From an uncultured Thermoproteales archaeon (GTDB lineage Archaea; Thermoproteota; Thermoprotei; Thermoproteales; Thermoproteaceae): DNA of 64,000 nucleotides. Shown in pieces: positions 1-64,000 of this stretch (its first letter is position 1; every line of letters starts with the position of its first letter). The stretch is from contig CALJAK010000005.1 in assembly GCA_938027595.1 (NCBI GenBank), positions 1-64,000 on the forward strand. The letters are read 5' to 3'. Below the pieces are notes generated by a model. The model saw nothing but the letters and a program-made list of their open reading frames with translations, ran no database searches and was not told the DNA's origin. The position numbers and the translations under genes are program-made.

Positions 1-699
1 ACAGCCCCCACGGGAAAAGCGCCATACAAACTAGTCATACTAGACGAAGCAGACAACATGACACAAGACGCACAACAAGCACTAAGAAGAATAATGGAAA
101 TATACGCACAAAACACAAGATTCATACTACTAGCCAACTACATAAGTGGCATAATAGAACCCATACAGTCTAGAGTGGTAGTGATTAGATTCAACCCACT
201 CCCAAAAGAGGCGGTTTTCTCTAGACTTAGATACATCGCTGAGCGCGAGGGGGTGAAGGTTTCTGACGACGCTCTTGAAGCCATATACGACTTCACACAA
301 GGAGACATGAGAAAAGCAATAAATTCACTACAGCTAGCGGCAATCGGCGGGAGGGAAGTTACGGAGGAGGAAGTGGCAAAGGCGTTGGGGTTCGTGAGTC
401 CCAAGCTGCTTAGAGAGGCTCTACACGACGCGGTCAAGGGGAGTTTCAACAAAGCAATTACGCAGATATATGGCTTTGTGGTAGATGGCGGAGTGGGCGA
501 GTTGGAGATTGTGAAGCAAATCCATAGAGAAGTGTTGAGATTGAATGGAGCGCCGGAATATTTAAAGCCGCAAATTGTGAGTGTCGTTGGGCAGTCTCAC
601 TACGCTGTTTTGAGGGGGGGCAGAGGCTTGGCGCAGATTTTTGGCATGATTTCAAAAATAAGAAGACTCATTGATAGCGCTCAACCGAAAGATTTATAA
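1..699 (+). CDS. rfcS: Replication factor C small subunit, 3' part
   Basis: This is the C-terminal part of the clamp-loader small subunit, the AAA+ ATPase that opens PCNA and loads it on primed DNA. The gene runs in from before base 1; the first ATG at 58 is internal. Visible motifs are Walker B (VILDEADNM), sensor 1 (ILLANY), the arginine-finger region (EPIQSR, where the usual SRC motif reads SRV) and sensor 2 (GDMRKAIN), followed by the collar helices. Walker A lies outside the window. The first 165 bases have strongly A/C-ending codons (cta, ata, aca, caa), unlike the rest of the gene. The stop overlaps the tfb promoter. Confidence 0.93.
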   Translation, partial: TAPTGKAPYKLVILDEADNMTQDAQQALRRIMEIYAQNTRFILLANYISGIIEPIQSRVVVIRFNPLPKEAVFSRLRYIAEREGVKVSDDALEAIYDFTQGDMRKAINSLQLAAIGGREVTEEEVAKALGFVSPKLLREALHDAVKGSFNKAITQIYGFVVDGGVGELEIVKQIHREVLRLNGAPEYLKPQIVSVVGQSHYAVLRGGRGLAQIFGMISKIRRLIDSAQPKDL

Positions 700-702
700 A
701 TA
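693..702 (+). promoter_or_regulatory. TATA box of tfb
   Basis: The element tttataaata is centred about 25 bp before the tfb ATG, as expected for a leaderless archaeal transcript. It overlaps the rfcS stop codon. Confidence 0.6.
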
Positions 703-722
703 GAAATGTTTATATACCCAAT

Positions 723-1721
723 ATGTCTACCTCTGGCTCTCCATCTGGGAAGCCACTTAAACTCCGCGTTAATAGTGAAAGTGGTGGATATTTAAGTCTT
801 GTCACCGACGCTGGGGAGATTTATCAATGTCCAATATGTGGAAACGACAAATTTGTGTACAATTACGAACGTGGAGAAGTGGTGTGTATAGTGTGCGGCG
901 CGGTGGTTCAAGAGCAGCTCCTCGACTTGGGGCCAGAGTGGAGGGCATTCACTACAGAAGAAAAAGGACAACGCGCCCGTACGGGGGCGCCGTTGACGCA
1001 CCTCATCTCGGAGGCTCTCACCACAGTTATAGATTGGAGAGACAAAGACGTGTCTGGCAAGGAGTTGGACATAAAGAGAAAACTGGAGGTCATCAGACTC
1101 AGAAAGTGGCAGACTAGGACTAGAGTACAGACGTCTTACGAACGTAACTTCATACAGACGGCTCAAGAGTTAGAGAGGTTGAGGAGCGCCATGGGGATAC
1201 CGAGGCCTTGTATTGAACAAGCTCTAGAGATCTATAGGCAAGTATTAGAAAAAGAGTTAGTGCGGGGGAGATCTGTGGAAGCCATGGCGGCCGCCGCTTT
1301 GTACATGGCTTGCCGCATGATGAAACTCCCGCGGCCGTTGGACGAGTTAGTGCGTTATACCAAAGCCTCTAGGCGGGAGATGGCGCGTTGTTACCGACTG
1401 CTACTGCGAGAGTTGAACGTGAAAGTGCCCATAAGCGACCCGGTCCTCTACATATCTAGAATTGCAGAACAACTGAAACTCACTGGCGAAGTTGTGAAAG
1501 AGGCTATTGACATACTGCAGAGAGCCAAACGCGCCGGTATCACTGCTGGGAAAGACCCAGCCGGCCTCGCGGCGGCTGCGGTATACATAGCGTCGTTAAT
1601 GCATGGCGATAACAGAACGCAGAAGGATTTCGCCACAGCGGCCGGCGTGACTGAAGTCACTGTGAGGAATAGGTACAAAGAGCTAGCCAAGGCACTGAAT
1701 CTCAAAGTGCCGATAAAGTGA
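723..1721 (+). CDS. tfb: Transcription initiation factor IIB (TFB)
   Basis: TFB bridges TBP-bound promoter DNA and RNA polymerase. This 332-residue protein is full length. It has an N-terminal zinc ribbon (CPIC at residues 36-39, CIVC at 55-58), a B-reader/linker region with LGPEWRAF, and two cyclin-like repeats (roughly 130-225 and 230-330) ending in a helix-turn-helix (GVTEVTVRNRYKEL) that reads the BRE. It is transcribed from its own TATA box behind rfcS, and the next gene starts on a GTG that overlaps its stop codon, so the two are probably co-transcribed. Confidence 0.96.
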   Translation: MSTSGSPSGKPLKLRVNSESGGYLSLVTDAGEIYQCPICGNDKFVYNYERGEVVCIVCGAVVQEQLLDLGPEWRAFTTEEKGQRARTGAPLTHLISEALTTVIDWRDKDVSGKELDIKRKLEVIRLRKWQTRTRVQTSYERNFIQTAQELERLRSAMGIPRPCIEQALEIYRQVLEKELVRGRSVEAMAAAALYMACRMMKLPRPLDELVRYTKASRREMARCYRLLLRELNVKVPISDPVLYISRIAEQLKLTGEVVKEAIDILQRAKRAGITAGKDPAGLAAAAVYIASLMHGDNRTQKDFATAAGVTEVTVRNRYKELAKALNLKVPIK

Positions 1722-2026
1722 TTAAACCAGCGCCGTCTCCCTTCAACGGGGGCCACGTAGTAATTGAGTTGCCCAAGCCACTTCGGGCTATGGCTAGAGA
1801 AGAGTTGTTAGCTCTAAAGAAGACAATCACCGCAGTGCTGTCGGTGGAGAAAGACATGTTAAAACCCGAAGGGTTCAACATATACATAACTCAAGGCGAA
1901 ATACACATTATTCCAAGGTGGTGTGGTGATGTGAACGTGGCTTTCTTCGGCGGCATAAAGCCAGTGCCACTCTCTAACGAAGATGTGTGGAAGATAATTG
2001 AGAAGATACATGAATTTAACTCTTGA
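1718..2026 (+). CDS. HIT-like protein, shortened and lacking the catalytic triad
   Basis: The 102-residue product matches the C-terminal two thirds of archaeal HIT proteins (nucleotide hydrolases or Ap4A phosphorylases): NGGHVVIELPK, LKPEGFNIYI and IHIIPRWCGDVN are all recognisable. The region that normally reads HxHxH before the IIPRW stretch has been shortened to QGEIH, so only the last histidine remains and the nucleophilic histidine appears to be Glu. About 50 residues usually found at the N-terminus are also absent. It starts on a GTG overlapping the tfb stop. Either it is a decaying gene or it has kept a non-catalytic binding role. Confidence 0.6.
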   Translation: MIKPAPSPFNGGHVVIELPKPLRAMAREELLALKKTITAVLSVEKDMLKPEGFNIYITQGEIHIIPRWCGDVNVAFFGGIKPVPLSNEDVWKIIEKIHEFNS

Positions 2027-2360
2027 AATATTTTCATCTATAATAATCTTGGTGATTGGATTTTTTCTCATTAACAAAATACAATATGACTATAAATTGA
2101 TTAAGATTTTTAGAGAGTTTCCACTCCCCACGTCCGTGAGGTCTGGGTCATTTGCAGAAGAGTTAGACAAGATCTTAGACAAGATGTACGTCTTTGTGCA
2201 GAACTTTAGATACAGCATTGAGACTGAGGGCGTGGAGGTGGCTAGAGAGGGTAATGTGTTGAGAGTGTCTGGCGATGGCGTTTTGACGATACATTTCGAG
2301 GCGTGGGGTTATTTCGATACATATAGAGTGAAGAGAGCGATAAGAGTAATCTCGTCATAA
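2010..2360 (+). CDS. Small single-pass membrane protein, unknown
   Basis: I do not recognise this 116-residue protein. It has one N-terminal hydrophobic segment (about residues 6-23) followed by a soluble domain with a predicted helix and several beta strands (GNVLRVSGDGVLTIHFEAWGYFDTY). The ATG at 2010 lies inside the end of the HIT-like gene, so it belongs to the tfb operon. A TTG at 1998 is an alternative start. The position of the hydrophobic segment suggests a membrane-anchored protein. Confidence 0.55.
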   Translation: MNLTLEIFSSIIILVIGFFLINKIQYDYKLIKIFREFPLPTSVRSGSFAEELDKILDKMYVFVQNFRYSIETEGVEVAREGNVLRVSGDGVLTIHFEAWGYFDTYRVKRAIRVISS

Positions 2361-2657
2361 TTGTTGTCTAAAGAGTAGTATTATTTGCGTATCTATCAAC
2401 AGAACTACCACGTAGGCGACAATTGTCACTAATATGAGAGAAATAAATGAGAGTATTAATCCAATTGCATCTATGAGAAGTATGAGAGCCACTAGTACGA
2501 TGCCCACTTCTCTCTCTTGGACAACTCTAACTATTATTGCAGACAGCGCCATGAAGATTGAGCTTACTAACATCACTGGGTCTAGAGTGGTAGTTAGGTA
2601 GAGTATGATAGCTATGAACAACTTGTACACGGCCACAGTAGTAAACAGTCTATACAT
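2355..2657 (-). CDS. Small multi-pass membrane protein, unknown
   Basis: The 100-residue product is almost entirely hydrophobic, with three to four transmembrane segments (about residues 8-24, 26-46, 52-72 and 74-92). I cannot place it in a named family. A TATA element at 2676-2683 lies 23 bp upstream of its start and is separate from the rpl13e promoter. Its last bases overlap the convergent gene ending at 2360. Confidence 0.5.
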   Translation of the reverse strand: MYRLFTTVAVYKLFIAIILYLTTTLDPVMLVSSIFMALSAIIVRVVQEREVGIVLVALILLIDAIGLILSFISLILVTIVAYVVVLLIDTQIILLFRQQL

Positions 2658-2726
2658 GACTAGTTTGAGATGTCGATTTATATACCCACTTGGTTAAAGT
2701 TTATAAGTGGGTTTAGTTGTCGTCTT

Positions 2727-3155
2727 GTGACTCCCCAGCCTCTCGTGAAAGATGGCGCCAAGTGGAGAGTTGGCAGTGGTTTTTCAATTGGCGAAATTAA
2801 ATCGCTAGGGCTGAATGTTTATCAAGCTAGGCTATTGGGCATATATGTAGACAAAAGGCGGAAATCCACATGGCCACAGAATGTGGAGAATTTGAAAAAG
2901 TGGCTTGCAGACGTGTTAGAGGGGAGGGCGCCTCTCCCACTGCCCACACTTCCGAAAGTAGTCAAAGTTAAACCTAAAAGCGGCAGAGCGTTCAGAGGCG
3001 TCACTACCGCCGGTAGGAAATCCCGCGGTTTGTTGTCTACTAGCTACAGAGAGACGCACAACTATAAATATAGAAAGAAAGAGAGAGAAAGAAAACTTAG
3101 GAAGAGACACGAAGCCACTCGAGGCATTAGTAACATTTTGAAGTTTTCTACTTAA
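2727..3155 (+). CDS. rpl13e: Ribosomal protein L13e
   Basis: L13e is a large-subunit ribosomal protein shared by eukaryotes and Crenarchaeota. Diagnostic stretches are [35 protein letters not shown] and [13 protein letters not shown], followed by a basic C-terminal tail ([17 protein letters not shown]) suited to rRNA binding. I chose the GTG at 2727 because a TATA box (tttataag, 2700-2707) sits 24 bp upstream, which would give a leaderless message. An in-frame ATG at 2670 would add 19 residues but lies upstream of that TATA box, next to the promoter of the divergent gene. Confidence 0.82.
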
Positions 3156-3861
3156 ACTGTTTAAGGTTTTCTATAAGTTTTTCTATTTCCATGTCTGTGA
3201 CTGCCAGCGGTATGTGACTTTTCTTGGCGACCTCCACCGCCAGGGGGTCTATGGTGTTTGGTTTTAGTTTATGCAACACCACCACTGCGGGTTTTATGCT
3301 GAGTACAGAAGACATGGATTTTATCGCAATTATGGGTGACCTGCCGCTGGATACTTTGGTAAATATGGCGGCGCGTTGCGAGGTGCTACCATATAGCCTC
3401 ACGTACTCCACGGGAGGCACGTCTAAGATTAGCTTCACGCTATCTACGACGGTATATCCATGTATGTCTAGAGATTGCGACGTGGGAACTATCATTTGTG
3501 CTTCTATTGCGTTTAGAAAAGTGGAGATTGGCACTGGCTCTGAGTATTCTCTCATGTCTAAGACGGCGGTCCAGAATTTCTCTCTGAGTAGTTGCCTCTC
3601 TAGGAGGTTTATTACCATCCCCCCGCGTTCCAAGTCGTACTCTATGAGCGTTTGTACAAATTTCTTTACGAACCTAGAGCCGGGGAACTTCCGCCTGCCC
3701 GACTCGTAGTCGCTTATTACACTCGGCGAGGTGTTTAGTCTAGCGGCTATAGACGTCTGCGTCAAACCAAAGATGAGTCGCCACTTTTTTATAACTTCCC
3801 CCGGGTTGTCTGAAACTATTATATCGCCCGCTATATGTATAGCTATATGTCTATAACTCAT
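3148..3861 (-). CDS. HTH transcriptional regulator, COG1709-like
   Basis: A Cro/XRE-type helix-turn-helix lies near residues 22-60 ([19 protein letters not shown], then the [10 protein letters not shown] recognition region). A C-terminal domain of about 140 residues follows, including [12 protein letters not shown]. This layout fits the archaeal COG1709 family of predicted regulators. A TATA-like element centred at 3884 lies 23 bp before the ATG. The 3' end overlaps the convergent rpl13e gene by 8 bases. Its targets are unknown. Confidence 0.72.
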
Positions 3862-3964
3862 GTCAAAAAGTAACTTCTATATTAATAATTTTTACTTTTT
3901 GGCTAATTGATCGAAATGGAGTTTTTCGGGGACACAAGTTTTAAATTAAGGTTTTTCTTAACAT

Positions 3965-4954
3965 GTGCTAAATAGAGTTGAACTTCTTGAGAAGTTACGT
4001 GAAGTGAGTGCAAAACTCGACGACGTTCAGAGAGACATTGACAACATAACTAACGAAATCGATGGCAAGAAAGCAGCTATAGACGAAATTAGGAAACAAC
4101 TTTCTGAAGTCAGGTCGTACATAGATGGAAAGAGGAGTCAACTAGAGAAGACTAGAGAGTTACTCAACACGTTGATAGAGAAAAAGAGCCAAGTTATAAA
4201 CCAAATAAGAGTTCTCCGCAGTGAGTTGCTACAGATAAACATATCGATGCAGAAATATCGAGAGAAGTTAATGGTTTACAGAAATCTATTGACTACACTC
4301 AACGAGTACGTGGGTGGTAAGACATTGGAAAAAGAAAAATTAAAGCGGGTAATTGAGCAGTTAGAGTACTTCTTCGAAACTTCGCCGACGAATCCAGAAA
4401 CAGAGCGACAATTCATAAGATACATTAGCCAAATTGAGAAAGAACTCAACATAGCCGATTCTCTAGAAAAAGTTAAAGCTCAAATGGCGGAACTCAAGAC
4501 ACAAGTAGACAACTACAAAAACAAGAGAGAAGAAATCAGGAGAGAAATTACACGCCTAGTGCAAGACCTCGCGACAATCAAGCAAGAGATTAAACAACTT
4601 AAGGCAAATAAACAAGAAATCTATAGAGAATTGTCTAAGTTAAAGGAGAAGAGAGAAGAGCTCAAGAAACAGAGAGAAGAAATAAAAGCTGAGATATTGC
4701 AGTTGGCGCTTAGGCGTAAAGAACTGCGCGAGAAGAAGAGAGCCATACAAGAGGAGTTAGATCGCTACAGTATTTTGCTAAAGGCAGTGGAGTTGGCTGA
4801 AAAGAGTAAAGCTAAGGCTCAGTTACAAGCCGCCATAACGCAGAACCTTAGAGAGAGGGCGGAAGTTCTCTACAACAAGCTTATGAGGGGAGAGAGACTC
4901 TCGCACGACGAGATTAAGATATTGATTGAATCCGGCTACTTGCCAGAAGAGTAG
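3965..4954 (+). CDS. Long coiled-coil protein, COG1340-like
   Basis: Almost the whole 329-residue product is charged heptad sequence rich in K, E, R and L, with only a short break near residues 130-150 (FFETSPTNPETERQF). The C-terminal element NKLMRGERLSHDEIKILIES matches the conserved end of the archaeal COG1340 coiled-coil family, whose function is not established. The GTG start lies 22 bp after a TATA element (ttttaaat, 3939-3946). Its stop overlaps the start of the DUF373 gene by one base, so the two form an operon. Confidence 0.75.
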   Translation: MLNRVELLEKLREVSAKLDDVQRDIDNITNEIDGKKAAIDEIRKQLSEVRSYIDGKRSQLEKTRELLNTLIEKKSQVINQIRVLRSELLQINISMQKYREKLMVYRNLLTTLNEYVGGKTLEKEKLKRVIEQLEYFFETSPTNPETERQFIRYISQIEKELNIADSLEKVKAQMAELKTQVDNYKNKREEIRREITRLVQDLATIKQEIKQLKANKQEIYRELSKLKEKREELKKQREEIKAEILQLALRRKELREKKRAIQEELDRYSILLKAVELAEKSKAKAQLQAAITQNLRERAEVLYNKLMRGERLSHDEIKILIESGYLPEE

Positions 4955-5946
4955 TGCGGATACTCGTACTATACGTCGATAGAGATGGAGATTTAAAATC
5001 TCAAGGCATCACAACGCCAGTTGTTGAGAGAGACGAGGTATTGAGGCTGGGGATTAAGTACATCTTGGCGAATCCAGACGACTCCGACGCAAATGCCATA
5101 TTCGCTGCGGTGAAAATACACGACAAGTTGGCTTCTGAGCACGGTTTTGAGAATGTAAACGTGGCAGTGATAAGCGGTTCTCCAGACGAAACTGCAGATG
5201 TGGTAGTGCTTAGAGAGTTGGAGCAAGTCCTCTCGATGTACGACGCGGACGTCATATATTTCGTTTCCGATGGCCCTAGCGACGAGGCGGCTGTTTTCGC
5301 GATACAAACTAAGCGCCCGGTGATTTCCATACATAGAGTGGTAGTGAAGCAAGCGCGGAGAGTCGAAGAGACAGTCACCTTGTTTAGGTATTACCTGAAC
5401 AAAGCCGTTAAGGAGCCGCCGTATAGGACGTACGTGGTGGGAGTGCCGGCGTTGTTTATCTTCATCCTGCTGTTGTCCGCGGCGCTCAATATAGACGTTA
5501 CGAGATATATAGTATTCCCCCTACTCTTTCTATTTTTCTTCTTCACGGCGTATGGCTTCGGCATATATGATTTCTTACGAAACATTCTGCGCAGATACGA
5601 AGCGACGTTCGTAATTACATTGATTTCTCTCTTCGTCATAATAATTTACATTGTTAACGTGTTTATACAAGCCTACACAATACCTTACTTCATACCACTG
5701 GCGGCTTCACTAACGCCGTACATTTCCTACGTCTTAGAGGCTTATCTGAGAGACAAGAGAGTTAGATATGGCGGCATCACTGCAGGTGGCATCACTTTCT
5801 CATTTTTCTACTTCCTACTGCCAAAGTTACTCCCGCCGGCTAGCTTCGCGGAAGTTCTACAATCCACAATGTTGTTCCTAATGTCAGTGTTGGTGTTTGT
5901 GTTGGTTATACAAATCGTGCGCCGTCAGTCTGGGGGTGGCGCTTGA
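4954..5946 (+). CDS. DUF373 family membrane protein
   Basis: The N-terminal 145 residues form a soluble alpha/beta domain (MRILVLYVDRDGDL, NPDDSDANAIFAAVK, ISGSPDETADVV, FVSDGPSDEAAV). Five to six transmembrane helices follow (about residues 160-325). This is the arrangement of the archaeal DUF373 family, widely conserved in archaea but without a proven function. It is translationally coupled to the coiled-coil gene upstream and overlaps the convergent UPF0201 gene by 22 bases. Acidic and Gly-rich loops suggest nucleotide or metal binding, but this is only an inference. Confidence 0.8.
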   Translation: MRILVLYVDRDGDLKSQGITTPVVERDEVLRLGIKYILANPDDSDANAIFAAVKIHDKLASEHGFENVNVAVISGSPDETADVVVLRELEQVLSMYDADVIYFVSDGPSDEAAVFAIQTKRPVISIHRVVVKQARRVEETVTLFRYYLNKAVKEPPYRTYVVGVPALFIFILLLSAALNIDVTRYIVFPLLFLFFFFTAYGFGIYDFLRNILRRYEATFVITLISLFVIIIYIVNVFIQAYTIPYFIPLAASLTPYISYVLEAYLRDKRVRYGGITAGGITFSFFYFLLPKLLPPASFAEVLQSTMLFLMSVLVFVLVIQIVRRQSGGGA

Positions 5947-6353
5947 TAGTACACTCTCCCTCTGTACGTACGTGGAGCTATCCAATCTATAAACTGCCTC
6001 ACGTTGCTAGTTCTCACTGTGAAGGTTATGGGCCCCAGAGGCGACTCGCCTGGCTCAGTCACGAAGCTAACTACACCCACGTATGCGGCTTGTTTATTTA
6101 TCGAAAACACAATCGTGTCTCCGACGACCCCCCTGGAGATCACTGACCTAGCTGCGTCTTGTATCCCCTGGCGCCATATGGCGTTTCTCAACTTCTCTAT
6201 GCATGCATGTCCCTCGCAGTGGGACAGTAGCAACACGCCCACATCTGTCGGTTTCTCTTCTACATAGGTGAGCTTGGTGACGTTCTCCAACGCTTTCAAC
6301 ACTTTCCTCTTGTCTTCTGTAAATCTAACCTCAGTCACCACTTCTACTTTCAT
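5925..6353 (-). CDS. UPF0201 family protein (COG1931)
   Basis: The 142-residue product carries the hallmarks of UPF0201: VEVVTEVRFTED at the start, LRNAIWRQGIQDAARSVI, INKQAAYVGVVSF and LGPITFTV, ending in IDWIAP. The family has a ribosomal protein L5-like fold and is thought to act on RNA, but no reaction is known. Its start overlaps the stop of the UPF0200 gene by 4 bases. This pairing is typical of archaea and suggests a shared role. Confidence 0.82.
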   Translation of the reverse strand: MKVEVVTEVRFTEDKRKVLKALENVTKLTYVEEKPTDVGVLLLSHCEGHACIEKLRNAIWRQGIQDAARSVISRGVVGDTIVFSINKQAAYVGVVSFVTEPGESPLGPITFTVRTSNVRQFIDWIAPRTYRGRVYYQAPPPD

Positions 6354-6853
6354 AACACTGCGGCTAACTCTCGTTCTAAATCTTCCAAGTTCTTCCCCTC
6401 GTTCACTACGATGTAGTCAGCTCTCGCCAACAGTTCGGCTAATCCAAATCTCATTTCTCTCAAATCTCTCGCGAGGAAGTGGAAGTACGTCAGTGGGTCG
6501 TCTCCCCTCCCACGCTCTAGTAACCTCCTGTATCTAACTCTCCGCGAGGCGACGACGTACAACAGAGTAATCTCTCCCAAGAGCTCCTCAAGTGCCTCGA
6601 CTTCTTCCAAACTCCTCACGCCGTCTATCACCACTCTATCCACATCAATCTTCAACCTCTTCACCACTGCCCTCTTTCCATTATTTAGTCTTAACAAAAC
6701 CGCCGCCTTGTCCGGCGGCATGTTGAGTCTAGACGCCTCACTTCTCACAATGTCTCCCATGTTGTAATATGTATATCCCCACTTCTCCACGAGTCTAGCT
6801 ACTGTGGTTTTTCCACTCCCCGGCAAGCCAGCCACGGCGATTGTTTTCGACAT
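6350..6853 (-). CDS. UPF0200 family P-loop nucleotide kinase-like protein
   Basis: A P-loop (AGLPGSGKTT) at the N-terminus is followed by YYNMGDIVRSEA and IDGVRSLEEVEAL, the signature of the archaeal UPF0200 family. The fold resembles dephospho-CoA and adenylate kinases, but the substrate is unknown. A TATA element (6873-6880) overlapping the end of trm1 lies 23 bp upstream of the start, so transcription may begin here and continue into UPF0201. Confidence 0.83.
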   Translation of the reverse strand: MSKTIAVAGLPGSGKTTVARLVEKWGYTYYNMGDIVRSEASRLNMPPDKAAVLLRLNNGKRAVVKRLKIDVDRVVIDGVRSLEEVEALEELLGEITLLYVVASRRVRYRRLLERGRGDDPLTYFHFLARDLREMRFGLAELLARADYIVVNEGKNLEDLERELAAVL

Positions 6854-6874
6854 GTTGAATTCTACGGAGACGTT

Positions 6875-7933
6875 TTAAAGAAATATCCGCATCAAGTCGC
6901 CGTAGTTACCCTCAGCCTTAATCCCATCGCTAGCCATGTGAGTACGTGTGGCGTATATGCCGGCTTCGGCTAAACGCGCGAGAGCCTCCTTGAGAGTGGG
7001 GCTCCTCCCGTTTACTGCAAATTCTGGAAGTCTAAAAAACCACGGCACTTCTATGACGTATTCCTCTTCTAGTAGCCGTAGAAACTCGCTGTGGGGGCCG
7101 TAGTTGGCCATCTTATGTACCGTCAACGGGTTTCCCAACTCGGCGATCCACAGGGGGCCCGAAGTATATGAATTGGGGTAACGTCTCACATTTCTATATC
7201 TGTCTCTATACTCTACGTAACCCAGTTTGTTAAACATGTCATCTGCATCGCGAGCTCCGCCAACCACCGCGACGCAAGTTCTGAAGTAGTGGCTCTCCCA
7301 ATATGAGAGCAGGGGATATATGGCGAAATCTTCCGACGCTGCCACTCTGGCTATGTAACCCAACAAATTCCTAATGCCCAACTCTATGTAAAAAGGTGTT
7401 TTTTTCACTAGAGAGCCATATCTCCTTAGACACTTTCTCCAATATCTACCCACCAACACCGCTGTGTCTGTAGCCGTAGCGCATATGACTCCCTCTTCTC
7501 TCACAGCTCTGAAGGCGGCTTGCATATACGGCGCTGGTGAGCCGAAGGGGTCTATATCCACTACGTCGCAAGTTCTCTCCAGCCTATGCAACAACACGTT
7601 GGCGTCTTCGTTATAGACTTCGCCATCTATGCCGTTTAGCTCTAAGTTCTTTCTTATCAATTCCACGGCCTTACTAGACACATCGCCGAGGATTAATCGA
7701 TTGACTAAACCAGTCTCCACTGCATATCTAACGCCACGTACGCCAGTGCCGGCTAGAGGTTCGCATACAGTTAATCCACTGACGCCAAGCGCCTTTAGTA
7801 ACAACACAGAGAGAGTTCTATTCTTTTCCATCAGTGGGTTGTAGAACACGGGAGTGTGGTATATATCTCCGTACTTCTCTATATTGGGGGCGTAGAAGAC
7901 TACCTTATTTTCTCTCCTCTGGACGTAGTCCAC
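6875..7933 (-). CDS. trm1: tRNA (guanine26-N2)-dimethyltransferase
   Basis: Trm1 methylates G26 of tRNA to m2G or m2,2G using S-adenosylmethionine. The 352-residue product has the SAM-binding motifs (EPLAGTGVRGVRYA, LGDVSSKAVELI) and the catalytic motif DIDPFGSPAPY. A C-terminal Trm1-specific domain follows, with GPLWIAELG and the conserved ending region THMASDGIKA. Length fits the archaeal family. Its first 34 bases overlap the end of the COG1395 regulator gene, so the two are read from one message. Confidence 0.95.
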   Translation of the reverse strand: MDYVQRRENKVVFYAPNIEKYGDIYHTPVFYNPLMEKNRTLSVLLLKALGVSGLTVCEPLAGTGVRGVRYAVETGLVNRLILGDVSSKAVELIRKNLELNGIDGEVYNEDANVLLHRLERTCDVVDIDPFGSPAPYMQAAFRAVREEGVICATATDTAVLVGRYWRKCLRRYGSLVKKTPFYIELGIRNLLGYIARVAASEDFAIYPLLSYWESHYFRTCVAVVGGARDADDMFNKLGYVEYRDRYRNVRRYPNSYTSGPLWIAELGNPLTVHKMANYGPHSEFLRLLEEEYVIEVPWFFRLPEFAVNGRSPTLKEALARLAEAGIYATRTHMASDGIKAEGNYGDLMRIFL

Positions 7934-8682
7934 GCTCTCTCTACCTCAACGCCGAGTGCATTTGCCAATTCTACAGTTTTTTCAAATTTCTTCACGTCTG
8001 TGGAGATGAGTAGAACTTTCCTATCCGCTCTCAAAGCGTCTGGGTGTGACTCAGCAAGTCTGTAAGTATTGACGTCAATCTGTCTACTCTTAATCTCTTC
8101 TAATGTTATCCGCGGTTTGTCTTCTATCTTTACTTCTTTTATTACGTCTTCGCCGAACATGGAGATTAACTTCTGTGTGACTCTCACGGGAGCCTCCACG
8201 TCCCCCCTCTCGTAACGGTACACAGTCTCTCTAGAAACTCCAAGCTCCGAAGCCAAGGCATTGAGACTCACGCTCGCTCTCTCTCTTTTCTCCCGCAGCC
8301 GCTCCCCCTCTATAGTTGCAGTGATGATTCCACGGGATAGTTTATAGTACTGCTTCTTCCCCTCTAACACATCGATAAATGTGGCTAGCGACATAAAAGT
8401 GACGTTGTCTCTCATGTGTATAACTCCCCTCTGCAAGATTTGTCTCCCCACGGTGGACACTATACACAGAGCAGACGTGTTTGTGTAGTGAGAGAGTAGT
8501 TTCAAATCTTTTAGTGAAGACTTACTCACTTGCTCGCTTTCCGGCGCTACGCGAATAAGTAGTTTTCTATTATCTTGGAATTTAGCTAGTAGCGTGTAGG
8601 CGTAAGACCTAGAAGTGTCTAAGAACAATGGCTCCCCCACTTCCTTAACTAAGTTTAGAGTGGCCTCTAGGAGTTTCATCAC
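7900..8682 (-). CDS. HTH transcriptional regulator, COG1395-like
   Basis: This 260-residue archaeal regulator has an N-terminal alpha/beta domain related to restriction-type folds (VRVAPESEQVSKSSLKDL, TSALCIVSTVG), then an XRE-type helix-turn-helix at about residues 130-165 (SLNALASELGVSRETVYRYE) and a short C-terminal region. It matches COG1395. An AT-rich promoter element centred at 8706 lies 23 bp upstream of the ATG. It is co-transcribed with trm1, a common archaeal linkage. Confidence 0.8.
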   Translation of the reverse strand: MMKLLEATLNLVKEVGEPLFLDTSRSYAYTLLAKFQDNRKLLIRVAPESEQVSKSSLKDLKLLSHYTNTSALCIVSTVGRQILQRGVIHMRDNVTFMSLATFIDVLEGKKQYYKLSRGIITATIEGERLREKRERASVSLNALASELGVSRETVYRYERGDVEAPVRVTQKLISMFGEDVIKEVKIEDKPRITLEEIKSRQIDVNTYRLAESHPDALRADRKVLLISTDVKKFEKTVELANALGVEVERAWTTSRGEKIR

Positions 8683-8786
8683 TAGAAAAACATGTTATCC
8701 AAATTTAAAAAATTTAAGATGAAAAACCGACAGTCTGACCGGTGAGGTGGTATTAGCGGAATTTATATATGAAGTATATCTCTATT

Positions 8787-9305
8787 GTGAAACGCGTCAG
8801 ACTCAGTAATAGAGACGTGAGAGAACTTCGCGAAGTTTGGAAACACATGTCTCCATTGTTAGAAGAGGCAGACGTGGTGGAAGTGATACAATTGAGAGAA
8901 AGACTATCGCTATATCTCATCGACGGTGAGCCGTTAATTTTCAAGACTGAAGAGGAGGCGCTGGGGGAGGTGGCGGTGCCCACACTCTATCTAATACACA
9001 AATCCAACAAGGCCTCTCTCCTTCCACAGTTTCCAAAGGCGCAAGTAGATGGGGGGGCTGTCAAGCCTATAATCAACGGCGCAGACGTCATGAGACCCGG
9101 CGTTAGGCAAATCACCGGCGAGTTCAAAAAAGGTGACGTAGTGTTTATAGTTGATGAGAAGAACAGAGTCATATCCATAGCGTGCGCTCTATATGACAGG
9201 GGAGAGATAGAGCAAATGCAGAGAGGTAAGGTATTTGTAAACTTACATCACCTAGGCGACGATATTTGGCGGCTGTCTCTAGAGTTGGTTAAGGAAAAAT
9301 CGTAA
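8787..9305 (+). CDS. PUA-domain RNA-binding protein (COG2016, MCT-1/Tma20-like)
   Basis: A C-terminal PUA domain is clear (KPIINGADVMRPGVRQI, FKKGDVVFIVDEKNRVISIA). It follows an N-terminal domain of the MCT-1/Tma20 type found in COG2016 proteins, which are linked to translation or tRNA/rRNA binding. I favour the GTG at 8787 because a TATA box (aatttatata, centred 8764) lies 23 bp upstream. The ATG at 8769 would sit inside that box and add six residues. The 3' end overlaps the convergent kinase gene by 27 bases. Confidence 0.8.
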   Translation: MKRVRLSNRDVRELREVWKHMSPLLEEADVVEVIQLRERLSLYLIDGEPLIFKTEEEALGEVAVPTLYLIHKSNKASLLPQFPKAQVDGGAVKPIINGADVMRPGVRQITGEFKKGDVVFIVDEKNRVISIACALYDRGEIEQMQRGKVFVNLHHLGDDIWRLSLELVKEKS

Positions 9306-9941
9306 GATTTTCACAAATTCTTCTCTACAGAGACACTTCTTGTACCTTCTCAATTCGTCAAGCGGCAGTTTGAGGCCGAGGCGCATCAAACCGTTAGCCA
9401 GTTGAGTCACGTTGTTTCCACCTCTCAGCGTGGCTGACTCAAAGTCGATGATTACAGCTCTGTCTTTCTCCACAATTACGTTTTTCTCCAACCTAGCCAA
9501 CTCGCCGTGCGACACGCCGGCTTTGTCTAGAGAAAACGCCTCTGTGAGCAACTGCTCCACCACGCTCCGCTTGGCTTCCACGACCGCCCCACGCCACCAC
9601 TCTTCTAGAAAAACCCCCTCGACGTATCTATAGACCACCACGTCTTTGCTGTATGTGTACAACTTAGGCCCCACACCCACTGAGTTGGCTAAGTAGAGAA
9701 ATTGTCCCTCCCGCGCTAGCGACGTGCGACTCGCGTCGGCTCTTCTGATTTTACACGCCAATTGGACCGAACCCACTGCGGGTCTGCACTTAAAGACTAC
9801 GGAGTTTGTCCCCTTGCCCACCACGTACACCCCGTTGAGGTAAAGAGAACCACCGGGCTGGAGTTCCAATTGTAACCACTGTAGTTGTCTATAGACTTCA
9901 ACCGCGTGTCTAACCCCCCCGCCCAGCGTCAACATCAACAT
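9279..9941 (-). CDS. Predicted serine/threonine protein kinase (COG2112)
   Basis: This is a small archaeal kinase-like protein. Visible elements are a glycine-rich nucleotide loop (VVGKGTNSVVFKC), the catalytic-loop equivalent (GVSHGELARLEKNVIV) and the metal-binding motif IDFESA, as in COG2112. The HGEL loop replaces the HRD/HGD of classical kinases. The ATG at 9941 is 21 bp from the shared TATA element, making a leaderless message. An ATG at 9974 would lie upstream of the TATA box. It is divergent from the p27-like gene. Confidence 0.75.
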   Translation of the reverse strand: MLMLTLGGGVRHAVEVYRQLQWLQLELQPGGSLYLNGVYVVGKGTNSVVFKCRPAVGSVQLACKIRRADASRTSLAREGQFLYLANSVGVGPKLYTYSKDVVVYRYVEGVFLEEWWRGAVVEAKRSVVEQLLTEAFSLDKAGVSHGELARLEKNVIVEKDRAVIIDFESATLRGGNNVTQLANGLMRLGLKLPLDELRRYKKCLCREEFVKILRFFLNQL

Positions 9942-9958
9942 GGCGGCGGTGTCCACAA

Positions 9959-9966
9959 TATTTATA
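9959..9966. promoter_or_regulatory. Shared bidirectional TATA element
   Basis: tatttata reads as a TATA box on both strands. The kinase start (9941, minus) and the p27-like start (9984, plus) are each 21.5 bp from its centre, so one element could drive two divergent leaderless messages. Confidence 0.6.
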
Positions 9967-9983
9967 CCTCCCATATATATAAC

Positions 9984-10358
9984 GTGAGTACAGTGAAGAA
10001 AATAGCTGAGTTAGTGAGAGCTGGAGCCGTGTTGACTTCATATATGTGCCCAGCTTGCGGGTCAGTTTTGGTGAAGCTAAAAACCGGCGAGTTGTACTGC
10101 GCAAATTGTGAACGGCCAGTAATTCTAGCAAAAAGCGAAGAGGAGGCACAACAAGCGGTGGAGATTGCCCAACTGCGAGACGTGCGGAGGGCTGTATTTA
10201 ACAAAATCCTCCAACTGGGCCAAGAGATCGAGAAGTTAAACGCCGACGAGCTGATGGATAACTTGAAATCCATGTCTCTACTCCTAGACATCTACGAACG
10301 TCTCTCAAAGTTTGAAACTCCAGAAAGCCAAGCTAGAAAGCGGCCGAACACCACGTGA
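9984..10358 (+). CDS. Zinc-ribbon protein, Sjogren autoantigen p27-like (COG1645)
   Basis: The zinc ribbon is visible at about residues 19-40 (CPACGSVLVKLKTGELYCANC), preceded by a short helix (VKKIAELVRAGAVLTSYM) and followed by a long helical tail. This is the layout of the archaeal COG1645/autoantigen p27 family, whose role is unknown. The GTG at 9984 fits the shared TATA box; a second GTG at 9993 is also possible. The 3' end overlaps the convergent glycosyltransferase gene by 67 bases, a long overlap for this genome. Confidence 0.75.
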   Translation: MSTVKKIAELVRAGAVLTSYMCPACGSVLVKLKTGELYCANCERPVILAKSEEEAQQAVEIAQLRDVRRAVFNKILQLGQEIEKLNADELMDNLKSMSLLLDIYERLSKFETPESQARKRPNTT

Positions 10359-11506
10359 GCAAGTGGCGAGAAGTGCGCCGCGTAGAAGGAGTACAACGTG
10401 TGATTGCCTGCTAGATAAACCAACCAATACCCACCGTAGGTAGACAGATAGAGAATAGACAAATCGTCTCTCCTATACAGCGAGAAGACCAACGCCACTA
10501 GATAGACGAGCGTGCCGCTGGCGTAGACATCTGGATTGAGATATATGGCGAAGTTGTTCTGCATAATCAACCAATCTACTGGAGTCGACGCCGTGGGGCC
10601 CGGCGGTCTGGAAGTAGTGTGCCAAGAGATCGCCGCGTGAATCTCGCCAAGCCACCTCCAGAGACCCAAGTGCATCACCATCGGGGCGTTCGCCAGTAGA
10701 AAAACAACGGCGGCGACCACCAGCGTTGTTAAAACGAGCTTGGCGCTGCGCTTTGCGTAGAGGTAAATAAGTCCAAAGATTGGAAACGCCCCCGAGTACT
10801 TCACAGATGTAGCTAACCCAAGAGCTACCCCCACGGCCGCTGGGCTTTTGGTAATGTATAGATAAGCCAGCAGTGCGGTGAACATCGCTAGATATATGTC
10901 TAACATTGCCACGCTAGACATGGCTACAAATGTTCTATCCAACAACATCAAGAAAACTGACGTCAACGCCCACAGCGTGCCCGCAGTTTTCTTGACAATT
11001 AAATATACCAACACCAGTACAATCACTCCGGCGGCTATGGAGGGTAGCCGCCACCACGGGGGTTCATCTCTTATGGCGATCAAAACCGCAATTATGTACT
11101 TAACGAGAGGTGGATGTTCAAAATTGTAGTAGTTCAATATACCCTCTCTGTCGGGATAGGGGAATCCCCTCCTCACGTAACAATTCACATTCCCCTCGAC
11201 AGTCACCACGTCTATCTTTTCATATCTCTTTACCTCCTCGCCGACTTGTACACAGACCTCTAGCGTAGTGTAATAAGGCGACCCACCGCTTGTCTTAAAC
11301 ACGTCGTGTAGAATATTGCGGGCAGAGGTGACGTACCACACCTCATCGCTTATGTACCCAACCCCACTTGGCAGTCCGTCGGAGCCCGGCAGGGAAGCAA
11401 TTTGCCAAGTTAGATAGAGGAAAATTAAGATGGCGGTTAGCAGGAGGGGAATTTCTAACTTGCCAAGCGTCTTCTCTAGCCGGTCAGCGCTGCATACCTC
11501 CGTCAT
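10292..11506 (-). CDS. Membrane glycosyltransferase, GT-C / GT39 (PMT)-like
   Basis: The 404-residue protein has about eight to nine transmembrane helices. A first luminal loop holds the acidic motif GYISDEVWYVTSARN and, further on, NFEHPPLVKYI, both typical of polyprenyl-phosphate-dependent GT-C enzymes of the protein O-mannosyltransferase type. A second acidic motif lies near SVAMLDIYLAMF. It would transfer sugar from a lipid-phosphate donor on the outer face of the membrane. The assigned ATG lies inside a C/D box RNA gene (11484-11532), so the true start is uncertain. The substrate cannot be read from sequence. Confidence 0.78.
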   Translation of the reverse strand: MTEVCSADRLEKTLGKLEIPLLLTAILIFLYLTWQIASLPGSDGLPSGVGYISDEVWYVTSARNILHDVFKTSGGSPYYTTLEVCVQVGEEVKRYEKIDVVTVEGNVNCYVRRGFPYPDREGILNYYNFEHPPLVKYIIAVLIAIRDEPPWWRLPSIAAGVIVLVLVYLIVKKTAGTLWALTSVFLMLLDRTFVAMSSVAMLDIYLAMFTALLAYLYITKSPAAVGVALGLATSVKYSGAFPIFGLIYLYAKRSAKLVLTTLVVAAVVFLLANAPMVMHLGLWRWLGEIHAAISWHTTSRPPGPTASTPVDWLIMQNNFAIYLNPDVYASGTLVYLVALVFSLYRRDDLSILYLSTYGGYWLVYLAGNHTLYSFYAAHFSPLAHVVFGRFLAWLSGVSNFERRS

Positions 11507-11532
11507 CTATCTCTAGCGGTCGGTCTCATCAC
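11484..11532 (-). ncRNA. C/D box methylation guide RNA (candidate)
   Basis: Read on the minus strand, a perfect C box (GTGATGA, 11532-11526) and D box (CTGA, 11487-11484) lie 49 bases apart. A C'-like TAGATGA sits between them and the D guide of about 15 bases before the D box. The D' box is degenerate. A TATA element (11552-11558) lies 23 bp upstream of the C box, the same spacing as in the sRNA at 50033. Such RNAs guide 2'-O-methylation with L7Ae, Nop5 and fibrillarin. It overlaps the first 23 bases of the downstream glycosyltransferase gene and starts just after ileS. Confidence 0.62.
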
Positions 11533-11552
11533 AATTCGCCCACTGTCTGAGT

Positions 11553-14483
11553 TTATATCTGTGTGAATTTTTCGATTCTTATCTTAACTCTCTCTCCGCC
11601 GATATCCCAATCTCTGCCGCTAGTCACTGTGCCTATCTTGACGTCGACGGCTCTAACTTCTCTAGCTATGTATTGATTGAACTTCTCCACCGCACTCCTC
11701 ACGTGCTCAGACGGCGAGTCTAGAGTTACTACAATGAGGTCGCTAATTGCTAAGTTGTCTTCTTTCCGCATTATCTGAATTCGACGCACAATTTCTCTAG
11801 CGAGTGCCTCGTAGTAAAGATCTCTATCTAACTTGTTGGGTATACAGACTTCGATTTGTTCAGATATTTTTGTGTAGCTCTCTGGACAAACCCCCGTCTT
11901 CACTTCCTTGACGTTGGCTAGATACTTCAACAATTCGACGTAGTGCGGCAAGTGCATGGCGCCGTTTATGTACACTTCTGCGAGTGGCCATCTGAGTTTT
12001 ATGCCGGCTACGTTTCTAGCTTCGGCTATGGCAGAAAACACTTTGAATAACTCTCTATATATCTCCAAAAACCTCCCGTCTACATCTATAGCTCTCGGAA
12101 ATTGTGCAAGGTGGACAGACTCAGATTCATTTGCGTCGTACTTCCTCACGTAGGCTTGCCAGAGGTATTCTGTGATAAACGGCGTAAATATCGACCCCAG
12201 GATTAGTAAACTTTTCAACACGTAATGCAGCACTGAGTAAGCCGCGTATTTGTCCTCGGTGGCCTCCTCTGACCACACCCGTCTCCGCAACAACCTCACA
12301 TACCTATGGCTCAAGACTTCCACTACGAAAGTCCTCCAGTGGTTCGCTGCGTGGTGGAACTCGAACTCCTTGACATGTCTGTAGAAGTTTGAGATAAGTT
12401 CGCCCAACTCCGCCAACAGCCACTTGTCTTCGTCGAGAGTTTTCTCAATCCAATGCTCCAGTGGGTATTTCTCTGCTGAGAAGCCGTCTAGCGACATGTA
12501 TGTATCTGCAAACTTCACTACGTTCCACAAGATGTTGAGGTCGCTAGTTACGTGTTTAATCTCGTCTGGGTTGAAAGACAAATCTTCCCAGGGAGCTGCT
12601 TTTGACAATATGTAGAGCCGCACTGGGTCTGCTCCATATCTCTCCAGGAGGTCTCTCGCCCATATTACGTTTCCCCTACTCTTAGACATCTTCTGCCCAT
12701 CCTTGTCTAATATGAGGCCTTGTATGAGGATAGTCTTGTACGGCGCTGTGCCCGTGTAGAGCACGGAAGATGCCAAGAGAGAGTAAAACCACCCCCTCGT
12801 CTGGTCTATGCCTTCAGTCACAAAGTCGTAGGGGAACAACTCTCTCCACAGCTGTGGCTCTCGCTCTCCATCCACCGCGGCTATCCACGCCACTCCGCTG
12901 TCTAGCCAGACGTCCATTACATACGGTTCTCTAACCCATTGACAATCTTCAGTTTTCAATACCACTCTGTCGATCCAGGGTCTGTGCGCCAATTGAAAGT
13001 CGTCGATTGTTGAGATTTCCCCAGCCAACTTCCTCAACTCGTCTAACGATTCCACCACTATGATTCTCCCATCTTTTTCACACCGCCATATGGGTAGTGG
13101 AGTTCCCCAAATTCTACTTCTGCTTATGTTCCAATCTCTGGCGTTTTTCACAAACACGTCGAATCTGTCTCTCAACTTCTGCGGCACCACTTGCACTCTC
13201 TGCAACTGTGAATACATATCTTCACGTATGCGCGACACTGCTATAAACCACTGTCTGTCTGCCCTCAGAACTAGCTTAGTTCCACACCGCCAGCAGTGTG
13301 GATACTCATGGCGCACTTTCCCAACGTGTATCAACAACCCCTTTCTAGCTAAGTCGTCAATTATTTCTTTATCCACGTCGTGTACATATTTGCCAAAATA
13401 CTTACCGGCGGCTTCGTTATACACGCCGTTGATTTCCAAACTATTCGTAACTCTAAGTCCGTACTTCTTAGCCACTTCAAAGTCTTCGGGGCCATGCGCG
13501 GGAGCCACGTGGACTAACCCCGTGCCCTGGTCTAACGTGACGAACTCCGCAGTGACTACGTGATGCTTCCCCCTATCTGGCACTTCTCCCGCCAGGGGAT
13601 GTATGTACTCCAAACCCTCCAGCTCTCGCCCCAGCTTAACTTCTACCACACGCCACGAGGTGATTCCCCCCAGCTTCACTACTTGATCCACGAGCTGCTC
13701 TGCGATCCACCAGTACTCTACTGCGTCGCCCAGTTTGACTTCCACTTTGGCGTAGCGGTGCTCTGGATGCACGGCAACCGCCTCGTTGTCTATCAAAGTC
13801 CAAGGCGTCGTGGTCCAAATGGCCAAATAATCCCCCGTGGTAGTCTTAAACTTCACGTATAGAGAGGGGTCTTCTCTCTCTTCATACCCCAGCGCCACTT
13901 CGTGATCACTCAACGCAGTCTCACACCGGGGACAAGTCCAGAGGACTCTCAAGTCTTCAATTAACAAACACTTCTCGTGTGCTTTCTTCACAACGCGCCA
14001 CGCGTACTCTAGATATCTAGGCTTCCTAGTCTCGTAGGCGTTTTCCAAATCTAGCCAAAGCCCCAACTTCCTAGTGCCCCACTCTCGCCACTGCGCGAGG
14101 TATTCATCTACCAATTTGTTACACTCGGCGACAAACTTCTCGACGCCGTACTGCTCGATGTCTTTCTTACTCTTCAACTTGAGTCTCTTTTCTACTTCCC
14201 ACTCTACTGGCATCCCCTGCATGTCCCAACCACCCTGATTCCAGATGTCGTAACCCAACAGTCTGTAAAAACGTAGAACTACGTCTTTGTACGTCCTACC
14301 CCTTATATGACCCACGTGTGGCATTCCATTTGTGGTGGGGGGTCCCTCTAGAAAGGCAAACTTGGGCCCCCCACGTCGAGTTTTCCACTTTTCAAAGATT
14401 TTTCTCCTCTCCCAGAATTCTAATACCGTCTTCTCTATCTTTGGACTGTAGATATTACCCAGCTGGAAATCCCCATGCACCAC
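11553..14483 (-). CDS. ileS: Isoleucyl-tRNA synthetase
   Basis: This 976-residue class I synthetase charges tRNA-Ile. The HIGH-type motif is MPHVGHIRGR near residue 55, and KMSKSRGNV lies near residue 600. The CP1 editing domain lies between them (WTTTPWTLIDNEAVAVHPE and the T-rich editing pocket). WRCGTKLV and CPRCETAL are likely zinc ligands. The C-terminal anticodon-binding domain is complete, so the length is normal for archaea. The ATG is 23 bp from a TATA-like element at 14503-14510, in the intergenic region shared with the micro-membrane-protein cassette. Confidence 0.96.
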   Translation of the reverse strand: MVHGDFQLGNIYSPKIEKTVLEFWERRKIFEKWKTRRGGPKFAFLEGPPTTNGMPHVGHIRGRTYKDVVLRFYRLLGYDIWNQGGWDMQGMPVEWEVEKRLKLKSKKDIEQYGVEKFVAECNKLVDEYLAQWREWGTRKLGLWLDLENAYETRKPRYLEYAWRVVKKAHEKCLLIEDLRVLWTCPRCETALSDHEVALGYEEREDPSLYVKFKTTTGDYLAIWTTTPWTLIDNEAVAVHPEHRYAKVEVKLGDAVEYWWIAEQLVDQVVKLGGITSWRVVEVKLGRELEGLEYIHPLAGEVPDRGKHHVVTAEFVTLDQGTGLVHVAPAHGPEDFEVAKKYGLRVTNSLEINGVYNEAAGKYFGKYVHDVDKEIIDDLARKGLLIHVGKVRHEYPHCWRCGTKLVLRADRQWFIAVSRIREDMYSQLQRVQVVPQKLRDRFDVFVKNARDWNISRSRIWGTPLPIWRCEKDGRIIVVESLDELRKLAGEISTIDDFQLAHRPWIDRVVLKTEDCQWVREPYVMDVWLDSGVAWIAAVDGEREPQLWRELFPYDFVTEGIDQTRGWFYSLLASSVLYTGTAPYKTILIQGLILDKDGQKMSKSRGNVIWARDLLERYGADPVRLYILSKAAPWEDLSFNPDEIKHVTSDLNILWNVVKFADTYMSLDGFSAEKYPLEHWIEKTLDEDKWLLAELGELISNFYRHVKEFEFHHAANHWRTFVVEVLSHRYVRLLRRRVWSEEATEDKYAAYSVLHYVLKSLLILGSIFTPFITEYLWQAYVRKYDANESESVHLAQFPRAIDVDGRFLEIYRELFKVFSAIAEARNVAGIKLRWPLAEVYINGAMHLPHYVELLKYLANVKEVKTGVCPESYTKISEQIEVCIPNKLDRDLYYEALAREIVRRIQIMRKEDNLAISDLIVVTLDSPSEHVRSAVEKFNQYIAREVRAVDVKIGTVTSGRDWDIGGERVKIRIEKFTQI

Positions 14484-14534
14484 GATTCAGCCAATTATTT
14501 ATGTTTTAAGTAGTTTTTAAGAGAGAGAATAGTC

Positions 14535-14681
14535 GTGAAGCTAACTGAAGAAGCTCTTTATACCGTCGTGTCCGCTCTGGCGGTCTCCACGTTGATATTG
14601 ACAATGGTAGTTTTGTCCCCACGGGATTTTACTGACGTAATTTCGGCAATTCTCAACGACATTGAGTACATGTCTTCATGA
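14535..14681 (+). CDS. Micro membrane protein 1 of a three-gene cassette
   Basis: A 48-residue reading frame starts at a GTG behind TATA-like sequence (14503-14521). It begins with a short polar stretch (VKLTEEALYTVVS), followed by one hydrophobic segment (about residues 9-28, ALAVSTLILTMVVL) and a polar acidic tail. Its stop codon overlaps the ATG of the next frame (TCATGA), so the frames look translationally coupled. No family is recognised. The coupling and the regular hydrophobic profile argue that it is real. Confidence 0.45.
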   Translation: MKLTEEALYTVVSALAVSTLILTMVVLSPRDFTDVISAILNDIEYMSS

Positions 14682-14785
14682 AATTCTTGTATCACTTACT
14701 CATGGCGCTACTATCACTGACGCTACTGTACCTACTAGCCATGACGTTTAACTACATAGAACTACTCTCTGAAATATTCAAATGA
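14678..14785 (+). CDS. Micro membrane protein 2 of a three-gene cassette
   Basis: This 35-residue frame has a single transmembrane helix rich in leucine (LLMALLSLTLLYLLAMTF) and short polar ends. It overlaps the previous stop by 4 bases and its own stop overlaps the next ATG (AATGAA), so three frames follow each other without a gap. It is unrecognised. The size and build resemble small membrane subunits or regulators, but that is a guess. Confidence 0.42.
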   Translation: MKFLYHLLMALLSLTLLYLLAMTFNYIELLSEIFK

Positions 14786-15015
14786 ACTACATGGAGTTTA
14801 TCTATGCCATTTTAATGTTTATGTTATGCGTAATATTCATACATTATATACAAAGTTATATAGATTCATTGATATATATGAAATATGTGTTTGAAGCAAC
14901 TCGACGCGCGAGTTGTTTAGATAACTCCACGGGCAGTCTCGTAGTGGCTATGTGCATAAGGCTCACATACAACGGAATCATAAATGTGGAGTTCTACAAC
15001 GTCACCCACTCGTAG
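14782..15015 (+). CDS. Small membrane-anchored protein 3 of the cassette
   Basis: The 77-residue product has one long N-terminal hydrophobic helix (about residues 5-28) and then a polar domain with two cysteines (RRASCLDN and VAMCIRLTY). That region, with its short beta strands, could lie outside the cell, perhaps held by a disulphide. The ATG overlaps the stop of the preceding frame. The 3' end overlaps the convergent winged-helix gene by 22 bases. I do not recognise a family. Confidence 0.5.
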   Translation: MNYMEFIYAILMFMLCVIFIHYIQSYIDSLIYMKYVFEATRRASCLDNSTGSLVVAMCIRLTYNGIINVEFYNVTHS

Positions 15016-15266
15016 TACATCTTCCCCTCGTCGTCAATCTTCTTCCGAATTTTCCTCTCTCTGGTTAACTCGTCGATGGCTCTAGCTAAGGCGGCTGGCG
15101 TAATCCCCACTTCTTTAGACCACTTCACAATTTCCTCTCTGTACACTCTACGCCTCTCTTCGATAAACCCAGCGACGGTCACATTTGCACCGCCGTCTTT
15201 CCGTTCTTCTCTTGTTGGCTTTACAAAATCGAAGAGTGTGATTTTCTTCTCTTCTCTTTTCTTCAT
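14994..15266 (-). CDS. Winged-helix protein with N-terminal PIP-box-like motif
   Basis: Residues 8-16 (KITLFDFVK) fit the PCNA-interacting peptide pattern used by archaeal replication and repair proteins. After a charged linker, residues 40-88 look like a compact winged helix (YREEIVKWSKEVGI, PAALARAIDELTRERKI, then a beta hairpin ending YYEW). The 90-residue protein is otherwise unrecognised. Its ATG overlaps the stop of the upstream 221-residue gene, so they form a two-gene unit. A role in DNA replication or repair at the sliding clamp is inferred only from the motif. Confidence 0.6.
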   Translation of the reverse strand: MKKREEKKITLFDFVKPTREERKDGGANVTVAGFIEERRRVYREEIVKWSKEVGITPAALARAIDELTRERKIRKKIDDEGKMYYEWVTL

Positions 15267-15928
15267 GAGAATTTGCTGTATATCTTACTCACGATGCATC
15301 TAATGTCAACTCTGTATAGATTTAGGGGGTGCTCCAACTTGCCGCATTCTGGAATTAACAATTTGTCAAAAGATGTGTAGAAATTGTCCCCCACTCTAGC
15401 CCCATGTCTAGTGTAGAAATTCGTCACGGCGATTTCTACACAATCTTCCAAATAGCTATATACGCCGTTGTTCCTCTTTACTGTTCTCAAGTCTTCGCCG
15501 ATTTGTAGCAAAGCTCTAAAAGCCACTCTATTCACCCACGCGGTGGGGGAGAGCTCCGCCAAACGTTTGTTAACTAACTCATACAACACGTCACGAGCTA
15601 AATCTCTCTCTTTCAACACGTCGATGAGGAGTTTGTATTGCGGAACTCTCTGGTATAACAACGCGTGGTAGACAGCCGTCCCCAGAGACTCGCGTAGAGA
15701 AACCACCTCCCTACCGAGGTTTGTGAATTCCACAAATTCCCCAACTTCAATCACTCCAATTCTCTCCAGAAACCTAGTTATGTCACCCCTACCCCTGCCG
15801 AAGTCCAACATTTTCTCTTTTAACTCCACAACTCTCGCCTTGTTTTTAGCCACATATAGCATATAGTCGTCAATTTTTTTCAATTTGATTGGTGGAAATG
15901 TGATAGACCTCTGCATCACCACAGTCAC
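15263..15928 (-). CDS. Conserved-looking hypothetical protein, partner of the PIP-box protein
   Basis: I cannot assign this 221-residue protein. The sequence is mixed helical with a likely small winged-helix-like region at residues 40-75 (DITRFLERIGVIEVGEFVEF), a helical middle and a C-terminal segment containing two cysteines (IPECGKL, DIRCIVSK). Several GTG/ATG starts lie close together (15928, 15922, 15919, 15916), and TATA-like elements at 15936-15955 do not decide between them. It is coupled to the winged-helix/PIP-box gene, which suggests a joint role in DNA transactions. Confidence 0.5.
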   Translation of the reverse strand: MTVVMQRSITFPPIKLKKIDDYMLYVAKNKARVVELKEKMLDFGRGRGDITRFLERIGVIEVGEFVEFTNLGREVVSLRESLGTAVYHALLYQRVPQYKLLIDVLKERDLARDVLYELVNKRLAELSPTAWVNRVAFRALLQIGEDLRTVKRNNGVYSYLEDCVEIAVTNFYTRHGARVGDNFYTSFDKLLIPECGKLEHPLNLYRVDIRCIVSKIYSKFS

Positions 15929-16045
15929 GTAGGTAGATATGTTTTGAACTTATAGCACGAGTCATGTTTTGTAAATAGGATGGACATAATACGAACGTAC
16001 AAAGCACAACGTTAAAAATTTATATATATACGACCAGAACTCAAT

Positions 16046-16615
16046 ATGGATAAAAATGCAGTTTTGCAGCTGTTGAGAGAGAGAGGTGAGTTGACCACCA
16101 TAGAGTTAGCTAAGTTACTGAATCTGCCGAGACACAAAGTACTCAAGTTACTAAACAAGATGTACTTCGAGGGGTTGGTGGAGCCAGTAAAGAAGAATAG
16201 GAAGTATTACTGGCGCCCCGCCTCTGGGTTGGTGGCAATTGCGCCGCTGCACTTCACTACAGAGCCAGTGTTGTACATAGAGGGAGCAATTGAACCCATA
16301 TATAGAAAAGTAGACGACAAAGTGGACAGCTTTATCTTTGTCCACGTAAAAAACAAGGAGTATTGGCTCTGCGACTGCGGTGCAGATTTCTACATATTGA
16401 CAGACCAACCTATAGAGGGCTGTAGTTGTAGGTTGAAACACGCCTTTGGAGAGCGGAGACTCTCAATGATTTACATACCTCGCGAGTTGAGATTTAGATA
16501 CTGGAAATCGTATCGCTACGCCGAGGGGGACACGGAATACATACTGTTGATGCCAGAAAGCCGAGATTCGCCGGAGTTGATAGAAAAACACCGCACTTAT
16601 CAACTAGACATATAA
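16046..16615 (+). CDS. Winged-helix regulator-like protein with a CxC...CxC motif
   Basis: Residues 1-60 form a clear winged helix-turn-helix (LLRERGELTTIELAKLLNLP, RHKVLKLLNKMYFEGLVEPV). The remaining 130 residues contain CDCGAD and, 13 residues later, CSC, a likely metal site. I know no family name for it. A strong TATA element (16015-16029) lies about 23 bp before the ATG. The last 12 bases overlap the convergent helicase gene. It could be a metal- or redox-responsive regulator, which is inference. Confidence 0.6.
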   Translation: MDKNAVLQLLRERGELTTIELAKLLNLPRHKVLKLLNKMYFEGLVEPVKKNRKYYWRPASGLVAIAPLHFTTEPVLYIEGAIEPIYRKVDDKVDSFIFVHVKNKEYWLCDCGADFYILTDQPIEGCSCRLKHAFGERRLSMIYIPRELRFRYWKSYRYAEGDTEYILLMPESRDSPELIEKHRTYQLDI

Positions 16616-18445
16616 CTTCTTCTTACACACCACCTCTTCCACTTCGCGGAAGTGTCTAGCTTCGGAGAGCGCCTCCTCGATAGTTCCCCTAGCTATGATT
16701 TCGTATACTCTAGCCGTCTTCTTCCCCGGCGCGGCTCTCACCACTCTCCCCACTCTCTGAATCATCTGCCTCCTTGAGCCAGTGCCGCTCACCACCACCG
16801 CCACATCTGCGTCAGGCACGTCTACACCCTCGTCTAACACTGTGGTGGTCACCACCACTTTGCTCACCCCAGCGCTGAATCTAGCCAAAGCTGCACTGCG
16901 TCCCCCCTCTTCAGAAGTGATCAACTCAGCTGACACACCGCGTTCTCTGAGCTTTTCGTAAATTTCTTCAGCTTGTTCAATAAACTGAGTGAAGACGAGC
17001 ACTTTCGCCCCGCTCTCTCTCTCGACGATGTGAAGCACTGCGGGGATTTTGGCAGAGGCCTTGGAGGCTAGGTTTCTCAACAAAATGGGGTTGTCGCCAG
17101 GCAGCGAGTTGTAGGCAGTTGCCTCTTCTTTAGACAGCTTTACGTATATCCTGTAGTGCTCCACCGGCACCACGAGACCGGCGTCAATCATAGATCGGTA
17201 GCTAGCTCTATACACCGGCGGCCCCACCGCCTCAAATATCAAGTGTTCATTTCCATCTTCTCTCTCCGGCGTGGCTGACAGCGCTAGTCTATACGGCGAG
17301 TCTAACCTGAGCGCCACTTCTTTGAAAGTCTCGGCTGGCACGTGGTGAGCCTCGTCGAATATCACTAACCCAAATCTACCCAGCAGACTGTCTATGTGTT
17401 TAACAGCTGAGTTGTATATAGCCACCGTGACGTCGCGTATGTCTCTCTCCCCACCGCCCAAGACGCCCGGCGAGGCGCCCAAGTGTCTCTTCACGCGGTT
17501 GGCCCACTGCACGGCGAGTTCTCTAGTGGTGACTAAAACCAATGTGGAAGTGCCCGCTCTATGCATGGCTTCCATCGCGACAAAAGTCTTACCACCCCCA
17601 GTCGGCATGATCACAGTCCCCCTCATCTCGTGACTTACCCAATTCTCCACAGCCTCCACTTGGAAGTTGTGGAGGTTGTAATTCTTCCTATAGGAGACTG
17701 TGGGGTATTTAATATCGACTTGTTTAGGTATGTAACCAAACTCCTGGAGTATTTCAACTACTTGACGCCTTAGAAAAGTGGGGAATTGAAGCTCCGTGCC
17801 AGAGATCTTCACTAACTTTATGTCTCTAGACACTAACTCCCCCTCTCTGTTGATTACGTTGTACCTAATCTTCAGTTGACTCAATCGCTTCGCCAGCCCC
17901 GACGCCAAGAAGTTCAACTTGGCGTAGTTAGGTCCCACAATGGCCGTCCTCCACGTCCGTCTCTTTTCAAACAATTCTCTAAGCCACTCCGTCGCCAAAG
18001 CAATTTCTCTAACTCTCTCCAGAGCTGCGCCGTGGGAAATATATGTCTTAACTCTCTCTAGATTCAAATCTATAAACTCCTCGAAGCTACTTACACGAGT
18101 CACGTCGCCGTTTTTGACTTGTCTCTTTAAGAAACTCAAAAGCGACACGACGCGGATTTGCCCCACCTCTACCATCACATCTAACTCCTCTGGCGGTGGT
18201 CCAATCACCACAGCCAAATCTCCCTGTTCAAAGGTAGAGACAAGGTTGAGTGTTTCTCTAGTGTCTAACTCTAACAACGGCGCGATTTTAGCCACAAGCC
18301 GCAGATCTCTTGTTTCAATACTCCAACTGACGCCGTTCCACTTAAACCCCAATTTCTTTAGTTGTTCTTTTGTCTTCACTACTCTCTCCCAGTCCCACTC
18401 CCTCGCCACCTCTACGCCGTTGATCACTACAGAAAAACGAGGCAT
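16604..18445 (-). CDS. SF2 DNA helicase, XPB/Rad25-like
   Basis: The 613-residue protein is a superfamily 2 helicase of the XPB group (COG1061). Motifs seen are I (MPTGGGKT), Ia (TTRELAVQW), II (DEAHH), III (LALSATPER), V (TVLDEGVDVPDADVAV) and VI (QRVGRVVRA). About 250 residues precede the helicase core, including a small N-terminal unit with FKWNGVSWSIET. XPB acts in nucleotide excision repair or promoter opening. The Bax1 nuclease that often accompanies archaeal XPB is not adjacent here. It shares a palindromic TATA with the divergent PGI/PMI gene. Confidence 0.88.
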   Translation of the reverse strand: MPRFSVVINGVEVAREWDWERVVKTKEQLKKLGFKWNGVSWSIETRDLRLVAKIAPLLELDTRETLNLVSTFEQGDLAVVIGPPPEELDVMVEVGQIRVVSLLSFLKRQVKNGDVTRVSSFEEFIDLNLERVKTYISHGAALERVREIALATEWLRELFEKRRTWRTAIVGPNYAKLNFLASGLAKRLSQLKIRYNVINREGELVSRDIKLVKISGTELQFPTFLRRQVVEILQEFGYIPKQVDIKYPTVSYRKNYNLHNFQVEAVENWVSHEMRGTVIMPTGGGKTFVAMEAMHRAGTSTLVLVTTRELAVQWANRVKRHLGASPGVLGGGERDIRDVTVAIYNSAVKHIDSLLGRFGLVIFDEAHHVPAETFKEVALRLDSPYRLALSATPEREDGNEHLIFEAVGPPVYRASYRSMIDAGLVVPVEHYRIYVKLSKEEATAYNSLPGDNPILLRNLASKASAKIPAVLHIVERESGAKVLVFTQFIEQAEEIYEKLRERGVSAELITSEEGGRSAALARFSAGVSKVVVTTTVLDEGVDVPDADVAVVVSGTGSRRQMIQRVGRVVRAAPGKKTARVYEIIARGTIEEALSEARHFREVEEVVCKKKLYV

Positions 18446-18465
18446 GTGCCTTTAACATATCCAAA

Positions 18466-18473
18466 TTTATAAA
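18466..18473. promoter_or_regulatory. Shared bidirectional TATA element
   Basis: The palindrome tttataaa lies midway between the helicase ATG (18445, minus) and the PGI/PMI ATG (18493, plus), 24.5 and 23.5 bp from its centre. It is the only TATA-like sequence in the 47-base gap. Confidence 0.65.
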
Positions 18474-18492
18474 TCGAAGAGTCGAAGCGTAT

Positions 18493-19389
18493 ATGCTTGT
18501 TGATTACCTCCAGTGGAATATACACATTTTGAAAAATGTGGATTTCCCCACGCGTTATGTAATAGATGGCGAAGTAATGGAGATCACCCCACGGCCTCGG
18601 CTTTACGTCAGTGGGATGGGGGGCTCCGGCGTCGTTGGAGACCTCTTGAGAGATTTTTCCCTCGTCTGGGATTGGGACTTGGAGGTAATCACAATCAAAG
18701 ACTACTTCACTAAAGCTAGAGACGGACTGCTGTTGGCTGTGTCTTACTCTGGCAACACAGTGGAGACTCTCTACACGTTGGAATATGCAAAGAAGAAGAA
18801 AATGCCAGCCGTGGCGATAACCACCGGCGGTAAGCTGGCAGAGATGGGAGTCCCCACGGTAATTGTGCCAAAATCCAGCGCTCCCAGAACTGCGCTACCT
18901 CAGATGTTTACAGCAGCGTTGTCAGTTGTAAAAAAGATATACGGCATTGACGTGGAGGTCGCGGACTTAACGCCAGTGGACTGGGAGTTGGTAAGTAGGC
19001 TGATGGGAGACTTCCGGAGGAGACCCACGGTGGTTGCCCCAGAGACTATGCGTGGAGTAGCTTACCGCGTGAAGAATGACTTTAATGAAAACAGCAAAAC
19101 AGAGCCCTCGGTAGAGATACTGCCAGAGGCTCACCACAATTGGATTGAGGGCTCTGAAAAGCCTATAGTTTTGTTGACCAGCCGCCATCTGCCTAGAGAA
19201 CACCAAGAGAGAGTGAGAGCCACCCTGGAGATAGTTGGGGGGTCTCTCTACACAGTCGACATGACGCCGAACGGCGTTTTGTCTTTCTTGAGAGAAGTGG
19301 GCATCGCCTCTGTGAAACTCGCCGAGGAGAGAGAGATAAACCCACTAGCCACGCCACGCATTGATTTACTCAAGAAATTACTTCAATGA
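18493..19389 (+). CDS. Bifunctional phosphoglucose/phosphomannose isomerase
   Basis: The enzyme interconverts glucose-6-phosphate or mannose-6-phosphate with fructose-6-phosphate. The 298-residue sequence closely follows the PGI/PMI known from Pyrobaculum aerophilum: the SIS-domain loop GMGGSGVVGDL, the phosphate loop SYSGNTVETLY, and the catalytic Glu in FNEN, His in AHHNWIEG and Lys near the C-terminus (DLLKKLL). Length is normal. Its stop overlaps the start of the prepilin peptidase gene by 4 bases. Confidence 0.93.
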   Translation: MLVDYLQWNIHILKNVDFPTRYVIDGEVMEITPRPRLYVSGMGGSGVVGDLLRDFSLVWDWDLEVITIKDYFTKARDGLLLAVSYSGNTVETLYTLEYAKKKKMPAVAITTGGKLAEMGVPTVIVPKSSAPRTALPQMFTAALSVVKKIYGIDVEVADLTPVDWELVSRLMGDFRRRPTVVAPETMRGVAYRVKNDFNENSKTEPSVEILPEAHHNWIEGSEKPIVLLTSRHLPREHQERVRATLEIVGGSLYTVDMTPNGVLSFLREVGIASVKLAEEREINPLATPRIDLLKKLLQ

Positions 19390-19994
19390 TTCAGGAAGCT
19401 GCATTACTCTCGTTGGCGGTTCTCTTGTCCATAGCGGCGTGGCAAGATGTAAAAACTAGAGAAATAGACGTTAAGCTATTCATAGCCATGGCGCCCCCGG
19501 CGTTTGTGCTTCTATATCTAAATTGGGGAGATCCACTGTATCTCTATTCACTGACGGCGGGACTCGCCACATCTCTCCTCTTGAGGATACTGTGCGCTGG
19601 CTACGCCGACTCAATCGCCGTGGTTGCTATCTCAACAGCGCCGCCAGTGAGTTTCATACCGACTGCGTTTTTCACAATCTTGGCTGGCTCCACGGCGCTG
19701 CCCGTGACGATGGTTTGGCTTTATGCGAAGAACAGAAACAAACCCTGTAAGATGACTACAGTAGAGAAGTTAACGCAAATCTGCGTCTCTAGAGAGGAGT
19801 TCTACAGTAGCGTGAAGTATGTACACACCACAAGCCGCCTCTGTATACCATTTCGCAAAAACCCCGGCGACTTGGAGCGATACGACCCAAAACAGGTAAA
19901 GCTAGATGCAGAGTGGGTAAAGACAGCATACGGCACTCCATATTTAACAATGTTGTCCATAGGATTTGTGATATACATATTCCTCAAACTCTGA
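19386..19994 (+). CDS. Archaeal prepilin/preflagellin peptidase, A24 family
   Basis: This membrane aspartyl protease would cut class III signal peptides of archaeal pilins or archaellins. The first catalytic Asp is at residue 21 (AAWQDVKTREID), and the second is in GYADSIAV at about residue 74 (GxAD where bacteria have GxGD). Four to five N-terminal transmembrane helices precede a long cytoplasmic stretch and a final helix (YLTMLSIGFVIYIFL). It is coupled to the PGI/PMI gene. No pilin gene is obvious next to it. Confidence 0.8.
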   Translation: MIQEAALLSLAVLLSIAAWQDVKTREIDVKLFIAMAPPAFVLLYLNWGDPLYLYSLTAGLATSLLLRILCAGYADSIAVVAISTAPPVSFIPTAFFTILAGSTALPVTMVWLYAKNRNKPCKMTTVEKLTQICVSREEFYSSVKYVHTTSRLCIPFRKNPGDLERYDPKQVKLDAEWVKTAYGTPYLTMLSIGFVIYIFLKL

Positions 19995-20048
19995 ACCCCC
20001 AACGCTAATGCAGAGCTGCAGAACGCCGCATGCGTGTCGCCCCGGTGC

Positions 20049-22493
20049 TCAACGCTCTATGCGACTCAAGCGGTCCCACAACTTTCTATACTCATCTCGT
20101 AGTTTTTCAACCTCTTCTCTCAGTTTCTGATACTCAACGCCGCGGTCCATGAATTTCCTGGTCTTCTCCACCACTTCTCTAGCTACCCTCCTAATTCTGC
20201 CGTCGACGTCTACCTCCGCCCGTTCTTGCAAGTCTGGAATCAACCGGGGCTCCATCAACTCCAAAGCGGCGGTGACGGCGGCGAATCTAACTCTAAAATT
20301 GTCGTCTCTCAACGCTTTCTTAACCACCTCCAACACTTCTCTGCGTGAGCCAAACTTGGCTAGAGTCTGTATCGCGGTGGCTCTCACTGGAGTCGGCGCG
20401 TTGGTAGCGTATTGTAACACAATCTTCATGGCGTCTTCTGTGCCCAACTCGGCGAGTCCCTCGAGAGCCCCCCTCTTTATCACGTCTAGGTGGCTGGAGT
20501 ACTCCAGCGCTTTCTTCAGACTGTGTTCTGCAAACGCCCACTTGACCTTACCCAGAGACCTAGCCGCCTCAGCGCGGACGTAGTAACTCTCTCCCCCGTC
20601 GTGCAGCACTTTGTCTAAATACTCAGCCGCAGCGCTGCGCCTCGCCGTACCCAACGCCTCGACCACGGCTCTCTTCACTTTTGGATGCTTCACCTCAGCC
20701 CGCATTAACGCCGATACGGCCTCCTCAGTCCCCACCTCACCCAGCGCCTTTGCCGCCTCCACTGCGACACCCCAGAACTTGTCATGTAGAGCTTTAGCCA
20801 AGGCACTTACAGCTCTAGCACTCCCGTTCTTCTTCAACACTTCTATAGCTTGCAGTCTGCAGTACAAATCGCCGTCGTCTAACATAGAGACGGCGGCCTC
20901 TAGTGGATACTGCAAATCTAGCGACTTCCCCACTTTGAAGTGGGGGTCTATACACACATATTTCGGCTTCTCGCTAGGTATGTGCAGAGTGACCTCTTTA
21001 TCTAACTGCACCACTCTCACTTCAACTCTCCCGTCTTCATACACAATCTTTATCTCTATGGGTATTGTGTACTGGGGGTAACTGTCTTCGCCTTGCGTCT
21101 GCCTCATCTGTATCTTCAAAACTCTCTCGTCTGTAGAGTAACTCCAGGAGGCCTTCAGCGCCAGATGTCCAGCGGAGTAGAAAAACTGGCGCCAAAACCA
21201 CTCCAAGTCACATCCACTAGCTTCCTCCATGGCTTTTCTCAAATCCTCCACGTCTACAGCTCGATATCTATGTCTCTCGAGAAAGATCTTCAACCCCCTC
21301 CTGAAGGCATCTTCGCCCAGGAGATTTCTCAAAGTGTGGAGCACCACCGAGCCCTTTTCGTAAGCGTGTCTATCGAAGACTTCGTCCGGAATTTTGTAGA
21401 GATTTGTAACTATCGGCCGGGAATATCGCCTAGAGTACTCCCCGAGATAAATCTTGAAGTTGTTGTATATTTCATACAAGTAAGCCTCCCGCCCGTAGTG
21501 CTTCTCCGTCCACAGAGCCTCTACGAACGTAGCGAAAGACTCGTTTATCGCAATATGTCCCCAATCTTTCGCCGTGACTAAATCGCCAAACCACATGTGC
21601 GCCATCTCGTGCGCCACTAGTGGGTCTGAAGAGAAGTCCTCCGCCTCTGGACAGGGGAAGTCAGAGTAGGGACAGTGGGCGTGCTTGTCGTGAATCGTCC
21701 AGTCGGTGAGTATTGTGAACGTAGTGTTCTCCATACCGCCATATATGAACTCCGGCACCACCACTTGCGCATATCGCTCGTATGGATACGGCACGTTTAG
21801 ATACTCCGAAAAGAACTTCATGATGCTGCACGTGTTGTGGAAAGAGTATCTCCACTCGTCAGTTATGTAACTGGGTATGTAGTACTCCAAAGTCACATCG
21901 CCGCATTTCTCACTCACCACTCGGAAATCTCCCACGGCTATGGCTAACAGATAGGGCGACATGGGGTGTCTCATCTCCCAGACGTAGATTTGTTTATCTC
22001 CCACATCTCGCACTTCAGTCAAAACGCCGTTGCTGCCGGCGACGTACGGCTTGGGCACCTTCACGGCGACTGTCCAGGGGAATTTTATATTGGGGAAGTC
22101 TGGGAGGGGGACCCAGTATCTATTGTATTCAGTCTCACCCTGAGTCCAAACGTACATCCCCCCACTTTTGACAAAATACATGCCCACTCTAGGCCGCGCG
22201 CGATATTTCACCAAGAGCTCCCCCTCGCCGCTCCACTGCGGTATTTCGATCTTGAAACCGTCGTAGTAATAATTGTGGCTGACTTCCAAGATTTCCATCT
22301 CTACAGCGTCTAGCTCTACTTTCGCACTTTTATTCTTTGGTTTAATTCTAAACTTAACCACGCCCTCTACGGCTCTCCTCTCTAAGTCAATCTCTACATC
22401 TAGCCACATGTGGAGTATTTCAAATGGGAAATTTTTGGCGTAGCGCGGTAGATATTCGGGGAAAGCGAAATCTCTACCAGTCAAATACCGCAT
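20049..22493 (-). CDS. M1 family zinc aminopeptidase with C-terminal HEAT repeats
   Basis: The 814-residue enzyme removes N-terminal amino acids from peptides. The exopeptidase motif is GGMENTTF, the zinc site HEMAHMWFGDLVT with the third ligand in NESFATFVE, all within residues 240-320. A beta domain follows, then about five HEAT-like repeats (residues 560-770; e.g. VRAEAARSLGKVKWAFAE) and a C-terminal coiled coil (LREEVEKLRDEYRKLWDRL). HEAT ends occur in some M1 enzymes; the added coiled coil is less usual. A TATA element at 22513-22520 lies 23 bp before the ATG, inside the end of the ferredoxin gene. Confidence 0.92.
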   Translation of the reverse strand: MRYLTGRDFAFPEYLPRYAKNFPFEILHMWLDVEIDLERRAVEGVVKFRIKPKNKSAKVELDAVEMEILEVSHNYYYDGFKIEIPQWSGEGELLVKYRARPRVGMYFVKSGGMYVWTQGETEYNRYWVPLPDFPNIKFPWTVAVKVPKPYVAGSNGVLTEVRDVGDKQIYVWEMRHPMSPYLLAIAVGDFRVVSEKCGDVTLEYYIPSYITDEWRYSFHNTCSIMKFFSEYLNVPYPYERYAQVVVPEFIYGGMENTTFTILTDWTIHDKHAHCPYSDFPCPEAEDFSSDPLVAHEMAHMWFGDLVTAKDWGHIAINESFATFVEALWTEKHYGREAYLYEIYNNFKIYLGEYSRRYSRPIVTNLYKIPDEVFDRHAYEKGSVVLHTLRNLLGEDAFRRGLKIFLERHRYRAVDVEDLRKAMEEASGCDLEWFWRQFFYSAGHLALKASWSYSTDERVLKIQMRQTQGEDSYPQYTIPIEIKIVYEDGRVEVRVVQLDKEVTLHIPSEKPKYVCIDPHFKVGKSLDLQYPLEAAVSMLDDGDLYCRLQAIEVLKKNGSARAVSALAKALHDKFWGVAVEAAKALGEVGTEEAVSALMRAEVKHPKVKRAVVEALGTARRSAAAEYLDKVLHDGGESYYVRAEAARSLGKVKWAFAEHSLKKALEYSSHLDVIKRGALEGLAELGTEDAMKIVLQYATNAPTPVRATAIQTLAKFGSRREVLEVVKKALRDDNFRVRFAAVTAALELMEPRLIPDLQERAEVDVDGRIRRVAREVVEKTRKFMDRGVEYQKLREEVEKLRDEYRKLWDRLSRIER

Positions 22494-22511
22494 GCATTTA
22501 GAGTAATATGA

Positions 22512-22784
22512 CTATAAATATTTTAGAGACAGCACTTTACTTGTTTTTATTACATCTGTGACTTTTATATCTGCGGGACATACATATTCACAAGCTTTAC
22601 AATCTAGACAAGTCCACAGTGGTGTAAATATAGAGCCATCTCCCCTCCCCTCGAATATGAGTTTAGCTAAGTACAACCGCCCGCGGGGGCCGTATCTCCT
22701 ATCTCTTACGGCTAGATATGTGGGGCAGACGGATTCGCAAAATCCACAAAATACACAACGGTCGACCTCGGCGTGTGGATTCAC
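22512..22784 (-). CDS. Two-cluster 4Fe-4S protein, GlcF/HdrC-type
   Basis: The 90-residue product has two 4Fe-4S motifs, CVFCGFCESVCPTY and CLDCKACEYVCPAD, separated by 45 residues that include RRYGPRGRLYLAK. This spacing is that of the Fe-S domain in GlcF, lactate-oxidation and heterodisulphide reductase-like proteins. The cysteine-rich CCG domains and flavin subunits that usually go with it are missing here. It overlaps the preceding Lrp-family gene by one base, so they share a message. It probably passes electrons to an unknown partner. Confidence 0.8.
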   Translation of the reverse strand: MNPHAEVDRCVFCGFCESVCPTYLAVRDRRYGPRGRLYLAKLIFEGRGDGSIFTPLWTCLDCKACEYVCPADIKVTDVIKTSKVLSLKYL

Positions 22785-23254
22785 TACTCTTTCACAGCGC
22801 CGATAGATATAAACGTCTTTGTCTCTTTTACCCCCTCCATGTTGTTTATGGCGTCTAGCACTTTGTCTAATACAGTCTCCTGAGTTATTACAGCCATGTC
22901 GAAATCGCCAGCCAGCCTCAGAGATTTTTCGATAGGTAATTTCTTGACGTCTTGGTAAGCCTTGTCGCGGTACTTCGGCTCTATTTTGACTAAGATAATT
23001 ACGTCGTTTGACTGACCCTTCAAGTGTTTGACGGCTTTTTCAGTGATGTCTACAAACTCGCGTCCAGTCCTCACGAGCCCCAGCTCCTTAAGTCGTTTTA
23101 GATGTATCGCTAGAGCTTGCCGCGTCATGCCCAACTCTCTAGCTATCTCGTCTTGGTCGCCATACACTGTATACACACGCATGGGTTGTGCTCTCTGTAG
23201 CAAGTGGTTTAACAATTGATACTGTCGATCTGTTAATTTACCCTCATCTGCCAT
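22784..23254 (-). CDS. Lrp/AsnC-family transcriptional regulator
   Basis: This 156-residue regulator has an N-terminal HTH (QDEIARELGMTRQALAIHL, LKRLKELGLVRTGR) and a C-terminal RAM-like ligand-binding domain (VIILVKIEPKYRD, SLRLAGDFDMAVIT). An AT-rich promoter (tatttaaatata, about 23272-23284) lies some 23 bp upstream. It is in one unit with the Fe-S protein gene, which may be part of its own regulon. Confidence 0.85.
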   Translation of the reverse strand: MADEGKLTDRQYQLLNHLLQRAQPMRVYTVYGDQDEIARELGMTRQALAIHLKRLKELGLVRTGREFVDITEKAVKHLKGQSNDVIILVKIEPKYRDKAYQDVKKLPIEKSLRLAGDFDMAVITQETVLDKVLDAINNMEGVKETKTFISIGAVKE

Positions 23255-23403
23255 AGTAAATGTTGAAGTTTAGATATTTAAATATATCGCTAAATAATAG
23301 GCATTAAATAATTGTATTTTTTTCGTTTAGGAAGTATATTACAAAGATGAACTAGTGAAATATTCGGAGGTAATATATAAAGATTGTTGTTGTGCTAGAC
23401 TCC

Positions 23404-24624
23404 ATGGCTAGAGTTACCTACTGGTTAGGTTTAATTGTACTAACGCCACTTATAGCGCTCGGCGCGTTAGTGGAGGTGAAGAACTGGCTGGGGTTCCCAC
23501 TTAACGCCACTGTCTGCAGCGGCTCCATATGTATAAACACAAACGGCACCGCCGAGGTGTCCCCAGGTTGGGTAGAGGTTTATGTGGGAGAAATTTTGGC
23601 GTGGAGAAGTTACGTGACGGATCACGCGGTTGCCGTAATCCGCCCGCTGGAGCTCGCAATATACCCACTCAAAGCCAGTGGACACGTGTCCATTAGATAC
23701 GTCAAATTTCTCAATGGGACATATGGAGAAATGCGCCTAGAATTTGTAAACAACACTGCGGACTTCCCCGTGGGTAACGTGAATTACCCAATCGAGATAC
23801 ACATAACAAAACTAGACATATACAAATTGAACGTCACGGTAAGAACGCAGATCTTCACAGTGATAGATCTAGAAGAGTTGGGGATAGTCAAGACTTGTAA
23901 GATTCAGACCGGGGAACCCATCCGCTTGGTTGAGGTGGATAGTTGGAAAGGCGCCGGCGACGTCGCCATATATCTAATCGACGGCGCGAGGGGAGTGGCG
24001 TATACAGAGGCACTGACGCCAGACGGCGATATGTACAGTTTTGAGTTTAACCCAGCCGATTACTGCGGCAAAGCGCTATTGCCAAACGTCACGCACGTAG
24101 CCATACGCGTGGTGGATTCCTTCGGCGTTGTGAGGAGCGACTGGCCCATTTCTATAGCTGGGAAGACTTTCAGAGGTGAAGCCAAGCTGTGGCTTGTGAG
24201 GGGGCTAAACTACACAATCTACGTCAAAACTACATTCGGCACAGTGAATCACTCTCTATCCACTAGACATGACGAGACGATCCAGATAGAGATCCCAAAC
24301 GCTTACCTAACTATCACCTATAGTAAACCCCCCAGGAGAGTTCACATCGTGGGTCCACATACAATTGTGGATTTCATGCCGAGGAGAGTAGAGCTCCCCC
24401 CAGGTCTCTACCTAGTGACGGTGGAGTTTGGCGGAGAGAATGTAACATATACTGTAGTACTCAGACCGGGCGAGGTGGTGGAGTTGGCGACTGACACCCC
24501 CCAACCGGCGCGGGGCGAGCCCCCCACCTGGTTGTTTGGGTTGACGGTGGCGCTTCTTGCGGCTATAGTGATTCTCGCGGCTATAGTGATTCTCCGCCGT
24601 CGACTATCAACAACTGTCCAGTAA
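23404..24624 (+). CDS. Membrane-anchored surface protein, unknown
   Basis: The 406-residue product has an N-terminal hydrophobic segment (VTYWLGLIVLTPLIALGAL), a long beta-rich exterior region with many NxS/T glycosylation sites (e.g. NATVCSG, NNTADF, NVTHVA) and a C-terminal transmembrane anchor followed by RRR. This is a type I surface protein of unknown role. I prefer the ATG at 23404 because a TATA element (atatataaag) is 25 bp upstream; a GTG at 23392 is in frame. The 3' end overlaps the convergent SDR gene by 44 bases. Confidence 0.68.
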   Translation: MARVTYWLGLIVLTPLIALGALVEVKNWLGFPLNATVCSGSICINTNGTAEVSPGWVEVYVGEILAWRSYVTDHAVAVIRPLELAIYPLKASGHVSIRYVKFLNGTYGEMRLEFVNNTADFPVGNVNYPIEIHITKLDIYKLNVTVRTQIFTVIDLEELGIVKTCKIQTGEPIRLVEVDSWKGAGDVAIYLIDGARGVAYTEALTPDGDMYSFEFNPADYCGKALLPNVTHVAIRVVDSFGVVRSDWPISIAGKTFRGEAKLWLVRGLNYTIYVKTTFGTVNHSLSTRHDETIQIEIPNAYLTITYSKPPRRVHIVGPHTIVDFMPRRVELPPGLYLVTVEFGGENVTYTVVLRPGEVVELATDTPQPARGEPPTWLFGLTVALLAAIVILAAIVILRRRLSTTVQ

Positions 24625-25255
24625 CATAACTAGAGCTGGGAGACAACAGCCAGTATATGGCTTCAGCCGCCTCTCTGGGCGTCGCCAATCTCTTCAGCAG
24701 AGTTCTCTCTCTAAATCTACTCAACTCAACTTCGTCAATCCACTCAACCCACTTAGTCTCCACTGGCCCAAACGCCACTGAGTTCACTCTAATTGGGCTG
24801 AGAATTTTCGCTAAGCTTCTCGTGAGCGAGATCAACGCGCCTTTCGCCACGGCGTAGGGAACGCCGTACACATCGCCCACTATAGCTGGCGTAGATGTGG
24901 CGAACACCACCGAGGAGTTGGTTTTCAAATTCGGCGCAAACGCCTTGACTACGTTGAAGCTACCCACCACATCTATTTTGAACACTTCTAGAAAATCGTC
25001 GCCACTTAACGCGTCAATTTTCTTATTCCACAACTCCCCACTCCCGTGGCCGTGGAGTAAAGCCAACCCATCTACGTCGCCTACTTCTTCAGCCACCTCG
25101 GCGAGGCACTGGACGTCTAAAACATCACAGTTGTAATTCACATCTGCGTTTTTCCCCGACCTAGAAATTCCAATTACGTAATCTCCCCTCTCTCTCGCTA
25201 GATTCACTAGAGCGCTGCCGATACCCCCACTCGCGCCAGTTATTACAATCTTCAT
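24581..25255 (-). CDS. Short-chain dehydrogenase/reductase
   Basis: This is a classical SDR with the cofactor loop TGASGGIGSA, a substrate-side serine (ATSTPAIVGD), the catalytic YxxxK (YAVAK) and a C-terminal GQLLIVDGGESL. Its ATG at 25255 overlaps the folE stop by 4 bases, so the two are co-translated. The link to GTP cyclohydrolase I raises a pterin-reductase role, but nothing in the sequence proves this. Confidence 0.85.
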   Translation of the reverse strand: MKIVITGASGGIGSALVNLARERGDYVIGISRSGKNADVNYNCDVLDVQCLAEVAEEVGDVDGLALLHGHGSGELWNKKIDALSGDDFLEVFKIDVVGSFNVVKAFAPNLKTNSSVVFATSTPAIVGDVYGVPYAVAKGALISLTRSLAKILSPIRVNSVAFGPVETKWVEWIDEVELSRFRERTLLKRLATPREAAEAIYWLLSPSSSYVTGQLLIVDGGESL

Positions 25256-25812
25256 CTCAACGGCCTTCTGCAAGTCAACATGACGGAAATGTCTCCCCTC
25301 TTCGCTTCAGTGACCATATTGTGGTGCTCGTCTCTCGCCCCCCTGACGTATGAACACATATGTATACCACACACTTTTACATAAACCGCCCTAGCTCTCA
25401 GTTTATCCATCAGCAAGTCGGCAAGCCACTCTGTATATCTCTCTTGCATTATCGGCCTAGCCGCCGCCCACTTCACTAACTTGATTACCTTACTGAGGCC
25501 CGGCACTTTGCCGCTCGGCACATACGCCACCGAAACTCTCAATATGATCGGCAACAGATGGTGTTCGCAGATAGACACAGCGCTCACGTTCTCCACGACT
25601 ACGGGCCCCAATTCTGCCTCGTACTCCAGGGGGAAGAACACTATCTCCGGCGGCGGCTCTCTCAACCCCCTAGTGAGTTCCTCCATGGCTTTTACAAATC
25701 GCTTTGGCGTGTTGACCAAGCCGGGTCTAGAGAGATCCTCACCCAGATGTCTCAACAAGAGCTCTACCCCCCGCTCTGGCCTCCCCTCAGAGCTCTCCCT
25801 CTCCCGTAACAC
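25252..25812 (-). CDS. folE: GTP cyclohydrolase I
   Basis: FolE converts GTP to dihydroneopterin triphosphate, the entry step to pterins and to the 7-deazaguanine precursor preQ0. The zinc ligands are present (Cys and His in SICEHHLLPI; Cys in GIHMCSYVRG), as are YTEWLADLL and the ending AKRGDISVML. Most archaea use the FolE2/MptA type, so the type I enzyme is notable. I chose the GTG at 25812 because a TATA box (25831-25840) lies 24 bp upstream, inside the glycosyltransferase gene. Starts up to 25869 are in frame. It overlaps that gene by 49 bases. Confidence 0.9.
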   Translation of the reverse strand: MLRERESSEGRPERGVELLLRHLGEDLSRPGLVNTPKRFVKAMEELTRGLREPPPEIVFFPLEYEAELGPVVVENVSAVSICEHHLLPIILRVSVAYVPSGKVPGLSKVIKLVKWAAARPIMQERYTEWLADLLMDKLRARAVYVKVCGIHMCSYVRGARDEHHNMVTEAKRGDISVMLTCRRPLR

Positions 25813-26720
25813 GTAGAAAGTTCGAAATTTCTTTTTAAACACAAACGACGCCCCCGCCACTTGAAACACTTCCTAGGTATAGACGCGATGAACACCGCCG
25901 CTTGTATCGGCCTCTCCAGCGGCGACAAGACCACTTGCCCCCAATCCACCCGACCCAACGCTCTCCGTGAACGCAAGGCAGTTCTCACGGCGTGTATCAC
26001 AAAGAGAGCTGGAAAGAACAACGCAGCGGCGGTCCAGAGAGTGTAGTAAGCCAACTCTAGAGACCAGAGCAAGGGATTTCCAAACTTAGCGGCCACGGCT
26101 TGCCTGACGTAAAAACCGCCATCTGCCTTCTCCATGGGCACGAGAATGGGCAAGACTTCAATCTCGTCAGCGATTGCCGTCAGAGCCATGTCGTCAATTG
26201 GACAACTCAAGAGAGCCTCTACAGCTTCCCGCTTCTTGTAGCTCGGCACCGCCATGGCGCCTCCGTAGAGAAAACGAGTGCGCCTCCAGACCATCCAATC
26301 GAAGCCGCCTAGAGAGAAAGCGTTTTGTAACTTGTCCAAGACCCATCTGTAGGCCGTGACGAATTTGCCGCAGCTGGCGTTTTTCAAAATCTCAACCCAA
26401 ACCCCCGGCACTACGTCGTCGTCTATGAAGACGTAGGAATCCGCCTCTACGGACTCCAATAGAGTTGCCAACGCGCCGGACTTGCCCATGTACTTATTCA
26501 CTAAACACTTCACGCCCAGCGCTTCGACTACCCTCGCGTCTTCCTCATTGTCTACTATGACGTAATCTACGTAATTTCTATGTCTCGCCACTCTGGCGGG
26601 GTCTACAGTGGGCATAGCCACTACCACACGACATCGCTGACCGCCGGCGGGTTGTGGCAGAGTTAACTCTCTGGCCAAGTGGATTATTTCGTAGAGGAGT
26701 ATTGGGATCGCTATGTGCAT
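25764..26720 (-). CDS. Membrane-bound family 2 glycosyltransferase
   Basis: The 318-residue protein has an N-terminal hydrophobic helix, a GT2 catalytic domain with the donor/metal motif FIDDDVVPGVW and an acceptor-side CPIDDMALT (a D,D motif like ceramide glucosyltransferases), and two to three C-terminal membrane helices with a basic tail. It probably makes a glycolipid at the inner membrane face. The ATG at 26720 fits the TATA element shared with nuoD; longer frames would run into nuoD. The 3' end contains the folE promoter. Confidence 0.75.
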   Translation of the reverse strand: MHIAIPILLYEIIHLARELTLPQPAGGQRCRVVVAMPTVDPARVARHRNYVDYVIVDNEEDARVVEALGVKCLVNKYMGKSGALATLLESVEADSYVFIDDDVVPGVWVEILKNASCGKFVTAYRWVLDKLQNAFSLGGFDWMVWRRTRFLYGGAMAVPSYKKREAVEALLSCPIDDMALTAIADEIEVLPILVPMEKADGGFYVRQAVAAKFGNPLLWSLELAYYTLWTAAALFFPALFVIHAVRTALRSRRALGRVDWGQVVLSPLERPIQAAVFIASIPRKCFKWRGRRLCLKRNFELSTCYGRGRALRGGQSGG

Positions 26721-26739
26721 GACTGAATAGAAATAATAG

Positions 26740-26746
26740 TTAAAAA
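26740..26746. promoter_or_regulatory. Shared TATA element, glycosyltransferase and nuo operon
   Basis: The ttaaaaa element is centred about 22.5 bp from the glycosyltransferase ATG (26720, minus) and 23.5 bp from the nuoD ATG (26766, plus). No second TATA-like sequence is in the 45-base gap. Confidence 0.55.
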
Positions 26747-26765
26747 CGAGGTGAGATAAATACAT

Positions 26766-27971
26766 ATGAGAGAGGAGAGCTATGGTCTCGTCCTCGGCGA
26801 GAGAGACCTCGGGGCGGGCCGCCGCGTGCTCGACATTTTCTGGGGTCCGCAACACCCCACTTCTGGACACACTCGTTTTATTGTGGAAGTCGACGGCGAC
26901 ATAGTGGTAAACGTCACTCCAGACCCGGGTTACGTACATCGCACTATGGAGAAACTAGGCGAAACGCGGCACTGGATTCAGAACATTCCTCTCTTCGAAC
27001 GCCTCTCGCTTCCAGACGCCATTAACGTCACTTGGGCCTATGCCCTGGCAGTGGAGAAGTTGCTCAAATACGACGTTTCTCCAAGAGCGCAGTACCTGCG
27101 CGTAATCATGGGCGAACTCAGCCGCATTTCTACACATCTATACGACCTCGGTCTCCACGGGATAATGATAGGCTCCTCCACGGGGTTCATGTGGGGTTAC
27201 GGCTTGCGGGAGTTGTTAGTCCACTTGTGGGCTATGGTGTCTGGCTCGAGGACTACCCCCACTTGGGTAGTGCCGGGGGGCGTGAGGACGGCGCCTCCAG
27301 ACGCTTTCTATGAACAAACAAAGGGATTTTTACAATACCTAGAGAAGAAAATCGATGAGTTTGTGAGAGTAGTTGTAAAAAACCCAGTTGGCTTCTATCG
27401 GCTTAAAGACGTGGGGTATTTGAGTAAAGAGGAAGCTGCTCGCCTCATGGCCACGGGGCCGGGAGCCAGGGGGTCTGGCGTTGCGTGGGACGCCCGCAAG
27501 GCGTATAAATACGGCATTTATGACGAGTTAGAGTGGGATATATGTGTAGAAGACGGAGGCGATTCATTGGCACGTACAATGGTGAGAATTTGTGAAATTA
27601 AACAAAGCGCTGGGATAATTAGACAAGCGTTGGATAGAGCGCCTAGAGAGGGGTCGTTAGTCGGCGACGCTGCGCTTCATAGATTACCCCCAAAATTGAG
27701 AGAGAAAGCTAACGAATACGTAAAACTAAGCGGCTTTTTTGTCGTAATGTTACCACAGGGAGAGGGAACTGGAATTACAGAGGGGGGTAGGGGGCGGTAT
27801 TATTTTCACGTATTCGGCGACGGTAGTGAAAAACCGTATAGAGTGAGGATTTCCACGCCTAGTTGGCAAAATTTGAGGCCTATGATAAAGGCCTTCATAG
27901 GCTCTCGCTTAATGGACCTCCCAGCGATATACGGCTCTTTCGGCTACTTCCCACCAGAACAAGATAGATAA
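26766..27971 (+). CDS. nuoD: NADH-quinone oxidoreductase subunit D (49 kDa)
   Basis: NuoD is the quinone-site subunit of the Complex I peripheral arm. The 401-residue product has the family start GPQHPTSGHTRFIVEVDGD, the PDPGYVHRTMEKL segment, ELSRISTHLYDLG and the conserved end PAIYGSFGYFPPEQDR. It is related to the large subunit of NiFe hydrogenases. It is the first gene of the cluster; nuoA, nuoB and nuoC are not in the window, although archaeal clusters often start with them. Confidence 0.95.
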   Translation: MREESYGLVLGERDLGAGRRVLDIFWGPQHPTSGHTRFIVEVDGDIVVNVTPDPGYVHRTMEKLGETRHWIQNIPLFERLSLPDAINVTWAYALAVEKLLKYDVSPRAQYLRVIMGELSRISTHLYDLGLHGIMIGSSTGFMWGYGLRELLVHLWAMVSGSRTTPTWVVPGGVRTAPPDAFYEQTKGFLQYLEKKIDEFVRVVVKNPVGFYRLKDVGYLSKEEAARLMATGPGARGSGVAWDARKAYKYGIYDELEWDICVEDGGDSLARTMVRICEIKQSAGIIRQALDRAPREGSLVGDAALHRLPPKLREKANEYVKLSGFFVVMLPQGEGTGITEGGRGRYYFHVFGDGSEKPYRVRISTPSWQNLRPMIKAFIGSRLMDLPAIYGSFGYFPPEQDR

Positions 27972-27973
27972 AT

Positions 27974-29011
27974 ATGGTAAACAACATTCTCATGGATTGG
28001 GGGTTTCTCTTTTCGGCTCGCCTCTGGTTTTTCGTATTGATGTTCGCAGCGTCGGGGATTGTGTTACTCACAGTGGTTTGGTTCGAGCGTAAAGCTGCAG
28101 CTCGCGTACAAATGAGAGTGGGGCCTTACCATGTGTCGCCACAACTCGGCGGATATTTACAATTATTAGCAGACGCTTTTAAATTTATCATTAGCGAACC
28201 GATTGTTCACAAAGGCGCTTATAGACTTTTGTTCATGTGGGGTCCGGCTATATTCGTCACGCTTGCTTTCGGAGCTTCCCTCCTCATTCCACTCACTCCA
28301 GAACTTCGGCTGATAAGAGATGTGAATTTACTCCCTTACGGCTTAGTTTTTTCACTAGTAGTCTTACTGTTAGTCTCTATAGCTATAGTCCTCATTGGTT
28401 GGTCTGCAAATAACAAATTCGCATACATAGGCGCCGCTAGAGAAGCTCTAATAGTAACGGCATATGAACTTCCGTTACTTTTGTCGTTTTTAGCTATGGT
28501 TATCTTATACGGCACGTTGAACCCAATAGAGATTGTAGAGAGGCAGTGGTTGGCAGGGGCGTTGTTAAACCCACTGGCATTTCTCGTCTTCATAATAGCC
28601 ACCGCTATGGCTACGGCTAAATTCCCCTTCGAGATTGCAGATTACGAAGGCGATGTGGCTACTGGTCCCTATAGCGACTACGGAGGAATATTTCTAGTTT
28701 TGTCTTTCGCCGGCGGTGCGTATTACGCCACTTTCTCGTACTCTTTCTTAGCGACGTTGCTCTTCCTAGGCGGATGGGGAATCCCAAATTTCGCCGTTGG
28801 GTCTTGGCCGCAGGACATGTTAGGCCATTTACTCCTCGCCGGGTGGTTTCTCTTAAAGACAACAATTTTAATGATGTTTTTCGCATTTCTGAGAGCAGCT
28901 ATGCCTGTATTGAGACTTGACCACACGTTGTTGTTTGGGTGGAGGGGGCTGCTCGTGCTTTCAATACTCGCAGTGGTGTGGTCTGTAGTTCTGAAGTTTG
29001 TGGGGATATGA
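27974..29011 (+). CDS. nuoH: NADH-quinone oxidoreductase subunit H
   Basis: NuoH links the peripheral arm to the membrane arm and forms part of the quinone channel. The 345-residue product has eight to nine transmembrane helices and the family motifs ERKAAARVQMRVGPYHV, LQLLADAFKFI, and KFPFEIADYEGDVATGPYSD. It starts two bases after nuoD, and its stop overlaps the nuoI ATG. Confidence 0.95.
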   Translation: MVNNILMDWGFLFSARLWFFVLMFAASGIVLLTVVWFERKAAARVQMRVGPYHVSPQLGGYLQLLADAFKFIISEPIVHKGAYRLLFMWGPAIFVTLAFGASLLIPLTPELRLIRDVNLLPYGLVFSLVVLLLVSIAIVLIGWSANNKFAYIGAAREALIVTAYELPLLLSFLAMVILYGTLNPIEIVERQWLAGALLNPLAFLVFIIATAMATAKFPFEIADYEGDVATGPYSDYGGIFLVLSFAGGAYYATFSYSFLATLLFLGGWGIPNFAVGSWPQDMLGHLLLAGWFLLKTTILMMFFAFLRAAMPVLRLDHTLLFGWRGLLVLSILAVVWSVVLKFVGI

Positions 29012-29478
29012 CTTCCGTGGGGTATATAGTTAAAGCTACTATAGACGCTTTACGTGTAGCCGCTCGAAATTTCGTAAAACCTGAACGTATCACTGTGTAC
29101 TATCCCTACGAAAAGTTAGAATACGTGAGGATGAGGGGTTGGATTGGACTCTGGACTGAGAAATGTACATCTTGTATGCTCTGTGCCAGAATTTGTCCAA
29201 CTAACGCCATAAAGATGTACCCAGCGCCCAACGCAAAGCGGTACCCCGGCGTCGACTACGGGCGTTGTATAATGTGCCACTTCTGTATAGACATATGCCC
29301 AGCTGACGCACTTTACCCAACAGACATAAAAGAATTGGCTTGGTACAACTATAGAGAGATGATATATACGCCAGATATGGAGAGAGAACCGCCGAAAGTT
29401 GAAGAAACATACAAATATGTAAAAGTGTCAATAAAATATGAAAATGGTATACCAAGGAAAATAGAAACAGTTAAATAA
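29008..29478 (+). CDS. nuoI: NADH-quinone oxidoreductase subunit I (two 4Fe-4S)
   Basis: NuoI carries clusters N6a and N6b of Complex I. The two motifs are CTSCMLCARICPTNAI and CIMCHFCIDICPADAL, preceded by YEKLEYVRMRGW. The ATG at 29008 overlaps the nuoH stop (ATGA) and gives a 156-residue protein of normal length. It passes electrons from the peripheral chain towards NuoB and quinone. Confidence 0.95.
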   Translation: MTSVGYIVKATIDALRVAARNFVKPERITVYYPYEKLEYVRMRGWIGLWTEKCTSCMLCARICPTNAIKMYPAPNAKRYPGVDYGRCIMCHFCIDICPADALYPTDIKELAWYNYREMIYTPDMEREPPKVEETYKYVKVSIKYENGIPRKIETVK

Positions 29479-29508
29479 TATTTTTTAACACCACATTACA
29501 GAAAACCC

Positions 29509-29934
29509 ATGATAGATATTGTACTACTCACAGCAGCCCTATTTTTTGGTGTTTTGACAGTGTATTCCAGAGATAACGTCTATTCAGCGGCTAGTCTAGC
29601 CGCAGCTGCGGGATCAGTGGCGTTGTTCTTCCTATACTTAACTCAATTCGCTGCGGCTTTCTTGTTACTAGTAATATACATCGGAGCAGTTATGTTGCTC
29701 GTGATAATGACCGCAGCGATGTTCAACACTGCACAGAGATGGAGCGGCAGACAGCTCTGGGCCACCACGATAGTTTTCATGGCAGCCGTAGCGATCGCCG
29801 TAGCCACTTTTGGACATTCGCAGATGACTCAACTATCTGTACAAGTGGGAGATTTGACGAGTGTGGTGGTTCTACTCTTTGCAGTGGCGGTAGTTTCGCT
29901 TTTGGTTAGCACAGAAATTGCAAAGAAAACATGA
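29509..29934 (+). CDS. nuoJ: NADH-quinone oxidoreductase subunit J
   Basis: This small membrane-arm subunit has five hydrophobic helices. The family signature is LLLVIYIGAVMLLVIMTAAM. It is 141 residues, shorter than many bacterial NuoJ proteins but normal for archaea. A run attttttaac (29482-29491) lies 23 bp before its ATG and could be an internal promoter, the only 30-base gap in the operon. Confidence 0.92.
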   Translation: MIDIVLLTAALFFGVLTVYSRDNVYSAASLAAAAGSVALFFLYLTQFAAAFLLLVIYIGAVMLLVIMTAAMFNTAQRWSGRQLWATTIVFMAAVAIAVATFGHSQMTQLSVQVGDLTSVVVLLFAVAVVSLLVSTEIAKKT

Positions 29935-30218
29935 TGGGGTACATAGTTGGATTTGTGTTGATATTGTTAGGCATCTATAGCATAGCCACCACGCGAGACC
30001 TCGTCCGCATGCTCATCTCGCTAGAGTTAGTCACCGTGGGGGGCTTCGCCATGTTTGCCGCAGTGTCGCTGAGTAATCCAACCTTAGCGCTATACGGCGT
30101 ATTGATACTAGTCATGATATCTGTATCGGAAGTGGCTGTCTTGGCGGCGTTGGTGTATAGAAACTATCTACTGACTCGCCGAGTGGATGTATCCTCTATC
30201 GCCACTGGGGAACCATGA
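29931..30218 (+). CDS. nuoK: NADH-quinone oxidoreductase subunit K
   Basis: NuoK is a three-helix proton-channel subunit, related to MrpC. The 95-residue product shows GIYSIATTRDLVRMLISLELV, with the conserved membrane Glu in helix 2, and SVSEVAVLAALVYRNYL with the second conserved Glu. Both its ends overlap neighbours by 4 bases. Confidence 0.93.
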   Translation: MMGYIVGFVLILLGIYSIATTRDLVRMLISLELVTVGGFAMFAAVSLSNPTLALYGVLILVMISVSEVAVLAALVYRNYLLTRRVDVSSIATGEP

Positions 30219-31642
30219 TCATTCTTGCGTCAATCTTGACGCCCATGGCGCTGTCTCTTGTGGCGTATGTGGCGGCCAAGAGGTCAACCACTCTCGCCGG
30301 CTTCATATCTGCAATTGCCCTGCTACCTATCTTAATTATCTCATCGTATGTAGTGTTGAGCGCCGGGTCGCTGAGCGAGGGAACGTTCAGAGATTTCGAA
30401 ATTCTCGCCTTCAGAGTGATTCCCTTCAACGGAATTTTCCTACTCACAGTAGCGCTCGTGGGGTTTTTCGTGGCGTTGTTTTCACCTCCATACATGGAAC
30501 ACAGAAGCGAGGAATTGGGGAGAGACTCTTCGCTCTTCTATTTGACATATGGCTTTTTCTTGGGGGGACTTGCCGGTTCGTTTGTAGCGGCGAACTTGAT
30601 CTCAGTTTACATCTTCATCGAAATTGCGCTAATTGCATCTCTGTTTCAAGTGTTGTACTACGGCTATGGCGATAGAGTGAGGATAACTGTGATGTATCTA
30701 GTGTGGTCACACCTCGGCGCTTTTCTAATCTTAGCTGGCTTTCTACTCTTAGCCGCAAAGGGCGTTTACTATGTACCGCTGTTGGTGGAGTCCGGCTATC
30801 TATACCAAGACGTCTTGATATTTTTGTTGATTCTAGTGGGGGCACTCATAAAGATGGCCACGTTGGGGGTACACATGTGGCTGCCTTACGTCCACGCCGA
30901 GGCGCCCACGCCGCTGTCTGCGCTGCTGAGTCCAGTGTTGGTTGGGGTCGGTGGTTACATAATTGCGGCGGTGGGTATGTACACAGTGCCCGCGGGGTGG
31001 ACACAGTGGCTCGTTTATTACTCTATCGCCACCGCCATATATGGCGGTTTGATGGCTTTCTTACAACAAGACATAAAGCGGCTCTTCGCGTATTCCACTG
31101 TCTCTCAAATGGGTTATATGCTATTGGGCATCTCGCTCTTCAATACGTTGGGTTTCACGGCAGCTGCGCTCTTGTACCTCAGCCACGGGTTGGGGAAGGC
31201 GGTGTTGTTCATGACTGCAGGTTACTTCATCACACATCTCCACACACGTGATGTGAAGAAAATGGGTGGGTTGTATGGGTGGAGACCCGAACTAGCGGGC
31301 GCCGCCATAGTTGGTTTTCTAAACCTCGCCGGGATCCTCAGCGTTGGTATGGTCTCAGAAATAGTCTTGACAGTGGCTTACGCAAATCACTTCGGGTCTG
31401 ACTTTGCGTGGTATGTGCCGTATGCGTTTATGTTGTTAGTGACTGCAGTCTACGCCTTCAACACAGTGCGCATAGTTTTCTTCGGTCCACACAAGAGAGA
31501 AGATAAGGGAGCTGTGGACATGGCGCTCGTTTCCATCGTAGCCACCGCTTTTGTGTCGCTTCTCTTCTTCATACCGCCCTTCTCAACGGCGTTGGTGGAC
31601 AACGTATACAGATTTCTCGAAGTGGTGGGGCCATGGAGGTAG
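30215..31642 (+). CDS. nuoM: NADH-quinone oxidoreductase antiporter-like subunit M
   Basis: The 475-residue membrane subunit has about 14 helices. It belongs to the Mrp antiporter-like family: IFIEIALIASLF with the channel Glu, MATLGVHMWLPYVHAEAPTP with the conserved Lys, and FAYSTVSQMGYMLLG. It lies before nuoL, whereas the usual order is L then M. Assignment as M rather than a second L rests on length and on NuoL-type features being clearer in the next gene. Confidence 0.88.
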   Translation: MIILASILTPMALSLVAYVAAKRSTTLAGFISAIALLPILIISSYVVLSAGSLSEGTFRDFEILAFRVIPFNGIFLLTVALVGFFVALFSPPYMEHRSEELGRDSSLFYLTYGFFLGGLAGSFVAANLISVYIFIEIALIASLFQVLYYGYGDRVRITVMYLVWSHLGAFLILAGFLLLAAKGVYYVPLLVESGYLYQDVLIFLLILVGALIKMATLGVHMWLPYVHAEAPTPLSALLSPVLVGVGGYIIAAVGMYTVPAGWTQWLVYYSIATAIYGGLMAFLQQDIKRLFAYSTVSQMGYMLLGISLFNTLGFTAAALLYLSHGLGKAVLFMTAGYFITHLHTRDVKKMGGLYGWRPELAGAAIVGFLNLAGILSVGMVSEIVLTVAYANHFGSDFAWYVPYAFMLLVTAVYAFNTVRIVFFGPHKREDKGAVDMALVSIVATAFVSLLFFIPPFSTALVDNVYRFLEVVGPWR

Positions 31643-33465
31643 CTCTAGCCATCTTCCTCCCACTAGCGGCGTCCATTGCGTCGCTGTTCAGTAGAAGTGA
31701 GAAATTCAAAGCTTGGTCTGTGACTCTGGGGACGTTTCTCTCTGCAATCGCCGCTACATATCTCTACCTTTCGAAAACGCCGGGCGTCTATGGATTTGAC
31801 TGGATTCAGTCAATTGGCGCCAAGGTGGAGTTTAGGCTAGACCACTTTAGCCTCCCCATGGGGACGTTGGTGGCTTGGCTCGTGGCGGCTATTTCGCTAT
31901 ACTCCGTGAAGTACATGGAGGGCGACTACAGACCCGGCTGGTATTGGTTCTTCTTCGGCTTCTTCGCCACCTCCATGATGATAATTGTCTACGCGGAAAA
32001 CCTCTGGTTTCTGTTAGTGGGCTGGGAGGGCGTCGGTTTGGCGTCTTGGGCGCTCATTGGACACTGGTACAGAGACGAGGAGGACAAGTGGGTGGGGAGA
32101 GAGGAAAAGGTGGCTGGAGTCCCCTATTGGTGGACCCCCAGCGTGGCTGGACTGAGGGCAGTGTTGACAGTTAGGTTTGGAGACGCCTTTTTCCTAGTGG
32201 CCATTGCGTTGTTTTACATAATGCTGGGCACAGTCTCACTGGGGGAAATGACTCACGCGGGGGCTTTGAAAACACTTGGCGTGGTGCCGTTGTTGTTCTT
32301 CGCCTTGGGTCCCTTCACGAAAAGCGCACAGTTTCCCTTCCACGAGTGGCTTTTGACAGCCATGACTGGACCGACGAGCGTCTCGGCGTTGATACACGCA
32401 GCCACCATGGTGAAAGCCGGCGTCTATGTGTTAATCATCACAACCCCCATCTTTGTGTTAGTGCACGGCTCTCAGTTGTACTTCATGGTGGTAACCGCGC
32501 TGGGGCTCGCCACAGCCATAACCGCTACAATCATTGCGTTGACTTCTATGGAGTACAAGCTTGTGCTGGCGGGCTCCACAGCCGCCAATTTGGGCATAAT
32601 CGCAGCAGCCACCGGCGCCGCTGGTTTGCTGGGGCTCCATGGACACGAGCTGCCGTTGTCGCTGGCTTTTCTACACATCGCCGGCCACGCAGTGTCTAAA
32701 GCCTCGCTCTTCATGGGTTTTGGAGCTGTAATACACGAGACAGCCACTCGCTTTATTGGAGAAGTGGGGAAGTTGTGGCGCCACATGAAGACAACTGGGG
32801 TTGCGATGGCGCTGTCTATGTTGAGTCTCGTGGGGGTGCCCCCCTTCGTGGGATACATAACCAAAGAGTTAGCTCTAGAGAACGTGTTTGAAGTGGGACA
32901 CCTCTACCACTTGGACTTACTGACCCCCCTGCTGTATCTCTTGCTGTTCACGACGCCTATCTACGGCATGAGACTCATAGGGCTCACTTTCATACACGGC
33001 GGAGAACCCGGCGAGGTGCACGAAGCCCCAGTCCTCATGTGGATACCGTACACCGCTCTGGCGGTAGCCACAGTAGCGCTGGGTGGCTATCTAGCGATTT
33101 ACAAATTCCCGTTGACCGACGCGCTAGTGGCTCTCCTGGCGGGTCTAGCGGTGGGCTTCGCTCTCTACATAGCTAGACCTGGAGTCCAGTCAAAGACGTT
33201 GAGGCCACTGTGGCTACTGGCATATCGACGTTTCTACATGCCGCTACTTTACGACGGAGCGTTTCCAACGCTGTACTCCTGGCTATCTAGAGCGACGCGG
33301 GTGGTTGACAATCGGTTGTTTGACGGCCTCTATCACAACGCCATACCCACCGCCTTCGCAGTTTTGTCTATACAAGTTAGGAAGTTCGCCTCTGGCAACG
33401 TGAATGTCTACCTCCTCTATGCATTAATTGGGATTTTAGTGACAATGTTGTTGTTGATGCTATGA
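31633..33465 (+). CDS. nuoL: NADH-quinone oxidoreductase antiporter-like subunit L
   Basis: At 610 residues this is the largest membrane-arm subunit. Signatures are LVGWEGVGLASWALIGHWY with the channel Glu, KSAQFPFHEWLLTAMTGPTS, and HAATMVKAGVYVL. The C-terminal region has the extra helices expected for NuoL (lateral helix and anchor). It overlaps nuoM by 10 bases and nuoN by 4. Confidence 0.94.
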   Translation: MEVALAIFLPLAASIASLFSRSEKFKAWSVTLGTFLSAIAATYLYLSKTPGVYGFDWIQSIGAKVEFRLDHFSLPMGTLVAWLVAAISLYSVKYMEGDYRPGWYWFFFGFFATSMMIIVYAENLWFLLVGWEGVGLASWALIGHWYRDEEDKWVGREEKVAGVPYWWTPSVAGLRAVLTVRFGDAFFLVAIALFYIMLGTVSLGEMTHAGALKTLGVVPLLFFALGPFTKSAQFPFHEWLLTAMTGPTSVSALIHAATMVKAGVYVLIITTPIFVLVHGSQLYFMVVTALGLATAITATIIALTSMEYKLVLAGSTAANLGIIAAATGAAGLLGLHGHELPLSLAFLHIAGHAVSKASLFMGFGAVIHETATRFIGEVGKLWRHMKTTGVAMALSMLSLVGVPPFVGYITKELALENVFEVGHLYHLDLLTPLLYLLLFTTPIYGMRLIGLTFIHGGEPGEVHEAPVLMWIPYTALAVATVALGGYLAIYKFPLTDALVALLAGLAVGFALYIARPGVQSKTLRPLWLLAYRRFYMPLLYDGAFPTLYSWLSRATRVVDNRLFDGLYHNAIPTAFAVLSIQVRKFASGNVNVYLLYALIGILVTMLLLML

Positions 33466-34700
33466 TTGAGATAGTTACGTTAATTTTAGCTATCTCCTTG
33501 GCGGCGCCTCTGGCGTTGAAAATCGACAGTAGGTACATTGCCATAGTGACGTCAGTCGCGCTGGCCTCCGCCTCGGTTTACTACAACATGCCGATTGGGG
33601 TACTAGTGTCGCTCTTGGCTTTAGCCATGGCTCTAGACAAGTCTATGGGTGTCTTCGGCTTGGCGTTGAGTTTTTCTACTGCAGCCACAGTTTTGGCTAT
33701 ATACGTCTATTATGCCCCAGCCCCCGTCACATATGCACTAGTAGCTCTTGCGCTAGTCACTGCGTCTGTCTACGGCATGTTAGCCATGGGCAAGACGAGA
33801 GAAAACGTAGAAAGCGCCGTCAAGTACGTGGTGTTTTCTGGCATTGGGAAAGTCCTCATAGTGGTGGGTTACTTCTCCACACTGGCGGGCGTGGCTGAAG
33901 GCATCTACATAACGCTACTGGGATTCATGATTGAGTTGGGCATAGTTCCCTTCCACGCTTGGGTTGTGGACACGTACGCCCTCGGCGCGCCTAGAGGCGT
34001 CGCGGCTTTGGCTGCCTTCAGTAAGATGACTACCCTCTTCTTACTGTTGGCGATTGTCCGCACGGTGCCGCCTAGCGCTCAAGTGGGGTTTGTGGCTGTA
34101 GTTATCTCACTGGCGTCTATGCTGGTGGCTAACGTAGCTGGGTTAACTGCGAAAACTCTGGGGAGAGTCATGGCGTATTCTTCTATTGCACACATGTCTT
34201 ACGCACTGGCGGCGGTTGCCGTAGTTTGGTGGCTAGGCGACAAGTCCACCTCTCTATTTGGACATACGTGGAGAGTTCTAGACTTAGCAGCGTTGGTGAT
34301 AGTGCTGGAAGCACTCACCACCGGCGTAGCCAAAGCGGGCATCTTCAGTTATCTAACTACAAATACCTCTGACGCGAGTCCCCCCCGTAGGAGTGTTTTG
34401 AACGTACTCAACGTCTTCTCTCTGTTGGGACTCCCACCGTTGTTGGGCTTCTGGCCTAAGTTATTTCTAATCTATCTACTCCTGGCTTACTTGCCAGCCC
34501 CCATAGCGATATTCATCATAGCGTGGGTCGTGGTGAACAGCGCGTTAGCTACGCCGTATTACTTAAGGACGTTGAGAATTGTAGCTGAAGCTCCAGCGCC
34601 CAACGCAGACAACATCACGTCGACATATACAGCGCTAACTTCCACGCTGATTGGGTTACTTATCCCACTGGCGTTTATTTATCTGATTGGAACTCTATAG
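33462..34700 (+). CDS. nuoN: NADH-quinone oxidoreductase antiporter-like subunit N
   Basis: The 412-residue membrane subunit has around 12 helices, FMIELGIVPFHAWVVDTY with the family histidine, and MAYSSIAHMSYALAA. It is shorter than bacterial NuoN, as in other archaea. It ends the operon and overlaps the convergent hypothetical gene by 22 bases. Confidence 0.9.
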   Translation: MIEIVTLILAISLAAPLALKIDSRYIAIVTSVALASASVYYNMPIGVLVSLLALAMALDKSMGVFGLALSFSTAATVLAIYVYYAPAPVTYALVALALVTASVYGMLAMGKTRENVESAVKYVVFSGIGKVLIVVGYFSTLAGVAEGIYITLLGFMIELGIVPFHAWVVDTYALGAPRGVAALAAFSKMTTLFLLLAIVRTVPPSAQVGFVAVVISLASMLVANVAGLTAKTLGRVMAYSSIAHMSYALAAVAVVWWLGDKSTSLFGHTWRVLDLAALVIVLEALTTGVAKAGIFSYLTTNTSDASPPRRSVLNVLNVFSLLGLPPLLGFWPKLFLIYLLLAYLPAPIAIFIIAWVVVNSALATPYYLRTLRIVAEAPAPNADNITSTYTALTSTLIGLLIPLAFIYLIGTL

Positions 34701-35074
34701 GCGTAGAATACAAATACTGTGTGTGGCAACTTCTTTTGATATCTGATTACGGGAACCGCCGCCAACACAGGCCCCTCGATATCTGCAGCCACTTTCGCCA
34801 CTATGGTTTTGTTGCATACTACTCCCCTCAAGACGCCGTTTTTTACCTCTCCCTCTATTACATCTCCCTGTAGAATATATTCAAAGAGATCTATTTTCTT
34901 TATGTCTACGAGTGCCGACCCCCATCTCCCCCTCAGTAGTCGGGCCGAAAACGGCGGCTCGGCTTCTGTGGGCAATTCGACTAGTTTTATACGTATTTGT
35001 CCACATCGAGGGGGAGATTGAGCCACGTAATATGTACGTGGGTGGGGACCTCTGGCGAGGGCGAAAATTTCCAT
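34679..35074 (-). CDS. Hypothetical protein, unknown
   Basis: I do not recognise this 131-residue soluble protein. It looks beta-rich (GQIRIKLVELPT, WGSALVDIKKIDLFEYIL, DVIEGEVKNGVLRGVVC), with basic ends that could suit nucleic-acid binding. The ATG at 35074 lies 23 bp from a TATA element (gttttaag, 35094-35101); an ATG at 35086 is in frame but too close to it. It is convergent to nuoN. Confidence 0.5.
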   Translation of the reverse strand: MEIFALARGPHPRTYYVAQSPPRCGQIRIKLVELPTEAEPPFSARLLRGRWGSALVDIKKIDLFEYILQGDVIEGEVKNGVLRGVVCNKTIVAKVAADIEGPVLAAVPVIRYQKKLPHTVFVFYAYRVPIR

Positions 35075-35112
35075 GGCGTCATACATTTTGGCGGTTTTAA
35101 GGGCTAAGTAAA

Positions 35113-35139
35113 GTTCACCACGTTTTTCACGTCGTGAAC
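35113..35139. repeat. Inverted repeat upstream of korA
   Basis: Two 11-base arms (GTTCACCACGT and ACGTCGTGAAC, one mismatch) are separated by 5 bases. It lies in the gap between the divergent hypothetical gene and korA, upstream of two TATA-like stretches (35172-35180 and 35221-35230). A regulator operator is the likeliest reading; a hairpin is also possible. Confidence 0.5.
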
Positions 35140-35249
35140 CACAGTCTACTATTATGTTCGTTACTCTGAGAAATATTTATATATAGTTCACTTGTTAACT
35201 GTATTTTTATCATTATATATCATTTATATCTACAAAACGACATATCTGT

Positions 35250-36851
35250 ATGGAATTGACCATAAGAATAGCTGGAGCACAGGGCGACGGCATTGAGACC
35301 TCTGGACGCATACTGGCGTCGACTTTTGCAAACTTAGGGTACCACCTGTTTTGATTTAGACAATACGCATCTATCATCAGGGGAAACCCCACCATGTTTT
35401 TCCAACTACGGATAGCAGACAGAAAGATCTACAGCCACGGGCCGTGGAAACGTTTCGACGTTTTAGTCGCTCTGACAAATGAAGCATTAGCTGTCTATAG
35501 AGACAGTGCGTCATACATTATTTCAGAAAGAGAAGTACCGCTCTCTGAGATAGCCGCCAAACACGGCAGTAGAGTAATGAAAAACACGGCGGCTCTAGGC
35601 GCACTCACCCACGTACTGGGGCTGGACCCCAGACACGTGGAGGTGGAGATCCGTAGAGAGTTTAGACGCGACGAGAAAATCAGCGATGCCAACGTGGAGG
35701 TGTTTTACAAATCTCATGAATATGCCAAGAGAATCCCCAGGGCGTACGACGTTAGGAGAGTGAGCGACCCCCGCCTCTTGATGTCGGGCGCGGAGGCTCT
35801 GGCGCTGGGCGCGGTGATGTCTGGGATGCAGTTCTACTCGGCATATCCCATGACGCCAGCTAGCCCCATACTGCACTGGCTGGCGGAAGAGGGGCATAAA
35901 TATGGAGTTGTTGTAGTGCAGCCGGAGGACGAGATTGCAGCCATAGCCATGGCCATCGGCGCTAGTTATGCCGGTGTCCGCGCAGCCACCGGCACGTCCG
36001 GCGGCGGTTTTGACTTGATGCATGAAGCTTTTGGACTCGCCGCCATGATTGAAGTACCCGTAGTAGTTTTCCTAGCCCAAAGAGGTGGACCCAGCACCGG
36101 CCTCCCCACTGAGACAGAACAGTCGGACTTACGGATGGCGCTCCACCCGGCACATGGCGAGTTTCCACATGCGGTAATCGCGCCGAGGTGGATAGACGAG
36201 GGTCCATACGCCGTTGGCAAAGCGTTTAACATCGCCGAGAGGTATCAAATCTCCGTAATTGTGTTAGTGGATTTGTACTACACGGAGTCCATATCTACGG
36301 TGGACTTCAACCCGGGCGAGTTCAAGAGTGAGAGGGGAAAAATTCTCAAGAGTCACATAGTTCGGGAGGAGTATAGACGTTACAAGATAACTGAGAGTGG
36401 GGTATCCCCCAGATCCATCCCCGGGACCCCCGGCGGTATGTACATAGCCACAAGCGACGAACACGACGAGAGGGGGGACATAATTACAGACAGACACGTG
36501 CCTGAGGTGAGGAAAGCAATGCACCAAAAAAGAATGAAAAAACTGACGCAGTTGGCGGAGGAAATGGAGCCCCCCCTAGTCAGAGAGGGGGAGGTCATTG
36601 CAGTTGCTTGGGGATCTACATCGATGCCTTTGATGGACTGTGGAAAAGTGGGTTTAGCTCTATTTAGAGACATATATCCATTACCTAAAGTAAACTTACC
36701 CACTGGCGCCAGAGAGGTAGTTGTGGTAGAGGTGAATTACTCTGGACAATTTGCCGAATATCTCACCTCCAGGGGGGTCAGAGTGGATAGACGTGTGTTA
36801 AAGTGGTGGGGCGAGCCCTTTAGCGTTGACGAGCTTAGAGAGTTGTTATGA
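35250..36851 (+). pseudogene. korA: 2-oxoacid:ferredoxin oxidoreductase, fused gamma/alpha subunit, interrupted by TGA
   Basis: The fused subunit oxidises 2-oxoacids to acyl-CoA with ferredoxin as acceptor, together with KorB. Translation from the ATG at 35250 (TATA at 35221-35230, leaderless) gives the gamma-domain start IRIAGAQGDGIETSGRILA, but codon 35 (35352-35354) is TGA, between GYHLF and FRQYASIIRGNPT. The usual residue is probably Gly (GGA to TGA by one change). The frame is otherwise intact for 498 codons, including the alpha-domain motif AYPMTPASPI. A restart at the ATG 35394 would give 485 residues without the gamma glycine loop. korB overlaps the 3' end by 4 bases. Confidence 0.75.
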
Positions 36852-37657
36852 AAGTGGAGGTAAAAAAGTCGGCGGATTACTCAGTGGCTAGACAACCCAT
36901 ATGGTGCCCCGGATGTGGCGATTACGGCATTCTGGAAGCTCTCAAGAGAGCTCTAGCCACGTTGTCTATACCAAATGAAGACGTGGTGGTGGTGTCTGGA
37001 ATTGGCTGTAGTTCTCAACTGCCGCACTTCTTAAAAACTTACGGCATACATGGAATACATGGACGCGCCATACCAATAGCCACTGGAGTTAAGTTAGCTA
37101 ACCCAAAACTTCACGTAATTGTGGTGGGGGGAGATGGAGATGGATATGGCATTGGACTTAACCACATGATACACGCAGCTAGACGCAACGTTGGCGTTAC
37201 TTACATAGTGTCTAACAACCAAGTCTATGGACTCACGACTGGCCAGACGTCGCCAACTACGTTGAGGGGTGTCAAGACAAAGACAACGCCTTGGGGCTCT
37301 ATCGACGAGCCCGTGAACCCACTGACACTCGCGCTAGCCGCCGGCGCCACTTTCGTGGCCAGGGGGTTCAGTGGGGACGTGCAGCATTTAGTTGAGTTAT
37401 TCACAGAGGCCATTTCACACAAGGGATTTGCTCTTGTGGATGTGCTGAGTCCCTGCGTCACCTTTAACAAAGTCAACACTTACGAGTGGTTCAGAGCTAG
37501 GGTGTACAAGTTAGACAATCACAACGCTGCAGACTATCTAGAAGCCTATAGGAGAGCTTTAGAGTGGCCCACTTTAAGCCCGACGGGCAGAATTCCCATA
37601 GGTCTGTTCTACAGAAGCAAGAAGCCCACTTACGAAGAAGAAATCTCGCGGTTGTAA
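36848..37657 (+). CDS. korB: 2-oxoacid:ferredoxin oxidoreductase beta subunit
   Basis: This subunit binds thiamine diphosphate. The 269-residue product shows WCPGCGDYGI, GIGCSSQLPHF, the diphosphate-binding GGDGDGYGIGLNHMIHAARR and NNQVYGLTTGQTSPT. It is intact and translationally coupled to korA, so its usefulness depends on whether korA still makes a working partner. The promoter of the next gene overlaps its stop. Confidence 0.93.
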   Translation: MKVEVKKSADYSVARQPIWCPGCGDYGILEALKRALATLSIPNEDVVVVSGIGCSSQLPHFLKTYGIHGIHGRAIPIATGVKLANPKLHVIVVGGDGDGYGIGLNHMIHAARRNVGVTYIVSNNQVYGLTTGQTSPTTLRGVKTKTTPWGSIDEPVNPLTLALAAGATFVARGFSGDVQHLVELFTEAISHKGFALVDVLSPCVTFNKVNTYEWFRARVYKLDNHNAADYLEAYRRALEWPTLSPTGRIPIGLFYRSKKPTYEEEISRL

Positions 37658-37684
37658 GATTTATCTATCTTCCGGAATTCGTCT

Positions 37685-38362
37685 GTGAAGAAAATCCCTA
37701 TACTCATGGCTGTAGTTGTGCTGGCCACAGTCTTGGCGACGCAGCTAACGCAGTTGTCTAAACCGCACGTCCCCAAGACGGAGTTTGTCGTAGTTACGTC
37801 TACACAGTTTGTCACAGTGACGCACACAGCGCCGGTGACTTACGTGACTGTGGTGCCTGTAACGTACACAGTGACGCAGACGGCGACGTATACAGAGACG
37901 TACACAACTACGCAGACAGTTACGGAGACTGTGGAAAAATGGCAGCCTTTCTCTCCACAAGTCTCGGCTGAGGTGAAGAGGAGAGCTTTGGAGTTGAGAA
38001 CTAGCGATATAGAGATGAAGATACACGAGGTGGTTAAGAAGTCTTTTCCCAATTTAGTGTGGGATTGGAAACTTGCCGAAATTGCCCGTAACTACAGTAA
38101 ATCTCTGGGAGACGACGTGTCGGATGTACAGAAATACTGCGGTAGGTTTTTCAAATATACACAATTCACCACAATAATAAAAAGAATACGCTACGACATA
38201 AATTACCAAATTGATTACGTGGAGTTCTACACATTAGACGAATTAGTGGAAAAATTGAGAGTACAGTCGCGGGAACTTCTATATGGCAACTACAGTCGAC
38301 ACGGCGTTGGGGTACACGTAGACGACTTGGGGAGAATCTCTGTGGTGCATTTATTCTGCTAG
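37685..38362 (+). CDS. Secreted protein with Thr-rich stalk and CAP (SCP/PR-1) domain
   Basis: The product of 225 residues has a hydrophobic signal or anchor (residues 4-24), a Thr/Val/Tyr-rich stalk (about 33-84, with runs such as TYTETYTTTQTVTETV) and a C-terminal domain resembling CAP proteins: LVWDWKLAEIARNYSKSLGDD, a central region, then YSRHGVGVHVDDLGRISVV. CAP domains bind lipids or act as secreted effectors elsewhere and are uncommon in archaea. The GTG start is 24 bp after a TATA element at 37658-37665. The stalk is probably O-glycosylated (inference). Confidence 0.65.
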   Translation: MKKIPILMAVVVLATVLATQLTQLSKPHVPKTEFVVVTSTQFVTVTHTAPVTYVTVVPVTYTVTQTATYTETYTTTQTVTETVEKWQPFSPQVSAEVKRRALELRTSDIEMKIHEVVKKSFPNLVWDWKLAEIARNYSKSLGDDVSDVQKYCGRFFKYTQFTTIIKRIRYDINYQIDYVEFYTLDELVEKLRVQSRELLYGNYSRHGVGVHVDDLGRISVVHLFC

Positions 38363-38378
38363 AGAGCTATAAACCGCT

Positions 38379-39395
38379 ATGCTTACTGTGATAATTCCCA
38401 CGTACAACGAAGCTGAGAATTTGCCAGAGTTAGTGGATAGGTTATGCCGTGTTTTGAACAACGTCGAGATTTTGATAGTAGACGACGACAGCCCAGACGG
38501 CACTGCGGCTGTGGCGGCGAAGTTAGCCGAGAGATATCCAGTGCGTGTGATTGTGAGAAAAAACCGCCGTGGACTCTCTACGGCTGTGGTGGAGGGGGCC
38601 AGAGCCGCCGCTGGCGACATTGTCGTAGTGATGGACGCAGATTTGCAACATCCGCCGGAGGTAGTGCCCAGTCTCGTAGAAGCCGCCGAGGGGGGATGCT
38701 TGGCAGTGGGGTCTAGATACGTGAAGGGGGGGAGGGTGGTCCAGTGGCCTCTAGCGAGGCGGCTCTCCTCTAGGGGGGCAGTTCTGTTGGCTAGATTATT
38801 GTTGCCTGAAGCTAGGCGAGTTAGAGACCCAGTTTCGGGCTTCTTCGCCTTTAGGAGAGACTGCCTAGCCTCGTTGAAGCCCACTGGGCTGTACAAAATT
38901 CTACTAGACGTCTTGGTTCAATGCAAACCGAGCTGCGTGGTGGAGGTGCCTTTTGTCTTTGGCCAGAGGACTAGGGGGCGGTCTAAGTTGGGGTGGAGGC
39001 AGATGTTGGACTACCTACGGCAAGTTTTACGCCTAGCCAAGTGGCGGCCGTTTAAGTTTGCGGCGGTGGGGGCGTCCGGCGTTGTGGTGGCTTGGCTAAC
39101 GCTGTACGCCACGTCCCCACTCCCCCCGCCGATTTCTATAGCTATAGCAATTGAGACAAGCTTAACTTCTAACTACGTCATAAATAGACAGTGGACTTTC
39201 GCCGGGAGGGGGACTAAATTCCTAAGCGGTTGGGTTAAGTACCACATGGCCACCGCTGTGGGGAATTTGGCGAATTACCTCATCACGCTTGTTCTACACA
39301 TAGTGGGCGTTTGGATATATGTGGCGTATCTAACTGGCGTGATTGTCGGCTATTTTGCGAATTATGTAATTTCAGAATTGACGGTTTTCAAATGA
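38379..39395 (+). CDS. Polyprenyl-phosphate mannosyltransferase-like GT2 fused to GtrA domain
   Basis: Residues 1-225 are a GT2 domain of the dolichol-phosphate mannose synthase type: IIPTYNEAENLPELV, VDDDSPDGT, VMDADLQHPPEVV, and DPVSGFFAFRRD. Residues 225-338 hold four transmembrane helices of the GtrA type (KFAAVGASGVVVAW, TSNYVINRQWTF). The enzyme likely charges a lipid carrier with sugar for glycosylation and flips or anchors it. It could supply donor for GT-C enzymes such as the one at 10292-11506. Confidence 0.88.
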   Translation: MLTVIIPTYNEAENLPELVDRLCRVLNNVEILIVDDDSPDGTAAVAAKLAERYPVRVIVRKNRRGLSTAVVEGARAAAGDIVVVMDADLQHPPEVVPSLVEAAEGGCLAVGSRYVKGGRVVQWPLARRLSSRGAVLLARLLLPEARRVRDPVSGFFAFRRDCLASLKPTGLYKILLDVLVQCKPSCVVEVPFVFGQRTRGRSKLGWRQMLDYLRQVLRLAKWRPFKFAAVGASGVVVAWLTLYATSPLPPPISIAIAIETSLTSNYVINRQWTFAGRGTKFLSGWVKYHMATAVGNLANYLITLVLHIVGVWIYVAYLTGVIVGYFANYVISELTVFK

Positions 39396-39420
39396 TATAA
39401 ATAACTAGTTAGAGTTCTAT

Positions 39421-40452
39421 GTGAAAATCTTGCTGTTGGGTTGTGGAAACATCGGGAGATATATCTACACACACTTATCTAACCGTCACGAAGTCACTTC
39501 TGTAGATAAACAAACGCCGTGCCCCGGCGGATTTTTGGGAAATGCGCTCGAGGTCCCACTCGGCGGGTTCGATTTAGTTATAAACGCCCTGCCGGGTTTT
39601 CTGGGGTATAGAGCTTCAGAGAGAGCGTTGGAAGCTGGACTAGACACGATAGATGTGTCTTTCTATGCCGAAGATCCTCTAACTCTACACGACGTTGCTG
39701 TGGAGAGCGGCGCTAGGTACGTGCCGGACGCTGGGATAGCCCCTGGACTTAGCAACGTCTTGGCAGGTAGGCTTGTGGCTGAGATGAACAATGTCGAGAC
39801 TTTGGGCATATATGTGGGGGGGATTCCCGAAGTTCCAGTGGGGCCTCTGGGTTACTCCATAACGTGGAGTCCCTCAGACTTGTTGGAAGAGTACGTCAGG
39901 CCGGCGCGTATTGTAAGAGAGGGAGTAGTAGTGGAGGTGGATCCACTTGGCGATGTGGAGTTAATACAAACGCCGCTGGGTTTATTGGAGGCATTTTATA
40001 CAGACGGCTTGAGGACGTTAGTGAAGACGTTGAAGGTGAGGAACATGTTTGAAAAGACGTTGAGGTGGCCTGGCCACGTTGAGAAAGTTAGACTCTTACG
40101 TGACTTGGGGTTTTTGTCCACAGAAGGCGACCCACCGCCGCTGTTGGTAACCACAAGACTCCTCTCTAGGCTTAAATACGACGTGCGTGACGTCGTGTAT
40201 ATGAAAGTCGTAGGCGTGGGGGTGAGGAAGTTGCAGTATGAAGTGTTTGTTAAATCCCGCGACGGTTGGACGGCTATGCAGATAGCTACCGGCAGCGTCG
40301 CCGTTGGCATGACTTACATAATCAAAGACTTGAAGCCTGGCGCAACTCCGCTGGAGTATGTGGGGATGTCTGAAGAGTTTTCTCAACGGCTTCTCAACAT
40401 AGTGAAACAACACGGCGTGGAGATAACGCGAAAGATAGTGAACAACTCATGA
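39421..40452 (+). CDS. Saccharopine dehydrogenase-like oxidoreductase
   Basis: The Rossmann loop is LLGCGNIGRYIYTHL, and the second domain includes DAGIAPGLSNVLAGRL and GGIPEVPVGPLGYSITWSP, characteristic of the saccharopine dehydrogenase-like family (COG1748). The 343-residue length fits. The substrate is not known; the family also contains carboxynorspermidine synthases, which is a possible function in a thermophile. It starts on GTG 23 bp after a TATA element at 39394-39403 and overlaps hisS by 4 bases. Confidence 0.8.
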   Translation: MKILLLGCGNIGRYIYTHLSNRHEVTSVDKQTPCPGGFLGNALEVPLGGFDLVINALPGFLGYRASERALEAGLDTIDVSFYAEDPLTLHDVAVESGARYVPDAGIAPGLSNVLAGRLVAEMNNVETLGIYVGGIPEVPVGPLGYSITWSPSDLLEEYVRPARIVREGVVVEVDPLGDVELIQTPLGLLEAFYTDGLRTLVKTLKVRNMFEKTLRWPGHVEKVRLLRDLGFLSTEGDPPPLLVTTRLLSRLKYDVRDVVYMKVVGVGVRKLQYEVFVKSRDGWTAMQIATGSVAVGMTYIIKDLKPGATPLEYVGMSEEFSQRLLNIVKQHGVEITRKIVNNS

Positions 40453-41702
40453 GCGGGCTTCCGGACCACTTGAGGAAGCCGGTTAGGGGGATGCGAGATT
40501 GGACGCCAAGACAGATCTATGCTTTGAGACATGTAGAAGACACATTACGTAAGGTGGCTGAGTCTTTTGGATATAGGCAGGTGGAGACGCCTGTGGTTGA
40601 ACACTTCGAGGTACTTGCGAAGAAAGCTGGGCAAGAGATAGTTAATGAGATATACGTCTTTAAAGACAAAGCTGGCCGCGACTTGGGTTTGAGGTTCGAT
40701 ATGACTGTACCCATCGCCAGATTGTTGTCGTACCACATGGAGATACCCAAGCCAGTCAGGTGGTATTACTTTTCCAAAGTCTTTCGCTACGACGAGCCGC
40801 AACATGGGCGGTATAGGGAATTTCATCAATTTGGGATAGAGTTGGTGGGTTCTTCAACTCCACGAGCAGAGGTGGAAGTGCTGCAAGTCTTGGCGGAGTC
40901 TCTAAACGCAGTAAACGCGGGGAACTACCTAATCATGTTAAACGATCGGAGAGCGATAGACAAACTTCTAGAGCGGTGGGAATTGACGCCGTATAGAGAA
41001 ATCATCTACAGAGCTCTAGACAAAAAGTCAAAGATGTCTAGAGAAGAAGTATTGAAAATAATGACCGCCGGTGGGGTTCCTCTAGACAAAGCGGAGAAGC
41101 TTTACGACGCTGCGTCTGAGATAGAGTTACACGACGCCGTGGATTTCTTGACTGCACTAGACTCCAACTTGGGGTCTTTCTATAGCCAGTTGGTGAGGTA
41201 CCTAGAGGACGCGGTGCCATTGGAAAGAGTGAAGTTCAACTTGTCCATAGTGAGGGGGTTGGATTATTACACGGGCGTAGTGTTTGAAGTCTTCGCTGGG
41301 GAGTACAAACTCGCCGTGGGTGGCGGTGGGAGATATGACGACTTATTGCAGCTTTACAGTGGGGTGAAGACGCCAGCTTTGGGATTCGCCATAGGCGTAG
41401 AGAGATTAATGGAGGCTTTGGGCTTACTGGAGGTGGAGAAACCAATTGATTACTACATATACGTGTTCGACGACGAGGGGTACAGAGTTGCCATTAAGAT
41501 TGCGAGAAAACTACGGCAGAGTGGATATAGCGTGGTGATCGAGTTAGGCGAGAAAAACTTGAAAGACACTTTTGAGTACGTGTTGAAACTTGGCGTGAAA
41601 CACCTAATGATAATTGGCAAGAGAGAACTGGAGCGGGGCGTCGTGAAGATACGAGATTTAGGAAAGCGCTTGGAGTACGAAATACCCATAGAACAACTCT
41701 GA
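40449..41702 (+). CDS. hisS: Histidyl-tRNA synthetase
   Basis: This class II synthetase charges tRNA-His. It has motif 1 (ETPVVEHFEVLAKKAG), motif 2 (FRYDEPQHGRYREFHQFG), the HisA motifs (RGLDYYTGVVFEV and GGGGRYDDL), motif 3 (PALGFAIGVERLMEAL) and a C-terminal anticodon-binding domain. The 417-residue length is normal. It shares an operon with the saccharopine dehydrogenase-like gene. Confidence 0.96.
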   Translation: MSGLPDHLRKPVRGMRDWTPRQIYALRHVEDTLRKVAESFGYRQVETPVVEHFEVLAKKAGQEIVNEIYVFKDKAGRDLGLRFDMTVPIARLLSYHMEIPKPVRWYYFSKVFRYDEPQHGRYREFHQFGIELVGSSTPRAEVEVLQVLAESLNAVNAGNYLIMLNDRRAIDKLLERWELTPYREIIYRALDKKSKMSREEVLKIMTAGGVPLDKAEKLYDAASEIELHDAVDFLTALDSNLGSFYSQLVRYLEDAVPLERVKFNLSIVRGLDYYTGVVFEVFAGEYKLAVGGGGRYDDLLQLYSGVKTPALGFAIGVERLMEALGLLEVEKPIDYYIYVFDDEGYRVAIKIARKLRQSGYSVVIELGEKNLKDTFEYVLKLGVKHLMIIGKRELERGVVKIRDLGKRLEYEIPIEQL

Positions 41703-41706
41703 AGCG

Positions 41707-42603
41707 CTAGGGGAAAATCTGCGTGCCAGCTTCCCCTCTATATACGCTACTCCCCTCATCTAGCGACCCCACGGCAGCTCTCCCCCCAGTGGCGTAGACG
41801 TATTGAGTCACTGCTTGTATCTTGGGCCCCATGCTGCCGGGGGGAAAGTGACCCTCAGCGTAATACCGCTCTAACTCATCCACTTTGACTCGCTCTAGTT
41901 TTTTCTGTCCGGGTTTTCCGTAGTTTAAATAGACACCATCTACGTCGGTGAGTATCACAAAGAAATCCGCAGAGATTTCCATAGCTATCAACGCCGAGGT
42001 TAAATCTTTATCTACAATTCCCTCCACGCCCGCCCCTCCACACATGGAAATGCCGCCACCTCCGGCAGCCACTACTACATAACCATCGGCGAGTAGTCTC
42101 TTCACTACATCTATTTCCACAATTTTCCGTGGCTTGGGTGACGGTACTACCCTACGCCATCCCCCCCTCGAGTCTTGTCTAAACTTCCAGCCATATTTAG
42201 CAGAGAGCATGTGCACAGCCTCCTCCGTGTATAGAGGCCCCACGAATTTCGTGGGGTTTCCAAACTCCGCATCGTCACAATCTACCTCCACGCGCGTCAC
42301 CACAACCACCGTCCGCCCCGAGCCGAGGCGTTTGTCCACAGCCGCGGCGATGAAGTATCCCAAAAGCCCCTGCGTGGCTGCGGTTAACGCGTCTAGTTTA
42401 AACGCCTCTCGCCCCCTCTGCAGCTCGGCGAGAAAACCCACTTGTGGACCATTGCCGTGGGTAATCACCACGTGGTGTCCATCTCTTACAATTTCTGTCA
42501 CTACCTCTGCAGCTTTTTCAATATTTCGCATGTGTACTTCTTGCGTTATGGGTTCACTTGGTTTGTTAAAGGCATTCCCCCCCAGTGCTAGCACTATCTT
42601 CAC
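41707..42603 (-). CDS. arcC: Carbamate kinase
   Basis: The enzyme interconverts carbamoyl phosphate plus ADP with carbamate plus ATP. The 298-residue sequence shows the amino-acid-kinase fold: VLALGGNAFN, ITHGNGPQVGFLAELQ, AAGGGGISMCGGAGVEGIVD, VDGVYLNYG and FPPGSMGPKIQAV. In hyperthermophiles it may make carbamoyl phosphate for arginine and pyrimidines, but the direction is not readable. A TATA element at 42622-42630 is 23 bp upstream. It is convergent to hisS with a 4-base gap. Confidence 0.93.
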   Translation of the reverse strand: MKIVLALGGNAFNKPSEPITQEVHMRNIEKAAEVVTEIVRDGHHVVITHGNGPQVGFLAELQRGREAFKLDALTAATQGLLGYFIAAAVDKRLGSGRTVVVVTRVEVDCDDAEFGNPTKFVGPLYTEEAVHMLSAKYGWKFRQDSRGGWRRVVPSPKPRKIVEIDVVKRLLADGYVVVAAGGGGISMCGGAGVEGIVDKDLTSALIAMEISADFFVILTDVDGVYLNYGKPGQKKLERVKVDELERYYAEGHFPPGSMGPKIQAVTQYVYATGGRAAVGSLDEGSSVYRGEAGTQIFP

Positions 42604-42699
42604 GTTAGTTAGAAAATGTGCGCTTAAATATTGTAAACCGCAGAACGCGTTGTTCCCGTGAGGCGGCGTGTATGTGAGTCCCCGAGAATGACTCTACCG

Positions 42700-43065
42700 C
42701 TATATATAACGTGGCGTAGATTGCGGTCGTGACTGAAGTGGAAGAGGTGGGGGGAACCCCAACTCTCTGAGTATTAGAGCCACTTCAAACAACGCAATTT
42801 GTGTAATTGGCTCGTGGACGTGTGGGGGAGGGTTTTTTAGATCCACATCGCCGTGCAAAACGGCGACTCCTCTGACAGTCACTGTGACTACGTTGGGAGT
42901 GGACGATATGCTGGCAGTAAAGGGAAGTTCTAAAACTTCGCCGCGTTTCACAGAGCGCTCCCCCTCAATTGTTATGTTTATGTTCATCTGCAGTTGACTG
43001 CCAGGCGGGGGGGCTCCAAATCGCTCGGCGTGTATGTAATCAATTCTTGTAGCTACAATACTCAT
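42700..43065 (-). CDS. Small beta-rich protein, unknown, next to tatC
   Basis: The 121-residue product has several amphipathic beta strands (MNINITIEGERSVKRGEV, VVTVTVRGVAVLHGDV), a helix (ITQIALFEVALILRELGF) and a proline-rich tail (PPPLPLQSRPQSTPRY). This strand-helix pattern is reminiscent of SecB-like export chaperones, and tatC is next to it. I give this only as a hint. It has its own TATA element (about 43086-43094), 23 bp before the ATG and inside the end of tatC. Confidence 0.5.
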   Translation of the reverse strand: MSIVATRIDYIHAERFGAPPPGSQLQMNINITIEGERSVKRGEVLELPFTASISSTPNVVTVTVRGVAVLHGDVDLKNPPPHVHEPITQIALFEVALILRELGFPPPLPLQSRPQSTPRYI

Positions 43066-43087
43066 AGCAATTAGTACATTTCGTTAT

Positions 43088-43936
43088 TTAAAATTCACGA
43101 TGTCTCCTCACCTCTGGACATTTCTTGACAATTCTCTTAGTCCACACGAGGCCAATTTCGAAAAGTATCGAGAACGGTATGAAGGTGAGCATTGTAGATA
43201 TTAGTGTAGTGTCTGGCGTGATTATCGCTATCAATATCAAAGCCGCAGCGTACACCAGCGGTCTGTACTCAGCTAAATACCAGGGGTTTAATAGACATAT
43301 CTCTGCGAGTATAGCCATAACTAACGGCGTTAGGAATATCACGCCGGTCCAGAAAGATATCTGTATCCAAGTGTTCACCACAGAACTCACGCTGAATATT
43401 TGCTCCACCCCCAGCAGTTTCGAGAGGCCAGCTATGAATCTAAACAACGTGGGGTAGATTATATATATGCCAAAGAGATTACCACCATAGAACAACAAAA
43501 GAGCTATGCCTAGATATTTCTTTATAGCTCTCTCTTCGTGGGGATACAACGCTGGCTGTATGTAGAGCCACATTTCATAAACAAAGAGGGGAAACACAAT
43601 CAACGCCGTGAGGTACAGCGCGGAGTACATCACAGCCGCCAGGGGGTTCCACACCTCTCCGGCAATGAGAGCTATTTTGATTTGTGCAGTCTTGTTCAAA
43701 TCGGCAACTATGGGGTTTATGGTCTGTGAGAAAATCCAGTAGGCGAGAGGTCTATATTCGCCAGTGACAAAAAACGAAGTGACTACCGACAGAAGTCCCC
43801 CATCGCCGGCGGGTGCGGGCATCCACATTACGATAAACACTACGATAAACAACACAATTACTTTCTTCATACGTTGTCCCAACTCGGCTAAATGTTCCCA
43901 TAGCGGCATTTCTTTATCCCGCGGCGGCTTCTCCAC
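43088..43936 (-). CDS. tatC: Twin-arginine translocase subunit TatC
   Basis: TatC is the receptor for folded proteins exported by twin-arginine signals. The 282-residue product starts with the family motif MPLWEHLAELGQRMKK and has six transmembrane helices, with PALYPHEERAIKKYL in the second cytoplasmic loop region. The first periplasmic loop is longer than in bacteria. The GTG at 43936 is 22.5 bp from a TATA element shared with tatA. Confidence 0.93.
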   Translation of the reverse strand: MEKPPRDKEMPLWEHLAELGQRMKKVIVLFIVVFIVMWMPAPAGDGGLLSVVTSFFVTGEYRPLAYWIFSQTINPIVADLNKTAQIKIALIAGEVWNPLAAVMYSALYLTALIVFPLFVYEMWLYIQPALYPHEERAIKKYLGIALLLFYGGNLFGIYIIYPTLFRFIAGLSKLLGVEQIFSVSSVVNTWIQISFWTGVIFLTPLVMAILAEICLLNPWYLAEYRPLVYAAALILIAIITPDTTLISTMLTFIPFSILFEIGLVWTKRIVKKCPEVRRHREF

Positions 43937-43954
43937 GTGGGGTGTGGAGTGGAG

Positions 43955-43962
43955 TTATAAAA
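43955..43962. promoter_or_regulatory. Shared bidirectional TATA element of tatC and tatA
   Basis: The centre of ttataaaa is exactly 22.5 bp from the tatC GTG (43936) and the tatA GTG (43981). One element could therefore coordinate both Tat components. Confidence 0.65.
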
Positions 43963-43980
43963 CTTTAATAGTGGTACAAA

Positions 43981-44286
43981 GTGTTTATCATGTATCTAAT
44001 TATAGGAGGACAGGAGTGGATAGTGATACTGATAGCGATAATAATAATCTTGATATGGGGCCCCTCGAAACTCCCCTCGCTCGCTAGAGGAATGGGCGAA
44101 GCTCTGAGAGAATTTAGAAAAGCAGCTGCCGGAGTGGAAGAACGCGTGGAAAAGAAAGAAGATAAAGAGGAGGTAGACAAGAAAATTCTCGAAATGGCGA
44201 AATCTCTTGGAATCTCCACTGAGGGAAAGACAAGAGAGCAGTTACTAGACGAGATCAATAGGAAACTCGCCGAGTTGAAGAAATGA
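43981..44286 (+). CDS. tatA: Twin-arginine translocase subunit TatA
   Basis: TatA forms the translocation pore. The 101-residue protein has one N-terminal helix (WIVILIAIIIILIWG), the hinge GPSKLPSLARGMGEALREF, and a long charged amphipathic tail. An ATG at 43990 is an alternative start and would remove three residues. It is divergent from tatC. Its stop is followed directly by the antisense end of a candidate C/D box RNA. Confidence 0.92.
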   Translation: MFIMYLIIGGQEWIVILIAIIIILIWGPSKLPSLARGMGEALREFRKAAAGVEERVEKKEDKEEVDKKILEMAKSLGISTEGKTREQLLDEINRKLAELKK

Positions 44287-44336
44287 TCAGCCCGTCGTCA
44301 GTCTGTCAACAACTCCCCAGTCTAGTTATTCATCAC
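44287..44336 (-). ncRNA. C/D box methylation guide RNA (candidate)
   Basis: On the minus strand, a perfect C box (GTGATGA, 44336-44330) and D box (CTGA, 44290-44287) lie 50 bases apart. Promoter-like AT-rich sequence (44356-44369) sits 24-29 bp upstream, overlapping the end of the oxidoreductase gene. The inner boxes are degenerate (CTGG as D', TTGACAG as C'), leaving a 12-base D guide (actgacgacggg). It fills most of the gap between tatA and the oxidoreductase gene. Confidence 0.5.
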
Positions 44337-44358
44337 AACGCATAGTGCGGGTGTTGAA

Positions 44359-45372
44359 TTAATATTTTACCCGCGGCGAGTACCCCCACTCGTGCCGTTC
44401 TTTTATGGCACAGGGGTTGAACTCAACCGCTCTGTACTTCTCAATTCTATAAACATCCCACACGTCTCGACCAGATATGAGATCCACTAGTTTTTTAGCC
44501 AGAGCTGGAGCTGTCATGGCGCCATATCCGTCAAACCCGCCGATTATGTACAAATTCTCCACATCTTGATGTCTACCATACAGCGGGCCGCCGTGTGGCC
44601 CCATTTCGCAATAGCCCGTCTTCACGTGGAGTGGGAGGGCGGAACCCCCCCTTCTGGCTATGTAATTCGCTATCTTTCTGGCGTAATTAGGCGGCGGCCC
44701 CCGTCCATATTCACCACAACCATTGCCTGCTATGTATAGCGGTGGAGTCGCCGGTCTCCCATACCACTTGAGCACATAGTCGCCTATGCTGTACTTCCAG
44801 AGTTTGCGGTTGACTATGTAAACTGCTGCGTAACACTCGTAAGGCATTAGAGGTATAGATATGTTTGCTCTCTCAGCCAGAAATCTATTGGCGTATCCTG
44901 CGGCCATAACCACCACATCTCCCTCAACTCGACTCCCATCTACCACTACGTAAGCTCTCCCCTCTTTTACTTTTAACAAACCGTACGAGTTTTGAAAACC
45001 CAATTCTCTCCTGAGTTTTTTAACTACTTTCCTCACTGGCACTAGATAATCTTCTGAAATAATCGCCACTTCGCCGCTTTCAAGCTTTACATCACTCAGC
45101 GACTTTGAAACGTTTACATTTTCTTGCGGCACCCACTCGGGCAGTATGTCTATTGAGACTACTCTCTTAAGTGTTGTAAACTTCTGGTAGATAGATAGAC
45201 TTTCTCTCGCTAGTTCTACATCCTCGCTATGCGGCATTGATTGTGTCAAGACAAGAGATGTGAGGGGGTATGTCACTTCGCCGCCTATCTTTATCACTCT
45301 GAACCCCCTCTCTTCGAGAAACAACGCCGTAAACACTCCCGCGATGCCGCCACCTAACACCACCACTCTCAC
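44359..45372 (-). CDS. FAD-dependent oxidoreductase, DAO family
   Basis: The N-terminal dinucleotide fold is VVVLGGGIAGVFTALFLEERG, and the C-terminal FAD contact is NLYIIGGFDGYGAMTAPAL. The 337-residue length suits the D-amino-acid oxidase-like group, which includes amine and proline dehydrogenases. The substrate is not identifiable. A TATA element at 45391-45399 is 23 bp upstream; the divergent gene has its own TATA at 45412-45420. Confidence 0.82.
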   Translation of the reverse strand: MRVVVLGGGIAGVFTALFLEERGFRVIKIGGEVTYPLTSLVLTQSMPHSEDVELARESLSIYQKFTTLKRVVSIDILPEWVPQENVNVSKSLSDVKLESGEVAIISEDYLVPVRKVVKKLRRELGFQNSYGLLKVKEGRAYVVVDGSRVEGDVVVMAAGYANRFLAERANISIPLMPYECYAAVYIVNRKLWKYSIGDYVLKWYGRPATPPLYIAGNGCGEYGRGPPPNYARKIANYIARRGGSALPLHVKTGYCEMGPHGGPLYGRHQDVENLYIIGGFDGYGAMTAPALAKKLVDLISGRDVWDVYRIEKYRAVEFNPCAIKERHEWGYSPRVKY

Positions 45373-45438
45373 GGCTTGGGAATTTGGTGAGTTTAAATAA
45401 GCTGCTAAAGCTTATAAATTGAAATCCCGCTCTGAACC

Positions 45439-46638
45439 ATGCGCTGGCTGGCTCTCTTGCTTTTGTTGACACTTATGTTAGCAGCTCTCGAGAAGGGCGG
45501 TTTGCAATTTACCGCAGTCACTTCGCAAGACGCATTTAAACAAGCCCTGGCGGAGGGGCCCGTGTTGATATACTTCCACCAGCCCGACTGCGCGGGTTGT
45601 AAATATCTCGAGGCAAATGTGTATACAGACCCCGAGGTTGTCCAAGCATTGTCTAACTTTTCCCTACTCTCTATAGATGTGAAAGAGTGGCCGTTGGTGG
45701 GTTTAGAGGTGTACACAGACGGACTTGTCTATGTGTATGCCGGGGGGCGTTTTTGGAGTGAGAAAATCTCGGGGAGGCAGATGCTGCCGATATTGGGCAC
45801 GCCAACTGTAGTGATGGGTTATGTGAAAAACGGCGATGTATATGTAAAGCTAGTGGTGGTGGGCCCTCTGGAGGCAGTTCACTTCATGAGGCTTCTGGAG
45901 ACGGCTTTCGAGAAGAAAGTTGTTGAGACAACTCCGGCGCCTATAATGCCGCAGTTGTTAATCTCGTTCGCCGCCGGCGCTTTGAGTGTGTTTTCGCCTT
46001 GTGTTCTGCCGGTGTTGACTATCGCGGCCACCACGTACCTAGCCCGGAGAAATCTATCGATAGTGTTGGCAGGCATGTTGGCGTCTTTTTCAGTGCTCGC
46101 AAGCGCAGCTGCGCTCGCCGCCGGATTCGCCGGCGTTTTGACTCGCACAGCGCTTTACACAATTGGAGGTGTTGTCTTAATTCTAGTGGGCTCTACGCTC
46201 GTAGTGGAGAAGTTGAACAAGTCTTTCGCCACGTGGGCTTCCAGAATACAAACTTCTGCATTTAAATCCTCGAGAGGTGCGAGAGGCGCAGTTGGCGACG
46301 TTTTGCTAGGTATGTCGCTTGGAGCCGTGTGGATGCCGTGTGTAGCTCCCATATTCGGCGCCGTAGTTATCTCAAACATAATGATATCTGCCCTAAGCGG
46401 CGATTTACTTGCCGTATTTGCCGCCACGTTTAGTTACGCCGCCGGCTTGGCGGTAGTTGTGTATTTAGTGATCGCTGCAGTGCGGCGGGGAGCCCGAAGA
46501 GCTTCTCAATTCGCCAAGTGGGCTCAGTGGGGTAGGAGGATGGAGTACGCAGTGGGCTTTCTAGCCATAGCGCTGGGTTTAGCGCTTTTGGGAGAGGCGG
46601 CTGGCTTGCAGACGTTTTCCAAGATTTTCACGCCGTGA
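45439..46638 (+). CDS. Thioredoxin-like domain fused to CcdA membrane domain
   Basis: After a signal/anchor helix (residues 3-17), residues 25-155 form a thioredoxin-like domain with CxxC (QPDCAGCKYLE) and a cis-Pro region (GTPTVVMGY). Residues 170-395 are a CcdA/DsbD-type six-helix domain with paired cysteines in SPCVLPVL and MPCVAPIF. The protein would carry reducing power from the cytoplasm to the outer thioredoxin domain, for disulphide handling or cytochrome maturation. The thioredoxin-first order is opposite to DsbD. It overlaps the phosphatase gene. Confidence 0.87.
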   Translation: MRWLALLLLLTLMLAALEKGGLQFTAVTSQDAFKQALAEGPVLIYFHQPDCAGCKYLEANVYTDPEVVQALSNFSLLSIDVKEWPLVGLEVYTDGLVYVYAGGRFWSEKISGRQMLPILGTPTVVMGYVKNGDVYVKLVVVGPLEAVHFMRLLETAFEKKVVETTPAPIMPQLLISFAAGALSVFSPCVLPVLTIAATTYLARRNLSIVLAGMLASFSVLASAAALAAGFAGVLTRTALYTIGGVVLILVGSTLVVEKLNKSFATWASRIQTSAFKSSRGARGAVGDVLLGMSLGAVWMPCVAPIFGAVVISNIMISALSGDLLAVFAATFSYAAGLAVVVYLVIAAVRRGARRASQFAKWAQWGRRMEYAVGFLAIALGLALLGEAAGLQTFSKIFTP

Positions 46639-47168
46639 GTTACTTCGTAGAACCCAAAGTCGCCGGGTCGCGAATGCCTAGAGTTGAGGACTTGGATAAG
46701 TGGGGCGAGTTGGGTGTGAGGACTGTCATAAGTCTGGCGGAGGCTTGGGAGATAGAGTATTACGGCCGCTGGGGGCTTCTACAGTTTCAAAACGCCTTGC
46801 TGCGGCTGGGGGCCAAGTGGATACACTGGCCCACTCCAGACGGGTACCCACCCAGAGAACTGGGGCGGCTGGCGAGAGTTATAGAGGAGGAGGCTAGGAG
46901 GGGGGTGGTGTTAGTACACTGCGTGGGTGGCATTGGGAGGACTGCCACCGCTCTCGCTGCGTATTTAATTGTGGCGAGATGTCTAGACGTCGAGGAGGCC
47001 ATACGTGAGGTCGAGAAGGCAAACCCCAATATTTCAATCACACAAGAGCAGTATTACGCACTTCTGGAAGTGGAAGCTGAGAGAGAGTGCCCCGGCCGGG
47101 ATTTGAACCCGGGTCACGGGCTCGAGAGGCCCGCATCCTTGACCGGGCTAGACTACCGGTTGGAGTAG
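46635..47168 (+). CDS. Dual-specificity-type protein phosphatase; C-terminus reads antisense through tRNA-Glu
   Basis: The catalytic loop is VHCVGGIGRTATAL (HCxxGxGRT), with the general-acid region WPTPDGYPP upstream, so this is a small cysteine phosphatase removing phosphate from proteins. It starts on a GTG overlapping the previous stop. From about 47088 onward (residues CPGRDLNPGHGLERP and after) the frame is simply the antisense of the tRNA gene, and the stop lies in the tRNA intron. The last 27 residues are therefore fixed by tRNA sequence. Confidence 0.82.
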   Translation: MSYFVEPKVAGSRMPRVEDLDKWGELGVRTVISLAEAWEIEYYGRWGLLQFQNALLRLGAKWIHWPTPDGYPPRELGRLARVIEEEARRGVVLVHCVGGIGRTATALAAYLIVARCLDVEEAIREVEKANPNISITQEQYYALLEVEAERECPGRDLNPGHGLERPASLTGLDYRLE

Positions 47169-47199
47169 CCACCGCTACGGCTCCCCGAATTGCCGGGGC
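47088..47199 (-). tRNA. tRNA-Glu (CUC) with intron in the acceptor stem
   Basis: The mature cloverleaf reads acceptor GCCCCGG / CCGGGGC, D arm, anticodon stem CGGGC/GCCCG with loop CTCTCGA (anticodon CUC, 47124-47126), T arm CCGGG-TTCAAAT-CCCGG, discriminator A at 47088. The 5' acceptor strand is interrupted: GCCCCGG at 47193-47199 is separated from the D arm by 37 bases (about 47156-47192). A repeated CCGG at both ends makes the exact junction ambiguous by 4 bases. The insert forms a hairpin, as expected for splicing-endonuclease substrates. A TATA element (47216-47227) is 23 bp upstream. CCA is not encoded. Confidence 0.9.
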
Positions 47200-47232
47200 G
47201 TTTACTACAAACGCCGGGTTTTAAAACTTTTC

Positions 47233-48423
47233 CTAAAGTTCATCTTCGTAAGCCTTCGCCACAGCCATCAACATCTCTTCATCTCTAGCGGCGATCTGCA
47301 GCCCCACCGGGAGTCCACTCGTTGGGGCTGGGATAGAGATTGCGGGATGTCCAGTGAGGTTGAAAAGCTCTGTATACGCCAGTAGTTGTTGTCTCACCGC
47401 CAGGTGGTCTACTTCTTCAATGGGGACGGCTTCTATTGCCGTGGTGGGAGAGACAACAACGTCGTATTTCTTAAACACTACGCCGAAGAAGTCTGTCAAC
47501 TCTCTTCTCACTTTCTGTGCGGTTATGTAAGCCACAGCTGGCAGCGCCACGCCGGTGGTTAACAAAGTGGCTACATCTCTCCCCATGAGGTCCCCCACGC
47601 CTCTCAACAAGTGATAATACTCAGCTGCCGCCTCAGAGAGAAGTATGGCCGATCTGGCGGCTGAATATCTATAGCCGTTTAGAAAGAGATCGTCTCTACT
47701 ACCGCCTATGGCCTCCAAGACGTTTACCGCTTTCCAAAACGCTTTTTCCACGTGTCTACTGTTCTCCGCCAACCCCATCAATATGGCGAATCTAAACTTT
47801 TTCGGTGGTTCTACCCTGTGGATGAGCCTCACCGCTGTCAGTATGTTAATCATGTCTTTTACAGTTTTAGTGATGAAACCCACGTGGTCTAGCGTAGGCG
47901 CCAGCGGCATTATGCCCTCCATGCTTATCTTGTCTCTCGGCGGTTTGTAACCCACCACGCCGCAGAGCGCCGCCGGAATTCTCACAGAGCCACCTGTGTC
48001 TGTGCCTATCCCCAAGTCTGCAAAACCAGCAGCCACCGCGCCGGCGCTACCGCCGCTAGATCCGCCAGTTATGTAGTCTGGGTCGTGTGGATTTCTAGTG
48101 GGGCCGAAGTGTGGATTTACGTTAGTCACCCCCAGACCCAACTCGTGCATGTTGGTCTTGCCCAAAACCACCGCGCCTTCCGCTAGAAACGTGGAAACCA
48201 CCGGCGCCGTTTTTTCGGCCATTCTCTGCATGTAGGGAGCGCCGTTGGTGATAGGCATGCCAGCCACCTCAATGTTGTCTTTCACCACTAGCAAAACTCC
48301 ACACAACTTTCCACATCTACCGATACGCTTCAACATCTCTACTTCCTCTGCGGCTTTCTCGTTGATGTGTATGAAGTAGTTGTGTGTAGATTTCGCCGCC
48401 TCTGCAAGTCTCTGCGTTATCAT
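47233..48423 (-). CDS. Amidase, amidase-signature family
   Basis: The 396-residue enzyme has the Ser-cisSer-Lys machinery: Lys in VVKDNIEVAG, the signature GGSSGGSAGAVAAGFADLGIG, and DTGGSVRIPAALCG. The family includes GatA of the tRNA amidotransferase and many free amidases. The sequence is shorter than most GatA proteins. A 34-residue reading frame directly upstream overlaps its start, in a place where gatC would lie in some genomes. Confidence 0.88.
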   Translation of the reverse strand: MITQRLAEAAKSTHNYFIHINEKAAEEVEMLKRIGRCGKLCGVLLVVKDNIEVAGMPITNGAPYMQRMAEKTAPVVSTFLAEGAVVLGKTNMHELGLGVTNVNPHFGPTRNPHDPDYITGGSSGGSAGAVAAGFADLGIGTDTGGSVRIPAALCGVVGYKPPRDKISMEGIMPLAPTLDHVGFITKTVKDMINILTAVRLIHRVEPPKKFRFAILMGLAENSRHVEKAFWKAVNVLEAIGGSRDDLFLNGYRYSAARSAILLSEAAAEYYHLLRGVGDLMGRDVATLLTTGVALPAVAYITAQKVRRELTDFFGVVFKKYDVVVSPTTAIEAVPIEEVDHLAVRQQLLAYTELFNLTGHPAISIPAPTSGLPVGLQIAARDEEMLMAVAKAYEDEL

Positions 48424-48524
48424 ATCAATTGCAACCCTCTCAAGATTTTCTCAACTTGTCTCTCTACCTCCTCGACATTTTTAACTTTGACATTTAACAA
48501 TTTCAACAATTCGGCAGTGTACAT
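48420..48524 (-). CDS. 34-residue helical microprotein coupled to amidase
   Basis: The frame runs from an ATG at 48524 to a TGA that overlaps the amidase ATG. It encodes one amphipathic helix (AELLKLLNVKVKNVEEV, then ERQVEKILRGLQ). A TATA-like stretch (48541-48548) lies about 20-25 bp upstream. The frame fills the gap before the amidase exactly. It could be a small partner, roughly like a fragment of GatC, but the similarity is too slight to name it. Confidence 0.45.
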   Translation of the reverse strand: MYTAELLKLLNVKVKNVEEVERQVEKILRGLQLI

Positions 48525-48543
48525 AGATAAATCTACTGTTTAA

Positions 48544-49113
48544 TTAATATTCTTGTCGGCAGGTAGTTGCGTAGAACAACTTTTCAGAAATCCAATTAGC
48601 TTGTGACCCCACGTAGTCTACTTTTTTCCTCAACTCGAAATCTCTAGGCTCCAGAGCCAAGAGGTCTAGGTAGAGTCTCTCCACCACTTCTTTAAGTCGC
48701 TTCGCTATATCTACATCTCTCCGCAGGAGACCCTCGGTGGCCGCCCTCCCCAACTCGCCAGCCACGTCCGCCAAACCCATGAGATACACATACACGTCGA
48801 CTCCCAACTCCTCTCTACTTGGTATTTTTCCATCTCTCAATAGATGTAAGAGAGCCGCGGCTTCCACGTACTCTTGTAGCCCCACCACTGCGTTGTTGTA
48901 AAACATCGGCCACTCACTTATCAACTTCTTGAGTTCTCGAGAAGTTTGCTCTAGCCTCGCCAACGCTTCTTCGGCTGATTTGAAATCTCGCCTAATGGCT
49001 GAGTACACCACTGCTTTTGAAAGCCTCGCGGCTTTGATTGACGTCTGCACCACCTCGTCTCTGATATTTTCATACCTCCTAAGTTCTTCGTATAACTTCT
49101 TCACGTCAAACAC
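48544..49113 (-). CDS. Translin-family protein (COG2178)
   Basis: The all-helical 189-residue product matches archaeal translins: YENIRDEVVQTSIKAARLSKA, GKIPSREELGVDVYVYLMGLADVAGEL and DFELRKKVDYVGSQANWI. Translins bind and in some cases cut single-stranded RNA as ring-shaped oligomers. A TATA element at 49130-49141, inside the end of the presenilin-like gene, is 23 bp upstream of the ATG. Confidence 0.83.
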   Translation of the reverse strand: MFDVKKLYEELRRYENIRDEVVQTSIKAARLSKAVVYSAIRRDFKSAEEALARLEQTSRELKKLISEWPMFYNNAVVGLQEYVEAAALLHLLRDGKIPSREELGVDVYVYLMGLADVAGELGRAATEGLLRRDVDIAKRLKEVVERLYLDLLALEPRDFELRKKVDYVGSQANWISEKLFYATTCRQEY

Positions 49114-49135
49114 GAGAGAGGTAACGTACCCATAT

Positions 49136-49987
49136 TTATAGAAACCACGCCGCGGCTAACAGTGGAGACATCATCAAAATGGGCGCCGGCAGAGCGGGTC
49201 CATACCCCCACTTCTTTAGAAAAATTCTAAAAGTGACTTGGAGCCCTAGATATATCGCCACGCAGCCCACCAGTACGGCCGCGAGAGACGCCAGTGGGTT
49301 TATCTGGTTGAACCTCACGGCGAGAAATGTGAGCGCCATTGCGTACACTACAAAGTCACCCACTCCAAGCGCCGAAGTTTTCAACCTAACTACAAAACCG
49401 AAGAGCGGCGTGTCTGGCCTACCGCTGTTCACATCGCTAGGCGCTACCTCTCTCGACTTCTGGATTAATTTACCCAAGAGGCCACGTTTCACCATAACGT
49501 AGTCATACGCCGGTAGTATAGCCAACATTGCCAATACGGTAGCGCTCGGCAGCACCCACGCAAGCATGGCCCCAGCCAGAGCTCCTAGAAACCCCAGAAT
49601 TAGATCTCCCCTCCTCTTGTAGATGAGGTACACTACCGAGACGCCCAACGGTAGCGAGAGCCAGATCAACAACGCCGCCAGACTTTCGCTAATTATCCCA
49701 CTTTGGTAATACATCACTGTATAGAATTGAACCACGCCGCTGGAGAGGATAAACCAGACGAAATAGAGAAACGCCTTGAACACTCTCTTCTTGGCGAAAA
49801 CGATATATATGAAAGCTGTAGCTGTCACGAGCAATAGAAAGAATATGGTTATGTTGTATGCTGTAGCTTCCACATCCTCCCCAGGGTTGTAGGGAGTGGC
49901 TACGAGGGGTTCCACATCTCTCCCCAGATATTTGGGGAGTAAAGATATCAACACAGCAATGGAGACAGTGACCAACGCCGAAATCAC
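49136..49987 (-). CDS. Presenilin/signal peptide peptidase homologue (A22-type intramembrane protease)
   Basis: The 283-residue membrane protein has about eight to nine helices and all three motifs of GxGD aspartyl proteases in order: YD at 161-162 (LPAYDYVMV), GVGD at 208-211 (ALGVGDFVVY) and PAL at 264-266 (YGPALPAPI). The YD-GxGD-PAL set supports catalytic activity against transmembrane segments. Such homologues occur in several archaea; natural substrates are unknown. The GTG start is 22.5 bp from the TATA element it shares with the C/D box RNA. Confidence 0.85.
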   Translation of the reverse strand: MISALVTVSIAVLISLLPKYLGRDVEPLVATPYNPGEDVEATAYNITIFFLLLVTATAFIYIVFAKKRVFKAFLYFVWFILSSGVVQFYTVMYYQSGIISESLAALLIWLSLPLGVSVVYLIYKRRGDLILGFLGALAGAMLAWVLPSATVLAMLAILPAYDYVMVKRGLLGKLIQKSREVAPSDVNSGRPDTPLFGFVVRLKTSALGVGDFVVYAMALTFLAVRFNQINPLASLAAVLVGCVAIYLGLQVTFRIFLKKWGYGPALPAPILMMSPLLAAAWFL

Positions 49988-50005
49988 TTCACTATCTGAG
50001 TTTAC

Positions 50006-50013
50006 TATAAAAA
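50006..50013. promoter_or_regulatory. Shared TATA element, presenilin-like gene and C/D box RNA
   Basis: The tataaaaa element is centred 22.5 bp from the presenilin-like GTG (49987, minus) and 23.5 bp from the C box of the guide RNA (50033, plus). Confidence 0.6.
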
Positions 50014-50032
50014 GTTAAATTGTCGAAGAGTT

Positions 50033-50079
50033 GTGATGAGGAACTCGGGTCTGACGATGAGGTGGACATAGGCCGCTGA
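50033..50079 (+). ncRNA. C/D box methylation guide RNA
   Basis: All four boxes are visible: C (GTGATGA, 50033-50039), D' (CTGA, 50051-50054), C' (CGATGA, 50055-50060) and D (CTGA, 50076-50079). The D' guide is ggaactcgggt and the D guide ggtggacataggccg. Length (47 bases) and layout match archaeal C/D sRNAs that direct 2'-O-methylation of rRNA or tRNA with L7Ae, Nop5 and fibrillarin. The gene occupies the gap between two minus-strand genes and has a well-placed TATA element. Confidence 0.85.
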
Positions 50080-50080
50080 G

Positions 50081-51031
50081 TTATTTAATTAAGTTAACTA
50101 ACACTTTCACGCCGACTCGGGGTCTTTTCGCAAGCGTGGCGAACAACACTCTGGCGGAGAGATTTTCTTCTACGTACTCCCGCAAGACGCCGTCGTCAGC
50201 CAGCTCCATCAGAGCCCCGCTCCCCCCCAGTCTCCGAGCTATGGAGAGGAGTCTCTTTTGGAACTCTATCTGTCTAACCATGGGAGTTACTCTACGTCTG
50301 TAAGTGTCCAACGGTTTTTTTGTACGTAAAGCCTCCGCCAGCGCCATCGCCGAAATTATGCCCGGCCGGATCCCCTCGCCAGTGAGTGGATACAGAAACC
50401 CAGCCGCCTCCCCAATCCTAAACCCGCCGTCGTGTAGAACTATCTTGGGGAACACAGTCAGCGGGGCCCCCCTCACGTCTAGAACAACACCCCCACCGAG
50501 CCACCGCTTGACGAACTCCATTAAGTGGGGAATTGGGTTACCCACGTCGAGAAAACCACCCCCAACGTTGTACACATCGCCATGTGGAAACACCCAGTAG
50601 AACCCCACTTCGGTTTCTGGAAATATGAAGTGAGCCGTCTCCTCGCCTGCCTTCACTCCAGCTACGTAAGCTCTAGCCACAGTGATTTTCTCCCCCTTGC
50701 TTTGATAAGGACCGCCGGCTTTCACTAAAACGTCGTGTTCCCCCGCCTCGCCTCCCGGCGGACGTAGAGACTCAACCCACTTCTGCTTGTCTACAATGTA
50801 CCAACGGGGTTTTGTGTACGCCACCTCACCCACCTCTCGCCTCCAGTGGTAGAATTTGTATAACTTCACTCTATCCACCACGTACCTCATGTCTACCAAA
50901 GGCGTCTCCACTGGGACGGCTTCTCCACACGCCTTGAAATAACGCTGGGAGAGCTCCACACCGTAGGCTTTGCCGTAGAGTTTCAAAAAAGCCGAGCCGG
51001 AGGGGCCCAGACCCACCGTTTTGACAAACAC
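50081..51031 (-). CDS. Geranylgeranyl reductase-like FAD protein
   Basis: The 316-residue product has a degenerate N-terminal nucleotide loop (VGLGPSGSAFLKLYG), a middle region with VGFYWVFPHGDVYNVGGGF and the C-terminal FAD motif RIGEAAGFLYPLTGEGI. This is the pattern of the geranylgeranyl reductase family, which saturates archaeal lipid chains, though related flavoproteins have other substrates. It starts two bases after the CBS-domain gene and is probably co-transcribed with it. Confidence 0.78.
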   Translation of the reverse strand: MFVKTVGLGPSGSAFLKLYGKAYGVELSQRYFKACGEAVPVETPLVDMRYVVDRVKLYKFYHWRREVGEVAYTKPRWYIVDKQKWVESLRPPGGEAGEHDVLVKAGGPYQSKGEKITVARAYVAGVKAGEETAHFIFPETEVGFYWVFPHGDVYNVGGGFLDVGNPIPHLMEFVKRWLGGGVVLDVRGAPLTVFPKIVLHDGGFRIGEAAGFLYPLTGEGIRPGIISAMALAEALRTKKPLDTYRRRVTPMVRQIEFQKRLLSIARRLGGSGALMELADDGVLREYVEENLSARVLFATLAKRPRVGVKVLVNLIK

Positions 51032-51033
51032 AG

Positions 51034-51459
51034 CTATGCAGACATGCCGCGTTCAAAAGTCCAGTCGTAGTACTGAGCCAACTCGCGTAATATGGCTTCG
51101 TCTCTTATGACGTCTCTTATGGACAACACGCCGTATAACTTCTCCCCCTTAGTCACTACAATGTGTCTAATTCCGTACTTCTTAAACACCTCGGCGGCTT
51201 TGCCCACGCTCTCTCCGTAGTCTAACGTAATTACGTTTTTAGTGGCTATCAAATCGCAGGGGGTGTCTGGGTCTACTTCACGAGCTACTGCTCTCACCAC
51301 GTCCCGCTCGGAGACCACCCCCACCACTCTGTCTGCCTCATCGGGCGACACCAAAACCACCAACCCCACTCTCTTCTCGTGCATGAGTCTAGCCACTTCT
51401 CTAATTGGAGTGTGGGGGTAGGCGGTGACGACTTTTGATTTTACAAAATTTCCAATCAT
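51034..51459 (-). CDS. Two-CBS-domain protein
   Basis: The 141-residue product is one pair of CBS domains: residues 1-65 (VTAYPHTPIREVARLMHEKRVG, VVGVVSERDVVRAVA) and 70-130 (ITLDYGESVGKAAEVFKKYGIR, LYGVLSIRDVI). Such Bateman modules sense adenine nucleotides or SAM. Its message probably continues into the flavoprotein gene. It is divergent from a helical unknown gene over a shared TATA run. Confidence 0.88.
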   Translation of the reverse strand: MIGNFVKSKVVTAYPHTPIREVARLMHEKRVGLVVLVSPDEADRVVGVVSERDVVRAVAREVDPDTPCDLIATKNVITLDYGESVGKAAEVFKKYGIRHIVVTKGEKLYGVLSIRDVIRDEAILRELAQYYDWTFERGMSA

Positions 51460-51474
51460 GCAATAATTTGAAAC

Positions 51475-51484
51475 TATATATATA
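51475..51484. promoter_or_regulatory. Shared bidirectional TATA run
   Basis: tatatatata lies midway between the CBS-gene ATG (51459, minus; about 20.5 bp) and the ATG of the helical unknown gene (51502, plus; about 22.5 bp). Confidence 0.5.
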
Positions 51485-51501
51485 TCTCTCGGGGGGTGTA
51501 C

Positions 51502-51882
51502 ATGGAGAGACTTCTGGGAGACGAGCTACACCACTTAGTGACTTTGATACGATTGCGGTCTGTGATGGATTCGGAATACCTAAGGGAGTTCATAGACAAC
51601 ATCGCTAGAGAGACTTACACGAGGATTAAGCTACTCGACGTGTTGTCCACTCCAGAAATTTCCATAACTAAAGCAGAAAGAAGACCGCTAGAGGAGGTAG
51701 TGAAGTCGCTAGAAGACATGTGCAGCCACTATGAACAACACTTGACAGAAGTGAAGAAACTCCGGGAGAGGGCGAAAACACCCCTTGAGTTGGAGGTGGC
51801 TCTAGCTATAGAGAAGTCAGTGGAGCGGACACACGTGGCGTTGAGGATGTTCATCAACGCGCTTACAGAGTCACGGAGGTAG
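51502..51882 (+). CDS. Helical protein, unknown
   Basis: The 126-residue product is predicted almost wholly helical with scattered Glu and His ([48 protein letters not shown]), loosely recalling four-helix ferritin-like bundles. The metal-ligand pattern is not convincing, so I leave it unnamed. The ATG at 51502 suits the TATA run; a GTG at 51496 is in frame. The 3' end overlaps the convergent small gene by 12 bases. Confidence 0.55.
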
Positions 51883-52047
51883 ACGCATCACTACCCTCCT
51901 TACAACTCTACCGTCTGGCAATTTGAATTGAGCCACCACCACGCCGGGTTTGTCCGGCGGTTGGAGAATCCATGCTTTCGTCGGTTTTAACAAATATTTC
52001 TTTCCCTCTACTACAATTTCGTACTCTCTATTCAACACCTCCTCCAT
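51871..52047 (-). CDS. Small beta-rich protein, unknown
   Basis: The 58-residue frame looks like a small beta barrel or sheet ([38 protein letters not shown]). The ATG at 52047 is 25 bp from the TATA element shared with infB; an ATG at 52056 adds three residues. Its coupling to the infB promoter is the only clue to its role. Confidence 0.5.
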
Positions 52048-52068
52048 ATATTCCATAGATTATTAAAC

Positions 52069-52076
52069 TTTTTATA
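52069..52076. promoter_or_regulatory. Shared TATA element of infB and the small beta-rich gene
   Basis: The tttttata element is centred 23.5 bp before the infB ATG (52096) and 25.5 bp from the minus-strand ATG (52047). Confidence 0.55.
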
Positions 52077-52095
52077 GAGAGGCCCCCAGTTGTAC

Positions 52096-53859
52096 ATGGA
52101 TATACGCTCGCCATTCGTCGTGGTGGTGGGTCACGTAGATGTGGGGAAGACTCTACTCTTGGACAAAATTAGGGGGACTTCAGTGGCGTATAGAGAGCCC
52201 GGCATGATTACGCAACACATAGGCATGTCGCAAGTCCCCTGGGGGGCGGTGGAGAAGTTCGCAGCTCCACTAGTGGAGAGGTTGAAGTTGAGGGGCAAAA
52301 TCTGGGTCCCCGGTTTTCTCTTCATAGACACTCCGGGCCACGCAGCGTTTTCCAACCTCCGCAAGAGGGGTGGTTCAGTCGCCGACTTGGCAGTGTTGGT
52401 AGTTGACGTGACATCCGGTCTAGAGGACCAGGGGGTCGAGTCGCTTAGGTTGATCCAAAGCCGCGGAGTGCCCTTCGTCATAGCTGCCAACAAACTAGAC
52501 CGGATATACGGCTGGAAGTCCGTAGAGAATAGACCATTTCTCATGGCTGTGGAAGAGCAAGAGTGGCACGCAGTGGCTACGCTAGAGGAACAACTAGGGA
52601 AGTTGAGTGACCAACTATTGCGATTCGGCATAGAGGCCGACAGATACGACCGAGTGCGAGACTTCGCGAAGCAAGTGCCGATCGTTCCCACAAGCGCCGT
52701 CACTGGCGAAGGCGTGGCGGATTTGTTGTTAGTACTGGCGGGCGTGAGCCAGAGGTTCATCCCGAGAGAGAGACTACAAGTGAAGCCGGGGCCAGCCAAG
52801 GGCGTGGTGATGGAAGTGAAAGAGGAAAAAGGCTTGGGTGTTGTGGCTGATGTGATTCTCTACGACGGCGTGTTGAGAAAGAGTGATACAATTGTTACCG
52901 CTGGCGTAGACGGACCGCGGGAGGCGCGAGTCAGAATGTTGATTATGCCAAAGCCGCTGGAGGAGATGAGAGATCCCGAGGACAAATATATGGCTATGGA
53001 CGAAGTGAAAGCCGCGGTGGGGGCTCGCGTAGTGGCTGACGGGCTGGAGGGAGTGGTGTCCGGCGCTCCGTTGATTGCTGTGTGGGACGTCAGAGAGCTG
53101 CCGAATGTAGTCAAGAACGTCAGTGAAGAGTTATCCGAAATTAAGATTGAATCAGACCGAGAGGGGGTAATCGTGAGAGCGGACACCTTCGGGACGTTGG
53201 AGAGCATTGTGTTGTTTCTGAGGGGACAGAAAGTGCCAGTGCGGAAGGCAGACGTGGGGCCGCCTACGCATAAAGACATTGTGGAAGCTACATTGAGCCG
53301 CAGGAAAGACCCAACTTACGGCGTGGTGTTGGCCTTCAACGTGAAGATACCGCCGGAAGTAGAGAAGGAAGCCATGTCCTCCCAGATAAAGATCATCAAG
53401 GGGGAAATTCTCTACCGCATTTTCGACGAATATACAAAATGGTCGCAGGAGGTGAAGACGAAAACTATCGAGCAGATATTGTCACAATTGACGAGACCTG
53501 GAAAGATTCAGATACTGCCGGGTTTCGTCTTTAGGCGGAGTGACCCAGTTGTGGTGGGGGTGAGAGTATTGGCCGGCACGATAAAGCCGGGGGTGATGTT
53601 AGTGAAAGACGGCAGAGAGGTGGGTAGAGTTATGCAGATACAGAAACACGGCAAGGCGATAGCTGAGGCCTCTGTGGGAGATGAAGTGGCGGTTTCTATA
53701 CAAGGCGACGTAATGGTGGGTCGCCAAGTCAAGGAGGGGGACGTGTTGTACGTCTACGTGCCGGAGGAGCAGGCTAGACAGTGGATATTTCACTACAAAC
53801 AATTTCTCAGAGAAGACGAGATCAAGGCGCTTGAGGAGTACTTAAAGCGCAGGCGTTAG
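52096..53859 (+). CDS. infB: Translation initiation factor aIF5B (IF-2)
   Basis: This GTPase promotes ribosomal subunit joining. The 587-residue product has G1 ([10 protein letters not shown]), G3 (DTPGHAAF), G4 (NKLD) and G5-like sequences, then beta-barrel domains II and IV ([37 protein letters not shown]) and the C-terminal helices of the aIF5B family. No N-terminal extension is present, as normal in archaea. A TTG at 52090 is in frame, but the ATG fits the TATA spacing. The tRNA-Leu gene ends one base after its stop. Confidence 0.95.
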
Positions 53860-53860
53860 G

Positions 53861-53945
53861 TGCGGGGGGTGGGATTTGAACCCACGCAGGCCTACGCCAC
53901 AGGGTCTTGAGCCCTGCCCCTTTGGCCTAGCTCGGGCACCCCCGC
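53861..53945 (-). tRNA. tRNA-Leu (CAA)
   Basis: The 85-base gene folds as a class II tRNA: acceptor GCGGGGG/CCCCCGC, anticodon stem CAGGG/CCCTG with anticodon CAA, a long variable arm (GGCGTAGGCCTGC), T arm GTGGG-TTCAAAT-CCCAC and discriminator A. No intron is present. CCA is not encoded. A TATA element (about 53968-53977) lies 26 bp upstream. It is convergent to infB. Confidence 0.95.
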
Positions 53946-54015
53946 TGGTATGTTAACTCTCTACAAATTTAAATTTTCCCCCCAAATGTTTAAATATGTT
54001 GATGAGTTTTAGTTC

Positions 54016-54258
54016 ATGGTTGAGGCGTTTATATTCATAAATACAGAAATTGGCGCCGAGGATGAAGTGATGGAGACTCTATCGAAAATTCCCGAGGTAA
54101 AAGAAGTCATGATAGTGTACGGACCTTACGACGTTGTTGCAAAGATCCAGTCAGACACAGCTGAAAATTTGAGAAGACTAGTGAGCGAGAAGATTCGCAA
54201 AATGGCGAAGATAAAGAGCACCACTACGTTGATTATAGCCAAGTCTGTAGTTAAATAA
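54016..54258 (+). CDS. Stand-alone RAM domain protein, Lrp/AsnC ligand-binding type
   Basis: The 80-residue product is only the effector-binding domain of Lrp/AsnC proteins (MVEAFIFINTEIGAEDEV, IVYGPYDVVAKIQSDT, IKSTTTLIIA), with no DNA-binding domain. Such single-domain proteins may modulate full-length regulators by mixing into their oligomers. A TATA element (53990-53997) lies 23 bp upstream. The stop adjoins the end of rps6e. Confidence 0.85.
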   Translation: MVEAFIFINTEIGAEDEVMETLSKIPEVKEVMIVYGPYDVVAKIQSDTAENLRRLVSEKIRKMAKIKSTTTLIIAKSVVK

Positions 54259-54684
54259 TTACCCCTCGCTTGTTTTTCCCTCCTTGGCCCCAAGCGGTAT
54301 AGCTGGCGGTCCAGAGTAGTTATCTGGATATTTAACTACGGCATTTATCTGCACAATTGAGTCAGAAATAGTGTTGCCTCTTATCAACTTCCGCTTTTTC
54401 ATCCCTCTCTTGCGAGGCCAATAACCCGGGGGACCTTCTGCAAGTATGTGTCGCTTTACTGGGCCCGACACGCCGGGGTGCATGGGTGCCCCCTCTACGC
54501 CGCTCCCCCCAGTAATTTTGATTTTTGCCCCCTTCGGGAGTTCGATGAAATCTCTCAAAACGAGGCCGTCAATCTCATCGCCGATTTTGAGTCCCACAAA
54601 TCTCTGGGCATGTGGATCTTTTACCTCCAGCTGTCTCGCCTTTCCCGACATTGGGTCTGAGAGTACTAACTTGAAAGTGGGCAT
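54259..54684 (-). CDS. rps6e: Ribosomal protein S6e
   Basis: This small-subunit ribosomal protein begins with the family sequence MPTFKLVLSDPMSGKARQLEV and continues with IGDEIDG, IKITGGSGVEGAPMHPGVSG and RKRGMKKRKLIRGNTIS. The 141-residue length is normal for archaeal S6e. The ATG at 54684 lies 23 bp from the TATA element shared with the divergent gene; a frame extension to 54714 passes through that element. Confidence 0.93.
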   Translation of the reverse strand: MPTFKLVLSDPMSGKARQLEVKDPHAQRFVGLKIGDEIDGLVLRDFIELPKGAKIKITGGSGVEGAPMHPGVSGPVKRHILAEGPPGYWPRKRGMKKRKLIRGNTISDSIVQINAVVKYPDNYSGPPAIPLGAKEGKTSEG

Positions 54685-54703
54685 GGCGCCTATGTGGAGT
54701 TTG

Positions 54704-54710
54704 TTTAAAA
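54704..54710. promoter_or_regulatory. Shared TATA element of rps6e and the divergent unknown gene
   Basis: The tttaaaa element is centred 23 bp from the rps6e ATG (54684, minus) and 21 bp from the GTG at 54728 (plus). Confidence 0.55.
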
Positions 54711-54727
54711 ACATTTCTATTTACACA

Positions 54728-55348
54728 GTGGAGTTCGTAATCCCACTATGTGACTGGGGGGAATTTCAAGAAGCCACTATAGTCGTCAAGAGAGATGGGA
54801 TTTACGTCATGGGTCGCGCAGGTGACGAGTTTAGAGAAATGTCGATAGACGTGGAGGGGGTGTATCCCGCGCTAGCGCCCTACGTGAAGTTATATGACGC
54901 CCTAGCCTCTAGCATAGCTAAAGTTCTAGATTTGACGTATGAAAGCTCGGGGGATATCTACACATGGCTAAGGCGCCACGTGGAGTTCATCGACGCGGCG
55001 AGTGCCAAGTTCGGGAAGTTAATAGACAAAGTGGGACTCTTCACAGTGAGGCGCCACGTGAAAACGCTTTACATTCCATACAGTGGACACACACTCACGC
55101 TCACATACGTAGCCTATCCCTACCGCGACGCTTTAGTGACGGCGGAGAACAAGGGAAGAGTCATGGCTATTGGAAGTGTAATAATAGAGTGGGGCGGCGT
55201 GAAGGTGGCCTCGGCTGGCGTTAGGACGTTAGCTGGCGCGTTGTTGCTGGCGCAAGCAGCCCCCGAACTCATGCCGCAGTTGCAACAATTCAAGAATACT
55301 CTGGAGGAGTTTGTAAATAAGTTTAGATCTATTTCACAGTGTCAGTGA
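54728..55348 (+). CDS. Hypothetical protein, unknown, divergent from rps6e
   Basis: The 206-residue product starts with beta strands (VEFVIPLCDWGEFQEATIVV, RDGIYVMGRAGDEF), has a helical middle (KLYDALASSIAKVLDL, IDAASAKFGKLIDKV) and ends with a hydrophobic helix and a polar tail. I know no family for it. The GTG at 54728 fits the TATA spacing; the frame is open further upstream, but that part is antisense to rps6e. The 3' end overlaps the convergent gene by 20 bases. Confidence 0.55.
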   Translation: MEFVIPLCDWGEFQEATIVVKRDGIYVMGRAGDEFREMSIDVEGVYPALAPYVKLYDALASSIAKVLDLTYESSGDIYTWLRRHVEFIDAASAKFGKLIDKVGLFTVRRHVKTLYIPYSGHTLTLTYVAYPYRDALVTAENKGRVMAIGSVIIEWGGVKVASAGVRTLAGALLLAQAAPELMPQLQQFKNTLEEFVNKFRSISQCQ

Positions 55349-55682
55349 TGTCGAAAGACAACTCTCCCCACTCTTTTGTCTTGGCTTTGATGTCTATTTT
55401 GTGAACGCCGGGGGTCAACTGCACTCCGCCGAGAAAAATTTCTACCTCTTCTCTCACGTTGAATTTCTGCCCAGCTGTAGCTAATTCCTTCACGTTTTTC
55501 TTCAGACCGCCGAAAGATACATAGACATTCTCAGGCGCGATTTTGTCCCCGTCGACTACAACCTCAAGCCCAACTACCGTGGCTGGGGCGAGCGAGTTAC
55601 GTAGTTTAAACACAACTCCCTGCGCCGTGTTTGTCAAACTACCCTGTACATATAATTGTCTCAATACAGACGCCGGCAGCAT
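55329..55682 (-). CDS. DUF6379-like small beta protein
   Basis: The 117-residue product is a beta sandwich-like sequence: VFKLRNSLAPATVVGLEVVV, ENVYVSFGGLKKNVKEL, FLGGVQLTPGVHKIDI and the acidic ending GELSFDITDTV. It resembles DUF6379, known as the small subunit of C-glycoside deglycosidases in bacteria, but the catalytic large subunit is not nearby. A TATA-like element (cttaatata, about 55703-55711) is 24 bp upstream. The name is tentative. Confidence 0.5.
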   Translation of the reverse strand: MLPASVLRQLYVQGSLTNTAQGVVFKLRNSLAPATVVGLEVVVDGDKIAPENVYVSFGGLKKNVKELATAGQKFNVREEVEIFLGGVQLTPGVHKIDIKAKTKEWGELSFDITDTVK

Positions 55683-55890
55683 GATTATAGTTCTACATGT
55701 CTTAATATACGTAACTTTGCCAGAGTGTGATACCTCTAGTTACGAAAAACTGACAATTACGTCTTCACCACACCGCCCGGCGCCGGTTAGACTCTCAAAC
55801 ACGCAGAAGAAAATTATATCGGTATAGAGGTAGCCAGGTGGAAAGGGAGGCGAGAGATAGACGTGTATGTTGGGTTGAATTCGTCAAAAA

Positions 55891-55967
55891 TTTATAAACA
55901 TAGAGAGATATATACACCCCAACTTGGGGGTACATGAGCGGCAGGCACCTATGGCGGCCCTGCCGCG
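55891..55967 (+). other. Possible promoter and structured RNA antisense to the tpiA end
   Basis: The stretch 55683-55948 has no gene. At its end, TATA-like elements (tttataaa at 55891-55898 and a second at 55907-55915) face plus-strand sequence with two strong hairpins: CCCC-AACTT-GGGG (55917-55929) and GCGGCAGG / CCTGCCGC (about 55937-55967). The second arm lies in the 3' end of tpiA. A small RNA is possible; a 15-codon frame is also present. Neither is proven. Confidence 0.3.
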
Positions 55968-56632
55968 ATTGGTTTAGCTAACTCTAAAATCTTGCCGTAG
56001 GGGTCTCGAGATTTCGCCACGGCACTGGCGACGAGGACTCCCCTAGTGCCCAATTTGATCGCCGCCTCCACATCGTCGCCGCTTTCAATGCCAGCTCCAG
56101 TTATGACGGCGACGTGGGGAAAATAACTCTTCACTAACTCCACAGTCTTCACTATGGCCTCCGGCTTGTATTTAGAAACCGCGCGGCCCGTGCCTATTAA
56201 CTCAGGCGGTTCCACAGCCACCGCACGCGGCGCCAAAGCCGCAGCTGCGAGAGACGTCTGGGGATCCGGCGCGCAGACCACAGTGTCTAGGTTTAGAGAG
56301 TGGGCTTTCTCCAAAAGTTTGGCTAGTTGGTTCAACGCCAGAGGCGCTTCGCTGTGGTTGAGGATGACCCCGCCGGCTCCCACTTCTTTCACAGCCTCGA
56401 GAGGTATGTGGCTCGTATAGGCGCCGAAGTTCTCTACACTAGCCCCCTGGGCATAGACGGGCAAGTCAACAGACTGCGCCACTTGCGCCAACTCTAAATG
56501 ACTTGGAGCCACGGCTATCGCCACGCCTAGCTCTCTAGCCACACGCTCGGCGGCTTTGGCTAACTCTATCGCTCTCCTCCCGGTGGCTTCTCGATATGTC
56601 TTGAAATTTATGATTAATATGGGAAAATCCAT
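55949..56632 (-). CDS. tpiA: Triosephosphate isomerase, archaeal short type
   Basis: The enzyme interconverts dihydroxyacetone phosphate and glyceraldehyde-3-phosphate. The 227-residue product has the catalytic Lys in [10 protein letters not shown], His in [10 protein letters not shown], Glu in [12 protein letters not shown] and the phosphate loop [11 protein letters not shown]. Archaeal TIMs are about 225 residues and usually tetrameric, which matches. It starts two bases after the stop of a 45-codon frame and is likely transcribed with it. Confidence 0.95.
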
Positions 56633-56634
56633 CT

Positions 56635-56772
56635 CTAAGCCGCCTCCTCCAGTTCGTCGATTATACTTCTCAACTCGTCGATTGCCTCCTCGACTGCGTC
56701 CCAGTCTCTATCCCCCACGGCGGTTTCTAGAGAGTCTAACACACTTCTCAATTTCTTGACGTAATTCTCCAC
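56635..56772 (-). CDS. 45-residue acidic helical microprotein upstream of tpiA
   Basis: The frame begins at a GTG 25 bp after a TATA element (gataaatatc, about 56792-56801) and stops two bases before the tpiA ATG. It encodes a strongly acidic two-helix sequence ([37 protein letters not shown]). The promoter position, the good heptad pattern and the tight coupling to tpiA suggest a real small protein. It has no recognised family. Confidence 0.5.
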
Positions 56773-56841
56773 ATGGCAAAGTAAAGCTAGATATTTATCT
56801 ATTTCTCAAATTCCCCCATGTGATTATGTGTAAACGCGGCG

Positions 56842-57403
56842 TTATTCTAAACCAACAGCCACGGCGTAGTCCCAAACTTTCCGTAACACATCTACATGTT
56901 CTTCTAGGGTAGTAGCCATGGGCATCAAGAACACGCGTTCTCTATTCAATTTGTTCACGTAAGTAATTCTCTAACGTCATCGACGCCTCTACGAACTGAA
57001 CCAAGCCTTCGGGTTGTTTACGTAAAAATTGTCGAGAGACACGCCGACGCCGGCGTTGGAGGGAGAGACATCGTAAAAATCGACACATGCATCCAGTAAT
57101 TCACTCGGTCTATAGACGCCGCTAGTTTCAACCTCCACAGTGCCTAGAGATTTCAACCGACATGCTAGCGTTTCTAATCCCCTATTTTGCCAAAACAAAG
57201 GCTCCAGTTATGACTACATGTCCAACTCTCAGTTTGTTAACTCTCTCCCAAACTTGCTCTACAGACATCTCCACACCCCCCTCGAAACTCCACGAGTATT
57301 TAGTGTCGCAATACACACACCTAACGGGACATCCAGCTTACGAAAACAGCCGGCTTGCCCCAGACCCTCGCCTTGGAGAGAAGTAAATATATCAAATTCT
57401 CAT
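56842..57403 (-). pseudogene. queE: Frameshifted 7-carboxy-7-deazaguanine synthase (QueE)
   Basis: QueE is the radical-SAM enzyme that makes the 7-deazaguanine ring of preQ0, the archaeosine precursor. Read across all three minus frames, the region gives a near-complete QueE: IFTSLQGEG, GKPAVFV, the radical-SAM motif AGCPVRCVYCDTKYSWSF, VEQVWERVNKLRVGHVVITG, TVEVETSGVYRP, DFYDVSP..NAGV and a C-terminal VFLMPMATTLEEHVDVL. At least six indels break it: after codon 3, before GKPAV, before AGCP, at the GGEP motif, after the KAWF stretch, and twice near 56965-56985. Neighbouring genes are intact. It lies 6 bases behind the PadR gene. Confidence 0.85.
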
Positions 57404-57409
57404 AAAAAA

Positions 57410-57853
57410 TTATTGGGGAGTTTTTTCGATTTTTTGGAGTGTTTCTATTATGCGCCTAATTTTTTCTATGTACGGCTTTACTTTCTCCGGTTCTGAGGTG
57501 GCTAAGTCAGCTAGGTAAAGTGCCCAACTGTCTACCTCTTCAATTATCTCGTCTACAGTTCTAGGCTGTCCCCACCTAAATGGGGTTTTGAGCCATGGAA
57601 TTGTCTTCAGCGCCGATCTGCCGACTTCAGTCAACTCATAACGTCCGTCCGCCCTCTTCTTTACCAATCCGTCTCCCTCCATCTGTCTCAATAGTGGATA
57701 TATAGACCCCGGGGACGGCCTCCAGAAACCCCATGTGGAGTCTTCTACAAATCTTATAATCTCGGCGCCGTTCTGCGGCTTCTCTGACAACGCCCATAAT
57801 ACCATCTCTCTAAGTCCCCTCCCCCTGAGGAACACCCAAGGCGGCGGCCCCAC
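57410..57853 (-). CDS. PadR-family transcriptional regulator
   Basis: The 147-residue product has a PadR winged helix (GLREMVLWALSEKPQNGAEII, SPGSIYPLLRQMEGDGLVKK, DGRYELTEVGRSAL) and a C-terminal helical dimerisation region. The GTG start fits a TATA element centred near 57877-57880. The broken queE lies just downstream on the same strand, so PadR may have controlled it or merely precede it. Confidence 0.87.
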   Translation of the reverse strand: MGPPPWVFLRGRGLREMVLWALSEKPQNGAEIIRFVEDSTWGFWRPSPGSIYPLLRQMEGDGLVKKRADGRYELTEVGRSALKTIPWLKTPFRWGQPRTVDEIIEEVDSWALYLADLATSEPEKVKPYIEKIRRIIETLQKIEKTPQ

Positions 57854-57936
57854 AGGTACATAACTCCCTTCACTATATAAACATTTCGATTTCGATATCT
57901 AAAATAATATTTAAAAACACCCCCCATTCACCTCCA

Positions 57937-58818
57937 GTGAGATTGTTGACATTTAGAAAAAACGGCGTTAGGAAAGTGGGGTTGTACATAGATGGGCGGG
58001 TGGTAGATCTCCCACGTGCGTACATGAGACACTTCTCTACAGACACGGCGCCTAGCTTTCTGTACGACATGAAGAAGTTAATCGCCATGGGGGAGCCCGC
58101 GTTGGAAATTGTGAAGAAGATAGCCACAAAAGGTCCGCCCGTTACTAACGCCATTTGGGAACCCCCAGTGCCCAACCCAGAGAAGATACTCGCGGTCGCC
58201 ATAAACTATAGAGCACATGGAGAGGAGTCAGGTGTCGCGCCGCCAGTTAGGCCTTACTTCTTCTCTAAGTTACCCAACGCGCTAGTTGGACATGAGGGCA
58301 GAGTAATAAAACCAAAAGTGTCGAAAGCGGTAGATTGGGAGGTAGAGTTGGTGATGGTTATTGGCAAAGTCGGGAAATATGTGGAGGTAGAGAGAGCGAT
58401 GGATTACGTCTTCGGCTATATGGTAGGTAACGACATTTCTATGCGAGATTGGCAATTTCCCCGAGACCCCCAGCTGGGGCCTCAGTGGATATGGGGCAAG
58501 TCTATGGACACCGCCGCGCCTACGGGTCCATATATTGTCACAAAAGACGAATTGCCAAACCCCCACGACGTTACGCTGAGGCTCAGAGTAAACGGACAGA
58601 TAGAGCAAGTGGGCAACACCAGAGACCTCATCCACAGCATGCCGCAGTTGATACACTGGGCGTCGCAGGGCATTACGCTGAAGCCCGGCGACCTCATATT
58701 CACAGGCACACCACCTGGCGTTGGTTACGCCAAGGGGAGGTATCTAAAAGGCGGAGACGTGGTGGAGGCCGAGGCAGACGGCATCGGCACATTGAGAAAT
58801 TACGTCGTAGAAGAATAA
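57937..58818 (+). CDS. Fumarylacetoacetate hydrolase-family protein
   Basis: The 293-residue product has an N-terminal family domain and a C-terminal FAH catalytic core: AVAINYRAHGEESG, the metal ligands in DWEVELVMVIG, FGYMVGNDISMRDWQ, GKSMDTAAPTGPYI and FTGTPPGVG. The family includes hydrolases, decarboxylases and hydratases of 2-oxo acids, so the reaction is not fixed. The GTG start lies 26 bp after atatttaaaaac (57907-57918). Confidence 0.87.
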   Translation: MRLLTFRKNGVRKVGLYIDGRVVDLPRAYMRHFSTDTAPSFLYDMKKLIAMGEPALEIVKKIATKGPPVTNAIWEPPVPNPEKILAVAINYRAHGEESGVAPPVRPYFFSKLPNALVGHEGRVIKPKVSKAVDWEVELVMVIGKVGKYVEVERAMDYVFGYMVGNDISMRDWQFPRDPQLGPQWIWGKSMDTAAPTGPYIVTKDELPNPHDVTLRLRVNGQIEQVGNTRDLIHSMPQLIHWASQGITLKPGDLIFTGTPPGVGYAKGRYLKGGDVVEAEADGIGTLRNYVVEE

Positions 58819-58851
58819 ATGTAGGATAAATAAAGAGAAATCGAAACAAAT

Positions 58852-59238
58852 ATGCTCTACGAAATGTTACTAGCGCTACACATAACGGTGCTTGTGGGTT
58901 GGGCTGGGCTGTCTACTGGAGGTTACCACGTGGCGAAAAGTCAAGGTATCTCCAAGCGATATCTAGAATTAGTATGGATTCAGTTCATCTCTGCGTGGTT
59001 ACTTTTCGCCAGTGGTCTCTCTATGGCTGTGTTGTTCTACAACTTCCCAAAGTCTCCCCTGTGGATTCACTACTCAATAGGAGTGGCGGTGGTGGCTGGG
59101 TTGATAGAAGTATATCACGTAGTGAACGCCAGGGGGGCAGCTCAAAATAGACAAAACTACAATGGGGACAAGTTGATTCCCATGTGGGTGTTCATATACT
59201 TCGTCATGATGTACCTCATGATATTTAAACCGGCGTAG
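58852..59238 (+). CDS. Four-helix membrane protein, unknown
   Basis: The 128-residue product has four transmembrane segments (about residues 2-22, 42-65, 70-92 and 106-126). A conserved-looking His (LHITVLVGWAGL) sits in the first helix and another (IEVYHVVNA) in the third; paired histidines in such bundles can hold haem or metal, as in CopD-like or cytochrome-like proteins, but this is only a possibility. A TATA element (58825-58832) is 24 bp upstream. Confidence 0.55.
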   Translation: MLYEMLLALHITVLVGWAGLSTGGYHVAKSQGISKRYLELVWIQFISAWLLFASGLSMAVLFYNFPKSPLWIHYSIGVAVVAGLIEVYHVVNARGAAQNRQNYNGDKLIPMWVFIYFVMMYLMIFKPA

Positions 59239-59275
59239 AGACTCCACGCATATAAATCACCTCTTTCTATCGCCA

Positions 59276-59650
59276 GTGGCTTTTCTAATGTCGACAACAT
59301 TGAGAACAGTAGAGAAGGTACTTTCGGGAGAAGTCCAGTACTTAGCTAGAAGTCTTCTCAACATACAACCCGGCGACGTGGTTTATCTCTCTGCAAGTTC
59401 CACCGTCTACGGACGCTTTACTGTGGGAGTTGTGTTCATAACGCCACGTAAACATCTAAACGAACTACTAGACAAGCTGAATTTGCCTAAAGTGAGAGTT
59501 AGAGGTAGCTACGTGACGTTGATAGAAGTTAAAAACCCAACTCCATGCAGAGCGGAACTGACAGATTTGGGACTCCGCCCAGCCCCCCTACGTAGATTAA
59601 ACAGTGGAGAAGAGCGTATGTTAAATTCTCTCTGTCAACAACTTTCTTAA
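59276..59650 (+). CDS. Hypothetical protein, unknown
   Basis: The 124-residue soluble product has an amphipathic N-terminal helix (LRTVEKVLSGEVQYLARSLL), beta strands (GDVVYLSASSTVYGRFTVGV) and two cysteines (PTPCRAEL, NSLCQQL). No family is recognised. The GTG at 59276 lies 23 bp from catataaat (59249-59257); an ATG at 59288 is in frame. It overlaps the convergent gene by 30 bases. Confidence 0.5.
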   Translation: MAFLMSTTLRTVEKVLSGEVQYLARSLLNIQPGDVVYLSASSTVYGRFTVGVVFITPRKHLNELLDKLNLPKVRVRGSYVTLIEVKNPTPCRAELTDLGLRPAPLRRLNSGEERMLNSLCQQLS

Positions 59651-60085
59651 CTCTATGTGTTTGTCAAAGTTGCCAGTCTTAATCCAAATCCCGCAGTTGG
59701 GTTGGTAACGAGACAACACATACACATTGTTTTCGCAAACTACGTCCTCCACAGCGAAGTAATAAGGTCTCGTCACCACCAAGAAAACTGTACGTGTCGC
59801 CGTTAACTTTTGGAATTTTTCTAAGAGATCCCCCTCTCTTGCCCATTCTTTAATTCTCTCCCGCGGCCAGTTGGCTATAGTTTCGTCGTACGGCTCCAAT
59901 ACTTCACTCTCGTGTACTAAGCCGTGTTTTGCCGATATGACGTAGAGCTCTACCACCACGCCGCGTTTTCTCGCTCCGTCTATTACTGAAACCACACGCC
60001 TAATGGAGGGCCCTCTGTACAACTCTCTAGCTGGGGCTGCATGTGGCAACTTCTTGGCTGTACAGTTAGCCACAACGGCGTACAC
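59621..60085 (-). CDS. DUF6884-like protein
   Basis: The 154-residue product shows ANCTAKKLPHAAPARELYRGP, VVELYVISAKHGLVHESEVL and EPYDETIANW, the recurring pattern of DUF6884 and related proteins. These are found next to DNA-processing genes in some genomes and have no established function. It is divergent from uppP with AT-rich sequence (60096-60111) between the starts. Confidence 0.65.
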   Translation of the reverse strand: MYAVVANCTAKKLPHAAPARELYRGPSIRRVVSVIDGARKRGVVVELYVISAKHGLVHESEVLEPYDETIANWPRERIKEWAREGDLLEKFQKLTATRTVFLVVTRPYYFAVEDVVCENNVYVLSRYQPNCGIWIKTGNFDKHIELRKLLTERI

Positions 60086-60125
60086 AGAGACTTAGAAATA
60101 TATACATATATCAATTGCAGCTCTC

Positions 60126-60926
60126 GTGAATATTATCGAGGCGACGCTAGTGGGGGTTGTACAAGGCGTGTCTGAGTGGCTGCCCATAAGTAGCAAGACA
60201 CAAATCATGTTCGCCGCGATGTACATCACCGGAGCCCCACCGGCGTTTGCTTACTCTCTCGGATTGTTTCTAGAAGCTGCATCTGTCTTGGCGGCGTTGT
60301 TGTACTTCAGAAGTGTATACCTAAAAATATTGAGGGGGCTATTGGGAGATGTAGAGGGAAGACGGTGGCTCACATATGTAGCCATAACTACGCTAGTCAC
60401 AGCAGCCGTAGGTGTGCCGCTTTATTTAGTCGCCAGACAAGCTCTCGCCGGGGGGGCCGCGGGTTGGCTCATGACAGCTCTGGGTGTCGCCATAGTGGGG
60501 AACGCAGTGGCGCTACGCCGAGCTCACTCAGCCAGTGGGTTGAAGAGCTTCAGCCAGATGACTCTTAGAGACATGGCGATAGTGGGCTTGGCGCAAGCTC
60601 TCTCGGTACTACCCGGAGTCAGCAGATCCGGCGCCACGACTTCAGTCTTACTCCTACTTGGCTATGCCCCTGCCGAAGCTTTCAAAGCTTCTTTTGTGCT
60701 AGTGCCAGTGGCGGGACTCGGCGCGGCTACGTTGGCTTACCTAGCTGAGGGGAGCGCTGTGGTTACTACAGAGTCACTCATAGCCATGGCGGTGGGAGTT
60801 GTGGTGAGCTTAGTCACTATAGAGGCTCTGTTAAAGTTCGCCAGAAGTAGACAAGTCTTCCTAGTGAATCTAACTGTGGGAGCGTTAGCAATCGCTGGTG
60901 GGTTGTTATACGTGTTGGGGAGATAA
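60126..60926 (+). CDS. uppP: Undecaprenyl-diphosphatase-type lipid carrier phosphatase
   Basis: UppP/BacA recycles polyprenyl diphosphate to the monophosphate used as a sugar carrier. The 266-residue membrane protein has the two family motifs, VQGVSEWLPISSKTQ and LPGVSRSGATTSVLLLLG, and seven to eight helices. In archaea the substrate would be a dolichyl-type diphosphate used for glycosylation, so it may serve the GT2-GtrA and GT-C enzymes in this window. It overlaps the convergent transporter gene by 21 bases. Confidence 0.9.
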   Translation: MNIIEATLVGVVQGVSEWLPISSKTQIMFAAMYITGAPPAFAYSLGLFLEAASVLAALLYFRSVYLKILRGLLGDVEGRRWLTYVAITTLVTAAVGVPLYLVARQALAGGAAGWLMTALGVAIVGNAVALRRAHSASGLKSFSQMTLRDMAIVGLAQALSVLPGVSRSGATTSVLLLLGYAPAEAFKASFVLVPVAGLGAATLAYLAEGSAVVTTESLIAMAVGVVVSLVTIEALLKFARSRQVFLVNLTVGALAIAGGLLYVLGR

Positions 60927-61574
60927 TTGCCGCTGTACGCTACGTCTAGCGCCGTATATGAAGACAGCCTCTAGCGGTGTTTGTATCCACTTCACTAATA
61001 TCTGTCCAGTCACCACGTCCCATAGAGGACCGAAGGCGATTGTGATGAACAACACGGTGTCCACGACTTGCGCCACTAGTGTAGAGCTGTAGACTCTAGC
61101 TAATATGTGCAGTCTCGGCCACTTGGTCACAATGTACACATCAACAGTAGAAGAAACTATGTATGCAATGAGCGACGCTATGGCTATCCTAGCCGAAGGC
61201 GCAATTACGCTGTCTACCACGGCTGCTCTCTCGGCAAACCAAACCGGCGGCGGCAGTGTGGTGGCTGACCAAGCTGCTAGCGCCACCGCTGCTTGGAAGA
61301 AGAACCCCGCCCGCACAACGGACAGTGCCAACCGCCGTCCGTATAATATAGCCAAGGCGTCTAAAATGGCGACGTTAGTCATGAAAATGACTGTGCCCGC
61401 TGGAGCTACGCCAACGCCGTAGTCTACAAGTCTGTTAGCTATAAACTGCGCCGCCGTCAACGTGCCGAAGAAGAGACCTACTAGCGTAATGTCTGGCCTC
61501 CATAGGCGTATTATTGCGAGATATATCAAATACAAAGCCAGAGCGTATCCCCAAGCCGCCAGTAGTGGATACAC
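60906..61574 (-). CDS. Queuosine-precursor (YhhQ/QPTR) family transporter
   Basis: The 222-residue membrane protein has six to seven helices with features of COG1738: VAPAGTVIFMTNVAILDALAILYG, RAGFFFQAAVAL, ARIAIASLIAYIVSSTVDVYIV and SSTLVAQVVDTVLFITIAFG. Bacterial members import preQ0 or preQ1, 7-deazaguanine precursors of modified tRNA bases. In archaea the cargo would feed archaeosine. The GTG at 61574 fits the palindromic TATA shared with trpC; TTG starts at 61586 and 61592 are too close to it. See the broken queE 3.5 kb away. Confidence 0.78.
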   Translation of the reverse strand: MYPLLAAWGYALALYLIYLAIIRLWRPDITLVGLFFGTLTAAQFIANRLVDYGVGVAPAGTVIFMTNVAILDALAILYGRRLALSVVRAGFFFQAAVALAAWSATTLPPPVWFAERAAVVDSVIAPSARIAIASLIAYIVSSTVDVYIVTKWPRLHILARVYSSTLVAQVVDTVLFITIAFGPLWDVVTGQILVKWIQTPLEAVFIYGARRSVQRQLSPQHV

Positions 61575-61594
61575 TATGCGCCGCAAGTCCAAGG

Positions 61595-61602
61595 TTTATA
61601 AA
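61595..61602. promoter_or_regulatory. Shared bidirectional TATA element
   Basis: The palindrome tttataaa is centred 24.5 bp from the transporter GTG (61574, minus) and 23.5 bp from the trpC GTG (61622, plus). Confidence 0.65.
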
Positions 61603-61621
61603 GATGTGACTATTGCCCACT

Positions 61622-62368
61622 GTGGATTTCCTAACGGCGGTTAGAGACGCCGTGAGGTTTAGGTTGTCTACCGAACCGCCGCCGCCTCCTAGACCGACCC
61701 CACTAGTGGACTTCGTGAAGTCGCTGGGTGAATTTGGCATTATAGCTGAATACAAGAGGGCGTCACCCAGAGGTTTAATTAGACTAGACATGCCGCCTTG
61801 GGTTTATTTCACGCAGTTGTCTCCACACGTGGCTGCGTTTTCTGTGTTGACAGAGCCGTTTTGGTTCCTCGGCGATTATCGCTTTATACCAATTGCCAAA
61901 AGCATAAAGCCAGTCTTGATGAAGGATTTCGTAGTTGACAAGAGGCAGATCGACATGGCGTTTGGATACGGCGCCGACGCCGTGTTGATAATTTACAAAC
62001 TCGTAGAGAGAGACAAAGCAATGGAATTAGCCGAGTATGCCAAAAGGCTCGGCATAACGCCCTTGGTGGAAGTGGATAACGTACAAGACGCCAAAGACGC
62101 CGCCACTTGGGGCAAGATACTACTCGGCATCAACGCCAGAGATTTGAAAACGTTAGATACGAACCTCTCTAGAGCTTTTGAAGTAGCCAAAGCGCTGAGG
62201 GGAGACGTGGAGTTTATCATAGAGAGCGGCGTATCTAAGCCGGAGGAGGTAGAGAAGGCGTGTCTCCTCTACGCCCGGGGGGTGCTCGTAGGCACTTCTC
62301 TCATGAAAAACCCCACCGCCGCGAGGGAGTTTAAACATGTGGCAGACAAGTGCACAGCACGACGCTGA
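61622..62368 (+). CDS. trpC: Indole-3-glycerol phosphate synthase
   Basis: This TIM-barrel enzyme closes the indole ring in tryptophan synthesis. Motifs are IIAEYKRASPRG (catalytic Lys), AFSVLTEPFWFLGDY, KPVLMKDFVVD, GADAVLIIY, PLVEVDNVQDA, LLGINARDLKTL and IIESGVSKPEEV. The 248-residue length is normal. It stands alone, without other trp genes beside it. The 3' end overlaps the CDF transporter gene by 32 bases. Confidence 0.93.
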   Translation: MDFLTAVRDAVRFRLSTEPPPPPRPTPLVDFVKSLGEFGIIAEYKRASPRGLIRLDMPPWVYFTQLSPHVAAFSVLTEPFWFLGDYRFIPIAKSIKPVLMKDFVVDKRQIDMAFGYGADAVLIIYKLVERDKAMELAEYAKRLGITPLVEVDNVQDAKDAATWGKILLGINARDLKTLDTNLSRAFEVAKALRGDVEFIIESGVSKPEEVEKACLLYARGVLVGTSLMKNPTAAREFKHVADKCTARR

Positions 62369-63272
62369 GAAGTTGAGAGTAGCGCTATTCTCGCTGTTGG
62401 CTGGAATGGCGGTAGCTACACTGAAAACCCTCGCGTGGGTCGAGAGTTCGTCAGTGGCTGTACTAGCGGACGCTCTACACTCTACTGTAGACATCCTGGC
62501 GGTGTTTTTGACATATCTAGCCATAAGAGCCGCCATGAAGCCGCCGGACGTTGAACATCCATACGGCCACCACAAGGCTGAGACTCTCGGCGGGATTGGC
62601 GGCTCGCTGGCGGTAATGGCCTCCGTCATCTTCATAATGTACGAAGCCGTTAGGAAGGTAGTCCATTGGGAGTTTTACACACCCACTCTCGCCTCGCTCG
62701 TCATGTTGACTATAGCTGTGGCTATAGACGCCAATAGGGTGATGGTCCTCCGGCGGTATAGGGGACTCTCCAGAGCGCTCGAGGCAGACTCACTCCACTT
62801 CACTTCAGACTTGGTGTCCTCCACCGTGGTGCTCTCATTGTTGATATTCGGGGCCTTGGCCGCATTCCACGCGCCGGCTTTGTTCATGCAGTGGGGTCCA
62901 GTGGTGGACGTGATAGCTGCGTCGTCAATAGCTGTGTATTTCAGTTACCTAAGCCTCCGCTTGTTGAAAACCTCGGTAGTTGAATTACTAGACTTCGCAC
63001 CGCCGGAGGTGGTGCAGAGAGCTTTCGCCAAAGCTTCAGAAATAGAGGGAGTAACCTCGGTGAAGTCTGTAAAATTGCGAAAATCTGGCGGCATATACCA
63101 CGCGGAGGTGGTGATAACTACAGAGGGAGACTTGTCACTAAGGGAGGCGCACCAAATTGCAGACAGAGTAGAGGAGGCGCTGCGGAAAGAACTCAGGGGA
63201 GAGGTGACTGTCCACGTGGAGCCTACCCCTCGCCGAGACTCTTCTGAATCTCCCTCTCAATCTCCTCAATAG
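62337..63272 (+). CDS. Cation diffusion facilitator (CDF) metal transporter
   Basis: The 311-residue protein exports divalent metals such as Zn, Mn or Fe. It has six helices, metal-site motifs ADALHSTVDILAVF in helix 2 and EADSLHFTSDLVSS in helix 5, the signature HPYGHHKAETLGG, and a cytoplasmic C-terminal domain (EGVTSVKSVKLRKSGGIYHAEV). It starts inside trpC, so the two are probably co-transcribed. The 3' end overlaps the convergent small gene by 50 bases. Confidence 0.9.
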   Translation: MWQTSAQHDAEKLRVALFSLLAGMAVATLKTLAWVESSSVAVLADALHSTVDILAVFLTYLAIRAAMKPPDVEHPYGHHKAETLGGIGGSLAVMASVIFIMYEAVRKVVHWEFYTPTLASLVMLTIAVAIDANRVMVLRRYRGLSRALEADSLHFTSDLVSSTVVLSLLIFGALAAFHAPALFMQWGPVVDVIAASSIAVYFSYLSLRLLKTSVVELLDFAPPEVVQRAFAKASEIEGVTSVKSVKLRKSGGIYHAEVVITTEGDLSLREAHQIADRVEEALRKELRGEVTVHVEPTPRRDSSESPSQSPQ

Positions 63273-63468
63273 GCTTGGGGGGCGGCGTCGTCGCGAGAGC
63301 GTACCCCACCCAAGCTAGTATGGCCAAGACTGCACCCACTGCCACAAAAGCCGTCAATTGTAAAATGAAAGTTGTCCAGGGGGAGAAGAAGATGAGCCAG
63401 CCGTAGACCAAAATCCCCACAATACCCACAGCCATGAGAGCTAACCCCGTGGCTTTGTCTCTATGCAT
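63223..63468 (-). CDS. Small two-helix membrane protein, unknown
   Basis: The 81-residue product has two transmembrane helices (about residues 8-28 and 34-56) and a charged C-terminal tail (PIEEIEREIQKSLG). A TATA element (63487-63496) is 23 bp upstream of the ATG. There is no family I can name. It is transcribed away from the exchanger gene's 3' end, on the same strand. Confidence 0.55.
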   Translation of the reverse strand: MHRDKATGLALMAVGIVGILVYGWLIFFSPWTTFILQLTAFVAVGAVLAILAWVGYALATTPPPKPIEEIEREIQKSLGEG

Positions 63469-63497
63469 ATGGCATTAAACATCGGCATTTTTATATT

Positions 63498-64000
63498 TTA
63501 CAAAGCGAAGTAGAAGAGGTAGTATAGATACCCCGCTAGCCCAATCGGTGCGGTGAGGCCAAAATAGCCAAACCAGATGGCAACAACTTCCAAGACTGAG
63601 ACAACTATCGCAATGGTCAGCGCAGCAGCTGCGGCGGGCTCTAGTGAATATACACCCAAAGCCATGGCGAGGCCGGGATAAAACGTACTGTAGAGAGCTT
63701 TCTCGCCGACAATTACGCTGACTCCCTCGTCGTCTTTACCTCTAGTTATGAAGATAAGGCCCACGATGGACTCCGGCACAACGGTGGCGATGGGGACCAA
63801 AATCACTGAGAGAGCTAACTTATCTAACCCAAGTAAATACCCCAATTCCTTAATCCCGTCTACAATCCACTCGGCGCCAAAGTATATAGTCGCTATAGCT
63901 GCCACAGTTTGTGGAAGTGGATGTCTGAGCCAGAGCTTCGCCGTTTTGACCTCCCCCTCCACTTCTCTCAACATAAATTTGCCATATAAGACGTACACTG
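63498..64000 (-). CDS. CaCA family sodium/calcium exchanger, 3' part
   Basis: The visible C-terminal half has the alpha-2 repeat of Ca2+/cation antiporters (LALSVILVPIATVVPESIVGLI, then GKDDEGVSVIVGEKAL) and five to six hydrophobic helices. The frame is open to the end of the window; a GTG at 63998 is probably internal, since the alpha-1 half is missing. It would exchange Ca2+ or another cation across the membrane. Confidence 0.8.
   Translation of the reverse strand, partial: VYVLYGKFMLREVEGEVKTAKLWLRHPLPQTVAAIATIYFGAEWIVDGIKELGYLLGLDKLALSVILVPIATVVPESIVGLIFITRGKDDEGVSVIVGEKALYSTFYPGLAMALGVYSLEPAAAAALTIAIVVSVLEVVAIWFGYFGLTAPIGLAGYLYYLFYFAL

Follow-up and report, generated by a model that had tools for sequence, protein, structure and literature searches.

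Recent inactivation of queE by small deletions in a Pyrobaculum-like genome, with archaeosine most likely still made from imported preQ0

The minus strand of positions 56795-57403 in the window (the whole 64,000-nucleotide stretch of DNA analyzed) carries a collinear remnant of QueE, the CDG synthase, at its ancestral locus. We consider it likely that queE was inactivated recently and that archaeosine is still made in this organism, from imported preQ0. The data support loss of de novo preQ0 synthesis; they do not support loss of archaeosine, which the first-pass annotation had implied.

The remnant and its landmarks are as follows.

56795..57403, minus strand: queE remnant (7-carboxy-7-deazaguanine synthase pseudogene), from DNA alignment, frameshift-aware alignment and translation
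56795-56797, minus strand: original stop codon of queE, from translation of the remnant
57224..57334, minus strand: surviving radical-SAM segment GCPVRCVYCDTKYSW, from translation

The first-pass annotation had read a nearly whole QueE across the minus-strand frames and had proposed a frameshift-aware alignment to Pyrobaculum QueE. In that alignment the pieces, which are spread over three minus-strand frames, proved collinear with the intact Pyrobaculum protein L002: with frames restored, 192 codons align, of which 134 (70%) are identical and none is an in-frame stop. The alignment scored 518, against -111 to -55 when this DNA was shuffled 15 times. A single piece of 69 residues has orthologues in relatives (64-73% identity within the genus), all of which lie within open frames of 220-258 aa. 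The 3' end had been placed at 56842, which is too short; RITPRLHIITWGNLRNR followed by its stop reads through intact to 56795. The remnant starts with an ATG at 57403 that is 2 nt out of frame relative to the body. Collinear homology, ancestral locus and disabling changes together identify the locus as a queE pseudogene.

Seven net frame changes are required in the frameshift-aware alignment to L002, in addition to two in-frame losses.

near 57394, minus strand: frame break of -2 at residue 4 (frameshift-aware alignment)
57360-57363, minus strand: frame break of -5 at V15-N16 (frameshift-aware alignment)
57338, minus strand: frame break of -5 at R25-A27 (frameshift-aware alignment)
57205 (site 57200..57206), minus strand: frame break of -5 at G72-E74, removing GG of GGEP (both alignments)
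56997, minus strand: frame break of -1 at K145 (frameshift-aware alignment)
56949-56989, minus strand: frame break, net about -14 nt over residues 148-165, placement ambiguous (frameshift-aware alignment)
56850, minus strand: frame break of -1 at L199 (frameshift-aware alignment)
at R65, minus strand: in-frame loss of -3 (frameshift-aware alignment)
junction 57060..57061, minus strand: in-frame loss of -6 at K122-L123, the Lys-Leu of PKLSN (both alignments)

In a multiple DNA alignment with 11 intact relatives the gaps are confined to the window copy, and the remnant has no internal insertions; the +1 steps printed by the aligner at G18 are an equivalent notation of a -5. Alignment events at 56815 were rejected as a cut-off artefact. 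The earlier picture of repeated breaks by small indels, about six in number, thus holds for the breaks themselves, which are about seven and consist of deletions only. Residues that are invariant in nine relatives and deleted here include L26, A27, G72, G73, K122, L123 and K145, such that the remnant lacks the GG of GGEP (lost, as had been noted, to an indel, the 5-nt deletion at 57200-57206), the LA of RLAG and the Lys-Leu of PKLSN, a pair invariant in 9 relatives. Both the CxxxCxxC iron-sulfur motif (GCPVRCVYC) and VETSG are readable on the minus strand, as first reported, but in different frames with the GGEP deletion between them. Compared with a Pyrobaculum-type radical-SAM QueE, the remnant shares the collinear codons, CxxxCxxC, VETSG and the neighboring genes, whereas it differs in its frame breaks, in the missing GGEP, RLAG and PKLSN residues and in having no full-length product. 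A single open radical-SAM frame is absent, and no frame connects the iron-sulfur motif with the remainder of the barrel. It is not plausible that the remnant gives a functional QueE product.

The genes around queE are listed below.

56635..56772, minus strand: small ORF of 45 aa just downstream of queE, from comparison with relatives
57410..57853, minus strand: PadR-family regulator, intact, from Pfam match and comparison with relatives
57937..58818, plus strand: fumarylacetoacetate hydrolase-family gene, intact, from Pfam match and comparison with relatives

The 45-aa ORF is conserved next to queE in WP30, P. oguniense and a Pyrobaculum MAG, which indicates that the locus is ancestral, and the fumarylacetoacetate hydrolase-family gene also lies near queE in WP30. 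That adjacent genes are intact, as the first-pass annotation stated, is borne out by matches of the TIM, PadR and fumarylacetoacetate hydrolase-family neighbors to their Pfam families. Greedily chosen ORFs account for 60.7 kb of the 64-kb window (~95%), an upper estimate because a few ORFs are probably spurious, two of them inside the queE remnant; none of ten window ORFs picked at overlaps or gaps belongs to a family split over two frames. Dense coding and intact neighbors argue against general sequence error. The breaks could still be sequencing or assembly errors in an intact gene, in keeping with a substitution pattern near that of a constrained gene and with the stop-free restored codons, but several separate 5- and 6-nt deletions within ~600 bases, next to intact neighbors and in a window so densely covered by ORFs, make this very improbable. 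Two further observations concern the window. On the minus strand, 55916-55971 matches Rfam RF02793 (Pyrobaculum asRNA3) with 59.1 bits, above the gathering threshold of 46; this site is immediately downstream of the gene for triosephosphate isomerase. The longest stretch lacking an ORF of 60 aa, 26313-26765 (453 nt), yielded neither a tRNA nor an Rfam match.

At positions of the remnant that are conserved in relatives, changes seen in this genome only amount to 15% for the first codon position, 11% for the second and 48% for the third. These values are rough, as sites are not independent and the alignment is of nucleotides, with some remnant codons possibly out of register. The third-position excess (Fisher p = 4e-7) implies that selection acted on queE for the greater part of the branch. 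At positions 1 and 2 the remnant has changed somewhat more than the intact pathway genes taken together (p = 0.004), but no more than either QueC (p = 0.24) or QueF-L (p = 0.20) taken singly. Because substitutions still favor third positions, inactivation late on the branch fits the sequences best; the retained bias agrees with the earlier reading, drawn from the few point changes, of a recent loss. That deletions are so many and extra substitutions so few is only partly explained, most simply by a strong bias toward deletion.

A search of the genome (G000, assembly 96.5% complete) for a second queE, queC and queD, which the first-pass annotation had called for, recovered queC and a QueD-like gene and no queE: only the remnant pieces match QueE, other hits reaching at most 36 bits and being generic radical-SAM proteins. 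A plasmid collection searched with the remnant also gave no match. A second QueE, unassembled or non-orthologous, might replace the broken copy, as in G005, a case of QueE replacement within the genus, and the assembly may lack ~3.5% of the genome; G000, however, has no match to the divergent QueE and carries the PTPS usual for the genus, so that we regard such a replacement as improbable. In G005 itself, the genus types of QueE and PTPS are replaced by a divergent and a canonical form, respectively, possibly through transfer, and PF02592 has no match.

G005:C10:2518-3180 and G005:C18:18986-19318: loci of the divergent QueE and canonical PTPS of G005

The G000 assembly is 1.24 Mb (96.5% estimated completeness) vs. 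1.8-2.5 Mb in near-complete relatives of the genus, and may represent a reduced genome.

Genes for GTP cyclohydrolase I, a QueD-like PTPS, QueC, arcTGT and QueF-L (archaeosine synthase) are all open in this genome. Two further genes of the window bear on the pathway.

25252..25869, minus strand: intact gene of the GTP cyclohydrolase I family, which acts first in the pathway (PF01227-type match)
60906..61592, minus strand: queuosine/preQ0-precursor transporter homologue (PF02592, TIGR00697), intact, from profile matches

None of 31 relatives matches PF02649 (MptA/FolE2), and the window enzyme is of the PF01227 type. The PTPS, which the genus shares, matches QueD models weakly and well below the TIGR03367 cut-off, so its assignment as QueD is tentative. 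QueC is below the TIGR00364 cut-off, yet it is full length, with 69-74% identity to its orthologues. arcTGT is present and conserved (529.8 bits to TIGR00432, cut-off 350), and QueF-L matches PF14489 above cut-off; both are 69-74% identical to orthologues, and neither shows decay, changes on their own branch being few at conserved codon positions 1 and 2. QueF-L of P. calidifontis acts as an archaeosine synthase (PMC5485725).

The transporter homologue scores 66.9 bits to TIGR00697 "queuosine precursor transporter" (cut-off 50.95) and lies ~3.5 kb from the remnant. Its family occurs in 27 of 31 genomes, both with and without QueE, and nearly all Pyrobaculum carry it, including those bearing queE; it therefore permits queE loss and is not a marker of it. 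In WP30, queE and the transporter are far apart (983 kb vs. 1,861 kb), so their closeness here may be due to chance. YhhQ of E. coli is required for preQ0 transport, and salvage has been predicted in archaea, though substrate specificity differs within COG1738 (PMC5372724).

Under the proposed scheme, several small deletions would recently have inactivated queE, and neither CDG nor, hence, preQ0 would be made de novo; preQ0 would enter through the COG1738/PF02592 transporter, arcTGT would insert it at G15 of tRNA, and QueF-L would amidinate it to archaeosine. The transporter probably carries preQ0 and the cell probably makes archaeosine; arcTGT, QueF-L and a transporter homologue, the gene set for preQ0 salvage, are all present. 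The open, conserved arcTGT and QueF-L and the intact transporter homologue nearby make salvage likelier than loss of archaeosine. Salvage is further supported by G015, G019, G020 and G022, which lack QueE and keep both arcTGT and PF02592. Against it, G027 lacks matches to both QueE and the transporter, QueC and the QueD-like gene are kept although pure preQ0 salvage does not need them, the assembly lacks ~3.5%, and the transporter is permissive rather than specific. Both QueC and the QueD-like protein, we infer, either have yet to decay or fill a different role. The retention of QueC with its cysteine-rich region makes it conceivable that a precursor upstream of preQ0, e.g., CDG, is salvaged and then converted by the cell; we think this unlikely, and found no description of CDG-type 7-deazaguanine salvage in archaea in the literature.

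It is also unlikely that archaeosine has been lost entirely, with the remaining genes awaiting decay or filling other roles. No second queE was found, a recent loss would leave the other genes intact, and T. kodakarensis survives without archaeosine at lower temperature; yet arcTGT and QueF-L are undecayed, lineages without QueE retain arcTGT, and T. kodakarensis queE mutants, which lose archaeosine and whose tRNA melting temperature is ~2 C lower, do not grow at 91-93 C (PMC6393311, PMC9095486). By analogy, a Pyrobaculum devoid of archaeosine would be surprising, which favors preQ0 salvage.

Among Thermoproteales assemblies at least 90% complete, QueE is absent beyond the generic radical-SAM level and arcTGT is kept, as in this genome, in G015, which also retains QueC-type, PTPS and QueF-L matches, and in G019, G020, G022 and G027; G025 was omitted, its sole match being a C-terminal piece possibly cut by a contig end. 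These five differ from the present genome in that they yielded no QueE remnant that could still be read, for which reason their losses look older. The present case resembles the COG1738 (YhhQ) precursor salvage predicted for bacteria and archaea (PMC5372724) in that downstream enzymes and a transporter homologue are kept and an upstream enzyme is lost; it differs in that only QueE is known to be lost, while GTP cyclohydrolase I, the QueD-like protein and QueC remain. Thus it is a snapshot of a known kind of change rather than a new kind of system: a switch from making to importing a tRNA-stabilizing precursor, apparently caught at a stage when the lost gene can still be read. Archaeosine is expected to matter for high-temperature growth in this lineage. 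This genome and its QueE-less, arcTGT-bearing relatives together make it possible to test whether hot-spring archaea share precursors.
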